A stretch of 64,000 nucleotides of DNA from Rhizobiales bacterium Y(2018) (GTDB lineage: Bacteria > Pseudomonadota > Alphaproteobacteria > Rhizobiales > Aestuariivirgaceae): NCBI GenBank assembly GCA_005502925.1, contig SCPD01000004.1, forward strand, positions 62,001 through 126,000. The letters are read 5' to 3'. The translations under genes and the position numbers were made by a program. The notes under the pieces were generated by a model that saw nothing but the letters and a program-made list of their open reading frames with translations, was not told where the DNA came from and did not search any database. Positions 1-64,000 of this stretch are shown piece by piece; within the stretch, counting starts at the first letter, position 1; each line of letters opens with the position of its first letter.

Positions 1-840
1 AGCCCCGAAGCGCCGATTCTTCTCCTCGATCTGTCCGGCTTCCTTCGTTACGTGCCCTTCGCGGCGCTTTATGACGGCCGGCGCTATCTCGTCGAAGATT
101 TCGCGCCGGCGCTCTACAATCCGGCCAGTCCGACAAAATTCGTGCCCATGCGCCGCGATCGGATCAGAGGAGCGGGCTTCGGCGTCACGCGACCATTTCC
201 CGGCTTCGCGGCGTTGCCAGGCACGGCCCGCGAGTTGGAAACAGTTTTCAAGATCATCGCGGGCAAACCCAGATTCGACGACGACTTCACTCAAAAAAGC
301 CTCGCCAAGGCGCTCTCGACCAAACCTCAGATCCTCCACATCGCAAGTCATTTCCGCTTTCGACCCGGCAACGAAGCCAACTCCTATCTGCTCCTCGGCA
401 ACGGCGACGGCCTCTCCTTGGATCAGCTGCGCTCGCAGAAGCGGTATAATTTCCGGGGCATCGATCTGATCACGCTTTCGGCTTGCGAGACGGCTCTCGG
501 CGGTGGTGCGGAGGGCGAGGAAATCGAAAGCTTCGGCGTGCTCGCGCAAAACAAAGGCGCCTCAGCCGTGATGTCGACGCTCTGGCAGATCGCCGACGAT
601 TCGACGGCAAAGCTCATGGCGGACTTCTATGAAGGTCTCATCACCCATGATCTCGATAAGGCCCGAGCCCTGAGACAGGCCCAGCTCGACCTGATCCAAG
701 GCGCCAAGCCCGAGTCACAAGTCGCCCAGGCCAGCCGCGCAATGACGGCGCTCGAAGACACAGATGAGATCGACAGCACGATGCCCACCGCTCACCCCTA
801 TTATTGGGCCGCCTTCATCCTCATGGGGAACTGGATGTAA
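1..840 (+). CDS. CHAT-domain protein, C-terminal part (5' end outside window)
   Basis: The frame is open from base 1 and shows 279 codons of a CHAT (caspase HetF associated with TPRs) domain. The expected catalytic pair is visible: His at codon 117 in LHIASH and Cys at codon 162 in LSACETA. The end (YYWAAFILMGNWM) is almost identical to the end of the gene that follows 82 bases downstream, so these are tandem paralogues. By comparison with that neighbour the missing N-terminus should be a signal peptide followed by TPR repeats. CHAT proteins are caspase-like cysteine peptidases; the target here is unknown. Only the 3' part is present, so full architecture cannot be stated. Confidence 0.85.
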   Translation, partial: SPEAPILLLDLSGFLRYVPFAALYDGRRYLVEDFAPALYNPASPTKFVPMRRDRIRGAGFGVTRPFPGFAALPGTARELETVFKIIAGKPRFDDDFTQKSLAKALSTKPQILHIASHFRFRPGNEANSYLLLGNGDGLSLDQLRSQKRYNFRGIDLITLSACETALGGGAEGEEIESFGVLAQNKGASAVMSTLWQIADDSTAKLMADFYEGLITHDLDKARALRQAQLDLIQGAKPESQVAQASRAMTALEDTDEIDSTMPTAHPYYWAAFILMGNWM

Positions 841-922
841 GCCCGAAGGCCTTGAGCTGCCGCTATTCGGCTGGAAAAACCTCCCGCTCGCGTCATAATC
901 GGGCATTATCTCGGAATGATCC

Positions 923-3886
923 ATGCGACGGCAATTCGCAAATTTCTGGCTTGCAGTGTTCTTGTGCCTTGTAGGGGCGGATATGTCGCGCCCGGCTCGG
1001 GCCGATCAAGCCGACGTCCCCGCGTTAGCCGCCAGAGCTCAGTCCGGCGACACCAACGCCATGGTCGAGCTAGGGCGGGCATATCTCGACGGCCAGGGAA
1101 AAGATCGCGATCTCGACGCTGCGATCACATGGCTCAGGCGCGCAGCCGAGGCCGACGATCTCCAGGCCACCTACTTGCTGAGCGTTGCTCTGACAGAAAG
1201 AGCGGAACCTGGAGACCTGGACCAGGCTTTGCTTCACGGCGGAACTGTCTTGAGAAACATCGAGGCCAGTCACGCGGACGGTCCTGGAGAAGGCAGCAGG
1301 GATATTGTCTTGATCAACACCCGGCTGGGGATCATCTATCAGAAGCTCGGCCGCGTGTCCGAATCCATCGCCGCCTATGACGCGGCCCGCGAGACTTCCG
1401 AGCGCGCCTTTGGCCGGAATGCCCTGACTGGCTCGGCCTATGCGAATCTGGCTGTCGGGCTTGGCGCGGCAGGGCGCTTTGCGGATGCCTTCGCCGCCAA
1501 TGAGACCGCCTTGTCGATCTTCACCGGCCTCGGCGAGACGGAAAGCCGGGACGTCGCAGACATTCATGTGAACCGGGCGAGCCTCCTCCAAGGCACGGCC
1601 CGCTATCGGGAGGCGTTGCAGGCATACGAGCAGGCCCGCGCGACATTTATGAAGCTCGAGGGCGACAGCAGCCCTGCCCTTGCCAGCGTGCTCAGCAATA
1701 TGAGCATCGTTCATATGGAGCTGAACAACTTCAAGGACGCGCTCGAGCTCCTGCAGCAGGCGCTCGCCCTTCATCGCATGTCGGCATCCCCGAGCGAGGA
1801 GACGATTGCTAATTTCCTCGGCAATATCGGATGGGCCTATAATGGACTCGGCCGCCACGACGAGGCCCGCACTCACTTCGAGGCCGCGCGCGCGGCTTTC
1901 GATCGCCTCTATGGCCCGTCAAATCTCCACAGCATGCGCGCCATCGTCAATCTCGGCACGTTGGATGACGACCTCGGAAAGCATGAGAACGCATTGGCCA
2001 GTTATCGCCGGGCCACGAAGATGGCGGTTGCGGCAAGCGGCGCCGATCACCCCGAAGTGGCGGCGCTTCTGGCCAGGATTGCCAATACGTCGCGCAAGCT
2101 CGGCCATCTTGACGAAGCGGTCGACAGCGCCCTTGAGGCCTATCTGATCCAGACCGGCAGCGTGGACACCGATTTCGACAATATGCGGTACACTTTCCGC
2201 GCCTTGGCCCTGGCACTGGCGGCCAAAGGCAACCGCAGCGCGGCGCTCCTCTTCGCCAAAAAGGCCGTCAACACGCATCAGAATGTGCGTGGCCGCAATG
2301 CTGAGCTCACGCCTCGGCTGCGCTCGACGCTCGGCGAGAGTTTCCAAAGATCATATCGCGACCTCTCCACGCTGCTTCTCGCCGATGGCATATTTACCGA
2401 GGCGCAGTTCGTGGCGAGTCTTCTCAAAAGGGAAGAATTCTTCGATTTCACCCGCCACGGCGCCGGCGCCGAGCCTTCCCAGTTCGAGCCCATCAGCATC
2501 CGCTTGACGAAAGCGGAGGAAGGGATCGAGGCGGCCATCGAGAAGACGATGCGGCCGGTGCATCGCCTCGCCGCCGAACCCGGCGAGGCATCCGGCTCAA
2601 GGAGTCAAAGTCGCACGGACGCGTATCTGGCGCGCCGCAACACACTCCTGCGGGAATTCATCGCCGCCGCCCGCCGGCAACTCGATCGCGCCGAGACTGA
2701 CAGGCTCTTGCGGCAAAGAGAGGCACTCGAACTCGGAGAACGGCATGCGCGGAAAGTCCAGGCGGAGCTGCGGGCGATGGGTCCGAATGTCGTCCTCCTG
2801 CAGGTCATGAGTCTGGAAGACGGTCTGCATCTGTTTGTGAGCGCCGCTGGCCGCGACACAGCGCATCGCGAGACGTCCATTCGTCGGACGGAAATGGCGG
2901 ATCGGGTCATTGCAGCTGTTTCGTCCGTCGAAACGCGCAGTGGCGATGCCGTCGATCAGCTGGCGAAGCTCTACGAGCTTCTGATCGCGCCCGTCCGCCG
3001 CGACATCGAAGCCGCTCTCGATCGGCAAGGTGCGCACCAGCCCGTCCTCTTGCTCGATCTTTCGGGCTTCCTGCGTTATGTGCCGTTCGCCGCGCTAAAT
3101 GACCGAGGCCGCTTTCTCATCGAGGACTTCGCGCTTGCGCGCTTCAATCCGGCCGTCCCGACAAAATTCTCGCCGATCGACCGGAGACGGATCACCGGCG
3201 CGGGATTCGGCGTTACCGGCAAGCATCCGGGCTTCGCTGCGCTTCCGGGCGTCGCGGCGGAACTCGAAACGATATTCCGCGGAACGGACGGCATCGGTTT
3301 TCTCGACGGCTCGCCCCTGATGGACGCGTCATTCGACGAAACCAACCTGCTGGAAGCGCTGACCAAACCTCCGCAAATACTTCACATCGCCAGCCACTTC
3401 CGTTTTCGGCCCGGCAATGAAGCGAACTCCTACCTCCTCCTCGGCAACGGCAAGGAACTCTACCTTGATCGTTTGAGAGACAAGGAGGAATTTCGGTTTG
3501 CCGGCGTCGATCTATTGGTTCTCTCAGCCTGTGAGACAGCGCGCGGCGGCGGCGCCGAGGGCGAGGAAATAGAAAGCTTCGGCGCCCTTGCCCAGGCCAA
3601 AGGCGCCGCAGCGGTCATGTCGACGCTCTGGCAGGTCGCCGACGATTCCACCGCGGCCCTCATGGCCGATTTTTATGACGGACTGGTCGACAAGGGTCTC
3701 GACAAGGCTCGCGCGCTGAGACACGCCCAGCTCAGCCTGATCGGGGCTCGTGAATCCGCGCAACGAGCATCCCGGGCCAACAGAGCAATGACGGTTATCG
3801 AGGAAGCGGACGCAGCGGTGAATGCGTCTGCTGTCGCTCATCCCTATTACTGGGCCGCCTTCATCCTCATGGGGAACTGGATGTGA
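923..3886 (+). CDS. Sel1/TPR-repeat CHAT-domain protein, probably exported
   Basis: The 987-residue protein starts with a hydrophobic segment ending in a likely signal-peptidase site (RPARA-DQ, about residue 27). A Sel1-like repeat (about 36-95) and a run of TPR repeats (about 115-460) follow, then a charged linker, and a CHAT domain fills roughly 620-987. His825 (LHIASH) and Cys870 (LSACETA) are the expected protease dyad. The TPR array is normally a partner-binding or sensing module and CHAT the effector. The gene is a tandem paralogue of the truncated one upstream. Its stop overlaps the 3' end of the convergent UbiB-like gene by 20 bases. Export is inferred from the N-terminus and is unusual for CHAT proteases, most of which are thought to be cytoplasmic. 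Confidence 0.88.
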   Translation: MRRQFANFWLAVFLCLVGADMSRPARADQADVPALAARAQSGDTNAMVELGRAYLDGQGKDRDLDAAITWLRRAAEADDLQATYLLSVALTERAEPGDLDQALLHGGTVLRNIEASHADGPGEGSRDIVLINTRLGIIYQKLGRVSESIAAYDAARETSERAFGRNALTGSAYANLAVGLGAAGRFADAFAANETALSIFTGLGETESRDVADIHVNRASLLQGTARYREALQAYEQARATFMKLEGDSSPALASVLSNMSIVHMELNNFKDALELLQQALALHRMSASPSEETIANFLGNIGWAYNGLGRHDEARTHFEAARAAFDRLYGPSNLHSMRAIVNLGTLDDDLGKHENALASYRRATKMAVAASGADHPEVAALLARIANTSRKLGHLDEAVDSALEAYLIQTGSVDTDFDNMRYTFRALALALAAKGNRSAALLFAKKAVNTHQNVRGRNAELTPRLRSTLGESFQRSYRDLSTLLLADGIFTEAQFVASLLKREEFFDFTRHGAGAEPSQFEPISIRLTKAEEGIEAAIEKTMRPVHRLAAEPGEASGSRSQSRTDAYLARRNTLLREFIAAARRQLDRAETDRLLRQREALELGERHARKVQAELRAMGPNVVLLQVMSLEDGLHLFVSAAGRDTAHRETSIRRTEMADRVIAAVSSVETRSGDAVDQLAKLYELLIAPVRRDIEAALDRQGAHQPVLLLDLSGFLRYVPFAALNDRGRFLIEDFALARFNPAVPTKFSPIDRRRITGAGFGVTGKHPGFAALPGVAAELETIFRGTDGIGFLDGSPLMDASFDETNLLEALTKPPQILHIASHFRFRPGNEANSYLLLGNGKELYLDRLRDKEEFRFAGVDLLVLSACETARGGGAEGEEIESFGALAQAKGAAAVMSTLWQVADDSTAALMADFYDGLVDKGLDKARALRHAQLSLIGARESAQRASRANRAMTVIEEADAAVNASAVAHPYYWAAFILMGNWM

Positions 3887-5231
3887 GGCCCACCGCATCG
3901 AGCGCCGCCGCCTGCCGGGCCGCGACGTTTTCGACGCTGAAACCTTCCAGCGCCTCGTTGAACAGCCGATAGAAATTGAGCTCGGCCCGCAGATGGATGA
4001 ACACCCCGCCGAGGCCGATCGCGGCGCGGTCCATGAACACGAACTCGCGCGGCACCTTGACCGGTCCCTTCTCCTTCAACGCCTGATGCACGGTGAAGGC
4101 CTGGCGCCGGCCATATTGGGCGGGCGACACACCATCGGCAATGGCGCGCACCCGGTCCTCCATCAGAGGACCATAGATGAAGCGCGCCCAGATATTGAGG
4201 ATGTCGATCAGCTCGTTGCTGAGATTCTGGAAGCCCCAGGTCTCATAGGCGTGCACGATGCGCGCCCGGTCATCGGCGAGAAGGCCGCGATAGAGATCGA
4301 CGACGCCCTGGACGAAGCGCGGCGGAAAGATGCGGATGCAGCCATAGTCGAGGAGATTGAGGCCGTTGGGCCTGCCGGTGTCATCGAGGGCAGCCGAATA
4401 ATTGCCGAGATGCGGATCGCCGTGGATCACGCCATGGCCGCAGAACGGCATCCACCAGGCCTCGAAGAGATGCCGGGCGAGCAGATTGCGCGTGTCGAGA
4501 TCATGTTCCTTGAACTCGAGCAATTTGCGTCCCTCGAGCCAGCTCATGGTGATGAGCCGGCGCGTCGACACTTGCGGCTCGACCTCGGGCACATGGATGG
4601 TCGGATGGCCTTTGAGGATTTCCGTGTAGAGCCGGATATGCTTCGCCTCGCGCACATAATCGAGCTCTTCGCGCAGGCGCGCCGCGATCTCCTCGCCGAT
4701 CTCGCTGGTGTCGATCACCGGCGACATCCGCCGATGCAGCGCGAAGATCACGTTGAGCTGCTTGAGATCGGCTTCGACGGCAGAATCCATGTCGGGATAT
4801 TGCAGCTTGCAGGCGAGCGGACGGCCGTCATGCGATGACGCGCGATGCACCTGGCCGAGGGACGCCGCATGCGCCGCCTCATGCGCGAAATCGGCGAAAA
4901 GCGTGCGCCAGTCGGGGCCGAGCTCCGCCGCCATGCGCCGCTTGACGAAGGCCCAGCCCATCGCCGGCGCCTGCGACTGGAGCTGCGCCAGCTCGGCGGC
5001 GTAAGCCTCGGGCAGCGCATCGGGAATGGTGGCGAGCAATTGCGCCACCTTCATCAGCGGACCTTTGAGATTGCCGAGCGCCGCGGCGAGAAGCTGGCCT
5101 TCCGCCGAAGAGCCGCGCTCAGCCCCGAGCAGCCGGCCGGCGGCGATGCGCGCCACGGCGCCGCCCACCCCTGTTCCGACATTGGCGTAGCGGAGCAGTC
5201 GACCAGTCAGGCTGTTCTCGTCGTCTGCCAC
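3867..5231 (-). CDS. ABC1/AarF/UbiB-family atypical kinase
   Basis: This 454-residue protein belongs to the ABC1/ADCK/UbiB family of atypical kinases or ATPases linked to ubiquinone and lipid metabolism. Visible family landmarks are the N-terminal helix with LMKVAQLL (usually KxGQ, here KVAQ), the Ala-rich loop AAHAASLGQVH, the conserved Lys in ACKLQYP, a catalytic-loop-like HGVIHGDPHLGNY and the LLDYGCIRIF metal site. The start is a GTG eight bases after the pepF stop, preceded by GAGG, so it is probably co-transcribed with pepF. The Gly to Ala change in the KxGQ signature is worth noting because that loop keeps the active site closed in characterised members. The substrate is unknown. Confidence 0.88.
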   Translation of the reverse strand: MADDENSLTGRLLRYANVGTGVGGAVARIAAGRLLGAERGSSAEGQLLAAALGNLKGPLMKVAQLLATIPDALPEAYAAELAQLQSQAPAMGWAFVKRRMAAELGPDWRTLFADFAHEAAHAASLGQVHRASSHDGRPLACKLQYPDMDSAVEADLKQLNVIFALHRRMSPVIDTSEIGEEIAARLREELDYVREAKHIRLYTEILKGHPTIHVPEVEPQVSTRRLITMSWLEGRKLLEFKEHDLDTRNLLARHLFEAWWMPFCGHGVIHGDPHLGNYSAALDDTGRPNGLNLLDYGCIRIFPPRFVQGVVDLYRGLLADDRARIVHAYETWGFQNLSNELIDILNIWARFIYGPLMEDRVRAIADGVSPAQYGRRQAFTVHQALKEKGPVKVPREFVFMDRAAIGLGGVFIHLRAELNFYRLFNEALEGFSVENVAARQAAALDAVGLTSSSP

Positions 5232-5239
5232 CTAATGCC

Positions 5240-7027
5240 TCACGCAGCTTCCATCGCTTCGAGCTCGTCGATGAAGCCTTCGATGACCTTGAGGCCCTTC
5301 TGCCAGAAGGCCGGATCGCTCGCATCGAGGCCGAAGGGCTTCAGCAATTCCGTGTGATGCTGAGTGCCGCCGGCTTTAAGCATGGCGAAGTACTTGGCCT
5401 GGAAGCCCTCGGCACTTTCCTGGTAGCGCGCATAGAGCGAGTTCACCAGGCAGTCGCCGAAGGCATAGGCATAGACATAGAAGGGCGAATGGATGAAATG
5501 CGAAACATAGACCCAGAAGGTCTCGTAGCCTTCCGAGAAGGCGATGCCGGAGCCTAGGCTTTCGCCTTGCACTTCGAGCCACAGCGCATTGATCTGGTCG
5601 GCGGTGAGCTCGCCTTCCTTGCGCGCCGTGTGGATCTTGCGCTCGAACGTATAGAAGGCGATCTGGCGCACGACCGTATTGAGCATGTCCTCGACCTTGC
5701 CGGCGAGCATGGCCTTGCGCTTTTTGGGGTCGCTCGCCTGCTTGAGCAGCGCCTGGAAGGTCAGCATCTCGCCGAAGACCGAAGCCGTCTCGGCGAGCGT
5801 CAGCGGCGTCTGCGCCATGAGCGCGCCCTGATCGGCGGCGAGCACCTGATGCACGCCATGGCCCAGTTCATGGGCGAGCGTCATCACGTCACGCGTCTTG
5901 CCCATGTAATTGAGGAGCACGTAAGGATGCGCCGAAGGTACCGTCGGATGCGCGAAGGCGCCTGACGTCTTGCCGGGTCTTACCGGCGCGTCGATCCACT
6001 TCTTGTCGAAGAAGCGGCCGGCGATCTCCGCCATTTCCGGCGCGAAGCCCTCATAGGCGTCGAGCACGGTCGCCTTGGCGTCCTCCCAGGCGACCTCGCG
6101 TGTGTCCTCATGCGGCAAGGGCGCGTTGCGGTCCCAGTGATCGAGCTTGGCCTTGCCGAGCCATTTGGCCTTCATCTGGTAGTAGCGATGCGACAGGCGC
6201 GGATAGGCGGCGCGCACCGCCTCGACGAGAGCGGCGACGACTTCCGGCTCGACCCGGTTGGACAGATGCCGCGCATCAGCGATGTCCTTGAAGCCGCGCC
6301 AGCGATCGGAAATTTCCTTGTCCTTGGCAAGCGTGTTGGTGATGTGGGTGAAGAGCCGGAGATTCTTCTTGAAGGTCTGCGCCAGCGCTTCCGCGCCCGC
6401 TTTGCGCTTCGCTTCGTCCGGATGCATCATCAGCGTCAACGTCGGCTCGAGCGACAGCTCCTCGCCATCGACGGTGAAGCGCATCTCGGCGAGGCTCTCG
6501 TCGAAGAGCCGGTTCCAGGCCGAATAACTCGTCTGCGACTTTTCGAGGAAGAGTTCCTCGATCTTGTCGTCGAGCTGATAGGGTTTCTCCATGCGCAGAT
6601 TGTCGATCCATGGCTGGTAGTGCGCCAGCGCCGGAACTTTAAGCTTCTCCGCCAGATCTTCATCGGCGATCTTGTTGAGCTCGAGCTCGAAGAACAGGAG
6701 CACGGTCGAGATGTTGGTCAGCTTGGCGCTCGCGTCACCGTAGAACTTCGCGCGCGTCGGATCGGTCGTGTCGCCGACATAATAGAGCTGCGCATAGGAG
6801 CCGGCGCGGCCGAGAAGATCGCTCACGGTCTCGTAGGCTTTGATGGCCTTGGCGAGATCGCCGCCGGCGAGCCCTGCGAGCTTGCCCTTGTAGGTCGCAG
6901 CGAATGTCTTCGCGTCTTCCTCGCCGCGCCGCATGTCGGCAGCGAAAGCGGGATCGTCCGGCGCGGCGTAGAGATCGGCGAGATTCCATTCGGGCAAGGT
7001 GCCCAGTTTCGTGGCGGCGGTGTCCAT
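5240..7027 (-). CDS. pepF: Oligoendopeptidase F (M3 family zinc peptidase)
   Basis: The 595-residue protein has the length and motifs of M3B oligoendopeptidase F. The zinc motif HELGH lies at residues 386-390 within LAHELGHGVHQ. The family-typical N-terminal helical domain (about 1-200) precedes the catalytic domain, and the C-terminal SPFYVYAYAFGDCLV segment matches the substrate-binding region of the family. It is a cytoplasmic enzyme cleaving short peptides. It is the first gene of a two-gene unit with the UbiB-like kinase gene. The upstream region (7028-7303) is shared with the divergent response-regulator gene and should contain both promoters. Confidence 0.93.
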   Translation of the reverse strand: MDTAATKLGTLPEWNLADLYAAPDDPAFAADMRRGEEDAKTFAATYKGKLAGLAGGDLAKAIKAYETVSDLLGRAGSYAQLYYVGDTTDPTRAKFYGDASAKLTNISTVLLFFELELNKIADEDLAEKLKVPALAHYQPWIDNLRMEKPYQLDDKIEELFLEKSQTSYSAWNRLFDESLAEMRFTVDGEELSLEPTLTLMMHPDEAKRKAGAEALAQTFKKNLRLFTHITNTLAKDKEISDRWRGFKDIADARHLSNRVEPEVVAALVEAVRAAYPRLSHRYYQMKAKWLGKAKLDHWDRNAPLPHEDTREVAWEDAKATVLDAYEGFAPEMAEIAGRFFDKKWIDAPVRPGKTSGAFAHPTVPSAHPYVLLNYMGKTRDVMTLAHELGHGVHQVLAADQGALMAQTPLTLAETASVFGEMLTFQALLKQASDPKKRKAMLAGKVEDMLNTVVRQIAFYTFERKIHTARKEGELTADQINALWLEVQGESLGSGIAFSEGYETFWVYVSHFIHSPFYVYAYAFGDCLVNSLYARYQESAEGFQAKYFAMLKAGGTQHHTELLKPFGLDASDPAFWQKGLKVIEGFIDELEAMEAA

Positions 7028-7303
7028 GATCCATCCGTTCGATTGTTTTGCTGTTCATATGGCCCATGCATGTGACCTCGGCAATAAGGCCGCGCACCTC
7101 GCCTGACGCAAGGCCACTTTCCGATGGCACTGGACAGCGCGGGCAACTGTCCCCATTCTCGCCATGTCCTTAATGTGCCCTTTACCCTTCTTTGCCACAG
7201 TCGACCCTGAGACGGGGGAAGGCCGGGATGCTGCTGGGCGGTGCGCATCCCAAGACGGCTTTTGCCCCGAATGGCCATATTATCTGAGTGGTGTCGGTCA
7301 AGC

Positions 7304-8797
7304 ATGACAGCGCGCGTTCTTATAGTTGAAGACGATCCGGCCCAGCGGCGCATTCTGGAAGAGATGATGAAACGCTTCGGCTTCGAAGCGGTGAGCGCCG
7401 ACAGCGGCGCCAAGGGGCTAGACATATTGGCCGGCACGACGGGCGGCCAGATCGAGCTCGTCATCCTCGATCTCATGATGCCGGGTATGGATGGGCTCGA
7501 GTTCCTCGAGCGCATGAACAGCGTGCGCGGCCACATTCCGGTGATCGTGCAGACCGCGCAAGGCTCGATCGAGACCGTTATCAAGGCGATGCGTGCCGGC
7601 GCCGATGATTTCGTGGTCAAACCGATTTCGCCCGAGCGCCTGCGTGTTTCGGTACAGAACCTACTCAAGGTCAATGCATTGACCGAGGAGGTCAAGCGCC
7701 TCAACAAGAAGGTTGGCGGCGCCTTGACCTTCGACGATCTCATCGCCTCTTCCGCCGGGATGGCGGGCGTCATCCGGCTCGGCCGGCGCGGCGCCCAGTC
7801 CAATATCCCGATCCTGATCGAGGGCCAGTCGGGTGTGGGCAAGGAGATCATCGCCCGCGCCATTCATGGCGAAAGCGAGCGGCGCGGCCGCAACTTCGTC
7901 GCCGTCAATTGCGGCGCCATTCCGGAAAATCTGGTCGAAAGCATCCTGTTCGGCCATGAGAAGGGCTCCTTCACCGGCGCTACCGCCAAGCATATCGGCA
8001 AGTTCCAGGAGGCCGATGGCGGCACGCTGTTCCTCGACGAAGTGGCTGAGCTGCCGCTCGACATGCAGGTGAAGCTCCTGCGCGCCATCCAGGAAGGCGA
8101 GATCGATCCGGTCGGATCGCGCAAGCCCACGAAGGTCAACATAAGGCTCATCTCGGCCACCAACCGCAACATGATCGAGATGGTCAAGGCCGGCGAATTC
8201 CGCGAGGATCTCTATTACCGTTTGAACGTCTTCCCGGTCATGGTGCCGCCGCTCAAGGACCGCAAGGACGACATCCCCGCCCTCGTCAACCACTTCATCA
8301 CCCGCTTCGCCGCCGAGGAAGGCCGCAAGGTTCATGGCATCGAGCCCAAGGCGCTGGCGATGCTGCAGCTCTACAGCTGGCCGGGCAATGTCCGCCAGCT
8401 CGAGAACACGGTGTTTCGCGCCATCGTCCTGTGCGAGGGCGACACCCTCGAAATCCAGGATTTCCCGCAAATCGCCTCGCTGGTCGAAGGTTATGAGGTG
8501 AAAATCCCGGACCTGCCGGCGACCCCGACGCCGGCGCCCGTCGGGGCCGGCCCTTCACGCTCGACCGGCTCGGTCATTTCGGACGGCATGGCGATCGGCA
8601 TCCCGGCGGTTACCGATGGCGGCCATATCCGCAAGCTGGAGGAGATCGAGGCCGACATGATTCGCCTGGCGCTCCACCGCTATCGTGGCCAAATGTCGGA
8701 AGTTGCACGGAAATTGGGCATCGGGCGGTCGACGCTCTACCGCAAGATGCGCGACCTCGGCCTCGATGACGACGAAAACGGCCGTTCGACCGCCTGA
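7304..8797 (+). CDS. Sigma-54-dependent response regulator (NtrC type)
   Basis: This 497-residue protein has three NtrC-type modules. The receiver domain (1-120) carries the acidic pair EDD and a phosphoacceptor Asp in VILDLMMPGMDG. The AAA+ sigma-54 activator domain (about 145-375) has Walker A (GQSGVGKE), the sigma-54 contact loop as GSFTGA, and Walker B (GGTLFLDEVAE). A Fis-type helix-turn-helix follows (about 455-490). An upstream in-frame start exists at 7241, but the receiver domain begins at the ATG at 7304 (MTARVLIVEDD), so that start is chosen. No histidine kinase gene is adjacent. The gene is followed by two cell-wall genes in the same direction, which may or may not be targets. Confidence 0.92.
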   Translation: MTARVLIVEDDPAQRRILEEMMKRFGFEAVSADSGAKGLDILAGTTGGQIELVILDLMMPGMDGLEFLERMNSVRGHIPVIVQTAQGSIETVIKAMRAGADDFVVKPISPERLRVSVQNLLKVNALTEEVKRLNKKVGGALTFDDLIASSAGMAGVIRLGRRGAQSNIPILIEGQSGVGKEIIARAIHGESERRGRNFVAVNCGAIPENLVESILFGHEKGSFTGATAKHIGKFQEADGGTLFLDEVAELPLDMQVKLLRAIQEGEIDPVGSRKPTKVNIRLISATNRNMIEMVKAGEFREDLYYRLNVFPVMVPPLKDRKDDIPALVNHFITRFAAEEGRKVHGIEPKALAMLQLYSWPGNVRQLENTVFRAIVLCEGDTLEIQDFPQIASLVEGYEVKIPDLPATPTPAPVGAGPSRSTGSVISDGMAIGIPAVTDGGHIRKLEEIEADMIRLALHRYRGQMSEVARKLGIGRSTLYRKMRDLGLDDDENGRSTA

Positions 8798-8922
8798 CCC
8801 GGCCTCGGGTTGCGGCAAAAACGTGACAGTCCTGGTTTAATGCAACCAAGGGAAGCTCTGACCGTTGAAATGCCATGAAGCCCCGGTTAGCTAAGGCAGC
8901 AACTCTTGGGAGTATACCGATA

Positions 8923-10815
8923 ATGCGGCTGCGGCGGGGATTGGCGGGCACCTCTGCGCTTGTTCTGGCTTTGTGTCTTACGGCACCGGAGGCCTTTGCT
9001 GAACGCGACACCCATTCGCCCAGCCGGATCAAGAAGTCGGGCTCCATTTTCGATTATTTCAAGCGCAAGCGCGAGGACCGCCGTAACGAGCTGCGCCGCA
9101 ACCGCGAGCCCGGCCCGCGCATCCAGAATGCGCCCTTGATCGAGGCCGACAAGCCCGAGCCGCCGCTGGTCTATCAGCCCGAAAAGCTCGAGGCTCTGCG
9201 CGCCGACAGCTTTACCGAAACTGAGCCCACCGACCTTCTGGCCCAGGCCGTTTACCGTGAATTGCAGAGCCGTGAGGCTGCCCCCCGCGTCACCCGCGAC
9301 GAAAAGTCGGCGATCATCGAGCTCTACCGGACCAACGGCTTCAAACCACTGTGGACGACGGCCGAGGGCCTCGACCAGCGCGGCCAGGACGTTTTGACCC
9401 TCCTGGCGATGAGCGCCGATGAGGCGATGGAGCCCTCCGACTACCTGCCGCCGGCGCTCGGCGCCTTCAGCGACAGCCCGGCCTCGTTCAAAGGCGACAT
9501 GGTCCATCTGGCGAGGCTCGATCTCGGCCTCACGGCGATGGCGCTGAAATATGCCCGCCATGCCTCGGGCGGCCGGATCATTCCCAACCGCCTGACGAAA
9601 TACAACGACATCACACCGGATCCCGTGGCGCCGGCCACGGCCGTCAAGGTCCTGGCCTGGAGCCCGTTCCCGGTCGAATATCTGAAAGGCCTGCAGCCCA
9701 AACATCCGGCCTATGCCCTGTTCAAGACCGAGCTCGCCCAGAAGCGGGCTGAGCTTCATGCGACGGAGAGCGAGACCATTCCGCTCGGGCGCCGGGTGAA
9801 GCCCGGCGAAAAGGATCCGCGTATCGTTCTGGCACGCCACCATCTCGAGCGCCTCGACTACCTGAAAGTCGCCGGCACCGAGCCGGAAGTCGTTCCCGTC
9901 GCCACCGGCGGCAGCGCGGCGGACCCCAAAGAGGTTCTCGACGCCGACGTCTCGGAGGCGCTCAAGACGTTCCAGACCGAAGCTCAGATTAAAGCCACCG
10001 GCGCCCTCGATCAGGCGACGATCAACGCCCTCAACGGGCGCAGCGAAGCGCGTATGGTCGCCAAGCTCGGCTACAACATGGAGCGCCTGCGCTGGCTGCC
10101 GAAATCGCTCGGCAGCAAGTATATCTTCGTGAACCAGGCGGCCTATCAGCTCGAGGTCGTCGACAATGGCCGCGAGGTGTGGCGCACCAAGGTCATCATC
10201 GGCAAGCCCAACACCCAGACGGTGGCCTTCCACGACCGCATGGAAACGGTGGTGTTCAATCCGTCCTGGGGCGTGCCGCCCTCGATCATCAAGAACGAGA
10301 TGCTCCCGATTCTCCGGCGTGATCCGTCCTATCTGGACCGGCTGGGCTATCGGGTGGTCACCCGCAACGGCCAGATCGTGCGCTCGAGCTCGGTCAACTG
10401 GTCGGCCTACAACAAGGGCGTGCCCTATTCCATCCAGCAGCCGCCGAGCGACGACAATGCGCTGGGCGAAGTGAAATTCCTGTTCCCCAATTCACACAGC
10501 ATCTACCTCCACGATACGCCGGCGCGCTCGCTGTTCGAGCGTTCCGCCCGTGCCTTCAGCCATGGCTGCGTGCGCGTGGAGAATCCACGTATCTTCGCCG
10601 AAACGCTGCTCAAGCTTGATCCGGCGGAAGTCGCCAAGCGCATAGACAGCGGCGTCAGCCAGAGCGCCAAGGTCCGTGATGAGATCAAGATTCACCTGAC
10701 CTATTTCACCGCCTGGCCCGACCAGAGCGGCAGAATCGTCTATCATGACGACGTCTATGGCCGCGACCAGCGCATGGAAACCGCCTTCTCCGCCACGGCT
10801 GTGGCGGCAAGGTGA
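8923..10815 (+). CDS. L,D-transpeptidase (YkuD domain) with peptidoglycan-binding region, exported
   Basis: The 630-residue protein begins with a signal peptide (RLRRGL, then a hydrophobic stretch ending in EAFA). The start at 8923 is preferred over 8875 because GGGAG lies 10 bases before it and it gives a clean signal peptide. The layout is that of the YcbB-type family: a helical scaffold (about 80-300), a peptidoglycan-binding-like segment (about 340-390) and a YkuD catalytic domain (about 400-600) with the nucleophile motif FSHGCVRVENP. The enzyme forms 3-3 cross-links in peptidoglycan or attaches proteins to it. The DUF882 gene downstream is also a cell-wall-type protein. Confidence 0.92.
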   Translation: MRLRRGLAGTSALVLALCLTAPEAFAERDTHSPSRIKKSGSIFDYFKRKREDRRNELRRNREPGPRIQNAPLIEADKPEPPLVYQPEKLEALRADSFTETEPTDLLAQAVYRELQSREAAPRVTRDEKSAIIELYRTNGFKPLWTTAEGLDQRGQDVLTLLAMSADEAMEPSDYLPPALGAFSDSPASFKGDMVHLARLDLGLTAMALKYARHASGGRIIPNRLTKYNDITPDPVAPATAVKVLAWSPFPVEYLKGLQPKHPAYALFKTELAQKRAELHATESETIPLGRRVKPGEKDPRIVLARHHLERLDYLKVAGTEPEVVPVATGGSAADPKEVLDADVSEALKTFQTEAQIKATGALDQATINALNGRSEARMVAKLGYNMERLRWLPKSLGSKYIFVNQAAYQLEVVDNGREVWRTKVIIGKPNTQTVAFHDRMETVVFNPSWGVPPSIIKNEMLPILRRDPSYLDRLGYRVVTRNGQIVRSSSVNWSAYNKGVPYSIQQPPSDDNALGEVKFLFPNSHSIYLHDTPARSLFERSARAFSHGCVRVENPRIFAETLLKLDPAEVAKRIDSGVSQSAKVRDEIKIHLTYFTAWPDQSGRIVYHDDVYGRDQRMETAFSATAVAAR

Positions 10816-11023
10816 CCTTGAGGACTGCCCCAGAGTCAGCCTGCCTTTATTGCTTAAGCCCCTGTTAATGGTAGTGATTTAGGTTACCTATCGACAGACG
10901 GATTGCCTAAGAGTAGCCGTATTCTTGTCGCAAGCATGGAACTGGTGTAATCCGTTTTCTGGGACGGGTGACCATTGTTTTCGGGACACTAACTAGGGGA
11001 ACCGGGGTTCAGCCGGTCTAAAA

Positions 11024-12547
11024 GTGAGTATGGGTTTCCTGGCCGCTGAAAACGGACACCGTGGATCATTGACCTCGCGCGCGAAACGGATTGCTTTCTC
11101 GACATTTTTGGCCGGCACCCTTGCCGCCGGGCTGTGGTTCGGATTCAGCAATGGCGAGGCGACCGCCGGTGGCGAGACCCGCACCCTCTCCCTCTACCAG
11201 ACCCACACCAAGGAAAGCCTGACCGTCACCTACAAAGTGAATGGGCGCTACATTCCTTCGGCGATGGAAAAGCTCAATTACATCCTGCGCGACTGGCGCC
11301 GGAATGAAGTCATCCGCATCGATCCCAAGACCATCGATCTGGTCTGGGAGCTGCACGCCGATCTGGGCTCCACGAGGCCCGTCCATATCGTTTCCGGCTT
11401 CCGTTCGCCCAAGACCAATGCCTTCCTGAAGCGCATCGGCCGCAATGTGGCGAAGAAGAGCCAGCACATGGTCGGCAAGGCCATCGACATCTATTTCCCC
11501 GACGTTCCGACCCAAAAGGTCCGCAACAGCGCCCTCGTCCGCCAGGTGGGCGGCGTCGGCTATTATCCGACCTCCGGCCAGTACGGCTTCGTTCACGTCG
11601 ATTCGGGCAAGGTCCGCATGTGGCCGCGCGTATCGCCGAGCCAATTGGCTAAGATTTTCCGCGATTACCGTAAGACCGTCGGCGCCCGCCGCAACGCCCA
11701 GGACCAGGTCATGGTCGCGACCTCCGAGTCGCAGCCTGATCACGGCGCCATGAAGGCGAAGCTGGCCTCCATCGCCAACAGCTATAGCGGCGAGGACGAC
11801 GAGGATGCCGGCGCAGCCGACACCACCGCTGCCGCGGTGGAGACGGAAGCCAAGTCGCCCGCCCCGACACCGCGCGCCAAGCCGGTGGTCCAGCGCCCGG
11901 TCGAGGTGGTCGAAGCCTATCCGGTGCCGCTGCCGCGGCCGAAGCCCATCGAAGTCCTGATGATGGCCGCCGCCAACATGCAGATCGAGCCGGCCTCGGC
12001 CCCGCCGAAGGGCGTCGAAACCAACTTCAAGTCGCGCATCTATAACGACAATCTTGGCCCCGTGGCGGGTGCCGAGTCGATGGTCGAGGAGCCCGACGTC
12101 ACCCAGACCGCCAATGTCTCCGCCAAGGGCAGCTTCGCCGACTCGCTGCGTGACGGCACGGCGGAAGATGTCCCGTTGATCCGCCCGCTCGCCGCTTCCG
12201 CCGGCAATGACGATCTCTTCTGGTGGCCCAAGCAGCTGACCTTCAGCCCCGACCAGGCGGTCCGCCGCGATGGCATGCCGCAGGAAGTGGTGCCGGATGA
12301 CAGCGAGACCATCGCCGAGATGGCAGCACCTCAGCTCTCGTCGTCCTCGACCCTGATGATGGCGCAGGCCAATGCGACGACGCCCGCCGTCATGCCGTCG
12401 CTGCAGACGGTGACGAGCGGCAAGGGCGATATGCTCGAGGTCAACCGCTCCGCCAAGGGCAGCATGCTCATGAACGAACCGGTCGTGATGCAGAAGAAGC
12501 GTCAGACCCTCGGCCAGTTCATCGAAGACGTCACCGACGGCAACTGA
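11024..12547 (+). CDS. DUF882 / YcbK-like peptidase M15-family protein
   Basis: The 507-residue protein has an N-terminal hydrophobic anchor or signal segment (about 22-45) followed by a DUF882 domain (about 60-215) of the D-Ala-D-Ala carboxypeptidase-like M15 fold. The metal-binding pattern is visible as QHMVGKAIDIYFP and GFVHVDSG, with the typical SGFRSPKTNAFL before it. The remaining 290 residues are low-complexity, Ala/Pro/Lys-rich and probably disordered. A GTG at 11024 and an ATG at 11030 are alternative starts. A role in envelope or peptidoglycan maintenance is inferred from the fold and from the neighbouring L,D-transpeptidase gene. Enzymatic activity has not been established for most DUF882 proteins. 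Confidence 0.88.
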   Translation: MSMGFLAAENGHRGSLTSRAKRIAFSTFLAGTLAAGLWFGFSNGEATAGGETRTLSLYQTHTKESLTVTYKVNGRYIPSAMEKLNYILRDWRRNEVIRIDPKTIDLVWELHADLGSTRPVHIVSGFRSPKTNAFLKRIGRNVAKKSQHMVGKAIDIYFPDVPTQKVRNSALVRQVGGVGYYPTSGQYGFVHVDSGKVRMWPRVSPSQLAKIFRDYRKTVGARRNAQDQVMVATSESQPDHGAMKAKLASIANSYSGEDDEDAGAADTTAAAVETEAKSPAPTPRAKPVVQRPVEVVEAYPVPLPRPKPIEVLMMAAANMQIEPASAPPKGVETNFKSRIYNDNLGPVAGAESMVEEPDVTQTANVSAKGSFADSLRDGTAEDVPLIRPLAASAGNDDLFWWPKQLTFSPDQAVRRDGMPQEVVPDDSETIAEMAAPQLSSSSTLMMAQANATTPAVMPSLQTVTSGKGDMLEVNRSAKGSMLMNEPVVMQKKRQTLGQFIEDVTDGN

Positions 12548-12880
12548 CCGGCCGGGCGTTTCCGTCCAAATTCGGATTTGAGAGAAAACCGGAGAGCAGA
12601 CACGTACCTGCTGTCGAGAGAGGCTTGAGCATGCATCGCCCACTCTCCGGTCACCTTCCCTGGGCTGGGACCAGGGTAAGCTTCAAAAGCAGCGTGGTGA
12701 CGCGGAGATAAGCGCGCCAAAGCGTGCCGGTCAATCGACCAGGCCACTATCGGCCGCGCATTGCGATGCGGTCGTGTTCTTCATGCAACAGGGTCGGGAG
12801 TTGGGCCTCCAGCACTTCGCGGCGACCGCAAAATGACTTCACATCGCGCCGAGGTTTGAGAAAATCTTCAGGACTTACGG
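12548..12880. other. Intergenic stretch between convergent genes
   Basis: This is convergent space between the DUF882 gene and the gapR-side gene group. It contains a long imperfect inverted repeat (CGGAGAG around 12590 with CTCTCCG around 12642) and a hairpin CCCTGG/CCAGGG at 12658-12675, either of which may terminate transcription. On the minus strand a 31-codon frame with a GTG start (12747-12842) has no recognisable product and is not called as a gene. Confidence 0.5.
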
Positions 12881-13078
12881 TCAGCTCTGATCGACCGATT
12901 CGATCACGCCTTCCTTCAGAAGCAAATCCTCGGCCCGGGCGAGATAGCGTCCCTGGATGGCCAGGGCTGCATCGTCGTCCTTGCCAGCGGCCACGGGCCA
13001 GGGCTGGCCGGGATGATCGCGCTCATACAGCTCGCCCGCTCTTTTGAGGATCAGTTGCGCCCGTTTGTCCAGGCTCAC
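12881..13078 (-). CDS. Small hypothetical protein, 65 aa
   Basis: The start is taken as the GTG at 13078 because its bases overlap the TGA stop of the 46-residue membrane peptide gene (GTGA), a typical translational-coupling arrangement. The product begins with SLDKRAQLILKRAGEL and is a charged, mostly helical soluble protein with no recognised domain. A much longer reading frame in the same phase (to 13324) runs through the coupled gene and is not credible. The gene is the last of a minus-strand group with an N-formylglutamate amidohydrolase gene, DUF1244 and gapR. Function unknown. Confidence 0.6.
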   Translation of the reverse strand: MSLDKRAQLILKRAGELYERDHPGQPWPVAAGKDDDAALAIQGRYLARAEDLLLKEGVIESVDQS

Positions 13079-13215
13079 GCAACGCCCAGGATCTTGAGCG
13101 CCGGCAGCACGATCAAGAGGCCGATGGTCAGGCCGCCGCCCGCCATGCGCAGGAGCGTCTCGACGATCTGGGCTTTCTGGATAGGGGGTCGGCTCGCCGG
13201 CTGGTAATGCGTCAT
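13075..13215 (-). CDS. Small membrane peptide, 46 aa, coupled to next gene
   Basis: This gene is below the usual ORF size limit. It starts at ATG 13215 with a strong GGAGGG ribosome site seven bases upstream and ends in TGA overlapping the GTG start of the following 65-residue gene. The product has a polar N-terminus (MTHYQPASRPPIQKAQIVE) and one predicted transmembrane helix (GGGLTIGLLIVLPALKILG). It looks like a single-pass inner-membrane peptide. It lies 123 bases downstream of gapR on the same strand. No function is known to me for this family. Confidence 0.68.
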   Translation of the reverse strand: MTHYQPASRPPIQKAQIVETLLRMAGGGLTIGLLIVLPALKILGVA

Positions 13216-13338
13216 AGTCGTGCCCTCCACTGCGGCTGGGCGGGCTTATGCGATACCGGCCGTCACGTCGCGCCCGCTCCAGATGGGCGAACACAAAGCA
13301 CACCGGTTGGTTCCGGCCACACAAAAATATTTTTTAGA

Positions 13339-13602
13339 TTATGCCGCTTCTTCCGCCGGCAGCATGCCGAGCGCGTTCATATAGAGGTCGAGGATCGCTT
13401 CCTCTTCCTCGCGCTCATGGCGGTCCTTCTTGCGCAGCGAAATGACCTTACGCAAGATTTTGGTGTCGAACCCGTTGCCCTTGGCCTCGGCATAGACTTC
13501 CTTGATGTCGGCCGCGATCGCCTTCTTGTCCTCTTCGAGCCTCTCGATGCGCTCGACGATGCTCTTGAGCTGGCCTTGGGCAAAACTGGTCTTGGCGTCC
13601 AT
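13339..13602 (-). CDS. gapR: GapR (DUF2312) nucleoid-associated protein
   Basis: The 87-residue product matches the DUF2312/GapR family over its full length, with a long N-terminal helix ([19 protein letters not shown]) and the conserved [16 protein letters not shown] and [20 protein letters not shown] segments. In Caulobacter GapR encircles overtwisted AT-rich DNA ahead of replication and transcription forks and is needed for normal chromosome replication. AGGA about ten bases before ATG 13602 is the likely ribosome site. It follows the DUF1244 gene after 21 bases and is probably in the same operon. Confidence 0.93.
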
Positions 13603-13623
13603 AGAAGGTGGTCCTGAGCTGAT

Positions 13624-13923
13624 CTAGTGCTTGTGGGTTGACTTGAAGGCCGCGTCCTGGGCCGGGCTCGCCTCGCGCTGGTATTTGGCCTTCCAGTCGG
13701 CGTAGGGCATGCCATAGACACGCTCGCGCGCGTCATCGCGCGACACCTCGAGGCCCTGCGCCTTGGCCGCCTCCTCATACCAGTTCGACAGGCAGTTGCG
13801 GCAGAATCCCGCCAGATTCATCAGATCGATATTCTGGACATCGCTGCGCCCGCGCAAATGCTCGACAAGCCGGCGGAACACCGCGGCTTCGAGCTCGGTC
13901 TGGGTCTTCGGATCGATCATCAT
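13624..13923 (-). CDS. DUF1244-family protein
   Basis: The 99-residue product carries the family signature VQNIDLMNLAGFCRNCLSNWY, with a CxxC pair, and belongs to DUF1244. The start at 13923 is chosen because ATG overlaps the stop of the upstream N-formylglutamate amidohydrolase gene (ATGA), whereas the longer frame to 13974 would intrude 54 bases into it. The two Cys residues suggest metal binding, but this is inference. It is a small cytoplasmic protein of unknown role, widely distributed in proteobacteria and here coupled to an amidohydrolase gene and followed by gapR. Confidence 0.9.
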   Translation of the reverse strand: MMIDPKTQTELEAAVFRRLVEHLRGRSDVQNIDLMNLAGFCRNCLSNWYEEAAKAQGLEVSRDDARERVYGMPYADWKAKYQREASPAQDAAFKSTHKH

Positions 13924-14672
13924 GAGCCACCTTTCATATACGCTTCGAGGATGGGCGCCAGCCGCGATATCCACTCATCCACACCTGATTGCCGGGCGAT
14001 CAGATCCTGGCGGATTTCGATGAGGCCATGCTGCAAATCCCGGCTGGTTCCATGGGTATATAGGGTGTCGCCCACGAGCGCGCCGGAATAGGGCTCATTG
14101 TCTCCCACGCAGAGGTCGCCCGCGGCCCGGAACGCGTCCAGGAGATGTCCGGCGAAGCGCCGGTCGGTGTCCCACAGGACGCCCACATGCCAGGGGCGCG
14201 CAGTGCCCTTCCAGAAGGGCGTGAAGCTGTGCAACGACACCAGCACCGGATCGACGCCCAGCGCCTTCGCCCGCTCGATCTCGGCCGTGATGGCGCCGTG
14301 ATAGGGCCGGTGAAACCGGGCGATGCGCCTCTCCCGTTCGGCTTCGTCGACCAGGGCGTTGCCCGGCACGATGGCGCCGTCCGAGACCCGCATGATGAGG
14401 GTGGGATCGTCGGCGCCGCGATTGGGGTCGATGAGGAGGCGTGAATAGGTCGCCATCAGGGCCGGGCAATCGAGCGCCCGGGCGAGCCCCCGCGTCACCG
14501 CCTCGACCCCGATGTCATAGGCGATATGGCGCTCGAACTGCTCCGGCGGCAGCCCCAGGGCGCCATATTCGGGGGGAATCGTATTGCGGGCATGGTCGGC
14601 GAGAAGGATCAATCCCCGCTTCAAATTCCCGTCAATTCGCGCAAAACTATCATTAAGGCTTGTTTCAAACAT
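13920..14672 (-). CDS. N-formylglutamate amidohydrolase family protein
   Basis: The product is about 250 residues and belongs to the N-formylglutamate amidohydrolase (HutG-like) family: ILLADHARNTIPPEYG near the N-terminus, LIDPNRGADDPTLI in the middle and VSLHSFTPFW near the metal/active-site region. Family members hydrolyse N-formylglutamate to glutamate and formate in histidine degradation, but many relatives outside hut operons have unknown substrates, and no hut genes are next to this one. Alternative in-frame starts exist at 14696 and 14711; none has a strong ribosome site. A second, divergent family member is encoded at 31658-32548. It is coupled by an ATGA overlap to DUF1244. Confidence 0.85.
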   Translation of the reverse strand: MFETSLNDSFARIDGNLKRGLILLADHARNTIPPEYGALGLPPEQFERHIAYDIGVEAVTRGLARALDCPALMATYSRLLIDPNRGADDPTLIMRVSDGAIVPGNALVDEAERERRIARFHRPYHGAITAEIERAKALGVDPVLVSLHSFTPFWKGTARPWHVGVLWDTDRRFAGHLLDAFRAAGDLCVGDNEPYSGALVGDTLYTHGTSRDLQHGLIEIRQDLIARQSGVDEWISRLAPILEAYMKGGS

Positions 14673-14801
14673 TCGAGGTTTTATAGGGGGTCCCATTCGG
14701 CCAGTCATCATCTTGCCAAACTTGACGGCAGGACTGGTCGTGGCACAACTTGGCTCGCCCTAGGCCCGCCTGTTGACGCATGTTCTTTGACAGGGAATGT
14801 T

Positions 14802-15284
14802 ATGATCGATTCGCTAGTATCACCGGGGTCCAGGGGACGGATGGCACAGTTTTCGGCAGTATTGGCTACGGCGGTCGTGGCGCTCGCCTTCATGGCGCAG
14901 AGCGCCAAGGCCGATCTCAAGCTTTGCAACAAGACCGAGAGCCGTGTCGGCGTGGCGCTCGGCTACAAGGACAAGGACGGCTGGGCGTCGGAGGGCTGGT
15001 GGAATATCGGCGCCAATGGCTGCGAGACCCTGCTCAAGGGCCCTCTCATCGCCCGCTACTACTATATTTTCGCCGTCGACTATGACAAAGGCGGCTCCTG
15101 GGGCGGCAAGTCGATGATGTGCACCCGGGACAAGATCTTCACCATCCGCGGCATCGGCAACTGCACTGACCGCGGCTACAACAAGACCGGCTTCTTCGAG
15201 GTCGACACCAAAGAGGAAACCGATTGGACGATCTCCCTTTCCGGCGAGAAGACGAGCACCAACGGCGGCGCGCAACCACAGTGA
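14802..15284 (+). CDS. DUF1036 exported protein
   Basis: The 160-residue product has an N-terminal signal peptide (cleavage probably after AQSAKA) and a DUF1036 domain with DLKLCNKTESRVGVALGYKD and WWNIGANGCETLL. AGGGAA lies just before ATG 14802; ATG 14841 with GGGGA upstream is a plausible alternative but would remove the Arg residues expected in a signal peptide n-region. Conserved Cys residues suggest disulfides in the periplasm. The stop TGA overlaps the GTG start of pyk, so the two genes are translationally coupled. The function of DUF1036 is unknown. Confidence 0.88.
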   Translation: MIDSLVSPGSRGRMAQFSAVLATAVVALAFMAQSAKADLKLCNKTESRVGVALGYKDKDGWASEGWWNIGANGCETLLKGPLIARYYYIFAVDYDKGGSWGGKSMMCTRDKIFTIRGIGNCTDRGYNKTGFFEVDTKEETDWTISLSGEKTSTNGGAQPQ

Positions 15285-16702
15285 GGCGCAATCGCAGCGT
15301 CAAGGTGATCGCCACTCTCGGGCCGGCCTCCTCCAGCCCGGAGATGATCGAGAAGCTGTTTCTCGCCGGCGCCGACGTTTTCCGCATCAATATGAGCCAT
15401 ACCTCGCACAAGCTGCTCGAGGAGCTCCATGGCGCGATCCGTCAGGTGGAGCAGAAGCTCAACCGGCCGATCGGCATTCTGGCCGATCTCCAGGGCCCGA
15501 AGCTACGCCTCGGCACCTTCCAGGGCGGCGAGGTGCGCATCACCGCCGGCCAGACCTTCACCTTCGACACCGACCCCGCGCCGGGCGACGCGACCCGCGT
15601 CCATCTGCGCCATCCCGAGATCTTCTCGGCGGTCAAGCCAGGCGACAACCTGCTCGTCAATGACGGGCGCCTGCGCGTCGAGATCACCGATGTGAAACCG
15701 GACCGGATCACCACAAGGGTGATCTTCGGCGGCGTCATGTCGGACAAGAAGGGCCTGAACCTGCCCGACACGATCCTGCCGATCCCGGCGCTGACCGAAA
15801 AGGACCGCGCCGATCTCGATTTCGCCGCCAATATCGGCGTCGACTGGATCGCGCTCTCCTTCGTCCAACGTCCCGAAGACGTGGCCGAGGCGCGCAAGCT
15901 CATCGCCGGGCGCGCCGGCGTCATGGCCAAGATCGAGAAGCCTTCGGCCCTCAACGTGCTGCAGGAGATCCTCGAGATTTCCGACGGCATCATGGTGGCG
16001 CGCGGCGATCTCGGAGTCGAATTGCCGCTCGAGACGGTGCCGGCCCGCCAGAAGCAGATCACCCGCGCGGCGCGCCGCGCCGGCCGCCCCGTCGTGGTCG
16101 CGACCCAGATGCTCGAATCGATGATCGTCGAGCCGGTGCCGACCCGCGCCGAGGTCTCCGACGTCGCCACCGCCGTCTATGAAGGCGCCGACGCGATCAT
16201 GCTCTCGGCCGAAAGCGCCACCGGCAAATGGCCGGACAAGGCTGTCGCCACCATGGACGCGATCGCCCGATCAGTCGAGAACGACGCCTTCTATCGCGGC
16301 ATCATCACCGCACAGAGAAGCGAGCCCGAGCCGACCAGCGCCGATGCCATATCGGCGGCGGCGCGCCAGGTCGCCGAGACGCTCAAACTCTCCGCGATCG
16401 TCTGCTACACGGCCTCGGGCTCGACCGGCATCCGCATGTCGCGCGAGCGCCCCGACGTGCCGATCATCGCTCTGTCGCCGATCACCGCCACGAGCCGCCG
16501 CCTCGCCCTCGTCTGGGGCCTGCATTGCGTGCTCACCGACGACGCCCATGATCTCGACGATATGGTCTCGCGCGCCTGCGACATCGCGCAGGCCGAGGGC
16601 TTCGCCGCTCCGGGTGAACGCATCATCGTCACCGCCGGTGTGCCGCTCGGCACGCCGGGTGCCACCAACATGCTGCGCGTCGCCTATCTCAACCGCGACT
16701 AA
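15281..16702 (+). CDS. pyk: Pyruvate kinase
   Basis: The 473-residue enzyme converts phosphoenolpyruvate and ADP to pyruvate and ATP, the last step of glycolysis. Diagnostic segments are SVKVIATLGPAS at the N-terminus, FRINMSHTS, ILADLQGPKLRLG, the catalytic Lys region GVMAKIEKPSAL, and DGIMVARGDLGVELP. The C-terminal domain (about 345-473) is the usual allosteric fold. The start is GTG 15281, overlapping the TGA of the DUF1036 gene (GTGA); a longer frame to 15224 would run well into that gene. Translation probably depends on ribosomes finishing DUF1036. Confidence 0.95.
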   Translation: MRRNRSVKVIATLGPASSSPEMIEKLFLAGADVFRINMSHTSHKLLEELHGAIRQVEQKLNRPIGILADLQGPKLRLGTFQGGEVRITAGQTFTFDTDPAPGDATRVHLRHPEIFSAVKPGDNLLVNDGRLRVEITDVKPDRITTRVIFGGVMSDKKGLNLPDTILPIPALTEKDRADLDFAANIGVDWIALSFVQRPEDVAEARKLIAGRAGVMAKIEKPSALNVLQEILEISDGIMVARGDLGVELPLETVPARQKQITRAARRAGRPVVVATQMLESMIVEPVPTRAEVSDVATAVYEGADAIMLSAESATGKWPDKAVATMDAIARSVENDAFYRGIITAQRSEPEPTSADAISAAARQVAETLKLSAIVCYTASGSTGIRMSRERPDVPIIALSPITATSRRLALVWGLHCVLTDDAHDLDDMVSRACDIAQAEGFAAPGERIIVTAGVPLGTPGATNMLRVAYLNRD

Positions 16703-17147
16703 AGCGCGATGACTTCAGGAAGCGTCGCCAACGCGCTTTAGTTTATTGTTTGCGCATGATCCTTCCGGAAAACCGCTTCGCGCTTTTCCGGATCATACTC
16801 TAGTTCCGCTGTAATTCCCCTGTATTTTGCAGCGGAATTTGCAGCGGATTAACAGCGGATCTGCAGGGAACTACAGCGATTCTCGCGAAAGTCGCGAAAC
16901 AGCGGAAGTCACCTCGGCAGTGATTTCACCCTTGCGCCCAATGATGCAAGAGTCTTTCTCCGCAAAGAGATCACTTTTTCAGCTTGCATTCGCGGACGCA
17001 AACTCGGGAAATTACAGCGTCGGTAAGAACTCAGGTCGACCCGATCCACCCCGACAGCGTCTCCCTTCGACCTTGCATCAAGGATGCCTATGACATGGCC
17101 ACACTCTGGACCGACGAGGTCATCAAGTGCAATGGCGGCGCGGCAGG
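16703..17147. other. Repeat-rich intergenic region after pyk
   Basis: No convincing gene is seen here. The region starts with a palindromic element (listed separately) and then has a run of degenerate CAGCGGA-like direct repeats between about 16805 and 16910, followed by a TCGCGA-containing palindromic stretch. A frame of 88 codons (16827-17093) crosses the repeats and has the biased composition of a repeat translation. The region marks the change from conserved genes to accessory, less GC-biased DNA. Confidence 0.55.
16753..16797. repeat. Palindromic intergenic element (REP-like)
   Basis: The arms GCATGATCCTTCCGGAAAA and CTTTTCCGGATCAT are nearly perfect inverted repeats around CCGCTTCGCG. 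Similar palindromes ending in TCCGGATCATG-type sequence are scattered through Hyphomicrobiales genomes. It lies 50 bases after the pyk stop and can fold as a long hairpin, so it may also end pyk transcription. Confidence 0.75.
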
Positions 17148-17441
17148 TTATTTCTTTGGGCGCCGAGTCAGGCGTCGCCGATTTGCAGCGACTTTCTTAC
17201 GGTAGGATTTCACCGTCGACTCCAGGGCAGCAAGGGGTGCTTTGCCGGACATCAGAGCGATGCTCAGTGCGAAAGTTTCGACTGCCGCAGCGGTGGTCTT
17301 TTCGGTGACCATTCTCTCGGCCTCGTTTCGCGCAACCGAGCCGCCCGCCTGAAGACACGACAAGCGACGCAGAATCATCCATTGGCTCTCCATTCCCAGT
17401 CTCATCATCTGAGCGGAGAGAGATAACCATCCATTCGACAT
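17148..17441 (-). CDS. Hypothetical protein, 97 aa, helical with basic C-terminus
   Basis: The start is taken at ATG 17441 (MSNGWLSLSAQMMRLG). The product is predicted mostly helical, with amphipathic segments (ALSIALMSGKAPLAAL) and a strongly basic tail (KSYRKKVAANRRRLTRRPKK). The composition recalls short phasin-like or nucleic-acid-binding hypothetical proteins common in Bradyrhizobium relatives, but I do not recognise a named family. No strong ribosome site is visible; an upstream start at 17486 is possible. It is followed by no same-strand gene within the accessory region. Confidence 0.6.
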   Translation of the reverse strand: MSNGWLSLSAQMMRLGMESQWMILRRLSCLQAGGSVARNEAERMVTEKTTAAAVETFALSIALMSGKAPLAALESTVKSYRKKVAANRRRLTRRPKK

Positions 17442-17507
17442 TGTTTTCTTTCTGTATAGCGCCCTCGATATCCCGACGCAGGTCAATTGAAGAGGCCTGC
17501 CCAGCCT

Positions 17508-17708
17508 CTAGAGCTCGTCCAACCGATCTAGAATCCAGGTAATTTCCTGAGGATGCTTTTGCTCTGCGTTCTCAGCGAGTTTCATGCGCCGATGACTCTC
17601 CGATGCGTCCAGCCCGGCTTCCCTCAACTTATCTGTCTCGTGACTGTGGATGACTATGTCCACATAAGCCTGTTCCGCTCGGTCTCGCGCCTCGGTTAAC
17701 CGCCGCAT
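17508..17708 (-). CDS. Hypothetical small protein, 66 aa
   Basis: ATG 17708 is chosen because GGGAGGA lies six bases upstream, much the best ribosome site in this frame (longer starts at 17741 and 17768 lack one). The product (MRRLTEARDRAEQAYVDIV...) is highly charged and predicted as two amphipathic helices, possibly a coiled coil. No domain is recognised. It lies 66 bases upstream of the 97-residue gene on the same strand and may be co-transcribed with it. Confidence 0.6.
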   Translation of the reverse strand: MRRLTEARDRAEQAYVDIVIHSHETDKLREAGLDASESHRRMKLAENAEQKHPQEITWILDRLDEL

Positions 17709-17878
17709 GAGTTCCTCCCGGACCATACAGCTACAACGCATCAGAGCACTTCCGGTTTCCGTCCGCATTGGAATGGAGGGCTCATATCCGGGGTTTCAAA
17801 TGCGGTCGGGGACGGTCGATCAGCTGCCATAGCGGCTACATCCAGCTAAATCGCAGCTCCAAAGCAGCTGTTCATGTT

Positions 17879-17903
17879 GGAACGTATTGTCACTCCGTTC
17901 GTT
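17879..17903 (+). promoter_or_regulatory. EcfG-type general stress promoter
   Basis: GGAAC at 17879-17883 and CGTT at 17900-17903 are 16 bases apart, an exact match to the alphaproteobacterial EcfG consensus GGAAC-N16/17-CGTT. It lies about 65 bases before the GTG at 17968 and supports that start over the longer frame beginning at 17887, inside the promoter. Confidence 0.75.
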
Positions 17904-17967
17904 GGTGACGAGGACCGCTCCGGCCCCAGCGTGCGGCAACAAGGCGACAGATTTAGAGGTAGACACA

Positions 17968-18165
17968 GTGCAATTCGAAGACTCGAAGCAAGGGGTTGAT
18001 AAAATCACCGATGACTACTCGCGCACTCGTCGTAGCTCTCCCTCATCGCAGCAAGGGCAGCGTCACAATACCGGCAATGAACCGCCCCCGCGGCGATCGC
18101 GGTCTTCTCCGCCAAAGCGCGCTATTTTCTCGATGATCGACCCTTGGGCCGATCCAACCAAGTGA
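17968..18165 (+). CDS. Hypothetical stress-associated small protein, 65 aa
   Basis: GTG 17968 is preceded by AGAGGT at seven bases and lies downstream of an EcfG-type promoter. The product is hydrophilic, rich in Ser, Pro, Arg and Gln, probably disordered in the middle, and ends in FSMIDPWADPTK. I recognise no family. The longer frame starting at 17887 would begin upstream of the expected transcription start. It is followed after 27 bases by a second small hydrophilic gene. A role in general stress tolerance is inferred only from the promoter. Confidence 0.5.
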   Translation: MQFEDSKQGVDKITDDYSRTRRSSPSSQQGQRHNTGNEPPPRRSRSSPPKRAIFSMIDPWADPTK

Positions 18166-18192
18166 AGCATGAGCCATCATTGGAGATTTCAG

Positions 18193-18342
18193 ATGTCAAA
18201 AGCGCCCCTTAGACCTGCCACGCCAATAGATGCAGAGCTTGCCGACTCCGGCCCTGAGGCGGACACGGAAATCGGGAAGGCAAATAAGATAGCTGACAAG
18301 TACAAGAAGCCGTCTCATTCCACCGACAAAGATAAAGAATAA
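18193..18342 (+). CDS. Hypothetical hydrophilic peptide, 49 aa
   Basis: ATG 18193 has GGAG seven bases upstream. The product (MSKAPLRPATPIDAELADSG... ending STDKDKE) is very hydrophilic, charged, with no hydrophobic core and presumably disordered. It follows the 65-residue gene by 27 bases in the same direction and may be read from the same EcfG-type promoter. No homologous family is recognised. Short disordered charged proteins of this sort are common among alphaproteobacterial stress genes, which fits the neighbourhood, but function is unknown. Confidence 0.55.
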   Translation: MSKAPLRPATPIDAELADSGPEADTEIGKANKIADKYKKPSHSTDKDKE

Positions 18343-18441
18343 TTCGTCGTGATCAAACGCAGGTCTCCTGCGTGACGGCAAACTTATCTCCTATAGTTTC
18401 CTTCTCCGCACGTGTGCTCGCAAGACAGCCCCTGCTGCAAG

Positions 18442-18720
18442 TCAGCTTGGATGTTGTACTTCCAGCTCTTCATTTTCACCGGGAGCGTCAGGTGGAAGTA
18501 TGATCTCGATAACGAAAGGCGCTGGCGCCAACTCTATGGCCTGAAGGCCTGAGGTGAGCATCACCGCGATGACTTCTCCAGGCATGAATTCTTCGTCGGG
18601 AAAGGACCGTCTGACCCTTTCCGCCACACCATAGGCATCAACGATTTGATTGTTGGCCTCGGCATCTCGGACAATCTTTTTCACGGCAGCAGTTACGGCG
18701 GGTGACAAACCTTTTGTCAT
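18442..18720 (-). CDS. Hypothetical protein, 92 aa
   Basis: AAGGAGG is placed seven bases before ATG 18720, a strong ribosome site that supports a real gene. The product begins MTKGLSPAVTAAVKKIVRDA, is predicted helical in its first half (possibly a small helical DNA-interaction or adaptor fold) and ends in an acidic, proline-containing tail. No domain is recognised. It stands alone on the minus strand between short accessory genes. Confidence 0.65.
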   Translation of the reverse strand: MTKGLSPAVTAAVKKIVRDAEANNQIVDAYGVAERVRRSFPDEEFMPGEVIAVMLTSGLQAIELAPAPFVIEIILPPDAPGENEELEVQHPS

Positions 18721-18930
18721 CGGAGCCTCCTTGTTTGAGGCGACGCTACGCTTCGCTCACACAACTGCAATCCCGCAAGAGCAGAAGAAGCCGTGTCTGC
18801 GGGATATGCACCAAAGGCTCTGGCGAGCGCTTCTACTGATTTTTTGCTACTAGCTGTGTCTTGTCACTTCCAGTAAAAAGCACTACTTACTCATAAGCCT
18901 ACTTTGTTCAAAACGCTATGAGAGTCTGCC

Positions 18931-19164
18931 ATGATCGAGAAACGTGAAGAACGTCTCCAAATTATGCTGGATATTCAAGAACTTAGAGCTTTGGATAATT
19001 TCCGCTTCAAGGCGCGGATGCCCAGCCGGGCCGCTGCAGTCCGGGAACTCATCAGGCGCGGCTTGGCGGCTGAAGGGTTTAACACCGCCGAAGAAGGGCA
19101 GCGGTCCTCGACTTTTGGAGTTCTCGACGGCGGGACGAGCTCGGAAAGCAACGGGCACGCCTAA
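18931..19164 (+). CDS. Ribbon-helix-helix-type small protein
   Basis: The 77-residue product carries a segment that fits a ribbon-helix-helix DNA-binding fold (LQIMLDIQELRALDNFRFKARMPS as strand and helix 1, then RAAAVRELIRRGLAAEG as helix 2). Such proteins are dimeric repressors or antitoxins. No toxin gene follows: the next 500 bases have no credible frame. Upstream, TTGTCA and TACTTA spaced 17 bases apart could be a housekeeping promoter. GAGAG precedes the ATG by several bases. It could be an orphan antitoxin or a small regulator. Confidence 0.68.
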   Translation: MIEKREERLQIMLDIQELRALDNFRFKARMPSRAAAVRELIRRGLAAEGFNTAEEGQRSSTFGVLDGGTSSESNGHA

Positions 19165-19352
19165 AAATATTTTCAAGGAGAACCACAGGTTCTGCGTTGG
19201 GCTGCCGCTGGCCCGGCGGCGTCCTATATAATTCTTTCCATGAGCTCAAGTTGCTGCCGCGCCAGGCGCTGCGGACATACAGCACCCGCTACAAAACCGG
19301 TGTAAAGAGAGCTTCATCCTTGCCGCTAGATGAATTTGAACATTGCCGTCGA

Positions 19353-19390
19353 CCCGCTGGGAATCCGCAGTGCGGATGACTCCCAGCGGG
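19353..19390. repeat. Long hairpin (two-part inverted repeat)
   Basis: Outer arms CCCGCTGGGA and TCCCAGCGGG are perfect complements of 10 bases, and inside them ATCCGCA/TGCGGAT can form a second stem. There is no T-run on either side, so it is not an ordinary terminator. It may be a protein-binding palindrome or the remains of a small mobile element. Confidence 0.6.
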
Positions 19391-19631
19391 CCCGCGTGCC
19401 CGGGGGGCAATAACGGAACACGCCAGCATAAAAGCGAAACGCTTCTGTTCGTTCCTAAATGGAAACGGCTCTCGCCGTGGATGGGTTTGTGAAGGTTGTG
19501 GATGCTGCCCCAAGGAGGTGGATAGCAAAGAGCGCATTTCGACTTGAGGGCATGGCATTTTGAGCCAGTGCCGACCACTGCAGCAGTCTCACGGGGGCCG
19601 AACGCCTCGGTGATGCCCCACCTCACAACGA

Positions 19632-19656
19632 GGAACTTTGCCGGTGAAGAACGGTT
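19632..19656 (+). promoter_or_regulatory. EcfG-type promoter, near-consensus
   Basis: GGAAC at 19632-19636 and GGTT at 19653-19656 are separated by 16 bases (consensus CGTT in the -10). The following gene starts at 19689, giving a short leader of about 25 bases with GGGAGGA before the ATG. Confidence 0.6.
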
Positions 19657-19688
19657 TGCTCCTTAATTCCACAGGGAGGAAAACCGCT

Positions 19689-20213
19689 ATGACCAACGAA
19701 CGCCCGGAAGCGCTCGCCCAATTTGCCGAGTCCGCTCGGCGCGGAGAGGAAGCAGGTGTAATAGGGCTTAAGGCAACGGCCCGCACCGCTCCAATTCCGA
19801 CCGACCCCAAACTCAAGGATGAGGCCGCGACACGCGTCTTGGCCGAAGGCGCAACCGGCCAGGATCTGGCCGCCGAAGAATATGTGGACCGCCTCCCGGA
19901 CCGTATCATCGAGAGTCAACAACCATCTCGGGAAGACGAGTCTACGCTGGGCTCTGAAATTCCTCCTCCGGCTTATGATGCGACGCTTGACGCCCGCACT
20001 GGTCGTCCACCGCAGCCGCGCGAAGCCCGGCAACTGGCAGGAGAACACGAGAGCTCACGATTGTCGGGCGACACTAAAGGCATCAGCGCGGAAAGCCACT
20101 CCCCTGACGAGCCGCAATCCCCCCATGGCTCGAATGAAGATGGCCGGGTTGGCGATCAGACACCGGGGAGAATGGTTTCTCCAAAATTGGATGATGAGTC
20201 GCGCGACCGTTAG
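19689..20213 (+). CDS. Hypothetical disordered hydrophilic protein, 174 aa
   Basis: ATG 19689 is preceded by GGGAGGA and by an EcfG-type promoter, so the longer frame from 19638, which crosses the likely transcription start, is rejected. The protein is rich in Glu, Asp, Arg, Pro and Ser with few hydrophobic residues and is probably largely disordered; a more ordered segment lies around residues 40-75 (KDEAATRVLAEGATGQDLAAEEYVDRLPDRI). No domain is recognised. Position and promoter suggest a general-stress or desiccation-related role, which is inference. Confidence 0.62.
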   Translation: MTNERPEALAQFAESARRGEEAGVIGLKATARTAPIPTDPKLKDEAATRVLAEGATGQDLAAEEYVDRLPDRIIESQQPSREDESTLGSEIPPPAYDATLDARTGRPPQPREARQLAGEHESSRLSGDTKGISAESHSPDEPQSPHGSNEDGRVGDQTPGRMVSPKLDDESRDR

Positions 20214-20243
20214 CCTGGTGATCCAGCGGTTGTCGGCTGAAAA

Positions 20244-20268
20244 GGAACCAACCGTCATCATAAGCATT
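20244..20268 (+). promoter_or_regulatory. Possible EcfG-type promoter
   Basis: GGAAC at 20244-20248 is followed after 16 bases by CATT (20265-20268), one mismatch from the CGTT -10 consensus. It lies about 50 bases before ATG 20318 of an exported protein gene. Confidence 0.4.
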
Positions 20269-20317
20269 AAGTGTACCTCGCTTCCTGCGGGAAACCTTCA
20301 ACAACCGAGAGATCTAC

Positions 20318-20767
20318 ATGAAATCTTTTCTCATGACGGCTGCGGCTTGTCTTTTGCTCATCACACCCGCTTTCGCGCTGACGGATGCGGAATGCAATTC
20401 GATGTGGTCGCAAGCCGATGCGAATAACGATGGTTCATTGAGTGGTGGAGAAGCGATCCGCTACGCCGCATGGATGCGGATCAATGGACAGAGCGTACCG
20501 GCGGACAGCACGATCGCCAAGGCGGCCTTCCTTGAGAACTGCAAAGCCGACGTATTCACTTCCGCCGCCGTCGATGCGGGCGCTCCGCTCGAGGGCGCAA
20601 ACAGCTTCACCGAAGGCCAGGCTCAGGATCGTGCGCTTGCCGCCGGCTATGCGGATGTGTCGGCCCTGGCTAAGGACGACAAGGGCGTATGGCGCGGCAC
20701 CGCCACAAAGGATGGCAAGTCCGTCCAGGTCGCGGTCGATTACAAGGGCAACGTCGTCACCAACTAA
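20318..20767 (+). CDS. Exported EF-hand protein with PepSY-like C-terminus
   Basis: The 149-residue product has a signal peptide (KSFLMTAAACLLLITPAFA). Next comes one EF-hand calcium loop, DANNDGSLSGGEA, at about residues 34-46 with Asp/Asn/Asp at the expected ligand positions. The last 30 residues (GVWRGTATKDGKSVQVAVDYKGNVV) resemble the PepSY-type beta hairpin found in small periplasmic proteins, similar in style to the four-gene family at 27.3-29.4 kb. It is probably a periplasmic, calcium-responsive small protein. It is followed by the YflT-like gene after 27 bases and likely shares its transcript. Confidence 0.75.
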   Translation: MKSFLMTAAACLLLITPAFALTDAECNSMWSQADANNDGSLSGGEAIRYAAWMRINGQSVPADSTIAKAAFLENCKADVFTSAAVDAGAPLEGANSFTEGQAQDRALAAGYADVSALAKDDKGVWRGTATKDGKSVQVAVDYKGNVVTN

Positions 20768-20794
20768 TTCGAGTCATTCAAAGAAAGGAATTCC

Positions 20795-21376
20795 ATGCAA
20801 ACGATAACGAAAGTATTTGACAGTCACGAGCGGGCCAGGAGAGCCGTGAGCGATCTGGAGGCGGCGGGTATTCCCTCGACGGATATCAGCTTGATCGCCA
20901 ACCGTCATGTAAACGCGAAGTATGTCGACAAGGATGAGGCTTCCAACACAGCGGCGGGCGCTGGCCTCGGCGCCGCTGTCGGCGGTGGCGCAGGTCTGCT
21001 CGCGGGATTGGGTATGTTGGCCATTCCTGGAGTCGGCCCCATCGTGGCGGCAGGGTGGTTGGCGGCTACAGCCGCAGGCGCCGTGGCGGGCGGGGCCGCA
21101 GGCGGGATTGTCGGCGCGCTTGTCGACGCCGGCGTTCCTGAAGACCATGCTCATGTCTATTCCGAAGCCATCCGGCGCGGCGGAACCTTGTTGTCGGTGA
21201 AAACAGATAGTCAGCATGCCGTGCGCGCGCAGGCTATCCTTGACAGGAATGAGCCTCTCGACCCGGTGAGATTGGGCGAAGACTACAGGAAGGCAGGCTG
21301 GGAATCCTACAACCCCGAAGCCCCTCCCTATAAGCTCACTGAAGCTGAGATCGAGCGCATCAGACGACCGAACTAG
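20795..21376 (+). CDS. General stress protein 17M/YflT-like membrane-associated protein
   Basis: The 193-residue product starts with an alpha/beta domain typical of the YflT/general-stress-protein 17M family (MQTITKVFDSHERARRAVSDL, then IPSTDISLIAN). A long Gly/Ala-rich hydrophobic stretch follows (about 55-115, GLGAAVGGGAGLLAGLG and similar), then a second alpha/beta part (HAHVYSEAIRRGGTLLSVKT). The hydrophobic block is a glycine-zipper-like membrane segment. AAAGGAA precedes the ATG. The gene is in a unit with the EF-hand protein and ends at a clear terminator before katE. Function beyond stress association is unknown. Confidence 0.78.
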   Translation: MQTITKVFDSHERARRAVSDLEAAGIPSTDISLIANRHVNAKYVDKDEASNTAAGAGLGAAVGGGAGLLAGLGMLAIPGVGPIVAAGWLAATAAGAVAGGAAGGIVGALVDAGVPEDHAHVYSEAIRRGGTLLSVKTDSQHAVRAQAILDRNEPLDPVRLGEDYRKAGWESYNPEAPPYKLTEAEIERIRRPN

Positions 21377-21391
21377 GCTGTCTGTCTTCGA

Positions 21392-21417
21392 TTAGCCCCG
21401 ACTCACCTCGGGGCTAA
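21392..21417 (+). terminator. Rho-independent terminator
   Basis: TTAGCCCCGA and TCGGGGCTAA form a perfect 10-base stem with a six-base loop, followed by TTCTTTAATG. It separates the EF-hand/YflT unit from katE. Confidence 0.85.
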
Positions 21418-21488
21418 TTCTTTAATGCCGGTTGGGACCACGGGCGATTGGCCACATCAATCTCACTTCGCTTGAACAGGAGACTCAC

Positions 21489-23576
21489 ATGCCATCCTCA
21501 CGCACATCGGGCCCGAAACAAAAAGATGGTTCTGGCGGCGAGCCGCATCAAAAGAGCGGAAAATCAGGCGAGAACCTGACCACCAATCAGGGCATCGAAA
21601 TTTCCGACAATCAGAATTCCCTCAAATTGGGGGCCCGCGGCCCCACTCTGCTCGAAGACTTTATGTTGCGGGAGAAGATCACGCATTTTGATCACGAGCG
21701 CATTCCGGAACGGATAGTGCATGCTCGAGGATCTGGCGCCCATGGCTATTTCGAGCTCCATAAATCGCTCAGGCATCTCACCGCAGCGAAGTTTCTGCAG
21801 GACACGAGAAAGCGTACCGAGGTTTTCGTGCGCTTTTCCACGGTCGCCGGCGGTGCGGGATCGGTGGATCTTCCCCGCGACGTTCGCGGCTTTGCCGTAA
21901 AATTCTATACCGACCAAGGCAACTTCGATCTCGTCGGCAACAATATTCCCATCTTCTTCATCCAGGATGCGGTGAAATTTCCCGATCTGGTTCATTCGGT
22001 CAAGATGGAACCGGATCGCGGCTTTCCGCAGAACGCCTCCGCCCATGATACTTTCTGGGACTTTGTCTCGCTCATGCCGGAGAGCATGCATATGCTCATG
22101 TGGGTCATGTCGGACCGGGCAATCCCACGCTCACTGCGCATGATCGAGGGGTTCGGCGTCAACACTTTCCGCTTTGTGAATGCAGAGGGTGAATCCAACT
22201 TCGTGAAATTCCATTGGCGACCGGTTCTCGGCGCCGCTTCCGTCCTGTGGGACGAGGCTGTCAAGATCAACGGGGCGGACCAGGACTTTCACCGGCGTGA
22301 TTTGTGGAAAGCGATAGACAGCGGGAATTTCCCGGAATTCGAGTTCGGCGTCCAGGTCCTGGACGATCGGGCCGCTGCCGATCTGGAATTCGATATTCTC
22401 GATGCCACCAAACTTATCCCGGAGGAAGTCGTTCCCGTGCAGATCATCGGCAAAATGGTGCTGGACCGCAACCCCGACAATTTTTTCGCGGAGACCGAGC
22501 AAGTCGCCTTCCACCCGGCCAATCTTGTGCCGGGCATCGAGTTCTCCGACGATCCGCTTTTGCAAGGGCGGCTGTTCTCCTATCTGGATACGCAGCTCTC
22601 GCGCCTGGGCGGCGCCAATTTTCACGAAATTCCGGTCAATCGGCCACGCTGTCCGATGCGCAATTTCCAGCGCGACGGCATGCGCCGCATGGACGTTCCC
22701 CAGGGCCGTGTAGCCTATGAACCGAACAGCCTCGCCCCTGACGGTCCGCGTGAAAGCCCGTCGGGCTTCGTCACCCAGCCGCAAGGCGATTTCGGCTCTG
22801 GGAAGAGCCGCGAGCGGTCCGAGACTTTCAAAGACCATTACAGCCAGGCGCGCATGTTCTTCAATTCCATGTCGGAGCCCGAACAACGGCATATTGTCAG
22901 CGCGTTTGCCTTCGAGCTCGGCAAGGTCGAAACACCCGCCATTCGCAAACGGATGCTGGGACATCTTGCCATTGTCGACAAGACCCTATGCGGGGGTGTC
23001 AGCAAAGCGCTGGGGACGAATGAGATAGATCCCATCACGCCCGCTCTTGAACCGCGCGACCTGGCGCCGTCACCCGCTTTGAGCCTGATCAAGAAAGCTC
23101 CTGCTACCCTGCGCGGGCGGACCATCGGCGTCCTGTTGTCGAACGGCGTCGATGGCGGTTTATTGAAGCGGCTCAAGAAGGCGATCGAGGCGGAAGGCGC
23201 GGAAATGGCTGTCGTCTGCCGCAAGATTGGAGGCGTCACCCTTTCGGACAAGGTCAAGCTGCCGGCGGATCACGCTCTCTCCGCGGCGCCGTCCGTCATT
23301 TTCGATGCGGTGGCCATTCTTACGAGTGACGAAGGGGCGAACGAGCTTGCCGAAGAGGCGGCCGCCATCGATTGGGTACGGGATGCATTTGGACATCTGA
23401 AGGTTATCGGCTTGAACGGTGCTTCGGTAGCGCTCCTGAATAAAGCCGGGTTGTCGGGGATGTTCGATGAAGGCGTGATCACCATCGAAGATGCAGCCGG
23501 CATCGAAGCCTTTGTGAGCATGGCGAAGCAGCAGCGGATTTGGGACCGCGAACCAAAGGTTCGCAGTCCCGGTTGA
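21489..23576 (+). CDS. katE: Large-subunit (clade II) monofunctional catalase HPII
   Basis: The 695-residue protein has the length of large catalases: an N-terminal extension (about 1-60), the haem catalase barrel (about 65-560) and a C-terminal flavodoxin/DJ-1-like domain (about 565-695, RGRTIGVLLSNGVDGGLL). The active-site His lies in RIPERIVHARGSGAHGYF, the catalytic Asn in DLVGNNIPIFFIQD, and the haem-ligand Tyr in RLFSYLDTQLSRLG. It decomposes hydrogen peroxide in the cytoplasm. ATG 21489 is chosen over 21432 because AGGAGA lies six bases before it and matches the usual MPSS-type start. It has its own transcription unit after the terminator at 21392. Confidence 0.95.
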   Translation: MPSSRTSGPKQKDGSGGEPHQKSGKSGENLTTNQGIEISDNQNSLKLGARGPTLLEDFMLREKITHFDHERIPERIVHARGSGAHGYFELHKSLRHLTAAKFLQDTRKRTEVFVRFSTVAGGAGSVDLPRDVRGFAVKFYTDQGNFDLVGNNIPIFFIQDAVKFPDLVHSVKMEPDRGFPQNASAHDTFWDFVSLMPESMHMLMWVMSDRAIPRSLRMIEGFGVNTFRFVNAEGESNFVKFHWRPVLGAASVLWDEAVKINGADQDFHRRDLWKAIDSGNFPEFEFGVQVLDDRAAADLEFDILDATKLIPEEVVPVQIIGKMVLDRNPDNFFAETEQVAFHPANLVPGIEFSDDPLLQGRLFSYLDTQLSRLGGANFHEIPVNRPRCPMRNFQRDGMRRMDVPQGRVAYEPNSLAPDGPRESPSGFVTQPQGDFGSGKSRERSETFKDHYSQARMFFNSMSEPEQRHIVSAFAFELGKVETPAIRKRMLGHLAIVDKTLCGGVSKALGTNEIDPITPALEPRDLAPSPALSLIKKAPATLRGRTIGVLLSNGVDGGLLKRLKKAIEAEGAEMAVVCRKIGGVTLSDKVKLPADHALSAAPSVIFDAVAILTSDEGANELAEEAAAIDWVRDAFGHLKVIGLNGASVALLNKAGLSGMFDEGVITIEDAAGIEAFVSMAKQQRIWDREPKVRSPG

Positions 23577-23616
23577 CGACTTCTCACGAGAGGGATCTGC
23601 GCGATCTGCGCAGGTC

Positions 23617-24516
23617 CTAGTGAGCCGAACTGATAACTAGAAGCTCGTCATCGTCCCGCTGCCTTCCGCCCATAGCGCCGGCCACTGAAGCGATGAATGC
23701 ACCGATCGCCATTGAAAGGGCAGCGAGAATGGCCGCCGTGGCACTTGCTTTGCGGGCGTCATCGGCCGCCTGCTGTGCCTTGGCCTTCCACTCGCTGGCC
23801 TTGGTCAGGAACGCCTCAACGCGGGCCTGTGCTTCCGGTTGTGCAAGCCCGGTCCGTGCGGCGACGAGGCTGGCGAGATAGGTCCGGTCCTCAGGCGTTA
23901 CCTCACCCTGGATGGCGCCCATGGCGAGAATACGCGACGCTTGTGCCGCCGCGGCTTGATCGCCGTCAGCACCTGCGGCCGCCAGGCGCGCAGGATCGGC
24001 GGGCCTGAGCAAGCTGTCCACCAAATAGCCCGTCGGATCATTCTGGCTACTCGACTGAGCGGCTTGGCCCGCGGCATTGGCGGCGCCACCGGCAACGCTG
24101 GCCGCAACCTGAGTGCCGGCACCGAGAAGCATAGTCGTATGAAGGCCGATAAGCCCAACGATGACCAGCGTTGCCACAGCCCATGACATGAAGCCATGGG
24201 CGGTATCCCGGAAGAACACTTCATCCGTATGCACCCCGACCCATTTGGTACGAAGCCGGCCGGATAGGTAACCACCAAGGGCTGAGGAAAGCCATTGGAC
24301 GATGACCAGCCAGATTGCCGTCGAAGCGGCGATGGTTGTCAGGCTGGCACTCTCCGCCGACCACGGGGATATGAGAGTCAGCCCCAAACCGGAACCGAGC
24401 ACCATCAATACGACGGTGGCCACGACGGCAGCAAATGCGCCGGCAAGGATAGGTCCCCAGACAACGGCGGGCCGTGAGCCCTCCGTAAGAGGGGTCTCAA
24501 CAGTGACATTGGCCAT
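23617..24516 (-). CDS. Hypothetical integral membrane protein, 299 aa
   Basis: Four hydrophobic helices are visible: about 17-45 (VVWGPILAGAFAAVVATVV), 60-80 (TTIAASTAIWLVIVQWL), 110-135 (FMSWAVATLVIVGLIGLHT) and 262-285 (ATAAILAALSMAIGAFIAS), with an Ala/Gln-rich soluble loop between the third and fourth. GGAGGG precedes the ATG. It follows the 25-residue membrane peptide gene by only nine bases, so it sits in an EcfG-promoted stress unit. It is convergent with katE. No catalytic motif is seen, and the function is unknown. Confidence 0.75.
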   Translation of the reverse strand: MANVTVETPLTEGSRPAVVWGPILAGAFAAVVATVVLMVLGSGLGLTLISPWSAESASLTTIAASTAIWLVIVQWLSSALGGYLSGRLRTKWVGVHTDEVFFRDTAHGFMSWAVATLVIVGLIGLHTTMLLGAGTQVAASVAGGAANAAGQAAQSSSQNDPTGYLVDSLLRPADPARLAAAGADGDQAAAAQASRILAMGAIQGEVTPEDRTYLASLVAARTGLAQPEAQARVEAFLTKASEWKAKAQQAADDARKASATAAILAALSMAIGAFIASVAGAMGGRQRDDDELLVISSAH

Positions 24517-24525
24517 AAGACCCTC

Positions 24526-24603
24526 CTAGCGAAAGAAAAGAAGAAGAAGCAGGATGATTGGAATTGGAACTCCCAAAAACCAGAGCAAGATACCGCGACC
24601 CAT
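24526..24603 (-). CDS. Tiny hydrophobic membrane peptide, 25 aa
   Basis: The frame MGRGILLWFLGVPIP... is 25 codons, with GGAGG five bases before the ATG, and it encodes a single transmembrane helix. Peptides beginning MGRGILLW(L/F)LGVPIPI are, as I recall, frequent as small unnamed genes in Hyphomicrobiales and Burkholderiales; this should be checked. It is the first gene after an EcfG-type promoter (24649-24673), and the four-helix protein follows directly. The role is unknown; small peptides of this kind often modulate membrane complexes under stress. Confidence 0.75.
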   Translation of the reverse strand: MGRGILLWFLGVPIPIILLLLLFFR

Positions 24604-24648
24604 GGATGCCTCCATCTATGCCCTGGAACAATCTCCTGAGCGCACGCT

Positions 24649-24673
24649 AACCCGCCGGCTGGCTTGGAGTTCC
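24649..24673 (-). promoter_or_regulatory. EcfG-type general stress promoter
   Basis: On the minus strand GGAAC (24673-24669) is followed after 16 bases by GGTT (24652-24649), matching GGAAC-N16-SGTT. It sits about 45 bases upstream of the 25-residue membrane peptide gene. Confidence 0.68.
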
Positions 24674-24814
24674 TGATGAGGAGAAGGGAGCAGCGCGTCT
24701 GATTGAAGCGTCCTGCAACGCCACATAACAAGCTGCTGATCACTGTTGAGCCTGGCGGACGTTAATCGTCGAGACGAATCTAATCGACGAATTTGAAGGT
24801 CACTAGCGCGGGAT

Positions 24815-24841
24815 GCGAAAAAGCGGATGCCGGTTTTTCGC
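24815..24841. repeat. Short palindromic intergenic element
   Basis: GCGAAAAA and TTTTTCGC form an inverted repeat around GCGGATGCCGG. GGATGCGAAAAAGCGGATGCCGG-like sequence is a recurrent intergenic palindrome in Hyphomicrobiales. Confidence 0.6.
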
Positions 24842-24963
24842 AAGAATCCCACGCCAACATAATAATCGATCACGTCTATGAGTTTGGGTTGATTCAACCC
24901 ACACTCATCGTGATCTAAGCCCTCGAAGCGAACTCAATCCAACAATAAGAGAGTTCCAAAAAG

Positions 24964-24985
24964 AAAACCCGCCTGAGCGGGTTTT
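24964..24985. terminator. Rho-independent terminator-like hairpin
   Basis: AAAACCCGC and GCGGGTTTT form a nine-base perfect stem with loop CTGA, flanked by A and T runs on both sides, so it can work in either direction. Confidence 0.75.
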
Positions 24986-25054
24986 AGTAGGGGCAGATGC
25001 GCCAGAAGGGGCTGGTGCGCGCCATCAACGCGGGCGCTGAAAAAGAGTTCCACC

Positions 25055-25273
25055 TCAGCCTTTGTCCATCACATCCAGAAGCCGCTCCATCTCAGTAAGG
25101 TCGAGTTCCTGGGCATCTACGAGCTTGGCGAGAATCAGCCGCGCTTCCTCGGATGAGAGCCCCTGCTTTTCGAGTTCCGTCACGATTTCATGTTGATCCG
25201 CGATGCCGAGGTCGCCGGCTTCGGCGCGCCGGCGGGCCTCCTTGATCAGGATAAGCAAAGAGATCTTGTCCAT
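25055..25273 (-). CDS. Hypothetical small helical protein, 72 aa
   Basis: The start is placed at ATG 25273 (MDKISLLILIKEARRRAEAG); a longer frame to 25339 adds a segment of unlikely composition. The product is acidic, predicted all-helical, with heptad-like Leu spacing (EIVTELEKQGLSSEEARLILAKL), suggesting dimerisation. No named family is recognised. It is on the same strand as the TPR gene upstream, 79 bases away. Confidence 0.6.
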   Translation of the reverse strand: MDKISLLILIKEARRRAEAGDLGIADQHEIVTELEKQGLSSEEARLILAKLVDAQELDLTEMERLLDVMDKG

Positions 25274-25352
25274 TCCGACTTTCTGCCATGATACGGGAGT
25301 GCGATCAAACAGCGTCACCCCGGCGTCACGCGAAATCACTGTGTTTGCCGAA

Positions 25353-25967
25353 TCAGATCGGCCGCTCTTCGGCTTCGATCTCCTCGAGCGCGCGCTTGGC
25401 GCCGTCGAGATGCGGGTTGTAGGTCAAGGCCTCGCTGAAGGCGGCGCGGGCGGCGGCGAGATCGCCTTGCTGGCGCTTGATCATGCCGAGACCGGACAGT
25501 GCACCGAAATGGCGGGGCTCGAGCTCGAGCACCTTTTCGACGTCCTGGAGCGAATCATTGTAGCGCCCAATCAGGAAATAGACGGTCGCCCGCTTGTTCC
25601 AGGCCTCTGCATAATCGGGATGAACCTCGATCACATTGTCGAGGATGGCGAGAGCCGTGCCGGTCTCCTTCGCCGCCGAGGCGCGCATCGCCTGCGCCAG
25701 GAGCGCGTCCGCCGTCGGGCTGTCGGAGGTCATCCACAGATTCCAGATCGACTGCTCGGCCCGTTTCGCCTCAGGCCCGTCCTCGCTCTTGATCAGCCGG
25801 GCGAAAAGCCTGTCGATCTGCTCGGCCCGCATTTCCGCGGGCTTGAGCCGGGTCACAGCAGCGGGAATCGCCTCGGGACTCTTGTCGCGCGCCTCGGTCT
25901 GCGCCGCGGCGGCCGAAGCGAGAAAGACAAGGGCGGATAGAGCGACAAGGCTGCGCCGGATCATCAT
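25353..25967 (-). CDS. Exported TPR-repeat protein
   Basis: The product of about 204 residues starts with a signal peptide (MMIRRSLVALSALVFLASAAAAQ) and carries at least three TPR motifs between about residues 95 and 200 (DNVIEVHPDYAEAWNKRATVYFLIGRY, then VEKVLELEPRHFGALSGLGMIKRQQG). It is presumably periplasmic or lipoprotein-like, acting as a protein-binding scaffold. ATG 25967 (or 25964) is used because upstream codons in the same frame do not give a signal peptide. Partner unknown. Confidence 0.82.
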   Translation of the reverse strand: MMIRRSLVALSALVFLASAAAAQTEARDKSPEAIPAAVTRLKPAEMRAEQIDRLFARLIKSEDGPEAKRAEQSIWNLWMTSDSPTADALLAQAMRASAAKETGTALAILDNVIEVHPDYAEAWNKRATVYFLIGRYNDSLQDVEKVLELEPRHFGALSGLGMIKRQQGDLAAARAAFSEALTYNPHLDGAKRALEEIEAEERPI

Positions 25968-26003
25968 GGCGCCATTATAGCGCAGCACCTGCGGCAACAA
26001 AAT

Positions 26004-26036
26004 GATCACCGCCGCGATGGCCTCGCGGCGGTGATC
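26004..26036 (-). terminator. Terminator downstream of rpmJ
   Basis: GATCACCGCCGCGA and TCGCGGCGGTGATC make a perfect 14-base stem with a five-base loop. Read leftward it follows the rpmJ stop by 24 bases and is followed by ATTTTGTTG. Confidence 0.8.
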
Positions 26037-26059
26037 ACAAAACCGTAGACGGAATCGCG

Positions 26060-26185
26060 TCAGCCCTGACGGGCCTTGAACCGCGGATTGGTCTTGTTGA
26101 TGATATAGACACGGCCCTTGCGCCGCACGAGACGATTGTCACGGTGGCGTTTCAAGAGCGATTTCAATGAGTTACGGATCTTCAT
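26060..26185 (-). CDS. rpmJ: 50S ribosomal protein L36 (cysteine-free type)
   Basis: The 41-residue product [17 protein letters not shown]... ending NPRFKARQG is ribosomal protein L36 of the type without the zinc-binding Cys/His set, usual in alphaproteobacteria. It binds 23S rRNA late in large-subunit assembly. The longer frame around it (to 26548) is not credible because it runs through a leader hairpin and has a run of charged residues unlike L36. The gene stands alone with its own terminator and a leader hairpin. Confidence 0.95.
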
Positions 26186-26205
26186 GACAATCACCAAATA
26201 AATCG

Positions 26206-26230
26206 CACCCGGAACGTGTTTCCGGGTGCC
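26206..26230 (-). promoter_or_regulatory. Hairpin in the rpmJ leader
   Basis: GCACCCGGAA and TTCCGGGTGC form a perfect ten-base stem about 20 bases upstream of the rpmJ start codon. It is too close to the gene to be a simple terminator of something upstream and could be an attenuator or a leader-binding site. Confidence 0.5.
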
Positions 26231-26320
26231 TCTTTTCGAGGCGGGACCATAGTGATATGGACCTGACCTGTCAATTCCGCCCTTGAGCTTTCCCGCCCGG
26301 TTCAGACGGTCCAACCAACG

Positions 26321-26530
26321 ATGTTCACGACGAATTTCATTATCACGGTCCTGGTTCTCCTGGCCGCCCTGGCGGTCGTCGCCCGGATGGTCATCATCGA
26401 GAAGCGCCCGCGCACCAGCATCAACCCGCGTCTCATTCCGACGACGCCGGTCATCGTCATCGGGGGGTTCGTCGCCTTCCTCGCCTTGATCCACTTGATC
26501 AATCTCGCCGGGGTCCATACCGGGCGCTGA
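26321..26530 (+). CDS. Small two-helix membrane protein, 69 aa
   Basis: The product has two predicted transmembrane helices, [21 protein letters not shown] (about 5-25) and [23 protein letters not shown] (about 42-64), joined by a basic loop ([12 protein letters not shown]). The loop charge suggests it faces the cytoplasm. No family name is recognised, and the gene stands alone, convergent with the hsp20 gene. No strong ribosome site is visible. Confidence 0.62.
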
Positions 26531-26589
26531 ATGGCAAGGCGCCCGCATCTTGCGACGCGGACGCCCCGTTCAGATCAAGCAACCGGTAA

Positions 26590-27042
26590 TTAGGCGGCTT
26601 TCTTGTTCTCGATCACCTTGGGCTCGTTCCGGCCCGTAATGGCGATGGTGCGCGGCTTCATGGCTTCCGGAATCTCACGCTTGAGCGCGATATGGAGGAG
26701 GCCATTGTCGAGCTCGGCGCCGACGACCTGTACAAAGTCGGCGAGCTGGAAGCGGCGCTCGAAAGCGCGCTGGGCGATGCCCTGATGCAGGAACTCGCTC
26801 TTGGTTTCGCTCTTCTCGGCCTTCTTGCCGGAGACGCTGAGCGTGTTCTGCTTCACTTCGATCGTGACGTCGTTCTGACCGAAACCGGCGACCGCCATGG
26901 TCACGCGATACTCGTCCTCGCTGACGCGCTCGATATTATAGGGCGGATAGGCCGGAACCTCGAAGCTCCCGGCATTGTCGAGAAGCTGGCCCAAGCGGTC
27001 GAAGCCGACGGTCGAACGATAAAGGGGGGTAAGATCAAACAT
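26590..27042 (-). CDS. Small heat-shock protein (Hsp20/IbpA type)
   Basis: The 150-residue product is a class A rhizobial-type small heat-shock protein: YNIERVSEDEYRVTMAVAGF at the start of the alpha-crystallin domain, FERRFQLADFVQV, and the typical DNGLLHIALKREIPE end followed by the C-terminal IAI motif (RTIAITG). It is an ATP-independent holdase that binds unfolding proteins. The start is ATG 27042, with AAGGAG upstream; that Shine-Dalgarno is part of a ROSE-like hairpin, so translation should rise with temperature. A second family member lies at 35547-35990. Confidence 0.93.
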   Translation of the reverse strand: MFDLTPLYRSTVGFDRLGQLLDNAGSFEVPAYPPYNIERVSEDEYRVTMAVAGFGQNDVTIEVKQNTLSVSGKKAEKSETKSEFLHQGIAQRAFERRFQLADFVQVVGAELDNGLLHIALKREIPEAMKPRTIAITGRNEPKVIENKKAA

Positions 27043-27136
27043 GTGCACATTCTCCTTGAGCAAGGTGCAGTGGGTTGAGCCCGTCTCTATTGACCGGGCC
27101 GTTCAATTTGCGAACCCGCCGGGGCGGCGCTCGCAT
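27043..27136 (-). promoter_or_regulatory. ROSE-type RNA thermometer in hsp20 leader
   Basis: Immediately before the start codon the leader reads CTTGCTCAAGGAG, i.e. the conserved U-UGCU motif pairs with the AAGGAG ribosome site, enclosed by an outer TGCAC/GTGCA stem. An upstream GC-rich hairpin (CGCCCCGGCGGG) fits the multi-hairpin ROSE layout, and the leader length (about 94 bases from the predicted start) matches known elements. Melting on heat shock would free the ribosome site. Confidence 0.8.
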
Positions 27137-27142
27137 TAACTC

Positions 27143-27170
27143 AAATAATTTCTGGCTGGTGATTTTCAAG
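27143..27170 (-). promoter_or_regulatory. Predicted sigma-32 (RpoH) promoter for hsp20
   Basis: On the minus strand CTTGAA is followed after 16 bases by TTATTT. The -35 is the rhizobial RpoH consensus; the -10 is weak. Distance to the thermometer and gene is appropriate. Confidence 0.5.
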
Positions 27171-27334
27171 GGGATTTGATTTTACCTAGATATTACAGGC
27201 ATTTAACCTGAAATCTTCGGCCCGGAAAATGAATGGCGAATGAACGCCCCCTTCGATCCTCATTCAGTTACAAAGCCGTAATCTCCTGCCCATCGATGGC
27301 GAGGCCATCAGTGAAGAAGGTCAAGGAGACAACC

Positions 27335-27694
27335 ATGTTTACGAAGTTTCTCGTTGCCGCTGCCGCTCTGACCGCTGCTGCCGTTGCCACGGCGCCGGCC
27401 CAGGCGAAGACCAATATCGACGTGAATGTCGGCCTTGGTTTTGGCGGCGGCTACGGTGGCGGCTATGACGGCTATTATGGTGGCGGCTACGGCTACTACC
27501 CGGTCTATGGCGGCGGTTATGACGGCATCAGCTGCTGGAAGGCCAAGAAGATCGTGCAGAATCACGGCTTCTACAAGGTCAACGCCACCGACTGCGGCGG
27601 CAAGATCATGCGCTTCAAGGCGAAGAAGTCCGGCGACTGGTATCGCGTGAAGATCAACCGCTGGGGCAACATCGTCGACGTCGATCCCCTCTAA
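27335..27694 (+). CDS. Exported Gly/Tyr-rich protein with C-terminal two-Cys domain (family member 1)
   Basis: The 119-residue product has a signal peptide ending APAQA-K, a Gly/Tyr-rich low-complexity section (GFGGGYGGGYDGYYGGGYGYY), and a compact C-terminal domain of about 55 residues: ISCWKAKKIVQNHGFYKVNATDCGGKIM..., ending WGNIVDVDPL. Two Cys residues about 22 apart are conserved in the next three genes and probably form a disulfide in the periplasm. The domain resembles PepSY-like small folds. AAGGAGAC precedes ATG 27335; a longer frame from 27233 lacks a signal peptide. It has a private terminator. Confidence 0.75.
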   Translation: MFTKFLVAAAALTAAAVATAPAQAKTNIDVNVGLGFGGGYGGGYDGYYGGGYGYYPVYGGGYDGISCWKAKKIVQNHGFYKVNATDCGGKIMRFKAKKSGDWYRVKINRWGNIVDVDPL

Positions 27695-27715
27695 TAGTTC
27701 CCAGAAGATTTAAGG

Positions 27716-27740
27716 AAAGAGCGCCCCCGGGCGCTCTTTT
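27716..27740 (+). terminator. Rho-independent terminator
   Basis: AAAGAGCGCCC and GGGCGCTCTTTT form an almost perfect stem with a minimal CC loop directly after the first family-member gene. Confidence 0.85.
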
Positions 27741-27834
27741 CATTTGGGGAATGAACTACGAGTGAATATCTCTTTGGGAGGATGTTCAGGCGCATTCTGA
27801 GAAGCTTGTGATCAACCGGACACAAGGAGCCATC

Positions 27835-28209
27835 ATGACGGTCAAATTGCGCTACGCCCTCCCCTTTCTCGCCCTCGCTCTGCCGCTCGCGACAGCTCCC
27901 GCCCAGGCACAGTCCGATCAGGCGAAGGACAAGCCGGGTTATACCTGGCCTTCGCATTACGACTTCTACCTGCCCTACGGCACCAAGGGCGGCGGCCCTG
28001 TTTATGCCAAGCCCGCTTACAAGGGCGTCAATCTGACCTTGAGCTGCCGCGAGGCTGTGGGCCTTCTCAAACTGAAAGGCTATGAGGACATCAAGGAGCA
28101 GAGCTGTTCCGGGTCGATCTACCGGTTCGGCGCGAGCCGGGATGGCGGCCGGCTCGAGATCGAGCTCGATGCGCGCACCGGTGACATCATCAGCCGCCAC
28201 CGCCTGTAG
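27835..28209 (+). CDS. Exported small protein with C-terminal two-Cys domain (family member 2)
   Basis: The 124-residue product has a signal peptide (KLRYALPFLALALPLATAPAQA-QS) and a short linker (about 30-75), then the shared domain: LSCREAVGLLKLKGYEDIKEQSCSGSIYRF followed by a short beta-hairpin-like end (DARTGDIISRH). AAGGAG lies just before ATG 27835. Unlike member 1 it lacks the Gly/Tyr-rich section, so the C-terminal domain is the common element. It is presumably periplasmic. It ends at a terminator hairpin at 28243-28267. Confidence 0.72.
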   Translation: MTVKLRYALPFLALALPLATAPAQAQSDQAKDKPGYTWPSHYDFYLPYGTKGGGPVYAKPAYKGVNLTLSCREAVGLLKLKGYEDIKEQSCSGSIYRFGASRDGGRLEIELDARTGDIISRHRL

Positions 28210-28242
28210 GTCCGGGCAGCGCCTGCTGGAACCGTTGTGATG

Positions 28243-28267
28243 AGGGGGCCCCGACAAGGGGCCCCTT
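28243..28267 (+). terminator. Rho-independent terminator
   Basis: AGGGGGCCCC and GGGGCCCCTTT form a strong GC stem with loop GACAA, ending in a short T run, 34 bases after the stop of the second family member. Confidence 0.75.
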
Positions 28268-28388
28268 TGCTATTACAGAGTGTTACAAACCACAGCGGAA
28301 AGGCGCTATGTCCGCCGCATTTTCTTCACGATCCTCACGCAACGTGCCCTCGTTGCACGAGAGGGTGCAGCTGAGGAGTACTGGGGTT

Positions 28389-28772
28389 ATGCTCAAGAAC
28401 TTGATTACCGCCGGAGTCGTGTCGCTTGGCGTCATGGGTTTCGGCACGGCGGGCCAGGCCGTGGCCGGCACCGACATTGATATCGGTGTCGGCATAGGTG
28501 GCGGCGGCGGATATTACCAGCCTGGTCCGTCTTATGGTCGTGGCCGCATCAGCTGCCGCCAGGGCGCGCGGATTGCCGCCTCGGCCGGCTATCGCCGGGT
28601 GCGTCCGGTGGACTGCAGCGGCAGCGAGTATGTGTATCACGGCCTGCGTCGTGGCGATCTGTACCGAATTCAGGTTCGCTCGCGCTCGGGTAGGATCGAG
28701 GATGTCGACCGGATCCGCAGAGGCGGCGGCGGTTGGGGCGGCGGTTATGATGACGACTACGACGATTATTGA
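28389..28772 (+). CDS. Exported Gly-rich protein with two-Cys domain (family member 3)
   Basis: The 127-residue product starts at ATG 28389 (GAGGAG upstream) with a signal peptide (KNLITAGVVSLGVMGFGTAGQAVAG). A Gly/Tyr linker follows, then the family domain RISCRQGARIAASAGYRRVRPVDCSGSEYVY with DLYRIQVRSRSGRIEDVDRI at its end, and finally a Gly/Asp tail (GGGYDDDYDDY). The Cys spacing and the G-x-I-x-D-V end match member 1 best. Function unknown; likely an envelope protein. Confidence 0.72.
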   Translation: MLKNLITAGVVSLGVMGFGTAGQAVAGTDIDIGVGIGGGGGYYQPGPSYGRGRISCRQGARIAASAGYRRVRPVDCSGSEYVYHGLRRGDLYRIQVRSRSGRIEDVDRIRRGGGGWGGGYDDDYDDY

Positions 28773-28785
28773 GATTGAGATCCAT

Positions 28786-28807
28786 GGGGGAGCGCACAGG
28801 CTCCCCC
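28786..28807 (+). terminator. Terminator-like hairpin between family members 3 and 4
   Basis: GGGGGAGC and GCTCCCCC-type arms around GCACAG form a short GC hairpin 14 bases after the stop of member 3; there is no clear T run, so termination may be partial. Confidence 0.5.
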
Positions 28808-28831
28808 TCCGACAAAAGAAGGTTTGATATC

Positions 28832-29368
28832 ATGCTGACTAAGCTGGGACTTGTAGCGGCCGCTTTGATGTGCGGGACGATCGCTTTCGCGGGCGCCGCG
28901 GATGCCGGATCGAAGCTGAAGTTCAGATATTACACCCAAGACCCGGACTATGATTATTACTACGGCCCCGAATACATTCCGGAGCCGCGCTATTATCGCT
29001 ACTTCCGTCGCGATCGTCCCGCCTATCTCTATGAAGATCAGGGCGATTACGACGACTACGCCTACGAGCCGGACTATTACGAACCCGAATATATCCCGCC
29101 GCGCAAGCGCAAGGTCTACGCGAAGCCGCAGATCCAGGAACGGCCGCAGACCCCGCGCAAGCAGCAGCAGGCCACCAAGAAGAAGCCGACCTCGATCACC
29201 TGCGCCAAGGCTGGCCAGATCGTCTCCGGCTATGGCTTCAAGAGCGTCGAGCAGGTGACCTGCAAGGGCCAGGTCTACGCCTTCAACGCGACGCGCGACG
29301 GCAAGCCCTTCACCGTCAAGCTCAGCTCATCCTCGGGCCAGCTGACCGAAGTCAAGAAGCGCAAATAG
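28832..29368 (+). CDS. Exported Tyr/Asp/Lys-rich protein with two-Cys domain (family member 4)
   Basis: The 178-residue product (ATG 28832, AGAAGG upstream) has a signal peptide (LTKLGLVAAALMCGTIAFAGAADA) and a long acidic Tyr-rich middle (YYGPEYIPEPRYYRYF, YEPDYYEPEYIPPRKR). A basic Gln/Lys section follows, then the shared C-terminal domain SITCAKAGQIVSGYGFKSVEQVTCKGQVYAFNATR with GQLTEVKKRK at the end. It is the longest of the four tandem family members; the differing low-complexity middles suggest different envelope positions or partners with a common head domain. Confidence 0.72.
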   Translation: MLTKLGLVAAALMCGTIAFAGAADAGSKLKFRYYTQDPDYDYYYGPEYIPEPRYYRYFRRDRPAYLYEDQGDYDDYAYEPDYYEPEYIPPRKRKVYAKPQIQERPQTPRKQQQATKKKPTSITCAKAGQIVSGYGFKSVEQVTCKGQVYAFNATRDGKPFTVKLSSSSGQLTEVKKRK

Positions 29369-29454
29369 CGTTACCGAGTTGCCGCACATGGTGGGAAACA
29401 GGGTGAAACTCTGTTTCTTGCCGGCTGGACCGGCCTCCTGTAAGCGCTAGGCCC

Positions 29455-30405
29455 GTGGATCTGCACCCGCCCTTGATTCCGCTGACTCCTCTGCCCGGCA
29501 ATGGCTTGCCGGAAGGCCTCGTCGCCACCCTGGTGACGGCCAAGGATGGGCGCAAGCTGCGCGCCGCCTATGCCGTTCCCAATTCGCCGAAAGGCACCGT
29601 CGTCCTGGTCTGCGGCCGCGGCGATTTCATCGAGCGCTGGTTCGAGACGATCGCCGACTTTGTCCGCCGCGGCTTCGCCGTCGCCACCTTCGATTTCCGC
29701 GGCCAAGGCGGGTCGGAACGCGCCTATGAGGATCGTTATCGCGACGGCATCAAGACCTTCTCCGAATATGACGATGACTTCACATCCTTCATGATGCAGG
29801 TCGTCCTGCCGGATTGCCCGCCGCCCTTCTACGCGATCGGGCATTCGACCGGCGGCCTCGTCCTGCTCCGCGCGCTGACGAAGCGCACCTGGTTCGAGCG
29901 CGCCGTACTGTCGGCGCCGCTGATCGGCGTCGATACGGGATTCTGGCCGCTGCCGGTCGTGCGTCTCCTCTGCGCGGTGGCGCCCAAGGTCGGACTTGGC
30001 CGGCTGTTCCTGCCGGGCCAGAGCAAGCGGCCGATCGCGCCGCAGAATTTTCCGGGCAACAACCTGACCAGCGACCAGCGCCGCTTCCATCAGGCGACCA
30101 CCACTCTGGCGCAGCAGCCAGATCTCGGCGTCGGCGGGCCGACCTTCTCCTGGCTCAATGCCGCGCTGCATGCGTTGCGTCAGATGAATACGTTCGGCAA
30201 GTCCATGGTGTTTCGTTCGCCGATCCTCATCGTGGCAGCGGGCCGCGACCGCATCGTCGACAATGAAGCGACGCGGCGCTTCTGTGCGGCCGCCACCGGC
30301 GTATCGCTCGCCGTCATCCCCGAGGCGCGCCACGAGATCCTGTTCGAGCGCGACAGCATCCGCGAGCAGTTCTTCGCCGCTTTCGAAGCCTTTACGCGGG
30401 CGTGA
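29455..30405 (+). CDS. Alpha/beta hydrolase (lysophospholipase-like)
   Basis: The 316-residue product has an alpha/beta hydrolase fold: the oxyanion region VVLVCGRGDFIERW, FDFRGQGGS, the nucleophile elbow GHSTGG (Ser about 130), an acid in AAGRDRIVD and the His in EARHEIL near the C-terminus. The R-G-Q-G-x-S motif and the F-I-E-R segment are typical of the PldB/monoacylglycerol-lipase branch. The start is a GTG at 29455. The stop overlaps the convergent phosphatase gene by 14 bases. Substrate not determinable. Confidence 0.85.
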   Translation: MDLHPPLIPLTPLPGNGLPEGLVATLVTAKDGRKLRAAYAVPNSPKGTVVLVCGRGDFIERWFETIADFVRRGFAVATFDFRGQGGSERAYEDRYRDGIKTFSEYDDDFTSFMMQVVLPDCPPPFYAIGHSTGGLVLLRALTKRTWFERAVLSAPLIGVDTGFWPLPVVRLLCAVAPKVGLGRLFLPGQSKRPIAPQNFPGNNLTSDQRRFHQATTTLAQQPDLGVGGPTFSWLNAALHALRQMNTFGKSMVFRSPILIVAAGRDRIVDNEATRRFCAAATGVSLAVIPEARHEILFERDSIREQFFAAFEAFTRA

Positions 30406-31186
30406 TGAGGGCCAGCGCCTCGTCGTGAAGGGCGGCCGAGCTGGCGGCAATCACATTGCCGCCTTGCGCCGGATCGCCCCTGTCCCAGGTGGTGACGATG
30501 CCGCCAGCGCCTTCGATGATCGGGATGAGCGGCGCGATGTCATAGGGCTCCATGCGCGCATCGAAAGCGAGATCGGTCTGGCCGGCCGCCAGCACGCAGA
30601 AGAAATAGGCATCGCCACCATAACGCGTGAGCCGCGCCGCCTGGGTCAGCCGCCGCAGCACTTCCTTCTCGGCATCGGAGCGGTAGAGCTCTGGCGCGGT
30701 GGTGGTGAAGGTGGCCTGCGCCAGGGGCCGCGCGGGGCGGGTGGCGAGCTTGCGCTCGCCGCCGCCATGGCGCGACCAGGCGCCGTCGGGATTGCCGTAG
30801 AAGGTCTCGCCGACAAAGGGCTGGTTCATCACGCCGACCTTGGGCTTGCCCTCGAAATTGAGGCCGATGAGCGTCGCCCAGGTCGGCATGCCGGAAATGA
30901 AGGCGCGGGTGCCGTCGACCGGATCGAGCACCCAGGTCAGGCCCGACCGGCTGGGCTTCTTGCCATATTCCTCGCCATGGATGCCGTGATCGGGGTAGCG
31001 CTCCTCGATCATCGCCCGCATGATCCGCTCGCCGGCCCGGTCGCCCTCCGTGACCGGGTCCCAGACGGCGCCGGCCTTGACGTCGACCGGGATGTCCTTG
31101 CGGAAATGCGGCATGATCTCCCGGGCCGAGGCCTCGGCGAGGTCCAGCGCGAATCGAGTCAGTTCAGTCCAGTTCGGGATGGGCAT
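30392..31186 (-). CDS. Inositol monophosphatase family phosphatase (HisN-like)
   Basis: The 264-residue product is an inositol-monophosphatase-family Mg-dependent phosphatase. Metal-site motifs are visible: DPVTEGDRAGE, GIHGEEYG, WVLDPVDGTRAFISG and the distal AYFFCVLAAGQTDLAFD/YDIAPLIPIIEGAGG. The W-D-P-V-T and the G-T-R-A-F forms are those of the branch that includes HisN-type histidinol-phosphate phosphatases as well as some nucleotidases. The start at ATG 31186 is the first that places the family fold correctly. An mmgR-like RNA is encoded about 380 bases away; that RNA family was first named after its proximity to the related suhB gene. Confidence 0.85.
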   Translation of the reverse strand: MPIPNWTELTRFALDLAEASAREIMPHFRKDIPVDVKAGAVWDPVTEGDRAGERIMRAMIEERYPDHGIHGEEYGKKPSRSGLTWVLDPVDGTRAFISGMPTWATLIGLNFEGKPKVGVMNQPFVGETFYGNPDGAWSRHGGGERKLATRPARPLAQATFTTTAPELYRSDAEKEVLRRLTQAARLTRYGGDAYFFCVLAAGQTDLAFDARMEPYDIAPLIPIIEGAGGIVTTWDRGDPAQGGNVIAASSAALHDEALALITPA

Positions 31187-31528
31187 GGGGCAGCTTTCTG
31201 GCTCTATCGAAATCGAAGGATTTTTTCTAGTTTGGCGGGAGACGCCGGGAAATGAGGGATATCGCTTTTTCGATTCGATTCCCACAAAAGCAAAAACTCG
31301 ACCACTGTTATGGAGTTTCTATTCAAAACCGGAGAAATCTTGCTGCATCGCAGCAGAGTTATCCAGGTCAGAGGCATGCGTTGTACGCATGCCCTTTATC
31401 GAAAGATGTATGGATATTTTCTCGGAATTCATGTTTTTTCAAATAATAACATCAAGATAGACAGGGATTTGACGATCTGCGTTTTCTTAAAGTTGCGCCG
31501 AATTATTCACTTCGATTGACTCTTTAAC

Positions 31529-31557
31529 TTGAAATTTCGCTGCTGCACTGCCAAATA
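31529..31557 (+). promoter_or_regulatory. Predicted promoter of the mmgR-like RNA
   Basis: TTGAAA at 31529-31534 and CAAATA at 31552-31557 are 17 bases apart and end about eight bases before the RNA's predicted 5' end. Confidence 0.45.
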
Positions 31558-31564
31558 GGACCCG

Positions 31565-31656
31565 TGAGTGAGGACGACGTCCTCCCTCGCATGCCCTTCC
31601 TGGGCGTTTCCTCCCTAGACTTGGGCCGGTTCACGAAAGTGATACCGGCCTTTTTT
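31565..31656 (+). ncRNA. mmgR: mmgR / alpha-r8 (suhB) family small RNA
   Basis: The roughly 90-base RNA has the three elements I associate with the alpha-r8 family: a first hairpin (GAGGAC/GTCCTC) with a second small stem (GCCC/GGGC), the single-stranded TTTCCTCCCT motif at 31607-31616, and a final GGCCGGT/ACCGGCC stem followed by TTTTTT (31624-31656). In Sinorhizobium, MmgR limits polyhydroxybutyrate granule formation. The CU-rich motif is complementary to ribosome-binding sites. The assignment rests on my memory of the family motif; a covariance-model search would settle it. Confidence 0.75.
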
Positions 31657-31657
31657 C

Positions 31658-32548
31658 TTACTCGGCCGCCTCACGCCGGGGTTGCATGATATCGGGGAGG
31701 CTGGCGAGCAGACCGGCGAATATCCGGTGCAAGGTGAGCTTCACGGCGGCATAGCCGCGGTTACGCTCGAGGCTGCGCTCGTCGAGATAGAGGGCCCGGT
31801 TGATCTCGATCTGCAGCGCATGCCGGTGATGATTGGGCGAGCCGTAATTCTGGGTGATGAAACCGCCGGAATAGGGCTTATTGCGCAAGACCCGGAGGCC
31901 CTGGCTGCGGATCAGTTCCTCGAGCGTCGACACGATCTCATCGGCGCAGGCCACCCCGTGGCGATCGCCCAGCACGATATCCACCCGCCCCGTCGAATGC
32001 GGCGTCACATGCGAGCAGGCGGTCGAGGGCATGGAATGGCAGTCGATCAGCAGCGAATAACCAAAGGCGTCCCGCGCCCGGTTGATCAGATCGGCCAAAG
32101 TGCGGTGATAGGGCCGGTAGATCGTTTCGATGCGCGCCAGGGCGTCGATGAGCTTGAGGGGGCCGCGATAGATCTCGTCGCCCTCGCTGACGATGCGCGG
32201 GATGGTGCCGAGCCCGCCGGCCACGCGCATGGAGGAGCTGTTGGCGAAGCCCGGCAGATCCTCGCGGAACATGCGCGGATCGAGCTCATAGGGCTCGCGA
32301 TTCACATCGAGAAAGGCGCGCGGGAAATGGGCATGCAGCAAGGGCGAGCCCAGCTCGGCGACGAAAGAGAAGAGCTCGTCGATATAGCAGTCTTCCGATT
32401 TGCGCAGCGCATGCGGATTGAGTCGCGAGGCGGCGAGGAATTCCGCCGGATAGACGCGACCGCTGTGAGGTGAGTTGAAGATCACCGGCCGTGTCCATTT
32501 ACGGGGGGCGATGATGGCGAAGGCTTCCAACTCGGCGGGTTTGCCCAA
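31658..32548 (-). CDS. N-formylglutamate amidohydrolase family protein (second copy)
   Basis: The 296-residue product is a full-length N-formylglutamate amidohydrolase family member with VIFNSPHSGRVYP near the N-terminus, LLIDCHSMPS, and a histidine-rich metal/active-site region NYGSPNHHRHALQIEINR. It differs strongly from the paralogue at 13920-14672. It is divergent from cpdR, an arrangement I know as conserved in Hyphomicrobiales, and no other histidine-degradation gene is near, so its physiological substrate is uncertain. The upstream 156 bases contain both promoters. Confidence 0.9.
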   Translation of the reverse strand: MGKPAELEAFAIIAPRKWTRPVIFNSPHSGRVYPAEFLAASRLNPHALRKSEDCYIDELFSFVAELGSPLLHAHFPRAFLDVNREPYELDPRMFREDLPGFANSSSMRVAGGLGTIPRIVSEGDEIYRGPLKLIDALARIETIYRPYHRTLADLINRARDAFGYSLLIDCHSMPSTACSHVTPHSTGRVDIVLGDRHGVACADEIVSTLEELIRSQGLRVLRNKPYSGGFITQNYGSPNHHRHALQIEINRALYLDERSLERNRGYAAVKLTLHRIFAGLLASLPDIMQPRREAAE

Positions 32549-32704
32549 TTCGCGAAGCTCCCTGGTGGCTTATTCACGCCAAGTATCGCGGTCAAAAGCG
32601 TCGTTGTCCACAGGATAGACGCGCTTTATAGGACATTTACCTGTCCGGCCTAGTGTGCTGGACTATAACACCCGTCAGCTCAACGATGGCGAACGATCAG
32701 GGAT

Positions 32705-33067
32705 ATGATGGCCAAGATCATTTTGGCTGAGGATGACGAGGATATGCGGCGGTTTCTGGTGCGGGCGCTGGAGCGCGCCGGCCATGCCGTGGTGTCTTTC
32801 GGCGAGGGCGCCAGCGCCTTCGAGGAAATCAAGCACAGCACATACGACCTTCTCCTGACCGACATCGTCATGCCGGAAATGGACGGCATCGAGCTCGCCC
32901 GCCGGGCGGCCGAGCTCGATCCCAGCCTGAAGATCATGTTCATCACCGGCTTTGCCGCGGTGGCGCTGCACCCCGATTCGCGCGCGCCCAAGGAAGCCAA
33001 GGTGCTGTCCAAGCCTTTCCACTTGCGCGAGCTGGTCGCCGAAGTCGACCGCATGATGGCGGCTTAG
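32705..33067 (+). CDS. cpdR: Single-domain response regulator CpdR
   Basis: The 120-residue product is a lone receiver domain with the acidic pair EDDEDM, the phosphoacceptor Asp in LLLTDIVMPEMDG, and the CpdR-type segment IMFITGFAAVALHPDSRAP followed by AKVLSKPFHLRELV. In Caulobacter and Sinorhizobium unphosphorylated CpdR delivers substrates such as PdeA to the ClpXP protease and helps cell-cycle control. A second start at 32708 gives the more usual MAKI beginning. It is followed by a tRNA-Val gene. Confidence 0.93.
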   Translation: MMAKIILAEDDEDMRRFLVRALERAGHAVVSFGEGASAFEEIKHSTYDLLLTDIVMPEMDGIELARRAAELDPSLKIMFITGFAAVALHPDSRAPKEAKVLSKPFHLRELVAEVDRMMAA

Positions 33068-33233
33068 ACGCGCCACCAGGCCCGGCCATTGCAGGTCGCC
33101 TTCTCACTCAAGCCGACCGCCAGGGAAAGTCGGCTAAGCCCTTGCCGAAACCCGACAAATCGCAACACCCTGCCCAGTTATCTCGGGTCGGCGCAGGACC
33201 GCCGGCAAAACCGCGAGCAGCCGGTCATAGGCC

Positions 33234-33262
33234 TTGCACTCAGGCCCGCTTCCCGATATACG
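33234..33262 (+). promoter_or_regulatory. Predicted promoter for tRNA-Val
   Basis: TTGCAC at 33234-33239 and TATACG at 33257-33262 are spaced 17 bases, and the tRNA starts 23 bases after the -10. Confidence 0.55.
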
Positions 33263-33285
33263 CAGGCCGCTTCAAGCAATGGCGA

Positions 33286-33360
<75 letters not shown>

Positions 33361-33547
33361 TTCTTTCTCTCTGAAAATTCAGTCACCTAGAAATCGCGGC
33401 GCTGATGCAATGCGGGTTCTTCAAGCCGATTTGGCGGAGACTTGGCGGAAGCTCGGGAGGAAAACCGGAACGCATCGGCAACCGCCGATAAATTCGCGCA
33501 CCGCTTTTCGAGTCAGTCCTTGCCCTCAAAGCCGCGCGTCCTATATG

Positions 33548-33726
33548 CGCGCATGGTGTGGGCCGTCCGAGAAGGAAACCGTCGCCTATGCCCCTCAACT
33601 ATTTTATCATCGAACTAGACACACCCCTCCTCCGAATCCCCCAGAAAGTGATGCACGAGCTGCCGGCACATTCGGCGGCATTGCCTGACTATGCCGGCAA
33701 GCAAGTGCGCGTCGTCGAAGTGCGCA
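33548..33726 (+). repeat. 179-base direct repeat, copy A
   Basis: This segment, covering the ribosome site and first 46 codons of the 299-residue gene, is repeated at 37875-38053 without gaps and with about 13 mismatches counted by eye (roughly 93% identity). Confidence 0.85.
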
Positions 33727-34487
33727 CCATTGATGACGCGCAAGGAGTGCCAGAGCAGATCGGGAATATCTCAGGCTTCTACCTCAATTTCGATGAGACC
33801 GGTCTGCTCCGGAAGGATCTCTACGACGAGTGGATCAGGTCCAGATTTTACAGGTTGTCGATCGGTTTTCCGCGTGATGAAAAGATCGTCCATTTTGAGG
33901 ATTGGGCGAAGCAACGCGATGTCGAGCTGAAGCATGAATGGAAGCCGACGCAACAAGAAATATCGACCATCACGGACGCGGCGCTCGGGCATCCCAAAGC
34001 CATCAAGAACGTCAAATCGACGAAGATCAAGAGAACGCCCGATCCGGATGTGTCTTACGACACGCGCTCGGCATTCGAGGACATACGAGAAGCAATTAGC
34101 AAGATCGGTTCTGCCACGTGTCAGTTAGGCGAAGCGGAGCTTTTAGGCTTGCATCAGATGATCGAACAACGTCTCGAGAAAATCGAGCATCGGGAAATCT
34201 GGCACGGCGTGATAGCAGACAATCTAGATACCTTGAAGCTCCTCGAAGCGAAACGGACAGGCTCAGGTGAATGGGTTGCCGTCGTCGAGATTATGAAATG
34301 GGACGAGACCGAGACTGAGGCACGGTCCATCAAGTGCTGGCACGAGACGCACCCGACGAGAGAGGCCGCGTTAGAAGCTGCGAGGCGCTTGACGAAGGAG
34401 CATGCCTCTCACCTCGTCGCGAGCACCAGCTTCGAAGCCCGAATTGTCAGCGCGCTCGATTGGAGCGAAGATCTTTCGGCGCCATAA
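33588..34487 (+). CDS. Hypothetical protein, 299 aa
   Basis: The start is ATG 33588 with AAGGAAA upstream. The product shows an N-terminal beta-rich segment (NYFIIELDTPLLRIPQKVMHELPAHSAALPDYAGKQVRVVEV), a helical middle with many Lys and Thr, and a C-terminal part with several Trp (EWVAVVEIMKWDETETEARSIKCW). I recognise no domain. A partial duplicate of the first 46 codons lies 4.3 kb downstream. GC bias is weaker than in neighbouring core genes, suggesting acquisition. It directly follows the tRNA-Val boundary. Confidence 0.7.
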   Translation: MPLNYFIIELDTPLLRIPQKVMHELPAHSAALPDYAGKQVRVVEVRTIDDAQGVPEQIGNISGFYLNFDETGLLRKDLYDEWIRSRFYRLSIGFPRDEKIVHFEDWAKQRDVELKHEWKPTQQEISTITDAALGHPKAIKNVKSTKIKRTPDPDVSYDTRSAFEDIREAISKIGSATCQLGEAELLGLHQMIEQRLEKIEHREIWHGVIADNLDTLKLLEAKRTGSGEWVAVVEIMKWDETETEARSIKCWHETHPTREAALEAARRLTKEHASHLVASTSFEARIVSALDWSEDLSAP

Positions 34488-34558
34488 TCTGCTGATTGAT
34501 CGTTCATTCACGCTATAGTCGTTGTGCCGTTCGCAAAACGTTGTTAGCCAGTGACGGG

Positions 34559-34667
34559 GGCGTCCCATTTCCGGGACGCCTCGAGGTTCGCAGCATTTGC
34601 CATCCCCCGGCGTTGCGAACCTTGCGCTGCGTGTGTGGAAAGCCCGAGCCGTCAATGGCCGGGCTTT
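34559..34667 (+). ncRNA. Candidate structured RNA with three hairpins
   Basis: Three consecutive perfect stems are visible: GGCGTCCC/GGGACGCC (34559-34580), AGGTTCGCA/TGCGAACCT (34584-34622), and AAAGCCCG/CGGGCTTT (34639-34667) followed by TTCTGCCTTTTC. The last looks like a terminator for convergent genes on either side, but the two extra stems are not needed for that. A TATAG-type -10 (CTATAG, about 34513) lies upstream. No known RNA family is recognised. Confidence 0.4.
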
Positions 34668-34734
34668 CTGCCTTTTCAGACCCGCCGTCGCCTAAAAGAT
34701 TCATAGTCGGGGTGTTTATCCCTGCATTTACCCG

Positions 34735-35097
34735 TCAAGACGCCGTCCGTTGTCCTGCCAACACCGAGGGTAAAGGTGCTACGCTGTATTCCCCATTGCA
34801 GCTTGGGCACCGGTAAAGGTCGGGATGGGAAGACTTGGCGACCGGTGAGCGCTCGCCTCTCACGATCCAACAGTAGGGACAGGCTGGGTCCTTGTCGGGC
34901 CGGAAGGTACTGAAACGATGCAGCGCTTGCCGGCAGTTTTCAGCCTCTGCCTCCATGGCGGCGATTTCCCGGGCGACCTCATCGGTAATTGGATACGCTT
35001 GGCGCCGGCCTATTTCAGCATAGATCTCGACGCGGCGAACAGTCTGGCTGCTCGCGAGGGTGGCAGCGTTCTGCCATAATACGTTGCGCAATTTCAT
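34735..35097 (-). CDS. Hypothetical zinc-ribbon protein, about 120 aa
   Basis: The C-terminal half has two CxxC pairs separated by 18 residues: CPYCWIVRGERSPVAKSSH... and CPSCNGEYS, a typical zinc ribbon. Before it is a helical segment (ITDEVAREIAAMEAEAENCRQAL). The start is uncertain: ATG 35097 is used because the longer frame starts with TTG (35238) and overlaps the neighbouring gene by 31 bases. It is the third gene of the second hsp20 unit and would be read with it. No specific function can be named. Confidence 0.6.
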   Translation of the reverse strand: MKLRNVLWQNAATLASSQTVRRVEIYAEIGRRQAYPITDEVAREIAAMEAEAENCRQALHRFSTFRPDKDPACPYCWIVRGERSPVAKSSHPDLYRCPSCNGEYSVAPLPSVLAGQRTAS

Positions 35098-35207
35098 CTT
35101 GAATCGTGGTTCGCAGGGGAATGACGAGCCTGCCGCCTGCTTGTGGTGCTGAGCGGCAGGCTCTACCGCTTCCGCCCAGGGGCGATAAGCGGATGCGGAT
35201 GCCTTGG

Positions 35208-35537
35208 TCAGGTCAGTAGATCGCTCTGCCTCACCCAACGCCTGTAGCCTGGTGACTTCTTGAGGCCCTTGCGGGCCTGTTCATCCAGTTCTTTCAGCGC
35301 GTCCATGATTTCATCAAAAGTCACGGTCGCGCCGGCTGGCGCCTTGCGAAGCTCGGGAACGGATTCCACGGCGCAGGCGTCGGATGCCCATGAAGCGAGA
35401 ATGGCCCGCTTCTCGTTGATCGACAGGTCCGGGTCGCAGGCGACCTCATTGGGATGAGCGAAGGCATCGGCAGGACGCAAGACGCCATCAAGGTTGAGCT
35501 CGCAAGGGATATGCCTTGCCATCTTCATTCCTCGCAT
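35208..35537 (-). CDS. Hypothetical protein co-transcribed with hsp20, 109 aa
   Basis: The product contains the segment INEKRAILASWASDACAVESVPELR, which I know from small unnamed proteins of Hyphomicrobiales that often lie near hsp20 or stress genes, and a C-terminal helix (FDEIMDALKELDEQARKGL). Three ATG codons (35537, 35528, 35522) compete; GAGGTGG precedes the first and AGGA the last. It starts nine bases after the hsp20 stop and so belongs to the heat-shock unit. Function unknown. Confidence 0.72.
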   Translation of the reverse strand: MRGMKMARHIPCELNLDGVLRPADAFAHPNEVACDPDLSINEKRAILASWASDACAVESVPELRKAPAGATVTFDEIMDALKELDEQARKGLKKSPGYRRWVRQSDLLT

Positions 35538-35546
35538 GGCACCACC

Positions 35547-35990
35547 TCACGACAGACGCTTCTGCGCGCTGCCTCCGATGATGGAGATTTTGCGCGGCTT
35601 GACGGCTTCGGGAACCTCGTTGTGAAGATCTATTTCGAGGATGCCGTTGTCGTAGGCGGCGTTCGTCACCTCCACATGATCGGCCAGACTGAATTGACGC
35701 TCGAACTCCGCGTCGGTGATGCCTTCGTAAAGATATTCCCGGTCTGGCTGAGAAGGCTTCCGGCCGGTGACCTTTAACAGGTTCTGCTGGGCGGTGATGG
35801 TGATGTCATTTGGTGAGAAGCCGGCGACCGCCAGGCGGATCGAGTAATTCGCCTCGTCCTTCCTCACGATGTCGTAGGGCGGGAAATTGCCTTCGGCTTC
35901 CTGGCGACGATAAGCCCCGCTCAGAATGCTGAAGAACGGTTCGAAGCCGACGCTCGAACGCGAAAAGTTGGTCAAATCGTAGTTGCGCAT
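35547..35990 (-). CDS. Small heat-shock protein (Hsp20), second copy
   Basis: The 147-residue product has the Hsp20 core (YDIVRKDEANYSIRLAVAGF, FERQFSLADHVEVTNAAYDNGILEIDL, and the C-terminal ISIIGG anchor). It is clearly divergent from the copy at 26590-27042. Start ATG 35990 is chosen because GGAGGA lies at the proper distance; two upstream in-frame ATGs (36005, 35996) fall on the ribosome site. Leader and promoter show the same two-layer heat control as the first copy. It heads a three-gene unit. Confidence 0.92.
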   Translation of the reverse strand: MRNYDLTNFSRSSVGFEPFFSILSGAYRRQEAEGNFPPYDIVRKDEANYSIRLAVAGFSPNDITITAQQNLLKVTGRKPSQPDREYLYEGITDAEFERQFSLADHVEVTNAAYDNGILEIDLHNEVPEAVKPRKISIIGGSAQKRLS

Positions 35991-36084
35991 AGCCATATCC
36001 TCCATTGAGCAACATGGGTACGAGCAGCGCGCCGGACTTCCGCCAGCGCCCGCACCGGATCTGATACCCCAATTGATCCGGCGG
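35991..36084 (-). promoter_or_regulatory. ROSE-type RNA thermometer in second hsp20 leader
   Basis: The leader ends CCATGTTGCTCAATGGAGGA, where UUGCU faces the GGAGGA ribosome site inside a CCAT/ATGG stem, the ROSE hallmark. Upstream, CCGGATC/GATCCGG (36054-36080) forms an additional 7-base stem. The predicted transcript leader is about 94 bases, the same as in the first copy. Confidence 0.8.
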
Positions 36085-36090
36085 AAACTG

Positions 36091-36118
36091 ATCTAGTTCA
36101 GGCCCGCGAGCCTTCAAG
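36091..36118 (-). promoter_or_regulatory. Predicted sigma-32 (RpoH) promoter for second hsp20
   Basis: CTTGAA followed after 16 bases by CTAGAT on the minus strand is close to the rhizobial RpoH consensus and lies just upstream of the ROSE leader. Confidence 0.65.
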
Positions 36119-36183
36119 CCCCTCTGCAAGAAAAATTTTTGGGGAGAGGGCCTACGAACTTTGATCTTCTTTATCTCGATTGA

Positions 36184-36285
36184 TTCGCCGGGCAGCACTC
36201 GATCAGGATCAATGATCAGTTCCGCGTGTGCTTCATTTGGACAGGCGACGGAGCCGAACAAGTGGAGATTTGTGACTACCACTAG
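36184..36285 (+). pseudogene. HigB-type toxin remnant (C-terminal part only)
   Basis: The frame ends in FAGQHSIRINDQFRVCF... and VEICDYH-stop, the characteristic C-terminus of RelE/HigB toxins (normally about 92 residues). A TGA lies in frame at 36181 and no N-terminal toxin sequence is recognisable upstream, where the hsp20 promoter and leader now lie. So only about 33 codons survive. It directly precedes the higA-type gene in the usual toxin-antitoxin order. Confidence 0.8.
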
Positions 36286-36299
36286 GCTGGATTGCCTAG
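36282..36299. promoter_or_regulatory. Palindrome at the toxin remnant-higA junction
   Basis: CTAGGC and GCCTAG are perfect inverted repeats around TGGATT, overlapping the toxin stop codon. It is a candidate HigA operator, though in intact systems the operator is usually upstream of the toxin. Confidence 0.4.
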
Positions 36300-36320
36300 C
36301 AGACCATGGAGGGTCGTCGG

Positions 36321-36668
36321 ATGACTACCAAGAAAATGCCGCCCATGCACCCGGGCGAAGTCCTGCGCGAGGAGTTCCTTGAGCCGCTGAACCTGACGCC
36401 CTATGCGCTGGCTCAGGCTCTGGATGTTCCCCGCACCCGCGTCGAGCGGGTCGTGCGGGAAGAAACAGCCATTACGGCCGATACGGCGCACCGGCTCAGC
36501 CGTTTCTTTGGCACGACGCCGCAGTTCTGGCTTAACCTCCAGAACGAATTTGATCTGCGTCGCGCGGCGGCGATGACCGGTCGGATGTTCGACAAGATCA
36601 GGCCCTTCGAAGCGAAGGCCGACAATGATCTCATGGAGCCCCCGGCCTACAGGCCCAAGCGCGCCTGA
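36321..36668 (+). CDS. higA: HigA-family antitoxin (toxin partner truncated)
   Basis: The 115-residue product is a full-length HigA antitoxin/XRE-type regulator: MHPGEVLREEFLEPLNLTPYALAQAL, the helix-turn-helix to RTRVERVVREETAIT, and the strongly conserved RLSRFFGTTPQFWLNLQNEFDLR. GGAGGG precedes ATG 36321. The HigB gene upstream is reduced to its last third, so the pair no longer functions as a toxin-antitoxin module, although HigA may still repress transcription or neutralise related toxins elsewhere. Confidence 0.88.
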   Translation: MTTKKMPPMHPGEVLREEFLEPLNLTPYALAQALDVPRTRVERVVREETAITADTAHRLSRFFGTTPQFWLNLQNEFDLRRAAAMTGRMFDKIRPFEAKADNDLMEPPAYRPKRA

Positions 36669-36713
36669 AGAATTGTACCGGCGAGGAACATTTCTTCTCG
36701 CCTTTTAGGGCCT

Positions 36714-36896
36714 TTAGGCGTGTAAGCGCTCTACAGTGACCGAGAAGTCGCCATCAACTAGTGGAATATCCCGGTGATCTTCCATCACAGCGGCCTCGGC
36801 TTCGCTTTCTCCCGCTGCCCATACCGTCCCTCGGAACAGGACAGTAGAATCAGATTTCTTGACCGTCACGGAAAAGAGAAACGAAGACACTGACAT
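36714..36896 (-). CDS. Hypothetical small protein, 60 aa
   Basis: GGAGAG is well placed before ATG 36896. The product (MSVSSFLFSVTVKKSDSTV...) alternates hydrophobic and polar residues in a way typical of a small beta-rich fold, with FSVTVKK and FSVTVERL near the two ends resembling paired strands. It is predicted cytoplasmic. No domain is recognised. It sits alone on the minus strand within the accessory segment. Confidence 0.62.
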   Translation of the reverse strand: MSVSSFLFSVTVKKSDSTVLFRGTVWAAGESEAEAAVMEDHRDIPLVDGDFSVTVERLHA

Positions 36897-36968
36897 AGAC
36901 TCTCCAATGCTTTCCGCTAAACATATAGGGAGCCAGGGGCGGTTTCGATAGGCTAGATTTCAAGCTGA

Positions 36969-37172
36969 GACACTACCAAGGACCTGAAGTGGCGTAGCTG
37001 TAGCTGGTACATCCGGATCAAAGGCGATGAGCGCGGACCGATGAGGGCCGACGAAATATAGGAGTGGCTTGCTCAAGGCAAAGCCACCCGCGATGATTGG
37101 GTATGGCGCGAAGGTCTGGCGGATTGGGTGCGTATCGGGATGGAACCTGCTTTCACTCCAACTTTGCATTAG
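36969..37172 (+). pseudogene. GYF_2 (DUF4339)-like domain fragment with internal stop
   Basis: Reading +, the frame gives SWYIRIKGDERGPMRADEI, then TAG at 37059-37061, then EWLAQGKATRDDWVWREGLADWVRI. This matches the W-Y-x-x-x-G...G-P-x-x-x-x-E-I/L...G-x-x-x...W-x-x-x-x-x-W pattern of GYF_2 domains, which bind partner peptides and are common at membrane-protein termini. There is no start codon before the domain, so this is a degraded fragment rather than a gene with a readthrough codon, although a sequencing error at one base cannot be excluded. Confidence 0.7.
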
Positions 37173-37286
37173 CGAGAGACCGACAGGCGCGCGAACGGGA
37201 GCGCAAAAGCGAAACAGAGTGCCATTGACACTCAACAGAAGGAAGCCGCATTATGACGTTGCGGCAACATTCTGGAGCTTTGTTCT

Positions 37287-37823
37287 ATGGTCGATGTCAC
37301 CTGGCCGGGTGGCCAGAAAATTCAGGTCAAAGCGGAAACAGTCATCCGCATCCGTCGTGCCCGCCCCCTCATTGATGGACCAAACGGGAAGAGCCAGGTC
37401 TATTGGCTGCAACGTGATCTATTCGAGGAGGAGGCCGCGTGGATAGCATCGGCCGTTTCAGCCGAACTCGCCGTTAAGCCTAAGCCAGATTTGCCAGCCT
37501 TGGGCCAAGTGAGCTCTCCTGACAACAGTCCCATTTGGTTTAGCGGAGCCGTTGCTATGGGGCCGATGTACGTTGTGCCTGCAAATCGAGGTAACGGCGC
37601 AAACTCATCGCTCATGATCAACAATATGCTCCAAGTGGTGACAAACACTCCTGAAGAAGTTGCTGAGATTGTCAGGAAGAGCGGTGGTCAGGTCATGCCT
37701 ATTCGGCGCGACATAACCGCAGGCACTGCGTCGCTGGAAGCAATTCGACGGCTTCTGAACGAGAACAGGGTTTGGGATGCTGATCTGTTGATCGGGCTTA
37801 TCCCTCCTCCGCCGACTATGTAG
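37287..37823 (+). CDS. Hypothetical protein, 178 aa
   Basis: GGAG lies nine bases before ATG 37287. The N-terminal part (MVDVTWPGGQKIQVKAETVIRIRRARP) looks like a small beta-barrel-like domain, the middle is low-complexity with Gly/Pro/Asn, and the C-terminal part (ASLEAIRRLLNENRVWDADLLIGLIPPPP) is helical. No family is recognised. It lies between the GYF_2-like fragment and the truncated repeat copy and has the weaker codon bias of this segment. Confidence 0.55.
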   Translation: MVDVTWPGGQKIQVKAETVIRIRRARPLIDGPNGKSQVYWLQRDLFEEEAAWIASAVSAELAVKPKPDLPALGQVSSPDNSPIWFSGAVAMGPMYVVPANRGNGANSSLMINNMLQVVTNTPEEVAEIVRKSGGQVMPIRRDITAGTASLEAIRRLLNENRVWDADLLIGLIPPPPTM

Positions 37824-37874
37824 TTCATTGGCAAGATAATTTCGTCAATCGAAAATCTGTAAGTGGGGACTATC

Positions 37875-38053
37875 CGCGCATGATGTGGGCCGTCCGAGAA
37901 GGAAACCGTCGCCTGCACTACTCAACTATTTTATCGTCGAACTGGACACTCCCCTCCTCCGAATCCCCCAGAAAGTGATGCACGAGCTGCCAGTGCATTC
38001 GGCGGCATTGCCTGACTATGCGGGCAAGCAAGTGCGCGTCGTCGAAGTGCGCA
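37875..38053 (+). repeat. 179-base direct repeat, copy B (truncated gene copy)
   Basis: It duplicates the start region of the gene at 33588. In this copy the start codon is destroyed (CCTATGCC has become CCTGCACT) and similarity stops abruptly after codon 46, where unrelated sequence begins. It is therefore a dead partial duplicate. Ends of the repeat coincide with no insertion sequence that I can see. Confidence 0.85.
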
Positions 38054-38299
38054 GACGCAAAGGACGCGAGCGAGCTTGTGGAAAGGATATTGGCCGACAT
38101 GCCTGGCACGGCAACTCATCGAGATCCGGCCACTAGACTAGTGCTGAGAGCCATTGAATTCCATCGGCCAGCCGATATAATTTTCTTAGCCTTTCGGAGA
38201 CATCTGAAGGGCGGCGGCCCGCCAAACAACCTTCGCCGTCCCGTTGTCCTGGCGGGCCGCTTCGAATTCACCTTTTTGCCTTCGATCAGACAGGCGACG

Positions 38300-38560
38300 T
38301 TACTTCGTCTCTGCCTTCTTGCGTCCCAACTTCCGCTCGAGGGCGGCAGCCTCCTCGTCGAGCTTCCTGGCAAGCTCGAGGGACTCCTGCTCCGCCTTGG
38401 GATCGCTGAGGTCCACGGATAACGCACGCGCCTGTTCGGCAGCGTCACGAAGTTCGACGATTTTCGCCCGGAGGGTTTTCCTGTCCATGACCGGGTAATC
38501 GTCATCAGCCCGGGAAAGTTCCGTGCGGCCCGTTTGGAACTTTTTGGCGGCCTCACTCAT
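38300..38560 (-). CDS. Hypothetical helical protein, 86 aa
   Basis: The product (MSEAAKKFQTGRTELSRADD...) is strongly charged and predicted to be a long helix or coiled coil (LRAKIVELRDAAEQARALSVDL... then LELARKLDEEAAALERKLG). No ribosome site is obvious before ATG 38560; an inner ATG at 38488 is possible. No family is recognised. The low-complexity helix raises the chance that it is an over-predicted frame, so confidence is moderate. Confidence 0.5.
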   Translation of the reverse strand: MSEAAKKFQTGRTELSRADDDYPVMDRKTLRAKIVELRDAAEQARALSVDLSDPKAEQESLELARKLDEEAAALERKLGRKKAETK

Positions 38561-38818
38561 TTACATAGCGCCAACTGGCGTAAGGCCCGCCAGGCGCTCA
38601 CTTTTAATCCCTCTCGACAACCCTGGCGGGCCGACTTGGCGTGTTTCCCCTTGGTCCAACTTGCTCATAAGTCAGTTTCGGAACACCTTAAGGGCGCTCC
38701 CTGCCCTCAGGGGCGTTCGGCATAATGCCGAAGCAGCGGCTCGTTACGGTGATATGCCCTCCCGCAACGAGCCGCTCTTCTTTGAGACAGGTCCTGACTG
38801 AAAATTTCCGGCGGCGAA
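38561..38818. other. Intergenic stretch with inverted copies of a GGCCCGCCAGG motif
   Basis: GGCCCGCCAGG (about 38583) and CCTGGCGGGCC (about 38622) are inverted 11-base copies; a further CCTGGCGGGCC copy lies near 38249. No gene is seen in this stretch. Confidence 0.5.
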
Positions 38819-38971
38819 TTATGCCCGCCCGGTGAGCACCAGGATCAGCAGAATGATCACGATGATCCCCACGCCGCCACTCGGAAAATAGCCCCAGTTG
38901 CGGCTATAGCCCCAATTCGGCAACGCGCCGATGAGCAGCAGAATCAAAATAACCAAGAGAATGGTGGTCAT
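38819..38971 (-). CDS. DUF3309-family membrane peptide, 50 aa
   Basis: The 50-residue product has two transmembrane helices around a short loop with the diagnostic LPNWGYSRNWGYFPSGG sequence of the DUF3309 family (TTILLVILILLLIGA before it and GIIVIILLILVLTGRA after it). An EcfG-type promoter with perfect -35 and -10 elements lies upstream (39004-39029). DUF3309 genes are common in Hyphomicrobiales and often stress-linked; biochemical function is unknown. The gene is too short for usual ORF cut-offs. Confidence 0.9.
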   Translation of the reverse strand: MTTILLVILILLLIGALPNWGYSRNWGYFPSGGVGIIVIILLILVLTGRA

Positions 38972-39003
38972 CCAAGCCTCGCATGATTGTTAATCGGCGA
39001 GAC

Positions 39004-39029
39004 AACGTTGTCCGATGGATGAGAGTTCC
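39004..39029 (-). promoter_or_regulatory. EcfG-type general stress promoter
   Basis: On the minus strand GGAAC (39029-39025) is followed after 17 bases by CGTT (39007-39004), an exact consensus match about 35 bases upstream of the DUF3309 start. Confidence 0.75.
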
Positions 39030-39051
39030 CCTTTGACAGTGCCGCCGCTGA

Positions 39052-40101
39052 TCAGGTGTAAACGCCGAGCAGCGCTTTCAGCGCATTGAGTCCATCGATG
39101 CCACCGACCGGAGGCGCTTCGTTCCGGCGGATCGCCCAGATGCAGGCTTCGAGCTGCGTGGCGAAATGCCCGAAGGCCGGACGCCCGTGCAGCGGCACCT
39201 GCCGCAGGCCTGCTTCAGTGCGGATGAACAGCGCATTGGCATAATGGAATATCCGCAGCGCGCCTTCGGTGCCATGGACCGATATCGAGCCGGGCTCCTC
39301 CTCCCACCGCCCGGTTTCGGCGATGCTGCCGTCGGCGAGCCAGCCTTGCCCGCCATTGAAGATGCCTTCACCGGGCAGGCCCGAGCTGTAGGTCGCGGCA
39401 TTGTAGAGAAGATGTCCCGAGGCGCCGCCCGGAAACGCCATCGTCATGAACTCGCTCACCGGGGCTGCGCCGGCGATCTGGCCCCGGCCCAGCACCATGT
39501 CGGGCGCAGCGCCTGCGAACCACGAAAAGACATCGATCAGGTGGATGCCATGATCGACGAGGCCCATGCCGGCGCCGCCCGGGCCGCCCGGCGGATAATG
39601 CACCGGCCCCAGCTCACGATAGGCAGCGTGCCCGCTGCCGCCGACAAGCTGTTCCTTCATCAGCACGATCTTGCCGATCGCCCCTTCGGCGATGAGCTCC
39701 CGCGCTTTGACGATGGCGGGCAGGAAGCGATAGCAGGACCCATAGAAGAGCTTCACGCCGGCACGTTCGCAAGCCGCGACCATGGTTTCGCCATCGGCGA
39801 GCGTCACCGCCAGCGGCTTCTCGCAGAAGACATGCAGGCCCGCAGACGCGACCGCCTCGACGATCACCCGATGGGTGGAGGCCGGCGTCAGGACGAGAAC
39901 CAGATCGACGCCGCCATCGGCGAGGAGACGGCGATAATCCGTATAAGCCCGCGCGCCGAATTCGCGCGCGGTGGTTTCGGCGAGAGGCTGCGCGATATCG
40001 CAGACCGAAACGATCTCCACCATGTCGAGCAAGCGAAAGGCAGCGAGATGGGCCGCCGCCACGCCGCCCAGGCCGATGAGGCCGATGCGAAATTTAGTCA
40101 T
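39052..40101 (-). CDS. Gfo/Idh/MocA family oxidoreductase
   Basis: The 349-residue product has an N-terminal Rossmann fold (RIGLIGLGGVAAAHLAAF), the family motif HVFCEKPLAVTLADGE with catalytic-type Lys, and the C-terminal alpha/beta substrate domain (VDHGIHLIDVFSWFAG). Family members are NAD(P)-dependent dehydrogenases of sugars, inositols or related polyols. It follows the BKACE-family gene by 14 bases and is likely the last gene of that unit. Specific substrate unknown. Confidence 0.9.
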   Translation of the reverse strand: MTKFRIGLIGLGGVAAAHLAAFRLLDMVEIVSVCDIAQPLAETTAREFGARAYTDYRRLLADGGVDLVLVLTPASTHRVIVEAVASAGLHVFCEKPLAVTLADGETMVAACERAGVKLFYGSCYRFLPAIVKARELIAEGAIGKIVLMKEQLVGGSGHAAYRELGPVHYPPGGPGGAGMGLVDHGIHLIDVFSWFAGAAPDMVLGRGQIAGAAPVSEFMTMAFPGGASGHLLYNAATYSSGLPGEGIFNGGQGWLADGSIAETGRWEEEPGSISVHGTEGALRIFHYANALFIRTEAGLRQVPLHGRPAFGHFATQLEACIWAIRRNEAPPVGGIDGLNALKALLGVYT

Positions 40102-40115
40102 GCGCCGGTCCCGCC

Positions 40116-41006
40116 TCAGCGCTTGCGCAGGCCGAGAATGGCGCGCGCCTCATCCGGCGTCGCCACCTCATAGCCCAGGCGTTCGATGATCTCGCGGGCG
40201 CAGGCGACGAGCGTGCCGTTGGTGGCCCACACACCCTTCTTGAGATAGAGATTGTCCTCGAGCCCGACGCGCACATTGCCGCCGAGCAGGACGGCCTGCG
40301 CCGCCATCGGCATCTGCATGCGGGCGATCCCGAAGGCCGCCCAATTGGCGCCCGCGGGCAACAGGTTGCGCATATAGATCAGGGTTTCGGGCGTCGCCGG
40401 CAGGCCCCATTTGGTGCCCATGACGATCTGGTACATCGGCGGCGCATCGAAGAATCCGTCGGCGAGCATCTGGTTGGCGAGCAGGATGTCGCCCGGCGCG
40501 AAGACCTCGATCTCGGGCTTGACGCCGAGCTCCTGGAAACGTTTCGCCATCTTGCGCAAGGTCGCCTGCGAATTGAGATAGATATATTCGCTGTCGCCAT
40601 CCATCTGGTTCTGCGTCGTGACATCGATCGAGCACATTTCGGGAAGCGCCATCTCGATGTGACGCACGCGCTCCGCGGCCGGCGCCACGTCGGAGCCGGG
40701 ACCCGCCCGGCTTTCATCGGCAGGATCCGGCCGATAGACCCCGCCGCCGCCGCAGGTGATGTTCATCACCGCCTTGACGCCATTGTCGCGCACGCGTGTC
40801 GCCATTTCGAGAAACAGATCCGGATCGCGGCTGCCCTCGCCGGTCTTGGGGTTGCGCACATGCAGATGCACCGCCGAGGCGCCCGCCTGCTCCGCCTCCA
40901 GCGCTGAATCGGCGATCTGCTGCGGCGTGATCGGAAAACTCGGATGGGCGCGGTTGTATTTGTTCTCGCCGACGACGGCGCAGGTGAGAATGACCTTTCG
41001 GCTCAT
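40116..41006 (-). CDS. BKACE family beta-keto acid cleavage enzyme
   Basis: The 296-residue product belongs to the DUF849/BKACE family (3-keto-5-aminohexanoate cleavage enzyme and relatives), which condense a beta-keto acid with acetyl-CoA to give acetoacetate and a new acyl-CoA. Zinc ligands are visible in AVHLHVRNPKTGEGSRDPDLF (His-x-His), with VMNITCGGGG and RVGLEDNLYLKKG as the remaining active-site loops. AAAGGA precedes ATG 41006, so the longer frame to 41273 is rejected. It is divergent from the GntR gene, the probable regulator. The variable substrate pocket cannot be read from sequence alone. Confidence 0.92.
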   Translation of the reverse strand: MSRKVILTCAVVGENKYNRAHPSFPITPQQIADSALEAEQAGASAVHLHVRNPKTGEGSRDPDLFLEMATRVRDNGVKAVMNITCGGGGVYRPDPADESRAGPGSDVAPAAERVRHIEMALPEMCSIDVTTQNQMDGDSEYIYLNSQATLRKMAKRFQELGVKPEIEVFAPGDILLANQMLADGFFDAPPMYQIVMGTKWGLPATPETLIYMRNLLPAGANWAAFGIARMQMPMAAQAVLLGGNVRVGLEDNLYLKKGVWATNGTLVACAREIIERLGYEVATPDEARAILGLRKR

Positions 41007-41147
41007 TTGACGGTCCTTTCGCGGGGGATTTTGGAAGTCGCGTGGGGTGATTGTTATTTTTGCGATCTCAGAAATGTTGCATGGGGTTGCGCGCCGTGTC
41101 AATCTGCGAAATAGGCAAATGGCGGAAAACCAAAGGCAAATGAGCGA

Positions 41148-41897
41148 ATGAAGAGCGGCGCGCGCAAGACGAGCAAGAAGAAGACCGGCCGTTCGGCCGC
41201 CGGCCGGCGCAAGGCGAATGCGCCGACCCTTCCGCGCCTCGTGCCGATCGAAGGTATCTCTGTCGAACGCCAAGCCTATCAGGTGCTGCGGCTCGCTTTG
41301 ATGAGCGGCGCCATACAGCCGGGCGCCGGGCTGACGTCCCGCTCATTGTCGGACGCCCTGGGGGTGAGCCCGACGCCGGTGCGCGAGGCGCTCAAGCGCC
41401 TCGATGCCGATGGCGCCGTCGTCAGCCGCAACAAGAGCGCCTTCTTCGTCTATGATCCCGACAAGGTCGACTTCGCCGAGCTTCTCGAAATCCGCCTCAA
41501 TCTCGAAGGCATGGCGATCCGGCTCGCGGCCATGAAGGCGCGCAAAGCCGATCTCGTCCTCCTCAGCAAGATCAATAACGAATATCAGCAGATTCTTTCG
41601 GGCTCCGATCCCTCGAGCTCCTATTCGCTGCAGGTGAACTTCCGTTTTCATTTCGAGCTTTACAAGCTCTCGGGATCGCGGACCCTGGTCGAGATGATCG
41701 AGACGCTGTGGCTGAGAATCGGCCCGACGCTGCAGCGCCATATGCCGCCGCATGGCGACATGAGTATCTCGACCTTCCATAATCGTATGCTGCAGGCGGT
41801 CGCGAGCAATGATCCCGAGGCCGCCGAGGCGGCGCTGCGCGACGACCTCACCAGCGCCGCAAGGGACCTCATCCCGCAATTGCGCGCCCGGACCTGA
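41148..41897 (+). CDS. GntR-family regulator with FCD domain (FadR type)
   Basis: The 249-residue product carries a winged helix-turn-helix of GntR type (SRSLSDALGVSPTPVREALKRL, about 65-90) and a C-terminal FCD ligand-binding domain (LLEIRLNLEGMAIRLAA... FHNRMLQAVASNDPEAAEAAL). The first 30 residues are Lys/Ser/Arg-rich. It lies between the divergent BKACE unit and the convergent transporter/SDR unit and probably senses the substrate or an intermediate of this pathway. The 141-base intergenic space to BKACE should hold its operator; no clean palindrome is obvious. Confidence 0.9.
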   Translation: MKSGARKTSKKKTGRSAAGRRKANAPTLPRLVPIEGISVERQAYQVLRLALMSGAIQPGAGLTSRSLSDALGVSPTPVREALKRLDADGAVVSRNKSAFFVYDPDKVDFAELLEIRLNLEGMAIRLAAMKARKADLVLLSKINNEYQQILSGSDPSSSYSLQVNFRFHFELYKLSGSRTLVEMIETLWLRIGPTLQRHMPPHGDMSISTFHNRMLQAVASNDPEAAEAALRDDLTSAARDLIPQLRART

Positions 41898-41902
41898 CCG
41901 TC

Positions 41903-42721
41903 TCACGGGCTCTCCCCGCGCAGTTTCTCGGCACGCGCCTTGAGCAACAGGCTCGCCAGAAGCAAGGCGCCTGCCAGCACGATGATCAAGGTGGCCGCCA
42001 CCGCCACCACCGGCGTTATGCTTTCGCGCAGGCCCGAAAAGAGCTGGCGCGGCAAGGTCCGCTGCTCGGGGCTGCCGAGAAACAGCGACAGCACGCATTC
42101 ATCGAAGGACATCGCGAAGGCGAGCAGCGCGCCGGTCGCGACACCGGGCGCGATGAGCGGCAACATCACGTCGAAGAAGGCGCGGACCGGCGAGGCGCCG
42201 AGGCTCGCCGCGGCGCGCGTCAGATTGGGATTGTAGGTCTGCAGTGTCGCCGCCACGGTCAGCACGACCAGCGGCAGGGCGATCGCCGTGTGCCCCATCA
42301 CCAGGCTCCACATGCTGTTGGCGAAGCCGAGCCGCGCATAGAAGAAGAACAGGGCAATCGCCACGACGACGACCGGTATGATCAAAGGCGAGACCAGCAC
42401 GACCAGAATGACCATGCCGAGCCGGCTGCGCGACTGCCAGAGCCCGATCGCCGCCAGAGTGCCGAGTATGGTGGCGAGCACCATGGTCGAAGTTGCGACG
42501 ACGATGCTGCTCCACAGGGAGGAGATCCAGGCGCGATTGCTGAAGAATTCCTCATACCAGCGCAGCGACAGGCCCGGCATCGGATAGATGAAGAACTCAC
42601 CGGCGCTCAGCGACAAGGGGATGACGAACAGGATCGGCAGCAGCAGGAAGCAGAGCATGCCGAGCAGGATCGTGTTGAGGAAAGCGGCGCCAGCGCGTTG
42701 CGGCAAAGCGGCGGTGCTCAT
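41903..42721 (-). CDS. ABC transporter permease (PotC-type)
   Basis: The 272-residue product has about six transmembrane helices and the BPD_transp_1 EAA-like loop region (AASLGASPVRAFFDVMLPLIAPGVATGALLAF). It is the second permease of a spermidine/putrescine-type importer. Its ATG overlaps the stop of the upstream permease (ATGA). The combination of PotA-, PotB-, PotC- and PotD-type proteins fits import of a polyamine, betaine-like or other small cationic compound; the cargo is not determinable. Confidence 0.9.
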   Translation of the reverse strand: MSTAALPQRAGAAFLNTILLGMLCFLLLPILFVIPLSLSAGEFFIYPMPGLSLRWYEEFFSNRAWISSLWSSIVVATSTMVLATILGTLAAIGLWQSRSRLGMVILVVLVSPLIIPVVVVAIALFFFYARLGFANSMWSLVMGHTAIALPLVVLTVAATLQTYNPNLTRAAASLGASPVRAFFDVMLPLIAPGVATGALLAFAMSFDECVLSLFLGSPEQRTLPRQLFSGLRESITPVVAVAATLIIVLAGALLLASLLLKARAEKLRGESP

Positions 42722-44031
42722 GGCTTGATCCTCGCAATGCCGAAGCCGCGCGCCACGCCCGCGAACATCGCGATGGTGATGACGAAGAGCCACACGCCCA
42801 AGGCCGAGGCCAGCCCCCAATTGACGCTCATATTGGTGAAGAAGGCGACGAAATAGCTGATCATCTGATGCTCCGGACCGCCCAGAAGCTCCGGCGTGAT
42901 GAAGAAGCCGAGCGAGGTCGTGGCGACGAACACGACGCCGGCGCCGATCCCCGGATAGGTCAGCGGCAGATAGACCGACCAGAAGGCGCGGAGAGGCGCG
43001 GCGCCGAGCGACTGCGCCGCTCTCATATAAGAAGGCGGAATGCCGCGCATGACTGCGAGGATGGGCAGGATCATCAAGGGCAGCAGCAGATGCACCATGG
43101 CGAGAATGACCGCGAACCAGGTGCGGATGAACTGCACCGGTTCATCGAGAATGCCGGCGCCCATCAGCGCCGAATTGAGCACGCCGTTTTTCTGCAGGAT
43201 GATGATCCAGGCGAGCGTGCGCACCAGAAGCGAGGTCCACAGCGAGATCAGGATCACCAGCAGGGCAATGCGGCCGAGGCCGGTGCGCAAGCGCAGGAGG
43301 GTATAGGCGGTGGCGTAGCCCAGCATCAGGCAGATCAGTGTGACGCTGAGGCTCGCGATGAAGGTGCGCGCGAAGACCCGCTGATAGATGGCGCGCTCCG
43401 CTGGAGCCGATGTGATGGCGCCTGCCGTATCCTTCTTGAGATCGATGGCCGCGAGCATGAAGAAGGATGTCCAGCGCCCCGATTCCTGGCGCAGCGTCTG
43501 CCAGATTGGCGGCTCGGCCCAGCGCGCATCGATCGCCGTGAGCCGCTCGGCGGCGGTCCCCACTCCGCCGGCGCGCAGGCCGTTCGCCGTCTTCTGGATG
43601 AGCGAACGGTAGCCAGCCTCCTGGTAATTGAGCCGCCGCGCCAGCACGGCAAGCGCCGGCGTGCCGGCGATGCCGGAGAGCTCGTCCGCGAGGATTCGTT
43701 GAATATCTTCGGGTGGTACGCCATCGCCGTCCCAGCCGGCCATCGCCTGGCTGGTGCGCGGCATATGGTCGGTGAGATCGGTATTGTCGGCCGCCCGGCT
43801 CATGAAGAAGACGAGCGGCGCGATGAGTGCCACGATGAGAAACAGCAGCGCCGGCAAAGTGAGCGCCAGCGCCTTCGCCTCGCGCAGCCTGTCGATCAGC
43901 CGCAAGCGCCGGCGCAGATCGTCATTGGCTACGAGCGCAACGCTGACACCTTGATGGGACGGCTGCCGCGCGGACGCAGCAGCCGTTTCCTGTCCGGGTG
44001 GCGTCGCGACCTGCGCGAGGCCCGCCGCCAT
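42718..44031 (-). CDS. ABC transporter permease (PotB-type) with large periplasmic insert
   Basis: The 437-residue product is longer than a typical PotB (about 280-300) because an insert of about 130 residues (roughly 80-210, RAADNTDLTDHMPRTSQ...) follows the first transmembrane helix and is probably periplasmic. The membrane core carries the EAA-like motif (AAQSLGAAPLRAFWSVYLPLTYPGIGAG). Its ATG shares a base with the stop of the binding-protein gene (TAATG). Similar inserts are seen in some PotB relatives from rhizobia. Confidence 0.9.
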   Translation of the reverse strand: MAAGLAQVATPPGQETAAASARQPSHQGVSVALVANDDLRRRLRLIDRLREAKALALTLPALLFLIVALIAPLVFFMSRAADNTDLTDHMPRTSQAMAGWDGDGVPPEDIQRILADELSGIAGTPALAVLARRLNYQEAGYRSLIQKTANGLRAGGVGTAAERLTAIDARWAEPPIWQTLRQESGRWTSFFMLAAIDLKKDTAGAITSAPAERAIYQRVFARTFIASLSVTLICLMLGYATAYTLLRLRTGLGRIALLVILISLWTSLLVRTLAWIIILQKNGVLNSALMGAGILDEPVQFIRTWFAVILAMVHLLLPLMILPILAVMRGIPPSYMRAAQSLGAAPLRAFWSVYLPLTYPGIGAGVVFVATTSLGFFITPELLGGPEHQMISYFVAFFTNMSVNWGLASALGVWLFVITIAMFAGVARGFGIARIKP

Positions 44032-45071
44032 TACTGGCTGGCCCAGGCGTTGAAGCGCTCGGTGAGCGTGTCGAGATTGTCGCGCCAGACCGCGAGATCG
44101 GCGGTCAGGCCGTAGGGCACGCGTTCCGCCGTGTTCGGCATATAGGCCAGATATTCGGCTTCGAGCAGCGGAAAGGCCTTCTTGTTGGCCGAGGCATAGT
44201 CGATATGGCGCATGAACTCGGCCTGCGGCTCAGGTGTCGTCGCCCAGGCGATGAAATCCATCGCAGCCTTGGCTTTGGGCGTGCCTTTGAGGATCACCCA
44301 GCGGTTGTTGCCGATGAGATAGCCGGCCGACCAGACGAATTCGAGCTTCTGGCCTTGCGTCTTGTTGGCGCCGGCGACGCGGCCATTATAGGCGACCGCC
44401 ATGTCGAACTCGCCCGACATGAAACCCTGCACCAGCTCGGTTCCCGACGACCACCAGACGATATTGCCTTTCAGCTTGTCGAGCGTCGCGAAGGCGAGAT
44501 CCTGGCCTTCCTTGGTGGCCAGCGTCTTGTAGACATCGGCCTTCGGCACGCCGGCGCCGAGAAGTGCTATCTCCAGCGTTATGGTCGCCGATTTGCGCAA
44601 GCCGCGCTTGCCGGGGAATTTCTGCACGTCGAAGAAATCAGCCCAGCTTTGTGGACCGTTCTCCATCTTGGCCTTGTTATAGGCAAGCCCGGTGCCGGAG
44701 GTCAGCGACACGACGCTGCATTCGTCATGGCTGTCGGGCAGGAGATCGGCGACCGGAACGCGCGACAGATCGAGCTTCTCGTAAAGCCCCTCCTCGCAGC
44801 CGGCCACCGCTTCGGCGTCTTCCATCTCGGCGATGTCCCACTGATAGGACTGCGCCTGGACCTGGGCCCGCGCCTTGGCGATCTCGCCATTGAACGTGTC
44901 GTCGATGATCTTGGTGCCGGTCGCCTTCTCATAGGGATTCCAATAGGCGGCGCGGTTGGCGTCGGTGACGACGCCGCCCCAGCTCGCGATCCTGAGATCT
45001 TCCGCCGTGGCCAGTGTGGAACAGGCGATCAGTGCTGCCGCCGCGAGCGGCAGGATTTTCAGTCCTGGCAT
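44031..45071 (-). CDS. ABC transporter periplasmic binding protein (PotD/PotF type)
   Basis: The 346-residue product has a signal peptide (PGLKILPLAAAALIACSTLATA-ED) and the fold of cluster-D polyamine/quaternary-amine binding proteins, with LRIASWGGVVTDANRAAYWNPYEKATG at the N-terminus. ATG 45071 is preferred because GAGGAGA lies just before it, while the ATG at 45086 lies immediately ahead of that ribosome site. It binds the importer's substrate in the periplasm; ligand residues cannot be assigned by eye. Confidence 0.9.
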   Translation of the reverse strand: MPGLKILPLAAAALIACSTLATAEDLRIASWGGVVTDANRAAYWNPYEKATGTKIIDDTFNGEIAKARAQVQAQSYQWDIAEMEDAEAVAGCEEGLYEKLDLSRVPVADLLPDSHDECSVVSLTSGTGLAYNKAKMENGPQSWADFFDVQKFPGKRGLRKSATITLEIALLGAGVPKADVYKTLATKEGQDLAFATLDKLKGNIVWWSSGTELVQGFMSGEFDMAVAYNGRVAGANKTQGQKLEFVWSAGYLIGNNRWVILKGTPKAKAAMDFIAWATTPEPQAEFMRHIDYASANKKAFPLLEAEYLAYMPNTAERVPYGLTADLAVWRDNLDTLTERFNAWASQ

Positions 45072-45150
45072 GAACGTTCTCCTCATTTCGGGCTGCTTGT
45101 TGGATCACCGCCGTGGCCCGTCACGCGCGGTCGATTCGAAGTCCTGAAAG

Positions 45151-46233
45151 TCAGCTGTCGGCCATGGCGCGCACCGCCTCCGGCGCGATCGAGAAGCGCA
45201 ATCGGGTCCCCGCCGCCGCCTGGGCCGGCATGTCGGCGGACGAGATCTTGATCTGCAGATTGTCGATGCCGAAAGCGCGGCAGCGCATGCGCAACTGGTC
45301 GCCGGTATAGACGGCCTCGATGATCTCGGCCTCAGCCGTAGCCGCCTGCCCGTTGGCGCAAGGACGGATGGCTTCCGGCCTGATCGCCACGACCGCTTTG
45401 TCGCCAGATGTAAGGCCCGCCGCGGCTCTTCCCGCCAGGAGATCACCGGAGGGCAGCCTCAATTGGCAGTCCTGCCCGTCCGATCGGATCACCGTGCAGC
45501 GGATGAGATTATTGTCGCCGAGAAAATTCGCGACGAAGGGCGTGTCGGGACGCTCATAGAGATCGCGCGGCGTGCCGAGCTGCTCGATCCGGCCCTGGTG
45601 GAAGAGCGCGATGCGATCGGAGAGCGTCAGCGCTTCCGCCTGGTCGTGCGTGACGTAAACAATGGTGAGTCCGAGCTCTCGGTGCAGCTGCTTGATCTCG
45701 ATCTGCAATTGCTCGCGCAGCTGGCGGTCGAGAGCGCCCAGGGGTTCATCCATGAGAACCAGGCGCGGCGCGAAGATGAGGGCGCGCGCCACCGCCACAC
45801 GCTGGCGCTGGCCGCCCGAAAGCGCTGCCGGCAGTCTCTGGCCGAAGCCCGACATGTTGATCATGGCGAGCGCCTTGTCGACGCGCGTGCGGATCTCCTC
45901 GCGCGCCATGCCACGCAGGCGCAGCGGATAGGCCAGATTGTCGGCGACGCTCATATGCGGGAACAGGGCATAGTCCTGGAACACCATGCCGATGTCGCGC
46001 CGATGCGCCGGGACATGCGCAAGCGAGCGTCCCGCCAGGGTGATCTCGCCCGCGGTCGGCGTCTCGAAGCCGGCGAGCATCATCAAGGTCGTGGTCTTGC
46101 CTGAGCCCGACGGACCGAGCAGGCTCAGAAACTCACCCTCCCCGACGGTCAGATCGAGGTCGTCGACCACGGCGATCCTGCCATCATAGGTCTTGCTGAC
46201 CCGGGCGAAGGAGACCGCCGCCGCGCCGCTCAT
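45151..46233 (-). CDS. ABC transporter ATP-binding protein (PotA-type)
   Basis: The 360-residue product has Walker A GPSGSGKTTT, Q-loop MVFQDYALFPHMSV, signature LSGGQRQRVAVARAL, Walker B LVLMDEPLGALD, and a C-terminal TOBE domain (about 285-355) typical of PotA/UgpC-type importers. It powers uptake with the two permeases and the binding protein. Its ATG overlaps the SDR gene stop (ATGA), so dehydrogenase and importer are one transcript. Confidence 0.93.
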   Translation of the reverse strand: MSGAAAVSFARVSKTYDGRIAVVDDLDLTVGEGEFLSLLGPSGSGKTTTLMMLAGFETPTAGEITLAGRSLAHVPAHRRDIGMVFQDYALFPHMSVADNLAYPLRLRGMAREEIRTRVDKALAMINMSGFGQRLPAALSGGQRQRVAVARALIFAPRLVLMDEPLGALDRQLREQLQIEIKQLHRELGLTIVYVTHDQAEALTLSDRIALFHQGRIEQLGTPRDLYERPDTPFVANFLGDNNLIRCTVIRSDGQDCQLRLPSGDLLAGRAAAGLTSGDKAVVAIRPEAIRPCANGQAATAEAEIIEAVYTGDQLRMRCRAFGIDNLQIKISSADMPAQAAAGTRLRFSIAPEAVRAMADS

Positions 46234-47000
46234 CGCTCATACTCCGCATTGCCGCATACGCCGATATGCTGGCCCGATACGTGGCGGGCCTGATGCGAGC
46301 AGAGGAAGATCATCATGTCGGCGATCTCTTCCGGCTCGATGCGGGTGCGCATCGAGATAAACTCCGTGTTCTCGGCGATCATCTGATCGAGATCGACCCC
46401 GAGCTCCGCCGCCTTGCGCTCGATCACCGCATTGCCGCGGGCATTGTTGATCCAGCCGGGCAGGATGGAATTGACCCTGATCTTGAAGGGGCCAAGCTCA
46501 CGCGCCAGTGTCTCGGTCATGCCGAGCACGCCGACCTTCGACACGGCATAGGGCAGCCGCAAAGGCAGGCCGGTGCGGGCACTGGTCGAGGAGACATTGA
46601 GGATGGATCCGCCACCCGCCTGCTTGAGACGCGGTATCGCCTGCCGGACGCAATAGAAGAAGCCGGAGAGATTGACGCCGATGGTGCGATCCCATTCCTC
46701 GGGCGAGACATCCTCCGCCGCCGCGGTCGGCCCGGCGATGCCGACATTGTTGATGAGCGCATCGAGCCCGCCCAGCCGCGCGTCGGCCTCGGCGAAGAGC
46801 CGCGCCACCTGATCGGCATTGCCGCAATCGCATTGGCTTGCCGAGAGTCCGTCATGGCCGTCGCTCAACGCCGCAATGGCCGCGGCGTCGATATCGGCGA
46901 CGTGAACGCGGGCACCCGCCGCATAAAAACGCTGCGCGATGCTAATTCCCGCTCCCCCCGCCGCGCCGGTGATGATGACGCGTAGTCCCTGAAGGTTCAA
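46230..47000 (-). CDS. Short-chain dehydrogenase/reductase (SDR)
   Basis: The 256-residue classical SDR has the cofactor motif VIITGAAGGAGISIAQRF, NNVGIAG, the catalytic Ser in NVSSTSA and Tyr/Lys in YAVSK. The start is an unusual TTG at 47000 supported by AAGGAGG five bases before it; no ATG or GTG gives the Rossmann beta strand intact. It heads the importer unit and may oxidise a beta-hydroxy group to the beta-keto acid cleaved by the BKACE enzyme; that link is inference. Confidence 0.9.
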   Translation of the reverse strand: MNLQGLRVIITGAAGGAGISIAQRFYAAGARVHVADIDAAAIAALSDGHDGLSASQCDCGNADQVARLFAEADARLGGLDALINNVGIAGPTAAAEDVSPEEWDRTIGVNLSGFFYCVRQAIPRLKQAGGGSILNVSSTSARTGLPLRLPYAVSKVGVLGMTETLARELGPFKIRVNSILPGWINNARGNAVIERKAAELGVDLDQMIAENTEFISMRTRIEPEEIADMMIFLCSHQARHVSGQHIGVCGNAEYER

Positions 47001-47107
47001 AACCGCCTCCTTATTTCTGGGATCGCAGATTAGGGGGCAATTTGAACGACTGTCAATAGGGATGACTGTTCAGACGGACGTTGCCGGCAACTGAGATGGT
47101 AGAATGA

Positions 47108-48328
47108 CTATCGCCCGGCGATGCGTGCAATGGCGATGATGGCCAGGGCGGCAGCGACGCTGGCCGCTATGGCCGCAATCAGAAGCGCGCCGGCGCTGAC
47201 GGCGAGCAGCATGCCGAAAAACACGGGGGCGAGAGCGGAGGCGATGTCGACGGGTCGCGACAACCGCCCCAGGCGTTGACCGAAGTCGACAGAGCCGAAG
47301 AGATAGTGGGGAAGCGCCGGCCTGAGGACGGCTTTGAGACCGGCCGGCAGGCCATAGAGGAAAGCGGTCGCCGCGGCGAGCCACGCCGGCAGCGCCTGCC
47401 CCGTCAGCGCAAAACCCAGCAGCGGCAGAAAGACCAGCGGCACCAGCGTGAATGAAACCACGGCGAGCTTCACGAGATCGACCCTGTCGCCGAGCATGAT
47501 GCTGAGGAGACGGCTCACCAGATAGCCGATGCCGATGAGCGAGGCGGCGAGCACGCCAGATTCGCGCGCGACGTCGAGCTTCGCGAAGAGATCGATGATG
47601 AGCAGTGCCATGGACGTGTCGACTGCGCCATTGAGCAGAAACGCCAGGGCCAGGAGGTTGAAGACACGGCGCTCGGTGGCCGGCGTCACGCGTGGCGGTG
47701 TCGCATCACCGGCCGGCGCGGCCGCCGCCAGCGATGCACCGCGCAACAGGAACGCCAGAAAAACATGGATGCCGAGCGATGCGGTCAGAGCGACGAGTGC
47801 ATAGATCAGACAGGTCGTGCGCCAGCCGAATGATGCATCGAGATGGCTGGTGACCGGCCAGAAGATCGTGCTTGCGAGTCCACTGGCCAGCGTCAGGACG
47901 GTTATGAAGCGGCGCGGACTGCCGCGCGCTGCCTGCGTGATCGTCTTGTAGGCGGGCGTGGCGAGTCCCGCATGCATGAACACCCCGAACAACCCCCAGG
48001 CGAGCGCATAGGTCAGGCCGCCTGTCGCGAGACTCAAAGCCACAAGCGCCAAAGCCTGCAGCAGCGATCCGGCAACCAGAAGTTTCGGGCCGCCATATTT
48101 GTCGGCCAGTTTTCCGCACAAGGGCGCCGTGAGCCCGCCGATGAGAAACATCAGCGTCGCCCCGCCATAGATGAAAGTCGACGACAGCTGGAGCTCGGCC
48201 CCGATCGGGGAGGCCAGGACGCCCAGCAGCGACAGGCTGGCGCCCCAGCCGAAGGCCTGCGTCAGCATCAGGCCGGCAAGCGTCAGCTGTGGTGGCGCGG
48301 TGAGAAAACTCTTGACGTCGGAAGGCAT
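47108..48328 (-). CDS. MFS transporter
   Basis: The 406-residue product has twelve predicted transmembrane helices and a major-facilitator layout with motif A-like LCGKLADKYGGPKLLV after helix 2 and a central loop around residues 195-215. The branch resembles the oxalate/formate antiporter or MCT-like group (GWGASLSLLGVLASPIGAELQLSSTF start). It follows the M24-family gene by 58 bases on the same strand, so it may be the last gene of the LacI-controlled unit. Substrate unknown. Confidence 0.85.
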   Translation of the reverse strand: MPSDVKSFLTAPPQLTLAGLMLTQAFGWGASLSLLGVLASPIGAELQLSSTFIYGGATLMFLIGGLTAPLCGKLADKYGGPKLLVAGSLLQALALVALSLATGGLTYALAWGLFGVFMHAGLATPAYKTITQAARGSPRRFITVLTLASGLASTIFWPVTSHLDASFGWRTTCLIYALVALTASLGIHVFLAFLLRGASLAAAAPAGDATPPRVTPATERRVFNLLALAFLLNGAVDTSMALLIIDLFAKLDVARESGVLAASLIGIGYLVSRLLSIMLGDRVDLVKLAVVSFTLVPLVFLPLLGFALTGQALPAWLAAATAFLYGLPAGLKAVLRPALPHYLFGSVDFGQRLGRLSRPVDIASALAPVFFGMLLAVSAGALLIAAIAASVAAALAIIAIARIAGR

Positions 48329-48386
48329 GGTGCCGCGAAGGCGCTACACTCTTCCACGATGGCAAGGTCAAGCAACACGGCGCCTC

Positions 48387-49058
48387 TTATCTGACGATCG
48401 TGCACTTGCTCGGGCCGAACCACACGACGTCTTCCTTCTTCACGCCATAGAGATGATTGCCGATGAAGGGTTCGATCGCCCAGGCGCCGGTCATCGGGGT
48501 TTCGTTCCAGGCATCAATATAGCCGGCGTCATAGGATGAATTGGCATCGAGCGAGTGGCCGATATTCGACAGGCGGTCGAGCAGCAGGAACGGTGTCTTC
48601 TTCACTTCCGCATCGAAGGCGGCGAAGAGGTCGCAGGCGCGCATGCCGGGCCGGACCGACGCCAGGACGGTCGCATGGATCGCATCGATCGTCTCAAGCG
48701 CCTTGCGCTGGGCGACATTGTCGCCACGCTGGAAGCTGCGCGTGCAGTCGCCCCACCAGCCGTCGGGCGTGATCGGATGGATGTCGACCATGCCGAGATC
48801 GAGATTCCACAATTGCCGCGAGGTCGGCTTGTCGGTCGGAAAGCAGCTCAGCGTGCCGATGCCAAAGCCGATCGTCGTCGGTGTCCACAGGCCGGTACCG
48901 CCGAAGTCGCGCACATAACGGTCGGCGCGGTCGCGCACCTCGATCTCCGTCTCGCCCGGCTTCGCGTCGGCGCAAATCGCTTCCGCCAGCCGGATCGCCA
49001 GGCGCTGGGCCTCGACCAGACCGGCCGGCACAGTGTCGGTGATGTTCTCGTGAGCCAT
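48387..49058 (-). CDS. M24-family metallopeptidase-like protein (Xaa-Pro peptidase-like)
   Basis: The 223-residue product has the pita-bread fold of M24 enzymes (methionine aminopeptidase/Xaa-Pro peptidases). Candidate metal ligands are retained: NLDLGMVDIHPITPDGWWGDCTR (two Asp), NIGHSLD (His), AIEPFIG (Glu) and VKKEDVVWF (Glu). It lacks the N-terminal domain of prolidases. ATG 49058 is chosen because GAGGGA is correctly spaced; another in-frame ATG at 49064 overlaps it. In this sugar/nucleoside-type operon it may act on a non-peptide substrate, as several M24 relatives (for example creatinases) do. Confidence 0.82.
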   Translation of the reverse strand: MAHENITDTVPAGLVEAQRLAIRLAEAICADAKPGETEIEVRDRADRYVRDFGGTGLWTPTTIGFGIGTLSCFPTDKPTSRQLWNLDLGMVDIHPITPDGWWGDCTRSFQRGDNVAQRKALETIDAIHATVLASVRPGMRACDLFAAFDAEVKKTPFLLLDRLSNIGHSLDANSSYDAGYIDAWNETPMTGAWAIEPFIGNHLYGVKKEDVVWFGPSKCTIVR

Positions 49059-49084
49059 ACTCATTCCCTCAATTCTTACGGTGC

Positions 49085-49822
49085 TCAGCCCAGGGCCCGG
49101 ATGGCCCGCACGAAGTCGAGCGTGTGCTGCTTGTCGACATTGCCGGTATCGACATGGGTATCTTTCAGATAGCTGCCGACGATGACCGCATTGGCCTTGG
49201 CGAGATCGCGCTCAGCACTGTCCGGTGTCACGCCAGCGCCGATCACGATCGGGAAACCGGGGCCGACAATCGCGCGGAACTCGGCCGTCTTGTCGACCGG
49301 CGTCTGAAGGCCCGTCCCCTCGCCGGTGACGACGACGGCATCGCAGCGCGATATGCCGATGAGGAGATCCTCGACCAAGGGCCGGCCCGACAGATAGGGC
49401 TGGTATTTGAAGCGCACGCCGCCGAGCACGAAGGCCTTGGACGCGGCGCGCTGGGCGTTCAGCCAGTCGCCGAAGGCGCCGTCATCGGCGACGGCAAGAT
49501 GTCCGCACACCGAATCGAGCTGGACAAAACGCGCCCCAAATTCATTGGCGACCTCGAAGGCCCGTTTGTCGTCCTTCAGGATATTGACGCCGAACACCAC
49601 TTCCGGCGCTTTGTCCTTGAGCCACCGGCAGACGGTGACGACGTCATCCACCGAACCGAAATAATTCTCGACGATCACCGCATCGACGCCGCTCTCCCAC
49701 AGGATCTGCGTCTCGCGGCGCGCGATGTCGAACTTCTCGGCAGGTGTCTCTCCTTTGAGATGCAGCATGGCAAAGACGGGGATGCGATTGCCGAAAGTCG
49801 AAAGAAACCTGTTCGCGGTCAT
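49085..49822 (-). CDS. BtpA/SgcQ-family protein (TIM-barrel)
   Basis: The 245-residue product matches the BtpA/SgcQ family, with IPVFAMLHLKG near the N-terminus, WESGVDAVIVENYFG, FGVNILKDDKR and the C-terminal phosphate-loop-like VIGAGVTPDS...ANAVIVGSYLK. BtpA was linked to photosystem I accumulation in cyanobacteria, but most bacterial members lie in sugar or nucleoside operons and are probably TIM-barrel enzymes acting on phosphorylated substrates. Here it sits between the ECF transporter and the M24-like gene. The reaction is not known to me. Confidence 0.85.
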   Translation of the reverse strand: MTANRFLSTFGNRIPVFAMLHLKGETPAEKFDIARRETQILWESGVDAVIVENYFGSVDDVVTVCRWLKDKAPEVVFGVNILKDDKRAFEVANEFGARFVQLDSVCGHLAVADDGAFGDWLNAQRAASKAFVLGGVRFKYQPYLSGRPLVEDLLIGISRCDAVVVTGEGTGLQTPVDKTAEFRAIVGPGFPIVIGAGVTPDSAERDLAKANAVIVGSYLKDTHVDTGNVDKQHTLDFVRAIRALG

Positions 49823-49845
49823 GAGCCTGCCATGTGTTGTGTCGG

Positions 49846-50649
49846 TTAACGGTTGTCGGGAATGAGCGCCGCGATCTCATCGAGGCGGTAGGCCCTGTCG
49901 CTCAAGCCCAGATCCCTTACCAGTTGCGCGAGCTCGGGCCTGCGGATGCTGGCCTGACGAAGCAGCTCGTCGCTGGCGAAGAGGCTGGCGCAGTCGCCGT
50001 CGGCGATGATGCGGCGGTTCGCCATGGCGATCACACGTTTAAAGGTCTGGGCGACGAATCGCATGTCATGGGTGATGGTGACGACCGACACACCCTCGGA
50101 TTCGAGCTGGTCGATCAGGCTGACGAGACGGCGCTGGCCCGGCCGGTCGAGCCCGGCGGTGGGCTCATCGAGCACGATATATTTGCATTCGCCGACGAGG
50201 ACGGCGGCGATCGCCACGAATTTGCGGATGACCAGTGGCAGATCATTGGGATTGCTGTCGAAATAACGCTCGATGCCGGCGAGCCGCGCGGCGCGCCCGA
50301 CCCGCTCGTCGCGCTTGGCGTCATCCCATTTGCGATACCGCGGCACATATTCGAGCTCATCACGCACCGTGCTGGCGAAGATCTGATCGTCCGGATTCTG
50401 GAACACATAACCGACCGTGGCGGCGATGCTGGCGGTGGTGCGCTCCGCCGTCGTGACACCGTCAACCGTCACGGTGCCGCTGGTCGGCTTGAGCAGGCCG
50501 TTCATCAGCTTGACGGTCGTCGTCTTGCCGGCGCCGTTCTGGCCGACAATGGCGAGCCGCTCACCTTCTTTGACGGTGAAGCTGACATCATCCACGGCGC
50601 GCCAGCCACTGGGATAAGCAAAGGAGACATTGGCGAAGGTGATGGCCAT
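49846..50649 (-). CDS. ECF transporter ATPase with degenerate signature motif
   Basis: The 267-residue protein is an EcfA-type ATPase: Walker A VGQNGAGKTT, Q-loop VFQNPDDQIFAS, Walker B YIVLDEPTAGLD and H-switch VTITHDM are intact. The position of the ABC signature (normally LSGGQ) reads NDLPLVIRKFVAIA, so the S-G-G-Q core is lost. In an EcfA heterodimer each ATP is bound between one Walker A and the other subunit's signature, so one of the two sites should be catalytically weak. Starts at GTG 50658 (overlapping the upstream stop) or ATG 50649 are both possible. Confidence 0.9.
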   Translation of the reverse strand: MAITFANVSFAYPSGWRAVDDVSFTVKEGERLAIVGQNGAGKTTTVKLMNGLLKPTSGTVTVDGVTTAERTTASIAATVGYVFQNPDDQIFASTVRDELEYVPRYRKWDDAKRDERVGRAARLAGIERYFDSNPNDLPLVIRKFVAIAAVLVGECKYIVLDEPTAGLDRPGQRRLVSLIDQLESEGVSVVTITHDMRFVAQTFKRVIAMANRRIIADGDCASLFASDELLRQASIRRPELAQLVRDLGLSDRAYRLDEIAALIPDNR

Positions 50650-50654
50650 AGCGT

Positions 50655-51503
50655 TCACCCACCGCGCCTGGACGACAGTGCGTCAAAGGCCTCAGCCCGC
50701 GTGATCGGCAGCGATGGGAACGCTTTGCCGGTGCCTTGCAGGGCCAGCGCCAGCTCCGTGACTTCGGGCCGCGGCACGTCCGCCTCGTCCATGACTCCTG
50801 AGGTGACGATGTCGGCCGTCGGTCCCTCTGCGATCACCCTTCCATCCTTCATGACGATGATGCGGTCGGCATGCTGCGCCATCAGATCGATCTTGTGCTC
50901 GACGAGCACGATCGATTTGCCGCGCTTGCGCAGGTCGCCGATGATCTCGAACACGGCGTCCGAAGCCTCGGGATCGAGCTGTGAGGTCGGCTCGTCGATG
51001 ACGATGAAATCGGCATCCATGGCGACGATCGCGGCGAAGGCGACCTTCTGGCGCTGGCCGCCCGACAGCTCATTGGGATTCTTCTTGATGAGTTCTTCGA
51101 GACCCAGCCTTTCGACCACCTCGAGCACACGCTCGATCATCTCATCGCGCGGCACGCCAATATTCTCAAGACCGAAAGCGATCTCTTCAAAGACGGTGTC
51201 CTTGATGCCGCTTATCTGGGTGAAGGGATTTTCGAACACGCAGCCGATGGCGCGCGAAAGCTCGGCCGGGTCCCATTCGAGCAGATTGCGCCCGCGGATC
51301 TCGACCTTGCCCGTTAAGGTTCCCGGATGGAACAGCGGAATGAGGCCGCGCATGAGGCTGCACAAGGTCGTCTTGCCGCTCGCATTGACGCCGATCACGC
51401 CATAAAGAAGCCTCTCCTCCAGCGTGAGCGACACGTCGGTGAGCGCCGGCGCCTCGGAATAGGCATAGGTGAAACTCACATCCTGCATCGAGATCAAAGC
51501 CAT
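50655..51503 (-). CDS. ECF transporter ATPase (intact signature)
   Basis: The 282-residue partner ATPase has Walker A IGVNASGKTT, signature NELSGGQRQKVAFA, Walker B FIVIDEPTSQLD and the H-loop IVLVEHKID. The Q-loop reads CVFENPFTQ, with Glu in place of the usual Gln, a second deviation in this transporter pair. ATG 51503 lies within the last 10 bases of ecfT. Together with the other ATPase, EcfT and the S component it forms a complete energy-coupling-factor importer encoded in one operon. Confidence 0.9.
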   Translation of the reverse strand: MALISMQDVSFTYAYSEAPALTDVSLTLEERLLYGVIGVNASGKTTLCSLMRGLIPLFHPGTLTGKVEIRGRNLLEWDPAELSRAIGCVFENPFTQISGIKDTVFEEIAFGLENIGVPRDEMIERVLEVVERLGLEELIKKNPNELSGGQRQKVAFAAIVAMDADFIVIDEPTSQLDPEASDAVFEIIGDLRKRGKSIVLVEHKIDLMAQHADRIIVMKDGRVIAEGPTADIVTSGVMDEADVPRPEVTELALALQGTGKAFPSLPITRAEAFDALSSRRGG

Positions 51504-52318
51504 GACAGCGCGGCTCCCACGATGGCCAGCACCACGCCGGCAAAGGCGATGGCGAGCAGGACATATTCCCACAGACGCGGCCGCCTGAAGAAAGCGAGGC
51601 GCGTATGCGCGGTCTTGGAATTGAAGGCGCGGGCATCGAGCGCTACAGCCCGTTCCTCCGTCTGGGTCATGGCGGTGAGGAAGGCCGGCGCGATGATCGG
51701 GAAGAAGGCTTTGCTCCTCGTGAAGATCGAGCCTTCCGTCTCGATGCCGCGCGATTTCTGCGCGTCCATGACGACGCGCACATTGCGGCCGAGATCGGTG
51801 ATCGCCTGGAGCGACGACAGGAGCACATAGGTGGCGCGTGGCGTCAGCCCGTGCTCCTCGAGCGCCAGCATCAGATATTTGGCCGGCATCAGCGCGGCAA
51901 AGAGAGTAAGCGCGCCGCAGAGAACCATCACGACGAGCGCGAAACGGGCGCCGCCGATGGCGCCTTCAAGGGTCGGGGTCAGCGGCCCCAAGGTGAACAG
52001 CACATGGCTGCCGGGCTCGAAGGCGGCCCTCAGGATGAAGAGGATGAAGCCGACCGCCAGGAACAGCTTGAGATAGCCGGGGATGAACTGGCGGCCGACG
52101 CCGGCAAGAAGCGAGATCGCCACGAAAACCGCGCACATGATGAGCGGCGCGGTCAATCCCGTGATCCAGATGGGAATAATCGCGAGGCAGCCGAGGACCA
52201 GGAAAGCGATGATCGGATTGATGTCCCGGATCATGTTTCCCTGGGTGACCGGGCGTCGAAAGCTTTCGACGAAATCCCGGTCTATCCCGGCGCGCCCTTT
52301 CGTGGCGTCGTTTTGCAT
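51494..52318 (-). CDS. ecfT: ECF transporter transmembrane coupling protein (EcfT)
   Basis: The 274-residue protein has five to six hydrophobic helices and the EcfT coupling-helix motifs that contact the ATPases: QKSRGIETEG and ALDARAFNS, each with the conserved Arg (Ala-Arg/Ser-Arg-type). It couples ATP hydrolysis to toppling of the S component. It starts three bases after the S-component stop and overlaps the first ATPase gene. Confidence 0.88.
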   Translation of the reverse strand: MQNDATKGRAGIDRDFVESFRRPVTQGNMIRDINPIIAFLVLGCLAIIPIWITGLTAPLIMCAVFVAISLLAGVGRQFIPGYLKLFLAVGFILFILRAAFEPGSHVLFTLGPLTPTLEGAIGGARFALVVMVLCGALTLFAALMPAKYLMLALEEHGLTPRATYVLLSSLQAITDLGRNVRVVMDAQKSRGIETEGSIFTRSKAFFPIIAPAFLTAMTQTEERAVALDARAFNSKTAHTRLAFFRRPRLWEYVLLAIAFAGVVLAIVGAALSWL

Positions 52319-52321
52319 ATC

Positions 52322-52933
52322 TCAGGCCGCCGCGCCGGGGCGCTTGCCGAGATAGATATAGCCGAGCGGCAGCTTGGCGAAGATGCGCTTCGGCATGCCC
52401 TTCAGGATCGCATAGACGACGAGCACCGTCGGCACCTTGTCGAGGATGTCCATCGGCACCTGCGCCAGGAAGTTGGCGGTGTTGATGTCGAAGCCCGCCG
52501 CGGTCAGTGCTCCGACCACCAGGGCACCACCGCCGACCGCGAGGCCGCCGAAGATCCAGATGGTGAGGATGGCGCCGAGCACGCCGCCGATGAGCGCGAA
52601 GGGAATGGCGCTGAGCAGCGTCTTGGTCAGGCTCAGGAACACGCCCTTCTTCGCGAGCCAGCCGGCGAGCAGGCCGAACATGATGCTGAGGATGCCGAAG
52701 GCCATGGTCGGCGGCGAGGTGATCGAATTGAGGACATTCGAGATCGCGCCGACGATGGCACCCGGAATGCCGCCGCAGGTGGCGCCGACCAGGATGGTCC
52801 CGATGCTGTCGAGATAGACCGGCAGCTTCAGGAGCAGGGCGAACTGGCCGCCCACGAAATTGATGGCGATGCCGATCGGTATCATGAAGATCGTCAGGCG
52901 CCCATAACCCTGAATGGCATTATCAAAAGACAT
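52322..52933 (-). CDS. ECF transporter substrate-binding (S) component
   Basis: The 203-residue product is a compact integral membrane protein with about six helices and the profile of ECF S components (IPIGIAINFVGGQFALLLKLPVYLDSIGTILVGATCGGIPGA). GGAGGAG precedes its ATG. The substrate family is not clear from sequence; the operon's PfkB kinase and BtpA protein suggest a nucleoside, modified nucleoside or sugar rather than a vitamin. Because T and both A genes follow directly, this is a dedicated (group I) ECF system. Confidence 0.85.
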   Translation of the reverse strand: MSFDNAIQGYGRLTIFMIPIGIAINFVGGQFALLLKLPVYLDSIGTILVGATCGGIPGAIVGAISNVLNSITSPPTMAFGILSIMFGLLAGWLAKKGVFLSLTKTLLSAIPFALIGGVLGAILTIWIFGGLAVGGGALVVGALTAAGFDINTANFLAQVPMDILDKVPTVLVVYAILKGMPKRIFAKLPLGYIYLGKRPGAAA

Positions 52934-52970
52934 TAGTCACTCCTCCCAATTGTTGCTTGGTGTTGGTGGT

Positions 52971-53906
52971 TCATACGAGCACCGCGCGTTCCTGCATGAA
53001 GGCCCGCACGGCTTTGTCGGTCGTCTTGCCGCCCCTGGCACCGACCTTGCCGACCGACAAGGCCGCTGCCGCATTGGCGAATTCGGCGGCGGCGGCGAGG
53101 TCGCCGGATTGCGAATAAGCGTAGAGAAATGAGCTCGAGAAGGTGTCGCCCGCCCCGGTGACATCGACGACCTCGACCTTGTAGCCGGGGATGCTCTTGA
53201 CGCCCGCGGCCGTGTAGAGGTCGCAGCCTTCGCTGTCCTTGGTGACGACGATGGCCGTGGCGCCCGCCGCGAGAAGCTCCTGAATATCGTTGCCGGCCGT
53301 GGTGAAGCGCTTCTTGCCCCGAGAATTCATGAACAGGATGTCGCAATATTCGATGAGGCCGGAAGGATGGTTCTCGAGATTGTAGACATCGAGATCCATC
53401 ACGATCTTGACGCCGCGCCGGCGCAAGGCTTGCAACACCTGCGGTGCCGTGAGCTCGCCCATGCGGAAGGGGCGCGCATCCGTCAGGCTGGTGAACAGGA
53501 ATTCGGCGCCCGCAATATGCTCGAACATCTGACGCGTGATCTCCGAATGCGTGATGCCGAGCTTCGGAATGATGACGATATGCTGATCGCCGGAGATCAG
53601 GATGATGCACTTCGAATCCGGCACCGCCTCGTCGAAGATGACATAGTCGGTATTGAGGCCGGCCTCGCGCAGTTGCCGGAGCAGCTTCTGGGTCAAGGGC
53701 CCGGAATTCAGCTGCGAGATGAAGGTGGTCGCCATCCCGTAATGGGCGAAGATCGAGGCGGCATTGGCGACCATGCCGCCATATTGCGGCGGCAGCGTCT
53801 TGACGATGAGCTTGTCGCCGGCCGACGGAAAAAACGGCGCGGCATAATATTCATCTTCCGCGACATCGCCGAAGAACACCGAATATTTCTGCTGAGACTT
53901 AGTCAT
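52971..53906 (-). CDS. PfkB-family carbohydrate/nucleoside kinase
   Basis: The 311-residue product has the PfkB/ribokinase signatures: PPQYGGMVANAASIFAHYG (N-terminal GG motif), ISQLNSGPLTQKLL, and the anion-hole/catalytic DVTGAGDTFSSSFLYAYS near the C-terminus (Asp as base). Members phosphorylate sugars or nucleosides. Its ATG overlaps the LacI-type gene stop (ATGA). The longer frame to 54071 lies inside the LacI gene and is rejected. It probably phosphorylates the compound imported by the ECF system. Confidence 0.9.
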   Translation of the reverse strand: MTKSQQKYSVFFGDVAEDEYYAAPFFPSAGDKLIVKTLPPQYGGMVANAASIFAHYGMATTFISQLNSGPLTQKLLRQLREAGLNTDYVIFDEAVPDSKCIILISGDQHIVIIPKLGITHSEITRQMFEHIAGAEFLFTSLTDARPFRMGELTAPQVLQALRRRGVKIVMDLDVYNLENHPSGLIEYCDILFMNSRGKKRFTTAGNDIQELLAAGATAIVVTKDSEGCDLYTAAGVKSIPGYKVEVVDVTGAGDTFSSSFLYAYSQSGDLAAAAEFANAAAALSVGKVGARGGKTTDKAVRAFMQERAVLV

Positions 53907-54907
53907 ATGCGCCGGGGACCTGTGGATTCGCGGATGATCAGCTCGATGGGCAGCACCACCTGCTCGCCGGTGAGCGGCTTCACGCCTTCGAGGGAATCGA
54001 TGAGAGTCGTCGTCGCCGCCACGCCGAGGCCCAGAACGTTCTGGCGCACCGTGGTGAGCGGCGGATAGCAATATGAGCCGGCGGAGACGTCGTCGAAGCC
54101 CACGACCGAGACCTGGCCCGGCACGTCGATGCCTTCCTTCCGCAGTTGGTTGATGGCGCCGATCGCCATGAAGTCGTTGAGCGCGAAGATGGCGGTGACC
54201 TCGCCGGAGCGCAGCGCCTCGATATGGGGAAGCACGGCCTTGCGGCCGCCCTGTTCGGTCAGGTCCGATTTGACGATCGCGAATTCAGCCCCACCTTGCC
54301 GCCAGACATCGCCGAACCCTTCGATGCGGCGGATGCTGGTGGCGTTATTGCCCGGCATGACGAGCAGCAGCGCCTTGCGATGGCCGAGATCGAGCAGATG
54401 CTGGGCGACGAGCCGCGCACCTCTGTCATTGTCGGAGACGACGGACGGGAAATCGGTGCCGACGATCTCTTCGTCGACGAAAACCAGGGGCATGTCGCCC
54501 AGCACGCGATGGAGCTCGCTGTTGGTGGGGGGTGAGCCGGCCGAATAGACGATGCCGTCGACCGCGCGCGACCTGATCATCTCGAGATATTGCATCTCCT
54601 TCTCGAGATCGAAGCCGGTGGTGCACAAGATGACATTGTAGCCGCGCCCGATGGCGGTGGCCTCGACGCCTTTGGCCAGTTCGGCGAAGTAGCTGTTGCC
54701 GATATCCGGCACCGCGATCGCCAGGATCCGTGTGGTGCCGCGCGCCAGATTCTGCGCCGTGCGGCTCGGCTGGTAGCCGAGACGATCCATCGCTTCCCGC
54801 ACGCGGGAAACGATATCCGGGCTGACCTTCCGCTTCCCGCTCAAAGCGTGGGAGACGGTTGTTGGGCTTACCCCTGCCGCTTGAGCTACGTCCGCAATTG
54901 AAACCAC
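53903..54907 (-). CDS. LacI-family transcriptional regulator
   Basis: The 334-residue product has a classical LacI helix-turn-helix (VSIADVAQAAGVSPTTVSHALSGKRKVSPD, residues 2-31), a hinge helix (AQNLARGTTR) and a periplasmic-binding-protein-like sensor domain (about 60-330). It is the first gene of the PfkB-ECF-BtpA operon. Two tandem operators with the LacI-type core lie 26-51 bases upstream of its start, so it should repress itself and the whole operon until the transported compound or its phosphate binds. Confidence 0.93.
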   Translation of the reverse strand: MVSIADVAQAAGVSPTTVSHALSGKRKVSPDIVSRVREAMDRLGYQPSRTAQNLARGTTRILAIAVPDIGNSYFAELAKGVEATAIGRGYNVILCTTGFDLEKEMQYLEMIRSRAVDGIVYSAGSPPTNSELHRVLGDMPLVFVDEEIVGTDFPSVVSDNDRGARLVAQHLLDLGHRKALLLVMPGNNATSIRRIEGFGDVWRQGGAEFAIVKSDLTEQGGRKAVLPHIEALRSGEVTAIFALNDFMAIGAINQLRKEGIDVPGQVSVVGFDDVSAGSYCYPPLTTVRQNVLGLGVAATTTLIDSLEGVKPLTGEQVVLPIELIIRESTGPRRI

Positions 54908-55256
54908 GGAGATTTTCTCAACCTTAAGTCACCAAAACGCTTTGCCAAAGCGCTTTGCAATCTAGACTCAACTTTCAGGTGAACACAAGCGTAAACTTCT
55001 ACCCGTTGATTTCGTGGGTGGATTCGGTCCCGGAGCTCCCCAACCCAGGCCCGATCATGAACGGCCCGACCGGTAAAGCGGGAATGCCTCCGGCCACCCC
55101 GGCACGGCCTTCCGGCTGCCGCAGAACTCCAACCCTCTCGTAGCACAGCGAGTTTTCGGCTATAGGATGGCCATCGGACATCAAGCGTCGGGATGATCTG
55201 TCAGCGGTAGCAAACTCATGAGAGCTCGCACCGCGTCATTTGATCTCGAGGTAGCT
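54908..55256. other. Divergent regulatory region between LacI and LuxR-type genes
   Basis: This 349-base region holds the two LacI-type operators next to the leftward gene. The remainder, up to the LuxR-type gene start, has only short frames (for example 54955-55143) that begin inside the operator region and show no gene-like features. Confidence 0.6.
54934..54958 (-). promoter_or_regulatory. Tandem LacI-type operators
   Basis: CAAAACGCTTTG (54934-54945) and CAAAGCGCTTTG (54947-54958) are two palindromic 12-mers of the LacI-family core type, the second perfect, spaced 13 bases centre to centre (just over one helical turn). They precede the LacI gene start by about 25 bases. Confidence 0.8.
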
Positions 55257-56090
55257 ATGAGCAACACATCGACGTTGCCGTTCAAAGAGCCGACACACAA
55301 CATATTGAGATGGTTTGCGTCAGAACCGGTAGCAGCCGCTGCCCCCGGTTCTCTCGGGGAGGATATCTTTTCCCTCATCTGTCCCGACTGGAATGCGCCA
55401 TCACTGATCGTGGACGCCGGCAACGGACAGATCGCCTATGCCAATTCGAGCTGCCTGAGCCTCCTGAAAGGCCGTTTCCCTGCCGCGATCCGAGACGGAC
55501 GTCTGGTCATTTGCTCTGCCGAGATCGACAGGCGCTTTCATGATTCCCTGCGGCAAATCTCAGGCGAAGCTGGAATTGCCAGGATCGTCGGCCGCTGCGA
55601 CCTGTCCGGCTCCTGGTTCTCCATTGCGATGCATAGCCCGCGCGGCCTCAAACACGCTTTGCTGCAGCGGGCCCTCCCCGAACATCGTCTGTCCACGCGC
55701 CTCGTGATCGTCGAACTGGCGGTGACGGGGAACTCTCCTAATGCAGCCGCCATGAAGGCGCTCGCCGACGCCTGCTCTCTTTCCCCGGCAGAGACCGAGC
55801 TGGTCAGACTCCTGGCGAGCGGCCGGTCCCTTCCGGAGATCGCCAAATGTCGAAATGTGACGCTCGCGACCATGCGCCAACGATTGAAATGCGCGCTCGC
55901 CAAGACGAATTGCCACCGCCAGACAGAGCTGGTTCACCTCGTCATGTCGCTTTGTCAGGGGGGCCACACCACACGACATACCGGCTGGCGCGGCACGCCT
56001 GTCCGTCATGACGTCTTCGAGAGCCGGCGCGTCAATCCTGTATACGCGGACGCCCCAGAGTTACCGACCAGTTTCGGAAAGTCTCTCTGA
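55257..56090 (+). CDS. LuxR-type (GerE HTH) transcriptional regulator
   Basis: The 277-residue product has a PAS-like N-terminal half (IVDAGNGQIAYANSSCLSLLKG, a heme/ligand-free PAS signature) and a C-terminal LuxR/GerE helix-turn-helix (LSPAETELVRLLASGRSLPEIAKCRNVTLATMRQRLKCALAKT, about residues 180-220). GAGG precedes ATG 55257; the ATG at 55218 is less likely. The last 40 residues extend past the HTH and are disordered. It ends over the 3' end of the convergent unit at 56032; possible regulation of that unit is speculative. Confidence 0.82.
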   Translation: MSNTSTLPFKEPTHNILRWFASEPVAAAAPGSLGEDIFSLICPDWNAPSLIVDAGNGQIAYANSSCLSLLKGRFPAAIRDGRLVICSAEIDRRFHDSLRQISGEAGIARIVGRCDLSGSWFSIAMHSPRGLKHALLQRALPEHRLSTRLVIVELAVTGNSPNAAAMKALADACSLSPAETELVRLLASGRSLPEIAKCRNVTLATMRQRLKCALAKTNCHRQTELVHLVMSLCQGGHTTRHTGWRGTPVRHDVFESRRVNPVYADAPELPTSFGKSL

Positions 56091-57564
56091 ACGTATCGCG
56101 TACCGCTTTGGCCTCGGCGAAAGAGAAGAAGCCGCCAATTTTGAAACGGGCCATGGCCTCCTCATCGCTCTGCGGCTCGGCGGCACGAAAGGAGGTCGTT
56201 GTAATAACGCTTGCGATTCGTGCATCAGTCGGAAGAGCCACGACCTGTCCGCACTCGTCACTTCCCCCCATCAACACCTGTTGCGTCACTCCCGCCCCGA
56301 ACACCGCTCCACCGAGCTTGCGTTCGATTGACTTGCTGATGGCCGCCTGCCTTTTATCCAGGTTACGGGACAGCTCCTCTACGCCGCCGACGCCCTCTTT
56401 CACAGGTATCCCGACATTCACCGAGAAATCCACATTCTCGAATCCATCCAGCTTCTCCTTCAAGCCATCGATCGAAATATCCTCGTGTCCTCGGACAGTT
56501 TTGCAGAGATACATGGCCAGTTGCCACGGACTGAAGAAGGATCGCACCACGTCCGACTGGTCTGGCTTGTACTCGGTTGTCTGCCCTTCACCTTCGTTGG
56601 TGACAACCGTCACAATTGAAGACCTGGTCTTCCGCAGCGTGCGAAGATGACGAAATACATAGATCTGATCCTTGAACTCCTGATTGTTGAGGGTCGCGGC
56701 CTGCAGGCCGATCAGCCGATTGCCAAATTGGGCAGACGCTTCCTTGTCGCACGACAGCACCGCGACCTGCTGCAGATGATAGATCAGATCATTGCCGATC
56801 ACCTCGGCGCTCGTGGAGGTTTTTCGAGCCTCTATGTCGAGCAGCAGGTCGTTGGCGTATTTGGCCGACAGCTTGAGGATATCCTTGTTCAGATTGGCGG
56901 AGGCATCGCAAATGGGCCGGTCGTAGTTTGCTTCCAGAAGTGCAAGCTCGGCATACTTGGCCGCGATCATGGCGCGGATGGATACCGAATGCCGGCTTGC
57001 CATGACATAGTCGATCGCAAGCAGGGGAACGAGCTTCTCCTCGATGAGTGTCTTCAGCGCTTCACTTCGCGGATCATAGGCCCGCAAGGCCTTGATATAC
57101 ATGTTGTCGGCCTTGGCGATCGCATCGTCCAGAATCACGCTGAGCGCCACATCGGGTGCTTCCTTCGACACTCTGAGGTCGTTCGACAGTTTCCCCAGGC
57201 GATCGGTCGCTTCGGCAGTATTGTTCGTCAGCCACACATCCCGCGCCGCGAGAAATCTGGACAAGACATCGAGATATGCCCTTTCACCCTCCGAAGCCTG
57301 CGGCGCCTCCGGCCCGACTTGGTCGATCAGCCCGGCATAGAAGCTACGCGACGCCGCCATGTCTTTGTCGAGCTCGAGAACCTTGAACTGCTGGGCGAGT
57401 TCCTCCACCAGGGCAGGCCCGCCGCTGTCATCATATTCCGCAATGACCTTCGCCTTGAAGGCGGCCGGATCAAATGAATCTCCCGAGGAAGCGCCCGGAC
57501 CGGACAACAGCGCGCTCAACACCGCAAGACCTATCCCTATGCCTCTGACGAGCGCGCGGTTCAT
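56032..57564 (-). CDS. Hypothetical exported protein, 510 aa
   Basis: The product has a signal peptide (NRALVRGIGIGLAVLSALLSGPGASSG) and is otherwise soluble and mostly helical, with TPR-like helical pairs in the first 300 residues (AALIDQVGPEAPQ, LDVLSRFLAARDVW). The later half has a beta-rich section (DFSVNVGIPVKEGVGG). No domain is recognised. ATG 57564 overlaps the stop of the upstream membrane-protein gene (ATGA). A longer frame to 57621 removes the signal peptide. It is the last gene of a three-gene unit with a Cys-rich peptide and a membrane protein. Confidence 0.72.
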   Translation of the reverse strand: MNRALVRGIGIGLAVLSALLSGPGASSGDSFDPAAFKAKVIAEYDDSGGPALVEELAQQFKVLELDKDMAASRSFYAGLIDQVGPEAPQASEGERAYLDVLSRFLAARDVWLTNNTAEATDRLGKLSNDLRVSKEAPDVALSVILDDAIAKADNMYIKALRAYDPRSEALKTLIEEKLVPLLAIDYVMASRHSVSIRAMIAAKYAELALLEANYDRPICDASANLNKDILKLSAKYANDLLLDIEARKTSTSAEVIGNDLIYHLQQVAVLSCDKEASAQFGNRLIGLQAATLNNQEFKDQIYVFRHLRTLRKTRSSIVTVVTNEGEGQTTEYKPDQSDVVRSFFSPWQLAMYLCKTVRGHEDISIDGLKEKLDGFENVDFSVNVGIPVKEGVGGVEELSRNLDKRQAAISKSIERKLGGAVFGAGVTQQVLMGGSDECGQVVALPTDARIASVITTTSFRAAEPQSDEEAMARFKIGGFFSFAEAKAVRDTFRETFRNWSVTLGRPRIQD

Positions 57565-58442
57565 TCGAGCGCTCCTTGCGGCTGCGCGGATGCCTGAATG
57601 GTCTCTTTGTCGGGATCGCAATAGCTGGACGCGACATTGAGGTCGAAATAGGCCGTTATCTTCGGCGCATCGGAATCCGACCTCATCATGTCCATCTCCA
57701 CTATGAGGAGCGGCTTGTTCGACGTCTTCTCGATAATGGCGTCTGGCTGGCTGGTCGGTCCACCTTTGCGCAACTGACTGACGACTGCGGGAGGCACCGG
57801 CACGATCTCCAATGTGTGCTCGAGATTGAAGTCCACCGGTATCGAGAACTCCTTGTCGCCGACATTCATGAGCAGCACATGGTGCTCGGTATAGGGTTGA
57901 ATCTGGCTGTTGCCGGCGCGAATGAAGGGTTTCTCCGTTCCGTGGTTCACCTTGTCCTCGACGAGCGATACATATTTGGGGCCGCCTTTGACGAACATGA
58001 CGAGCGGTTGTCCTGCCTTCTCGGCAAAGTCGCAGTCAAAGCGCAGCGTGGCATATTCCGGGGCGCGCCGGCCGACGATGCTTTCGTTGAAATGGCCGAA
58101 CAGTGTGAGGAGGCCGGCCAGGGCGCCAAGCGATCCCGCGAAGGTCGTACCCGCCACCTTGACGCTGTATTTTTCTCCCGCCGCCAGAGTGAGAAACAGG
58201 GCGATGCCCAGGAAAAGCAGGAAGAGACAGATGAATGCTGTCGTATTGAGGACGACCTGGCTTTCGAACAGGACAACTCGCATAAGATAGAGGAAGGGAA
58301 TCGCAAACAGGCAGCCGATCACGACGACCAGCAGCCGGAAGATCTTGTCGGCATGCTCGCCACCGAAGAGTTTCGGTGCCGGAGCCGGATCTCCAGGGAC
58401 CGGCTTGTCTCCGCCATTCACTTCATTTGGTTCGTGCGCCAT
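57561..58442 (-). CDS. Hypothetical membrane protein with large C-terminal soluble domain, 293 aa
   Basis: Two or three transmembrane helices lie near the N-terminus (IFRLLVVVIGCLFAIPFLYLMRVVLF, NTTAFICLFLLFLGIALFLTL, and a weaker one, FAGSLGALAGLLTLFG). They are followed by a soluble domain of about 170 residues with several beta-strand-like segments and two Cys (LRFDCDFAEK and SSYCDPDK). GGAGG is well placed before ATG 58442. No family is recognised. The gene lies between a Cys-rich exported peptide gene and a signal-peptide protein gene, and the three are probably co-transcribed and act together in the envelope. Confidence 0.72.
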   Translation of the reverse strand: MAHEPNEVNGGDKPVPGDPAPAPKLFGGEHADKIFRLLVVVIGCLFAIPFLYLMRVVLFESQVVLNTTAFICLFLLFLGIALFLTLAAGEKYSVKVAGTTFAGSLGALAGLLTLFGHFNESIVGRRAPEYATLRFDCDFAEKAGQPLVMFVKGGPKYVSLVEDKVNHGTEKPFIRAGNSQIQPYTEHHVLLMNVGDKEFSIPVDFNLEHTLEIVPVPPAVVSQLRKGGPTSQPDAIIEKTSNKPLLIVEMDMMRSDSDAPKITAYFDLNVASSYCDPDKETIQASAQPQGALE

Positions 58443-58467
58443 CAGGCCTCCTCTTTCCGAGCGTGCC

Positions 58468-58650
58468 CTAACCGCCGCACGGGCAATTGCCCCAACAACC
58501 ATATTTTCCGCAGCAATAACGCCAAATGCACTGCTGATAGACAGGCCCGCGCCCGCCCATGGCAGCAATGCCGGGGCTGCATTCGGCATCGAGCTCTTTG
58601 CCCGGCAGGATCACAATAAGGAAGGCGACCAGAGCCAGGAGCGTCTTCAT
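58468..58650 (-). CDS. Small exported Cys-rich peptide, 60 aa
   Basis: The product has a signal peptide (KTLLALVAFLIVILPGKEL), then a mature region of about 40 residues with seven Cys (AECSPGIAAM..., QQCIWRYCCGKYGCWGNCPCGG). The dense Cys pattern suggests a disulfide-bonded or metal-binding secreted peptide. Its distance to the membrane-protein gene is 25 bases, so it is likely the first gene of the three-gene unit. I recognise no named family. Confidence 0.65.
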   Translation of the reverse strand: MKTLLALVAFLIVILPGKELDAECSPGIAAMGGRGPVYQQCIWRYCCGKYGCWGNCPCGG

Positions 58651-59160
58651 TTGCGCACCCGCTCAATTCTGTGGTGAGACCGAACCGACATGGTCATGTC
58701 TGCGTGCTCCCTCCCCCGTCGGACAATCTAGGAGCGAGATTGCCCAGGGGTAACTACCATATGGCACTAATCGCATATGTGGGGAGCGGGCAGTGCGAGC
58801 ATGTCGGGCATTCCGCGATCCATGTCGTTTCCCGGCCGCTGCCTGAGCCGTTTTCATGGTCTGATCGCCTTGCTTCAGGTGCCCTTCCTCGGATGGGATA
58901 ATTGGGAAGCCGGTGCGATGCCGGCGCTACCCCCGTAACGGTAAGAGACCTCTGAGCCGCTCCGAATGCCACTGGGCAGATGCCTGGGAAGGTGGTGCGG
59001 CCGTCCTCAGCGACAGGTCTCAAGTCCGGAAACCAGCCTCGAGCATGCCGATGGACCGCGGTGGGCGGTCGAGTGGCGATTGGCCGAGGCCTGGTGCCGT
59101 GACGGCCGATCCCCCTCCTCGTCCCCGCATGAGCGAACTTTGCGAGGACGACACGCGATC
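58651..59160. other. Intergenic region ending in a cobalamin riboswitch leader
   Basis: The first 220 bases separate two divergent transcription units and contain no credible gene. From 58871 the sequence is a cobalamin riboswitch, followed by 115 bases of expression platform before the Rieske gene. Confidence 0.6.
58871..59045 (+). promoter_or_regulatory. Cobalamin riboswitch upstream of the Rieske oxygenase gene
   Basis: Landmarks in order: GGGAAGCCGGTGCGATGCCGG (58904-58924, consensus GGAA...GGTGaaAatCC), CTACCCCCGTAACGGTAAG (58927-58945, consensus CTGCCCCCGCAACTGTAAG), GCCACTG with GGGAAGG (P6/P8 region, about 58968-58991), and CAAGTCCGGAAACCAGCC (59021-59038, consensus AGCCAGGAGACCTGCC). 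TGCTT/GAGCA can close P1. The element belongs to a somewhat divergent subclass. Such elements usually repress translation or transcription when cobalamin is plentiful. Confidence 0.8.
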
Positions 59161-60390
59161 ATGACCGCCGTTACACTTCTGCACCAGGACCATCTGGGCG
59201 ACCGCATCGACCGTCTCGTCGCGTCGCGCGAACCGGGTCACGGCCTGCCGCGCGCCTTCTATGCCGATCCGGAAATCTTCGAGCGCGACATGGAGCGCTT
59301 GCTGCGCCGGCATTGGCATTGCATCGGCCATGTCAGCATCCTGCCCGATGTCGGCGACTTCGAGCTGTTCAGCTTCGAACGTGAAGCGATCATCCTGTCG
59401 CGCGCCCAGGATGGCGAGATCCACGCCTTCCTGAATGTCTGCCGCCATCGCGGCGCCGAGGTCTGCACCAAGCCTAAGGGCAACGCCCGATTCTTCATGT
59501 GCCCCTATCACGCCTGGACCTATGCCAATGACGGGCGCCTCAAGGCTGCGCGCCTGATGCCCAAGGGATTCGACCGCGAGAAATACGGGCTGCACAAGCT
59601 CCATGTCCGCGTCGCCGAAGGCCTCATCTTCATTTCCTTCGCCGCGACGCCGCTCGATTTCACGGTCATCGAGCAGTCGCTGCGCGCCAGCTGCAGCCAA
59701 TATGGCTGGGGTGAAGCGCGGGTGGCGCATCGCGAAACCTATGCGATCGCCGCCAACTGGAAGCTCGCGATCGAGAACTATGTCGAATGTTATCATTGCG
59801 GGCCGGCGCATCCCGAATATTCGAAGACCCATGCGCTCGAGCAGCCGGCCGAACGCATCGCCGAAATGAACAGCCGCATGGAGGAGCGCACTTGCGCGCT
59901 GGGCGTCAGCATCATCTCCGGCAATCACTGGCAGACTTCGCGCGCCGGCAAGGAGGCGATCGACGTATTCCGCTACGCGCTGTACGAAGGTGCGGCGAGC
60001 GGCAGCGAGGACGGTTCACCCGTCGCGCCTTTGATGGGCAAGTTCCAGAACTATGATGGCGGCGTCACATCGATCCATGTCGGCGGCACCAGCTTCCTCG
60101 TCTGCTATCCCGATCACGGCATGATCTACCGCTTCATTCCGAAGACCGTCGATACTTGCGAGATGGAGCTGATCTGGCTGGTGCGCGGCGATGCCGTCGA
60201 GGGCAAGGATTATGATCTCGAGAGGCTCACCTGGCTGTGGAAGGTGACGACGGCGGAAGACAAGAAGATCATCGAGCACACCGCGCGCGGCGTGCGCTCG
60301 CACTACTTCGTGCCTGGCCTGATCGCGCCGATGGAATACAACGAGCTGCGTTATATCGACTGGTATCTGGACGAGATCAGCCGTCCGTGA
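59161..60390 (+). CDS. Rieske non-haem iron oxygenase, large subunit (betaine-demethylase-like)
   Basis: The 409-residue product has a Rieske [2Fe-2S] site CRHRGAEVC (first Cys/His) and CPYHAWTY (second) at about residues 98-122, and a mononuclear iron site with NYVECYHCGPAHPEY (two His) in the catalytic domain. The N-terminal FERDMERLLRRHWHCIGHVSILPDVGDFE segment is typical of GbcA/stachydrine-demethylase-like enzymes, which hydroxylate N-methyl groups of quaternary amines and release formaldehyde. The start is ATG 59161; the longer frame from 58966 lies in the riboswitch. No reductase gene is adjacent. It is under a cobalamin riboswitch, unusual for this family. Confidence 0.85.
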   Translation: MTAVTLLHQDHLGDRIDRLVASREPGHGLPRAFYADPEIFERDMERLLRRHWHCIGHVSILPDVGDFELFSFEREAIILSRAQDGEIHAFLNVCRHRGAEVCTKPKGNARFFMCPYHAWTYANDGRLKAARLMPKGFDREKYGLHKLHVRVAEGLIFISFAATPLDFTVIEQSLRASCSQYGWGEARVAHRETYAIAANWKLAIENYVECYHCGPAHPEYSKTHALEQPAERIAEMNSRMEERTCALGVSIISGNHWQTSRAGKEAIDVFRYALYEGAASGSEDGSPVAPLMGKFQNYDGGVTSIHVGGTSFLVCYPDHGMIYRFIPKTVDTCEMELIWLVRGDAVEGKDYDLERLTWLWKVTTAEDKKIIEHTARGVRSHYFVPGLIAPMEYNELRYIDWYLDEISRP

Positions 60391-60423
60391 CCGTCTGACT
60401 AAGACCGCGTCCCTCCACGCTTC

Positions 60424-60473
60424 CCCTTCTCCCGCTTGCGGGAGAAGGTGCCCGACAGGGCGGATGAGGGTGT
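60424..60473. repeat. Inverted intergenic repeat, left copy
   Basis: CCCTTCTCCCGC-TTGC-GGGAGAAGG is a self-palindrome followed by GGGCGGATGAGGGTG. A second copy in inverted orientation lies at 60562-60609. The same family is scattered in intergenic space of many Hyphomicrobiales. Confidence 0.8.
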
Positions 60474-60561
60474 TGGTTCAGTCCGCAACAGATTTTAAGA
60501 GAGCAAGGAGAGGAAGCTTCGACACCTCTCACGCTTGCATCTTCACAAAGGTTGAGAGAAC

Positions 60562-60609
60562 ACCCTCATCCGGCGTTCGGCCACCTTCTCCCGCAAGCGG
60601 GAGAAGGGA
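60562..60609. repeat. Inverted intergenic repeat, right copy
   Basis: CACCCTCATCCGGCGTTCGGCC followed by ACCTTCTCCCGC-AAGC-GGGAGAAGGG is the inverted partner of the copy at 60424-60473. The pair flanks about 90 bases between the convergent Rieske and metE genes and can serve as a bidirectional terminator. Confidence 0.8.
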
Positions 60610-60652
60610 AGAAGAGGTAAGGGCCGGCGCGATGAACGCCGGCCCTCTTGCA

Positions 60653-62974
60653 TCACGCGCGGTGCGACGCCCGGAGACGGCCGGCGGCCGCCACCATATT
60701 GACCAGCGCCGGTTTCACCTCTTCCCAGCGGCGTGTCTTGAGACCGCAATCGGGATTGACCCAGACCTGGTCAGGGGCGAGATGCGCGGTCGCCTTGTCG
60801 AGGAGATCCGCCATTTCCGCCGCATCCGGCACGCGCGGCGAGTGGATGTCATAGACGCCAGGGCCGATCTCGTTCGGATAACGATAGGACACGAAAGCAT
60901 CGAGCAGCTCCATCTTCGAGCGCGACGTCTCGATCGAGATGACGTCGGCATCCATGGCGCCGATCGCGGCGATGATATCGTTGAACTCCGAATAGCACAT
61001 ATGGGTATGGATCTGCGTCTCATCCGCCACACCAGCGGCGGCGAGACGGAAGCACTCCACCGCCCAGTTGAGATAGGCCGTCCACTCGGCACGCCGCAAC
61101 GGCAGGCCTTCGCGGATCGCCGGCTCGTCGATCTGGATGATGCCGATGCCGGCTTTTTCGAGATCGACCACCTCGTCGCGGATGGCGAGCGCGATCTGCC
61201 GGCACACATCGGCGCGCGCGAGATCGTCGCGCACGAAGGACCATTGCAGGATGGTCACTGGACCGGTGAGCATGCCTTTCATCGGTCGCTCGGTGAGCGA
61301 CTGCGCATAGGACGACCATTGGACCGTCATCGGTTTCGGCCGCGACACATCACCGAAAATGACCGGCGGGCGCACATAACGCGAGCCGTAGCTCTGCACC
61401 CAGCCATGTTTGGTGAAGACGTAACCGGATAGCTGCTCGCCGAAATACTGCACCATGTCGTTGCGCTCGAACTCGCCATGGACGAGCACATCGATGCCGA
61501 TCTCCTCCTGCCAGCGCACCGCCTTCTCGGTCTCGCGGCGCAGGAACGCGTCATAGTCCGTTTGCGAGAGCACGCCCTTGCTGAAATCGGAACGCGCCTT
61601 GCGCACGTCCGACGTCTGCGGGAAGGAGCCGATGGTCGTCGTCGGGAAGGCCGGCAGGCCGAGCCGCTTGTCCTGAGCCACGCGCCGCGTCGCGAAGGGG
61701 CTGCGGCGCAACGTCATCTCATGCTTCACGCCGCGCGTCCTGAGCTGCACAGCTTTGTCATGGATCTTGGCCGACTCGCGGCGGTCCTGTGCGGCTTCGT
61801 CGGAGCGCGCCAGCTCGGCGGCGATCGCCACCGCGCCGTCTTTGAGGCCACGCGCCAGCAGCGCCACTTCCTCGATCTTCTGGGTGGCGAAAGCGAGCCA
61901 GCTCCGGATTTCGGGATCGAGATCGGTCTCGAGCGCCAGATCGACCGGCACATGCAGGAGCGACGAGGACGGCGCGATCACGATGCCGCCGGCATGGTCG
62001 GCGAAGCGGTCGAGGCTTCTGAGTGTCGCCGAAAGATCATTGCGCCAGATATTCCGGCCATTCACGACGCCGAGCGACAGCGTGAGATCGGACCGGGCCT
62101 TGCCGAGCACGATATCCGCCTGCTCGGGCGCGGCGCAGAGATCGACATGGAGACCTGCGACCGGCAGCTTGAACGCAAGATCGGCATTGTCGCCCAAAGC
62201 GCCGAAATAGGTGGTGAGCAAAAGCTTGAGGCCCGGCACCTCGCGCGCCAGCGTCTCATAGACAGTCTTGAAGGCGGCCTTGGCGGCAGGCGACAGATCG
62301 AGCACCAGCGCCGGCTCGTCGATCTGCACCCAGGAGGCGCCGGCGCCGGCGAGCTTGCGCAAGATTTCCACATAGACGGGGAGAAGTCCCGGCAGCAGCG
62401 ACAGAGGCTCGGCGCGGCCGTCCTTGACCTTGGCGAGGAGGAGATAGGTCACGGGCCCGATGAGGACCGGGCGCGTCTCGACGCCGAGCGCCTTGGCTTC
62501 CAGGAAATCATCGAGAGGCTTGGTGGTGGTGAGTGCGAAGGCCTGATCGCTCGCCAGCTCCGGCACCATATAGTGGTAATTGGTGTCGAACCATTTGGTC
62601 ATTTCGAGCGCCGGCACGCCCGTCGTCTCATGCTGATGGCCATGCGCGCAGGTTCTGGCCTCGCCACTGCCGCGCGCCATGGCGAAATAGAGATCGAGCG
62701 GAACGCCGGAAGCCGGGCGCTCATAGATCTTCGGAATGGCGCCCACCAGCGCGCTCATATCGAGCATCTGGTCATAAAGCGAGAAGTCGTTGCTCGGTAT
62801 GTGATCGAGGCCGCTCTTCTGCTGCAGCAACCAGTTCTCCTTGCGAAGATTCGTGGCCGTGCCGAGAAGCGCTTCAGCCGGACTCTTGCCGGCCCAGTAG
62901 CTTTCAAGCGCGACTTTCAGCTCGCGCCGACGGCCGATACGCGGGAAGCCGAGATTGGCGGTTGTGATGGACAT
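60653..62974 (-). CDS. metE: Cobalamin-independent methionine synthase
   Basis: The 773-residue enzyme transfers a methyl group from 5-methyltetrahydropteroyl-triglutamate to homocysteine without cobalamin. Both domains are present: the N-terminal barrel ([23 protein letters not shown]...) and the catalytic C-terminal barrel ([17 protein letters not shown]... FVRDDLAR), with the zinc ligands in [12 protein letters not shown] and [16 protein letters not shown] precedes ATG 62974. A cobalamin riboswitch in its leader (63225-63451) should shut it off when B12 is available and MetH can work. Confidence 0.95.
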   Translation of the reverse strand: [773 protein letters not shown]

Positions 62975-63224
62975 GAGTTCTCCTGTTCCGGAAAGCACAA
63001 GGCTCCAGATTTTTTCATTGGTGGTGAAGGTGAAGTGCTGAGGCGCGTCAGGGCGGACCGCGATTGCGGTCGTATCGATCGCGGATACTGGAGCTCGTCT
63101 CGAAGATCATGGCGCACCTCGCTGATAAGCGGCGGCCAATGGAAGAAGCATGCGAGGCGGACCTATACCGGCACCAACCTGCAACACGCGCTCCCCTGGG
63201 ACACCCCGCCCTAGAACGTCTTCG

Positions 63225-63451
63225 TCACGGCAGGTCTCCTGGCTCGCGGGTCTAAACCTCGATCCCCCTTCCCGGCTTGCGGCCAGTGGATTCCGGATCG
63301 GGCTCGCCGCTTACAGTTGCGGGGGCAGCCGCGGCTTTGATCCCATCTTGGGCGTTTCCTTATCGCCAAAGTCGAACAACTTTGGCGGGAAGCACCGTGG
63401 ATCGCACCGCATTCCCTTTTTCGCCTCAGGCAAAAACCTGAGGACCGTGAC
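63225..63451 (-). promoter_or_regulatory. Cobalamin riboswitch controlling metE
   Basis: On the minus strand: closing stem GTCACGG/CCGTGAC, GAATGCGGTGCGATCCACGG, the invariant CTGCCCCCGCAACTGTAAG, CCACTGG with GGGAAGG, and GCCAGGAGACCTGCC. Two extra stems (one with GCCAAAGT/ACTTTGGC) are inserted between the first conserved block and CTGCCCCCGC. It lies in the metE leader. Confidence 0.93.
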
Positions 63452-63578
63452 AAGACGATCATCTCTCAGCCCGTCTCTCATGTCAACAACATATAAAGAT
63501 ATTCTTATGTCTACATATGTCGGAGAAACTTTGCGACAATATATTGACGAGATGGGGCGACACACCACAATATACAGC

Positions 63579-63754
63579 CATCACTGGTCTCCAGGAGTGA
63601 TTCTGGAGCTAAGAGGGAATCCGGTGCGAATCCGGGACTGCCCCCGCAACTGTTAGCGGCGAGTTGTTTGCGTTGTCGGTCACTGATGCGAGTTGCGCAT
63701 TGGGAAGGCCAGCAAACGACGTCGACCCGCGAGTCAGGAGACCTGCCCGTGATG
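63579..63754 (+). promoter_or_regulatory. Cobalamin riboswitch upstream of nrdA-like gene
   Basis: On the plus strand: closing stem CATCAC/GTGATG, GGAATCCGGTGCGAATCCGG, ACTGCCCCCGCAACTGTTAG, CACTGATGCG with GGGAAGG, and GTCAGGAGACCTGCC. It is followed by a GC-rich hairpin (GGGCGGGGTGC/GCGCCCCGGTC) and the next gene starts 120 bases later. Confidence 0.93.
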
Positions 63755-63873
63755 TCTTTATCGTCCTCGGGCGGGGTGCTCCGAAGGTTCGCTTGCGCCC
63801 CGGTCGTTCCACGTGCCGGATTCCTGCGTCTGCGCTCCCTTGGCCCTGGCCCCCAACTTCTAGGGGTTAGCCA

Positions 63874-64000
63874 ATGTCTCTCATTCAAATCACCGATCGC
63901 CCGGAAGGCCGCGTCCTGCCTTTACCGTCGCGATCCAAGGAAGCCGCCGGCATGCTGGCCTTCCGCATCATCCGCCGCAACGCGTCGGTCTCGACCTTCG
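63874..64000 (+). CDS. nrdA: Probable ribonucleotide reductase alpha subunit, 5' end only (NrdA-like)
   Basis: Only the first 42 codons are in the window. After a short tail (MSLIQITDRPEGRVLPL...) the sequence MLAFRIIRRNASVSTF resembles the start of an ATP-cone (typically VVKRDGSVVPF), the nucleotide-sensing N-terminal module of class Ia ribonucleotide reductase. A cobalamin riboswitch upstream fits NrdAB, the B12-independent alternative to the B12-dependent NrdJ. The remaining gene and an nrdB partner lie beyond base 64000, so this rests on a short stretch and on context. Confidence 0.6.
   Translation, partial: MSLIQITDRPEGRVLPLPSRSKEAAGMLAFRIIRRNASVSTF

Follow-up and report, generated by a model that had tools for sequence, protein, structure and literature searches.

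Background

Among the closest described systems are the cobalamin riboswitches of metE and nrd genes, in which, according to the available parts of the sources, an RF00174 element likewise lies before the gene of a B12-independent isozyme (PMC545781, PMC9600662, PMC3766115, PMC2211319). The principle that B12 switches off a B12-independent isozyme (metE, nrd and others) is already known. Regarding the oxygenases, a Cys-X-X-Cys pair near the iron is given in the available text of PMC10952381 as a feature of some group V members, and the position of Tyr203 in CntA is, according to the accessible part of PMC7948474, not occupied by an aromatic residue in Stc2 and GbcA. A corrinoid betaine demethylase that also serves as methionine synthase is reported from Ruegeria pomeroyi, S. 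meliloti and some Hyphomicrobiales (PMC12478193, available in part); the words 'riboswitch' and 'Rieske' occur in that paper solely in the reference list. Among the literature matches listed, none dealt with Rieske or GbcA genes that are preceded by a cobalamin switch. Reportedly, Rodionov et al. (2003, J Biol Chem) assigned a B12 element to ardX-frdX, a homologue of ring-hydroxylating dioxygenases and its ferredoxin-type partner; to our knowledge, no corrinoid counterpart of ardX-frdX was known at the time.

The locus described here lies in the window, i.e. the whole stretch of 64,000 nucleotides that was analyzed (C32:62001-126000), in a host genome of 7.1 Mb in 37 contigs. Its features are as follows.

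58860..59055, plus strand: cobalamin riboswitch aptamer of the Rieske gene (RF00174 match, 107.2 bits)
59023..59038, plus strand: B12 box of the subtype AGYCCGGAAACCAGCC, here AGTCCGGAAACCAGCC, common to 29/29 Rfam-verified Rieske/fdhA switches
59054..59070, plus strand: hairpin GACC-GCGGTGGGC-GGTC, candidate P13/L13 for a kissing loop with L5 (loop motif)
59119..59151, plus strand: possible hairpin over a Shine-Dalgarno-like GAGGA (weak; predicted fold, z-score -1.4 for the stretch)
59161..60390, plus strand: Rieske non-heme iron oxygenase, group V-like ("Rieske1"; Pfam domains, ligands, predicted fold)
60653..62974, minus strand: metE, B12-independent methionine synthase (TIGR01371, 1113 bits, cut-off 930)
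63212..63464, minus strand: cobalamin riboswitch of metE (RF00174, 122.1 bits)
63568..63764, plus strand: cobalamin riboswitch of nrdAB (RF00174, 134.1 bits)
63874..64000, plus strand: start of nrdA, which runs beyond the window end and is followed by nrdB (L008:13874-16732, PRK07207, 1657 bits)

Riboswitch and Rieske gene

A preliminary description of this DNA had claimed a full cobalamin riboswitch in the leader of a Rieske gene, to be abandoned if no covariance model matched. An Rfam search of the window bears the claim out: RF00174 matches 58860-59055 (plus strand) over the full model (1-189 of 189) with 107.2 bits and an E value of 7.1e-26 (gathering score 31.5 bits), and a full-length match of this score rules out an artefact or a chance match. 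Among overlapping members of the Rfam clan the best one alone was retained, which at this position was RF00174 and not the AdoCbl-variant family. The match lies 105 bases from the start of Rieske1, and its P5 retains pairing in the RF00174 alignment despite a double change from the G-C of the model to A-U. In 73 of 77 leaders, a loop GCGGYGGGC was present no more than 60 bases 3' of the box (one mismatch permitted; one of the 73, L074, matched at an odd position), while the remaining four carried CGGGTGGC; these loops are complementary to L5. The Rieske1 leader has such an L13-type hairpin, and with the CGGGTGGC form included the loop type occurs in 77/77 leaders. A terminator scan detected no intrinsic terminator-like site in 58650-59260 and the hairpin over GAGGA is only weakly predicted, so translational control remains a guess; a promoter scan of the leader found nothing. 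That the leader would repress in the presence of corrinoid is inferred from the riboswitch class, without expression or binding data.

Rieske1 (409 aa, ATG start at 59161) contains a Rieske domain (PF00355, 57 bits) and a Ring_hydroxyl_A domain (PF00848, 99.1 bits), which confirms that a Rieske oxygenase gene follows the switch. The Rieske ligands (C94, H96, C114, H117), the iron site (H212, H217, D367), the bridging glutamate (E209) and a cysteine pair (C210/C213) are invariant in 24 aligned sequences. In sequence comparison with solved structures, 3n0q and 3vca/4qup ranked best, each at about 227 bits; the identity to solved relatives is 31-33%. An AlphaFold model (pLDDT 89.5) showed a TM-score of 0.86 to 3n0q, 4qur and 3vca (stachydrine demethylase fold) and a weaker one of 0.67 to CntA (6y9d). 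Against the NCBIfam GbcA model NF058607 the protein scored 270.4 bits, far under the equivalog cut-off of 670; it is therefore to be called GbcA-like, and an identification as GbcA itself is ruled out. Two residues upstream of the bridging Glu209 there is a tyrosine, Tyr207, in the same arrangement as Tyr203 and Glu205 of CntA (the equivalence rests on the spacing from the glutamate); the GbcA-like sister enzyme has Asn at this position. The Stc2/GbcA subgroup reportedly lacks an aromatic residue there, so by this criterion Rieske1 does not fall into it and is perhaps not a betaine-type N-demethylase. The resemblance to GbcA and stachydrine demethylases suggested earlier holds for the fold, but not for the residue at Tyr207. 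Judged by its sequence and predicted model, Rieske1 is a separate branch with unsettled substrate, combining a stachydrine-demethylase-like fold with a carnitine-monooxygenase-like tyrosine. It probably strips methyl groups from betaine-like amines, an activity that is inferred without enzyme data. No reductase gene lies beside it.

B12 regulon and corrinoid genes of the host

An Rfam search of the host genome yielded seven RF00174 switches, three of them in the window. Four of the seven lie within 9.3 kb, before Rieske1, metE, nrdAB (nrdB, 3' of nrdA, matches PRK07209 with 674 bits) and a GbcA-like operon. The switch of this operon (C32:129961-130163, plus strand) is located 4 kb beyond the window end, directly upstream of genes for an oxygenase (L012:1251-2522, 524.7 bits on the GbcA model, cut-off 670 not met) and a reductase (L012:2530-3561, 371.5 bits on the GbcB model, cut-off 500); by these scores, the pair is GbcA-like and GbcB-like, near, but under, the NCBIfam equivalog cut-offs. 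The box of this switch is the same as that of the Rieske1 switch 9 kb away. The remaining three switches precede a ferredoxin-like/BtuF/permease/ATPase (btuFCD-like) operon, an operon of a CobW gene and what we take to be CbtA, CobN and CobO genes, and a presumably BluB-like gene (CbtA, CobN, CobO and BluB were recognized by eye). The switch-led genes of the host thus comprise B12 supply genes, the textbook isozymes metE and nrdAB, and two Rieske systems.

The host also has genes for corrinoid, MttB-like demethylation: PF06253 (MTTB) gave seven matches above the cut-off and PF02310 gave four, three of them above the cut-off. One PF02310 protein is MtgC-like (234 residues, both B12-binding domains, a DUF1638 gene next downstream), its best NCBIfam match being 208.8 bits, under the MtgC cut-off of 370. 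Another match is in a 715-residue gene which, by eye, we take to be methylmalonyl-CoA mutase. No PF02310 match in a MetH-sized frame was found in the host genome (largest open frame 806; no MetH-specific model was used). An MtgE-like homocysteine S-methyltransferase gene (PF02574) adjoins three MTTB genes. To the extent that annotation by similarity allows, the MtgC-like, MtgE-like and MTTB genes are the gene set of the system in the accessible part of PMC12478193, MtgD not included.

Distribution of switch and MtgC

On the premise that the oxygenase stands in for the corrinoid route, B12 control of it would pay off only in genomes that have this route. In an order sample of 199 genomes, GbcA-like orthologues (E 1e-140 or better) were present in 24 and MtgC (E 1e-60 or better) in 74, the latter all at least 72% identical. 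An Rfam-detected switch lay directly upstream on the same strand at 15 of 25 GbcA-like loci, corresponding to 14 of 24 genomes; MtgC was present in 14/14 genomes with the switch versus 2/10 without (G170, G196). A class sample of 387 genomes contributed 15 with a GbcA-like orthologue, of which two (G000, G021) were already counted; among the 13 new ones a switch occurred in seven, and MtgC in 7/7 with switch versus 2/6 without (G288, G231). For both samples together (37 genomes), MtgC was present in 21/21 genomes with and 4/16 without the switch (combined Fisher p 9.8e-7, kinship ignored). RF00174 matches above the cut-off occurred elsewhere in 10 of the 12 MtgC-less genomes with a GbcA-like gene (not in G482 and G058), so a missing demethylase switch does not reflect a general lack of B12 switches. 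Two weak RF00174 matches (about 50 bits), in G021 and G169, which both lack MtgC, were considered as decayed demethylase switches and dropped, the next genes being a cobW-like one and, in G021 only, a cobU-like one (by eye).

A motif-based scan of named genomes covered at least 80 loci, 48 of them motif-positive; in validation, the motif found 22/22 Rfam-positive and 0/16 Rfam-negative leaders. For these 48 leaders the switch was called by the motif and not by Rfam, and the same holds for the leaders in S. meliloti, Gemmobacter and Cereibacter azotoformans. Motif-positive loci included Mesorhizobium, Labrys, Shinella, Aminobacter, Phyllobacterium, Inquilinus, Ensifer/Sinorhizobium and five Rhizobium; the motif was missing from most Rhizobium and from all Agrobacterium and Brucella/Ochrobactrum of the set. 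The set for the MtgC search comprised 50 named loci (all 32 motif-negative and 18 of the 48 motif-positive ones, picked beforehand), of which 49 were searched and L109 was left out. MtgC was present in 17/17 motif-positive versus 2/32 motif-negative genomes, the two exceptions being Methylocapsa S129 and Rhodospirillales 336R; Rfam detected no cobalamin switch at the 11 of the 32 motif-negative loci that were searched, both exceptions among them. Within Rhizobium, 5/5 motif-positive genomes had MtgC, and contrasts in switch and MtgC were also seen within the families f21 and f41. In S. meliloti (strains Ak57 and USDA1021) the same switch motif precedes an oxygenase-reductase pair on pSymB, and in Ak57 this record also contains MtgC.

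A tree of 87 GbcA-like proteins comprised 40 switch-led ones, all with MtgC, and 47 others, six of them with MtgC; among the 46 MtgC-bearing genomes of this set, six thus have a GbcA-like gene without switch. The tree is a quick gene tree with long-branch warnings, not a species tree; L126 and L105 (duplicates of G021 and G110), L091 (second copy in G136) and G410 (incomplete oxygenase frame) were left out, and further undetected duplicates are possible. The switch changed at least 10 times on this tree. Regarding the eight independent pairs which differ in MtgC across well-supported branches, the switch agreed with MtgC in a median of six and never opposed it; a sign test gave p 0.031 as median, within a range of 0.016-0.0625.

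For Rieske1 itself the picture is different. Among the other 198 genomes of the order, six had a close orthologue (at least 70% identity), and so did nine plasmid records, seven of which were fetched; none of the 13 examined had a switch of its own, so the link between Rieske1 and the switch rests on one genome. The idea of a B12-independent spare for corrinoid demethylation passes the comparison across genomes that the preliminary description had proposed and is supported, mainly by the counts and tree contrasts above for the sister GbcA-like operon. The preliminary description would have been refuted by the enzyme commonly occurring without a switch in genomes without a corrinoid system; this was met once in six order genomes, since G021 has Rieske1 without switch and without MtgC, the other five having MtgC. 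At the fetched plasmid loci, Rieske1 is followed in Shinella/Sinorhizobium by a switch-led metE (3/7) or by nrdHIEF (2/7); the other two loci have neither, and carnitine or dimethylglycine genes are nearby. DMGDH-like genes adjoin Rieske1 homologues in G021 and Neorhizobium. In G189 and G064, Rieske1 lies behind an MttB gene on the same strand with 63-172 bases between, and on six Leisingera plasmids a 40%-identical Rieske gene and an MttB gene are separated by 141-200 bases, counted from match end to match end, and form one run with a transporter gene in the two plasmids inspected; in G004, G084 and G051 Rieske1 stands alone. The adjoining genes in several loci suggest that Rieske1 and MttB serve one substrate, although only gene neighborhood speaks for it.

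A subtype of the aptamer

Rfam-verified switches before Rieske genes number 28, the Rieske1 switch of the window included. These and one before fdhA all (29/29) carry the box AGYCCGGAAACCAGCC together with ATTGGGAA before P4. The 17 other Rfam-verified switches (next gene unidentified for five) had AGYCAGGAGACCTGCC in 15 cases, AGCCAGAAGACCGGCC in bluB and the Rieske-type box in one, which lies before a DUF6925 gene in Shinella PSBB067. Relative to the RF00174 structure, the subtype differs by changes that are paired on the structure line in P3 (aGG/CCu to UGG/CCA) and P6 (CUG/CAG to CGG/CCG), and by AGA to AAA in J6/3. Across 387 genomes the box occurred at 19 places in 17 genomes (three places for the pattern read backwards); 14 of the 19 were RF00174 switches and five were not. 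Of the 14, 13 precede GbcA-like genes, in 12 genomes that without exception have MtgC; the remaining one lies in G450 before fdhA, encoding a glutathione-independent formaldehyde dehydrogenase. The box was also found, by motif only, before an annotated fdhA in Shinella sp. WSC3-e; the two fdhA genes and the DUF6925 gene refute a box exclusive to Rieske genes.

Formaldehyde is released by oxidative N-demethylation and not by methyl transfer to folate, and fdhA is for this reason an expected companion of the oxygenase. In R. leguminosarum A1, an fdhA gene that is 94% identical has a leader which keeps ATTGGGAAGCCGG and a shortened L5 and box but no CCACTG, and which, from its sequence, looks like a decayed switch. 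Eight other named genomes of Rhizobium sensu stricto, R. ruizarguesonis and R. phaseoli included and A1 not among them, lack MtgC. As far as the accessible text of PMC9600662 goes, a few residues of the binding site can be enough to turn a switch for methylcobalamin into one for adenosylcobalamin. The subtype may therefore have a different ligand, in the absence of binding data. It would be a speculative extension, and we doubt it, that the Rieske-linked switches form a separate sensor class within RF00174, retuned by the P3, P6 and J6/3 changes to the corrinoid form relevant to methyl transfer (methyl- or aquocobalamin) in place of adenosylcobalamin, which runs a small oxidative N-demethylation regulon of oxygenase, reductase and formaldehyde dehydrogenase, a mirror image of the corrinoid methyl-transfer system that decays with the loss of the latter.

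Proposed function and alternatives

The favored interpretation, to which a probability of about two in three is assigned, is that the Rieske1 leader is a repressing cobalamin riboswitch and Rieske1 an oxidative backup to corrinoid demethylation, released when corrinoid is short. It builds on the observed switch and its neighbors, on the observation that, for the GbcA-like sister, the switch and MtgC occur together, and on the common aptamer subtype. With corrinoid plentiful, Rieske1 would be off, the repression by corrinoid being inferred, and quaternary or methylated amines would be demethylated by MttB/MtgB-type methyltransferases with the MtgC-like protein, the methyl group passing to folate. 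With corrinoid short, corrinoid demethylation and the coupled corrinoid-dependent methionine synthesis would fail, and the switches would release MetE, NrdAB, the GbcA-like/GbcB-like pair and Rieske1. Oxidative demethylation could then continue with O2 and NADH, yielding formaldehyde; the N-demethylase activity of Rieske1 and its substitution for a specific MttB are inferences in this scheme, as is the supply of its electrons by the co-regulated GbcB-like reductase, Rieske1 having no adjoining reductase gene.

It is unlikely, but cannot be neglected, that Rieske1 oxidizes another compound, in the manner of a carnitine or choline monooxygenase for instance, and that its switch was copied from the GbcA-like operon, with B12 control nearly meaningless physiologically. 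The CntA-like spacing of Tyr207 and Glu209 would fit this, as would a switch unique to the host among 14 loci and identical in its box to that of the operon 9 kb away; P5 pairing retained through a double change speaks against a mere copy, however, and orthologues of Rieske1 are found in B12-regulated surroundings (metE in 3/7 and nrdHIEF in 2/7 plasmid loci) or beside MttB and DMGDH-like genes.

Common ancestry alone, by which clades that retained B12 use also retained both switch and MtgC, appears improbable as the source of the link in GbcA-like genes. The ten switch changes, the absence of opposing independent pairs, the cobalamin switches retained on other genes in 10/12 MtgC-less genomes and the contrasts within f21, f41 and Rhizobium (5/5) argue against it, even though both labels are strongly clustered on the tree, the genomes were not selected for independence and the sign test reaches only p 0.016-0.0625. 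Least credible of all is a general cobalt/B12-status stress signal that evokes O2-dependent enzymes as a group: both the co-regulated NrdAB and the Rieske enzymes need O2, but MetE does not, and no further O2-dependent gene was found behind any of the host switches (7/7 checked).

Should the backup interpretation be true, amine demethylation would join the short list of processes for which bacteria have one B12-dependent and one B12-independent version and switch between them by B12 sensing; betaine use, methionine synthesis and DNA precursor synthesis would be tied into a single B12 decision; and there would be a genetic reason for two demethylation routes in one bacterium, with B12 or cobalt supply deciding between folate and formaldehyde as the destination of the methyl groups of betaine. 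S. meliloti, with its switch motif on pSymB, is a possible test organism.

Comparison with known systems

Rieske1 shares the fold, the Rieske and iron ligands and the Cys-X-X-Cys pair with Stc2 and GbcA-GbcB, and differs from them in Tyr207, in the lack of an adjoining reductase gene and in an identity of only 31-33%. With CntA it shares the tyrosine two residues before the bridging glutamate (PMC7948474, available in part), whereas the fold match to 6y9d is weaker (TM-score 0.67). MtgBCD (PMC12478193), which is proposed here as the B12-dependent counterpart, is a methyltransferase system, not an oxygenase. Unlike the switches of metE and nrd, that of Rieske1 has a Rieske oxygenase as target and belongs to an aptamer subtype with the AGYCCGGAAACCAGCC box and AAA in J6/3. 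As far as the literature search goes, novelty lies in the corrinoid counterpart, the association of the switch with MtgC, the aptamer subtype, the switch before fdhA, and the Rieske oxygenase as a kind of target.

Related loci in other genomes

A glutathione-independent formaldehyde dehydrogenase gene is preceded by a cobalamin switch of the subtype typical of Rieske oxygenase leaders in genome G450 (locus L208) and, by motif only, in Shinella sp. WSC3-e (L213). In R. leguminosarum A1 (L214) fdhA is 94% identical, and its leader is a decayed-looking form of the same switch. In Shinella sp. PSBB067 another switch of this subtype precedes a DUF6925 gene, after which comes a CbtA-like gene (assigned by eye); this leader is 86% like the fdhA leader of a different Shinella.

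L056:13816-14014, Rieske-subtype switch
L056:14160-15257, DUF6925 gene

On two Leisingera plasmids (L209, L210) genes for an ABC transporter, an FAD oxidoreductase, a Rieske oxygenase and an MttB-family protein form a single run, apparently one operon holding both demethylation chemistries. The GbcA-like protein of a contig titled Bacillus subtilis SK6B4 (L132) clusters with Pseudochrobactrum in the gene tree, and the record is mislabelled or contaminated.

Further features of the host genome

An additional Rieske oxygenase gene lies divergent from a switch-led CbtA/CobW/CobN/CobO operon, with the switch oriented toward the cob side.

L010:5125-6360 (-), Rieske oxygenase gene
L010:6454-6668 (+), switch

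Rfam matches within the window include:

31586-31665 (+), suhB/mmgR small RNA, 60.3 bits
35984-36081 (-), ROSE heat-sensing leader, 54.5 bits

Judged by eye, the proteins encoded at window 49846-52933 resemble an ECF-type importer: there are two ABC ATPases, one protein like a permease and one like a substrate component, and sugar-kinase-like and LacI-like genes adjoin them.
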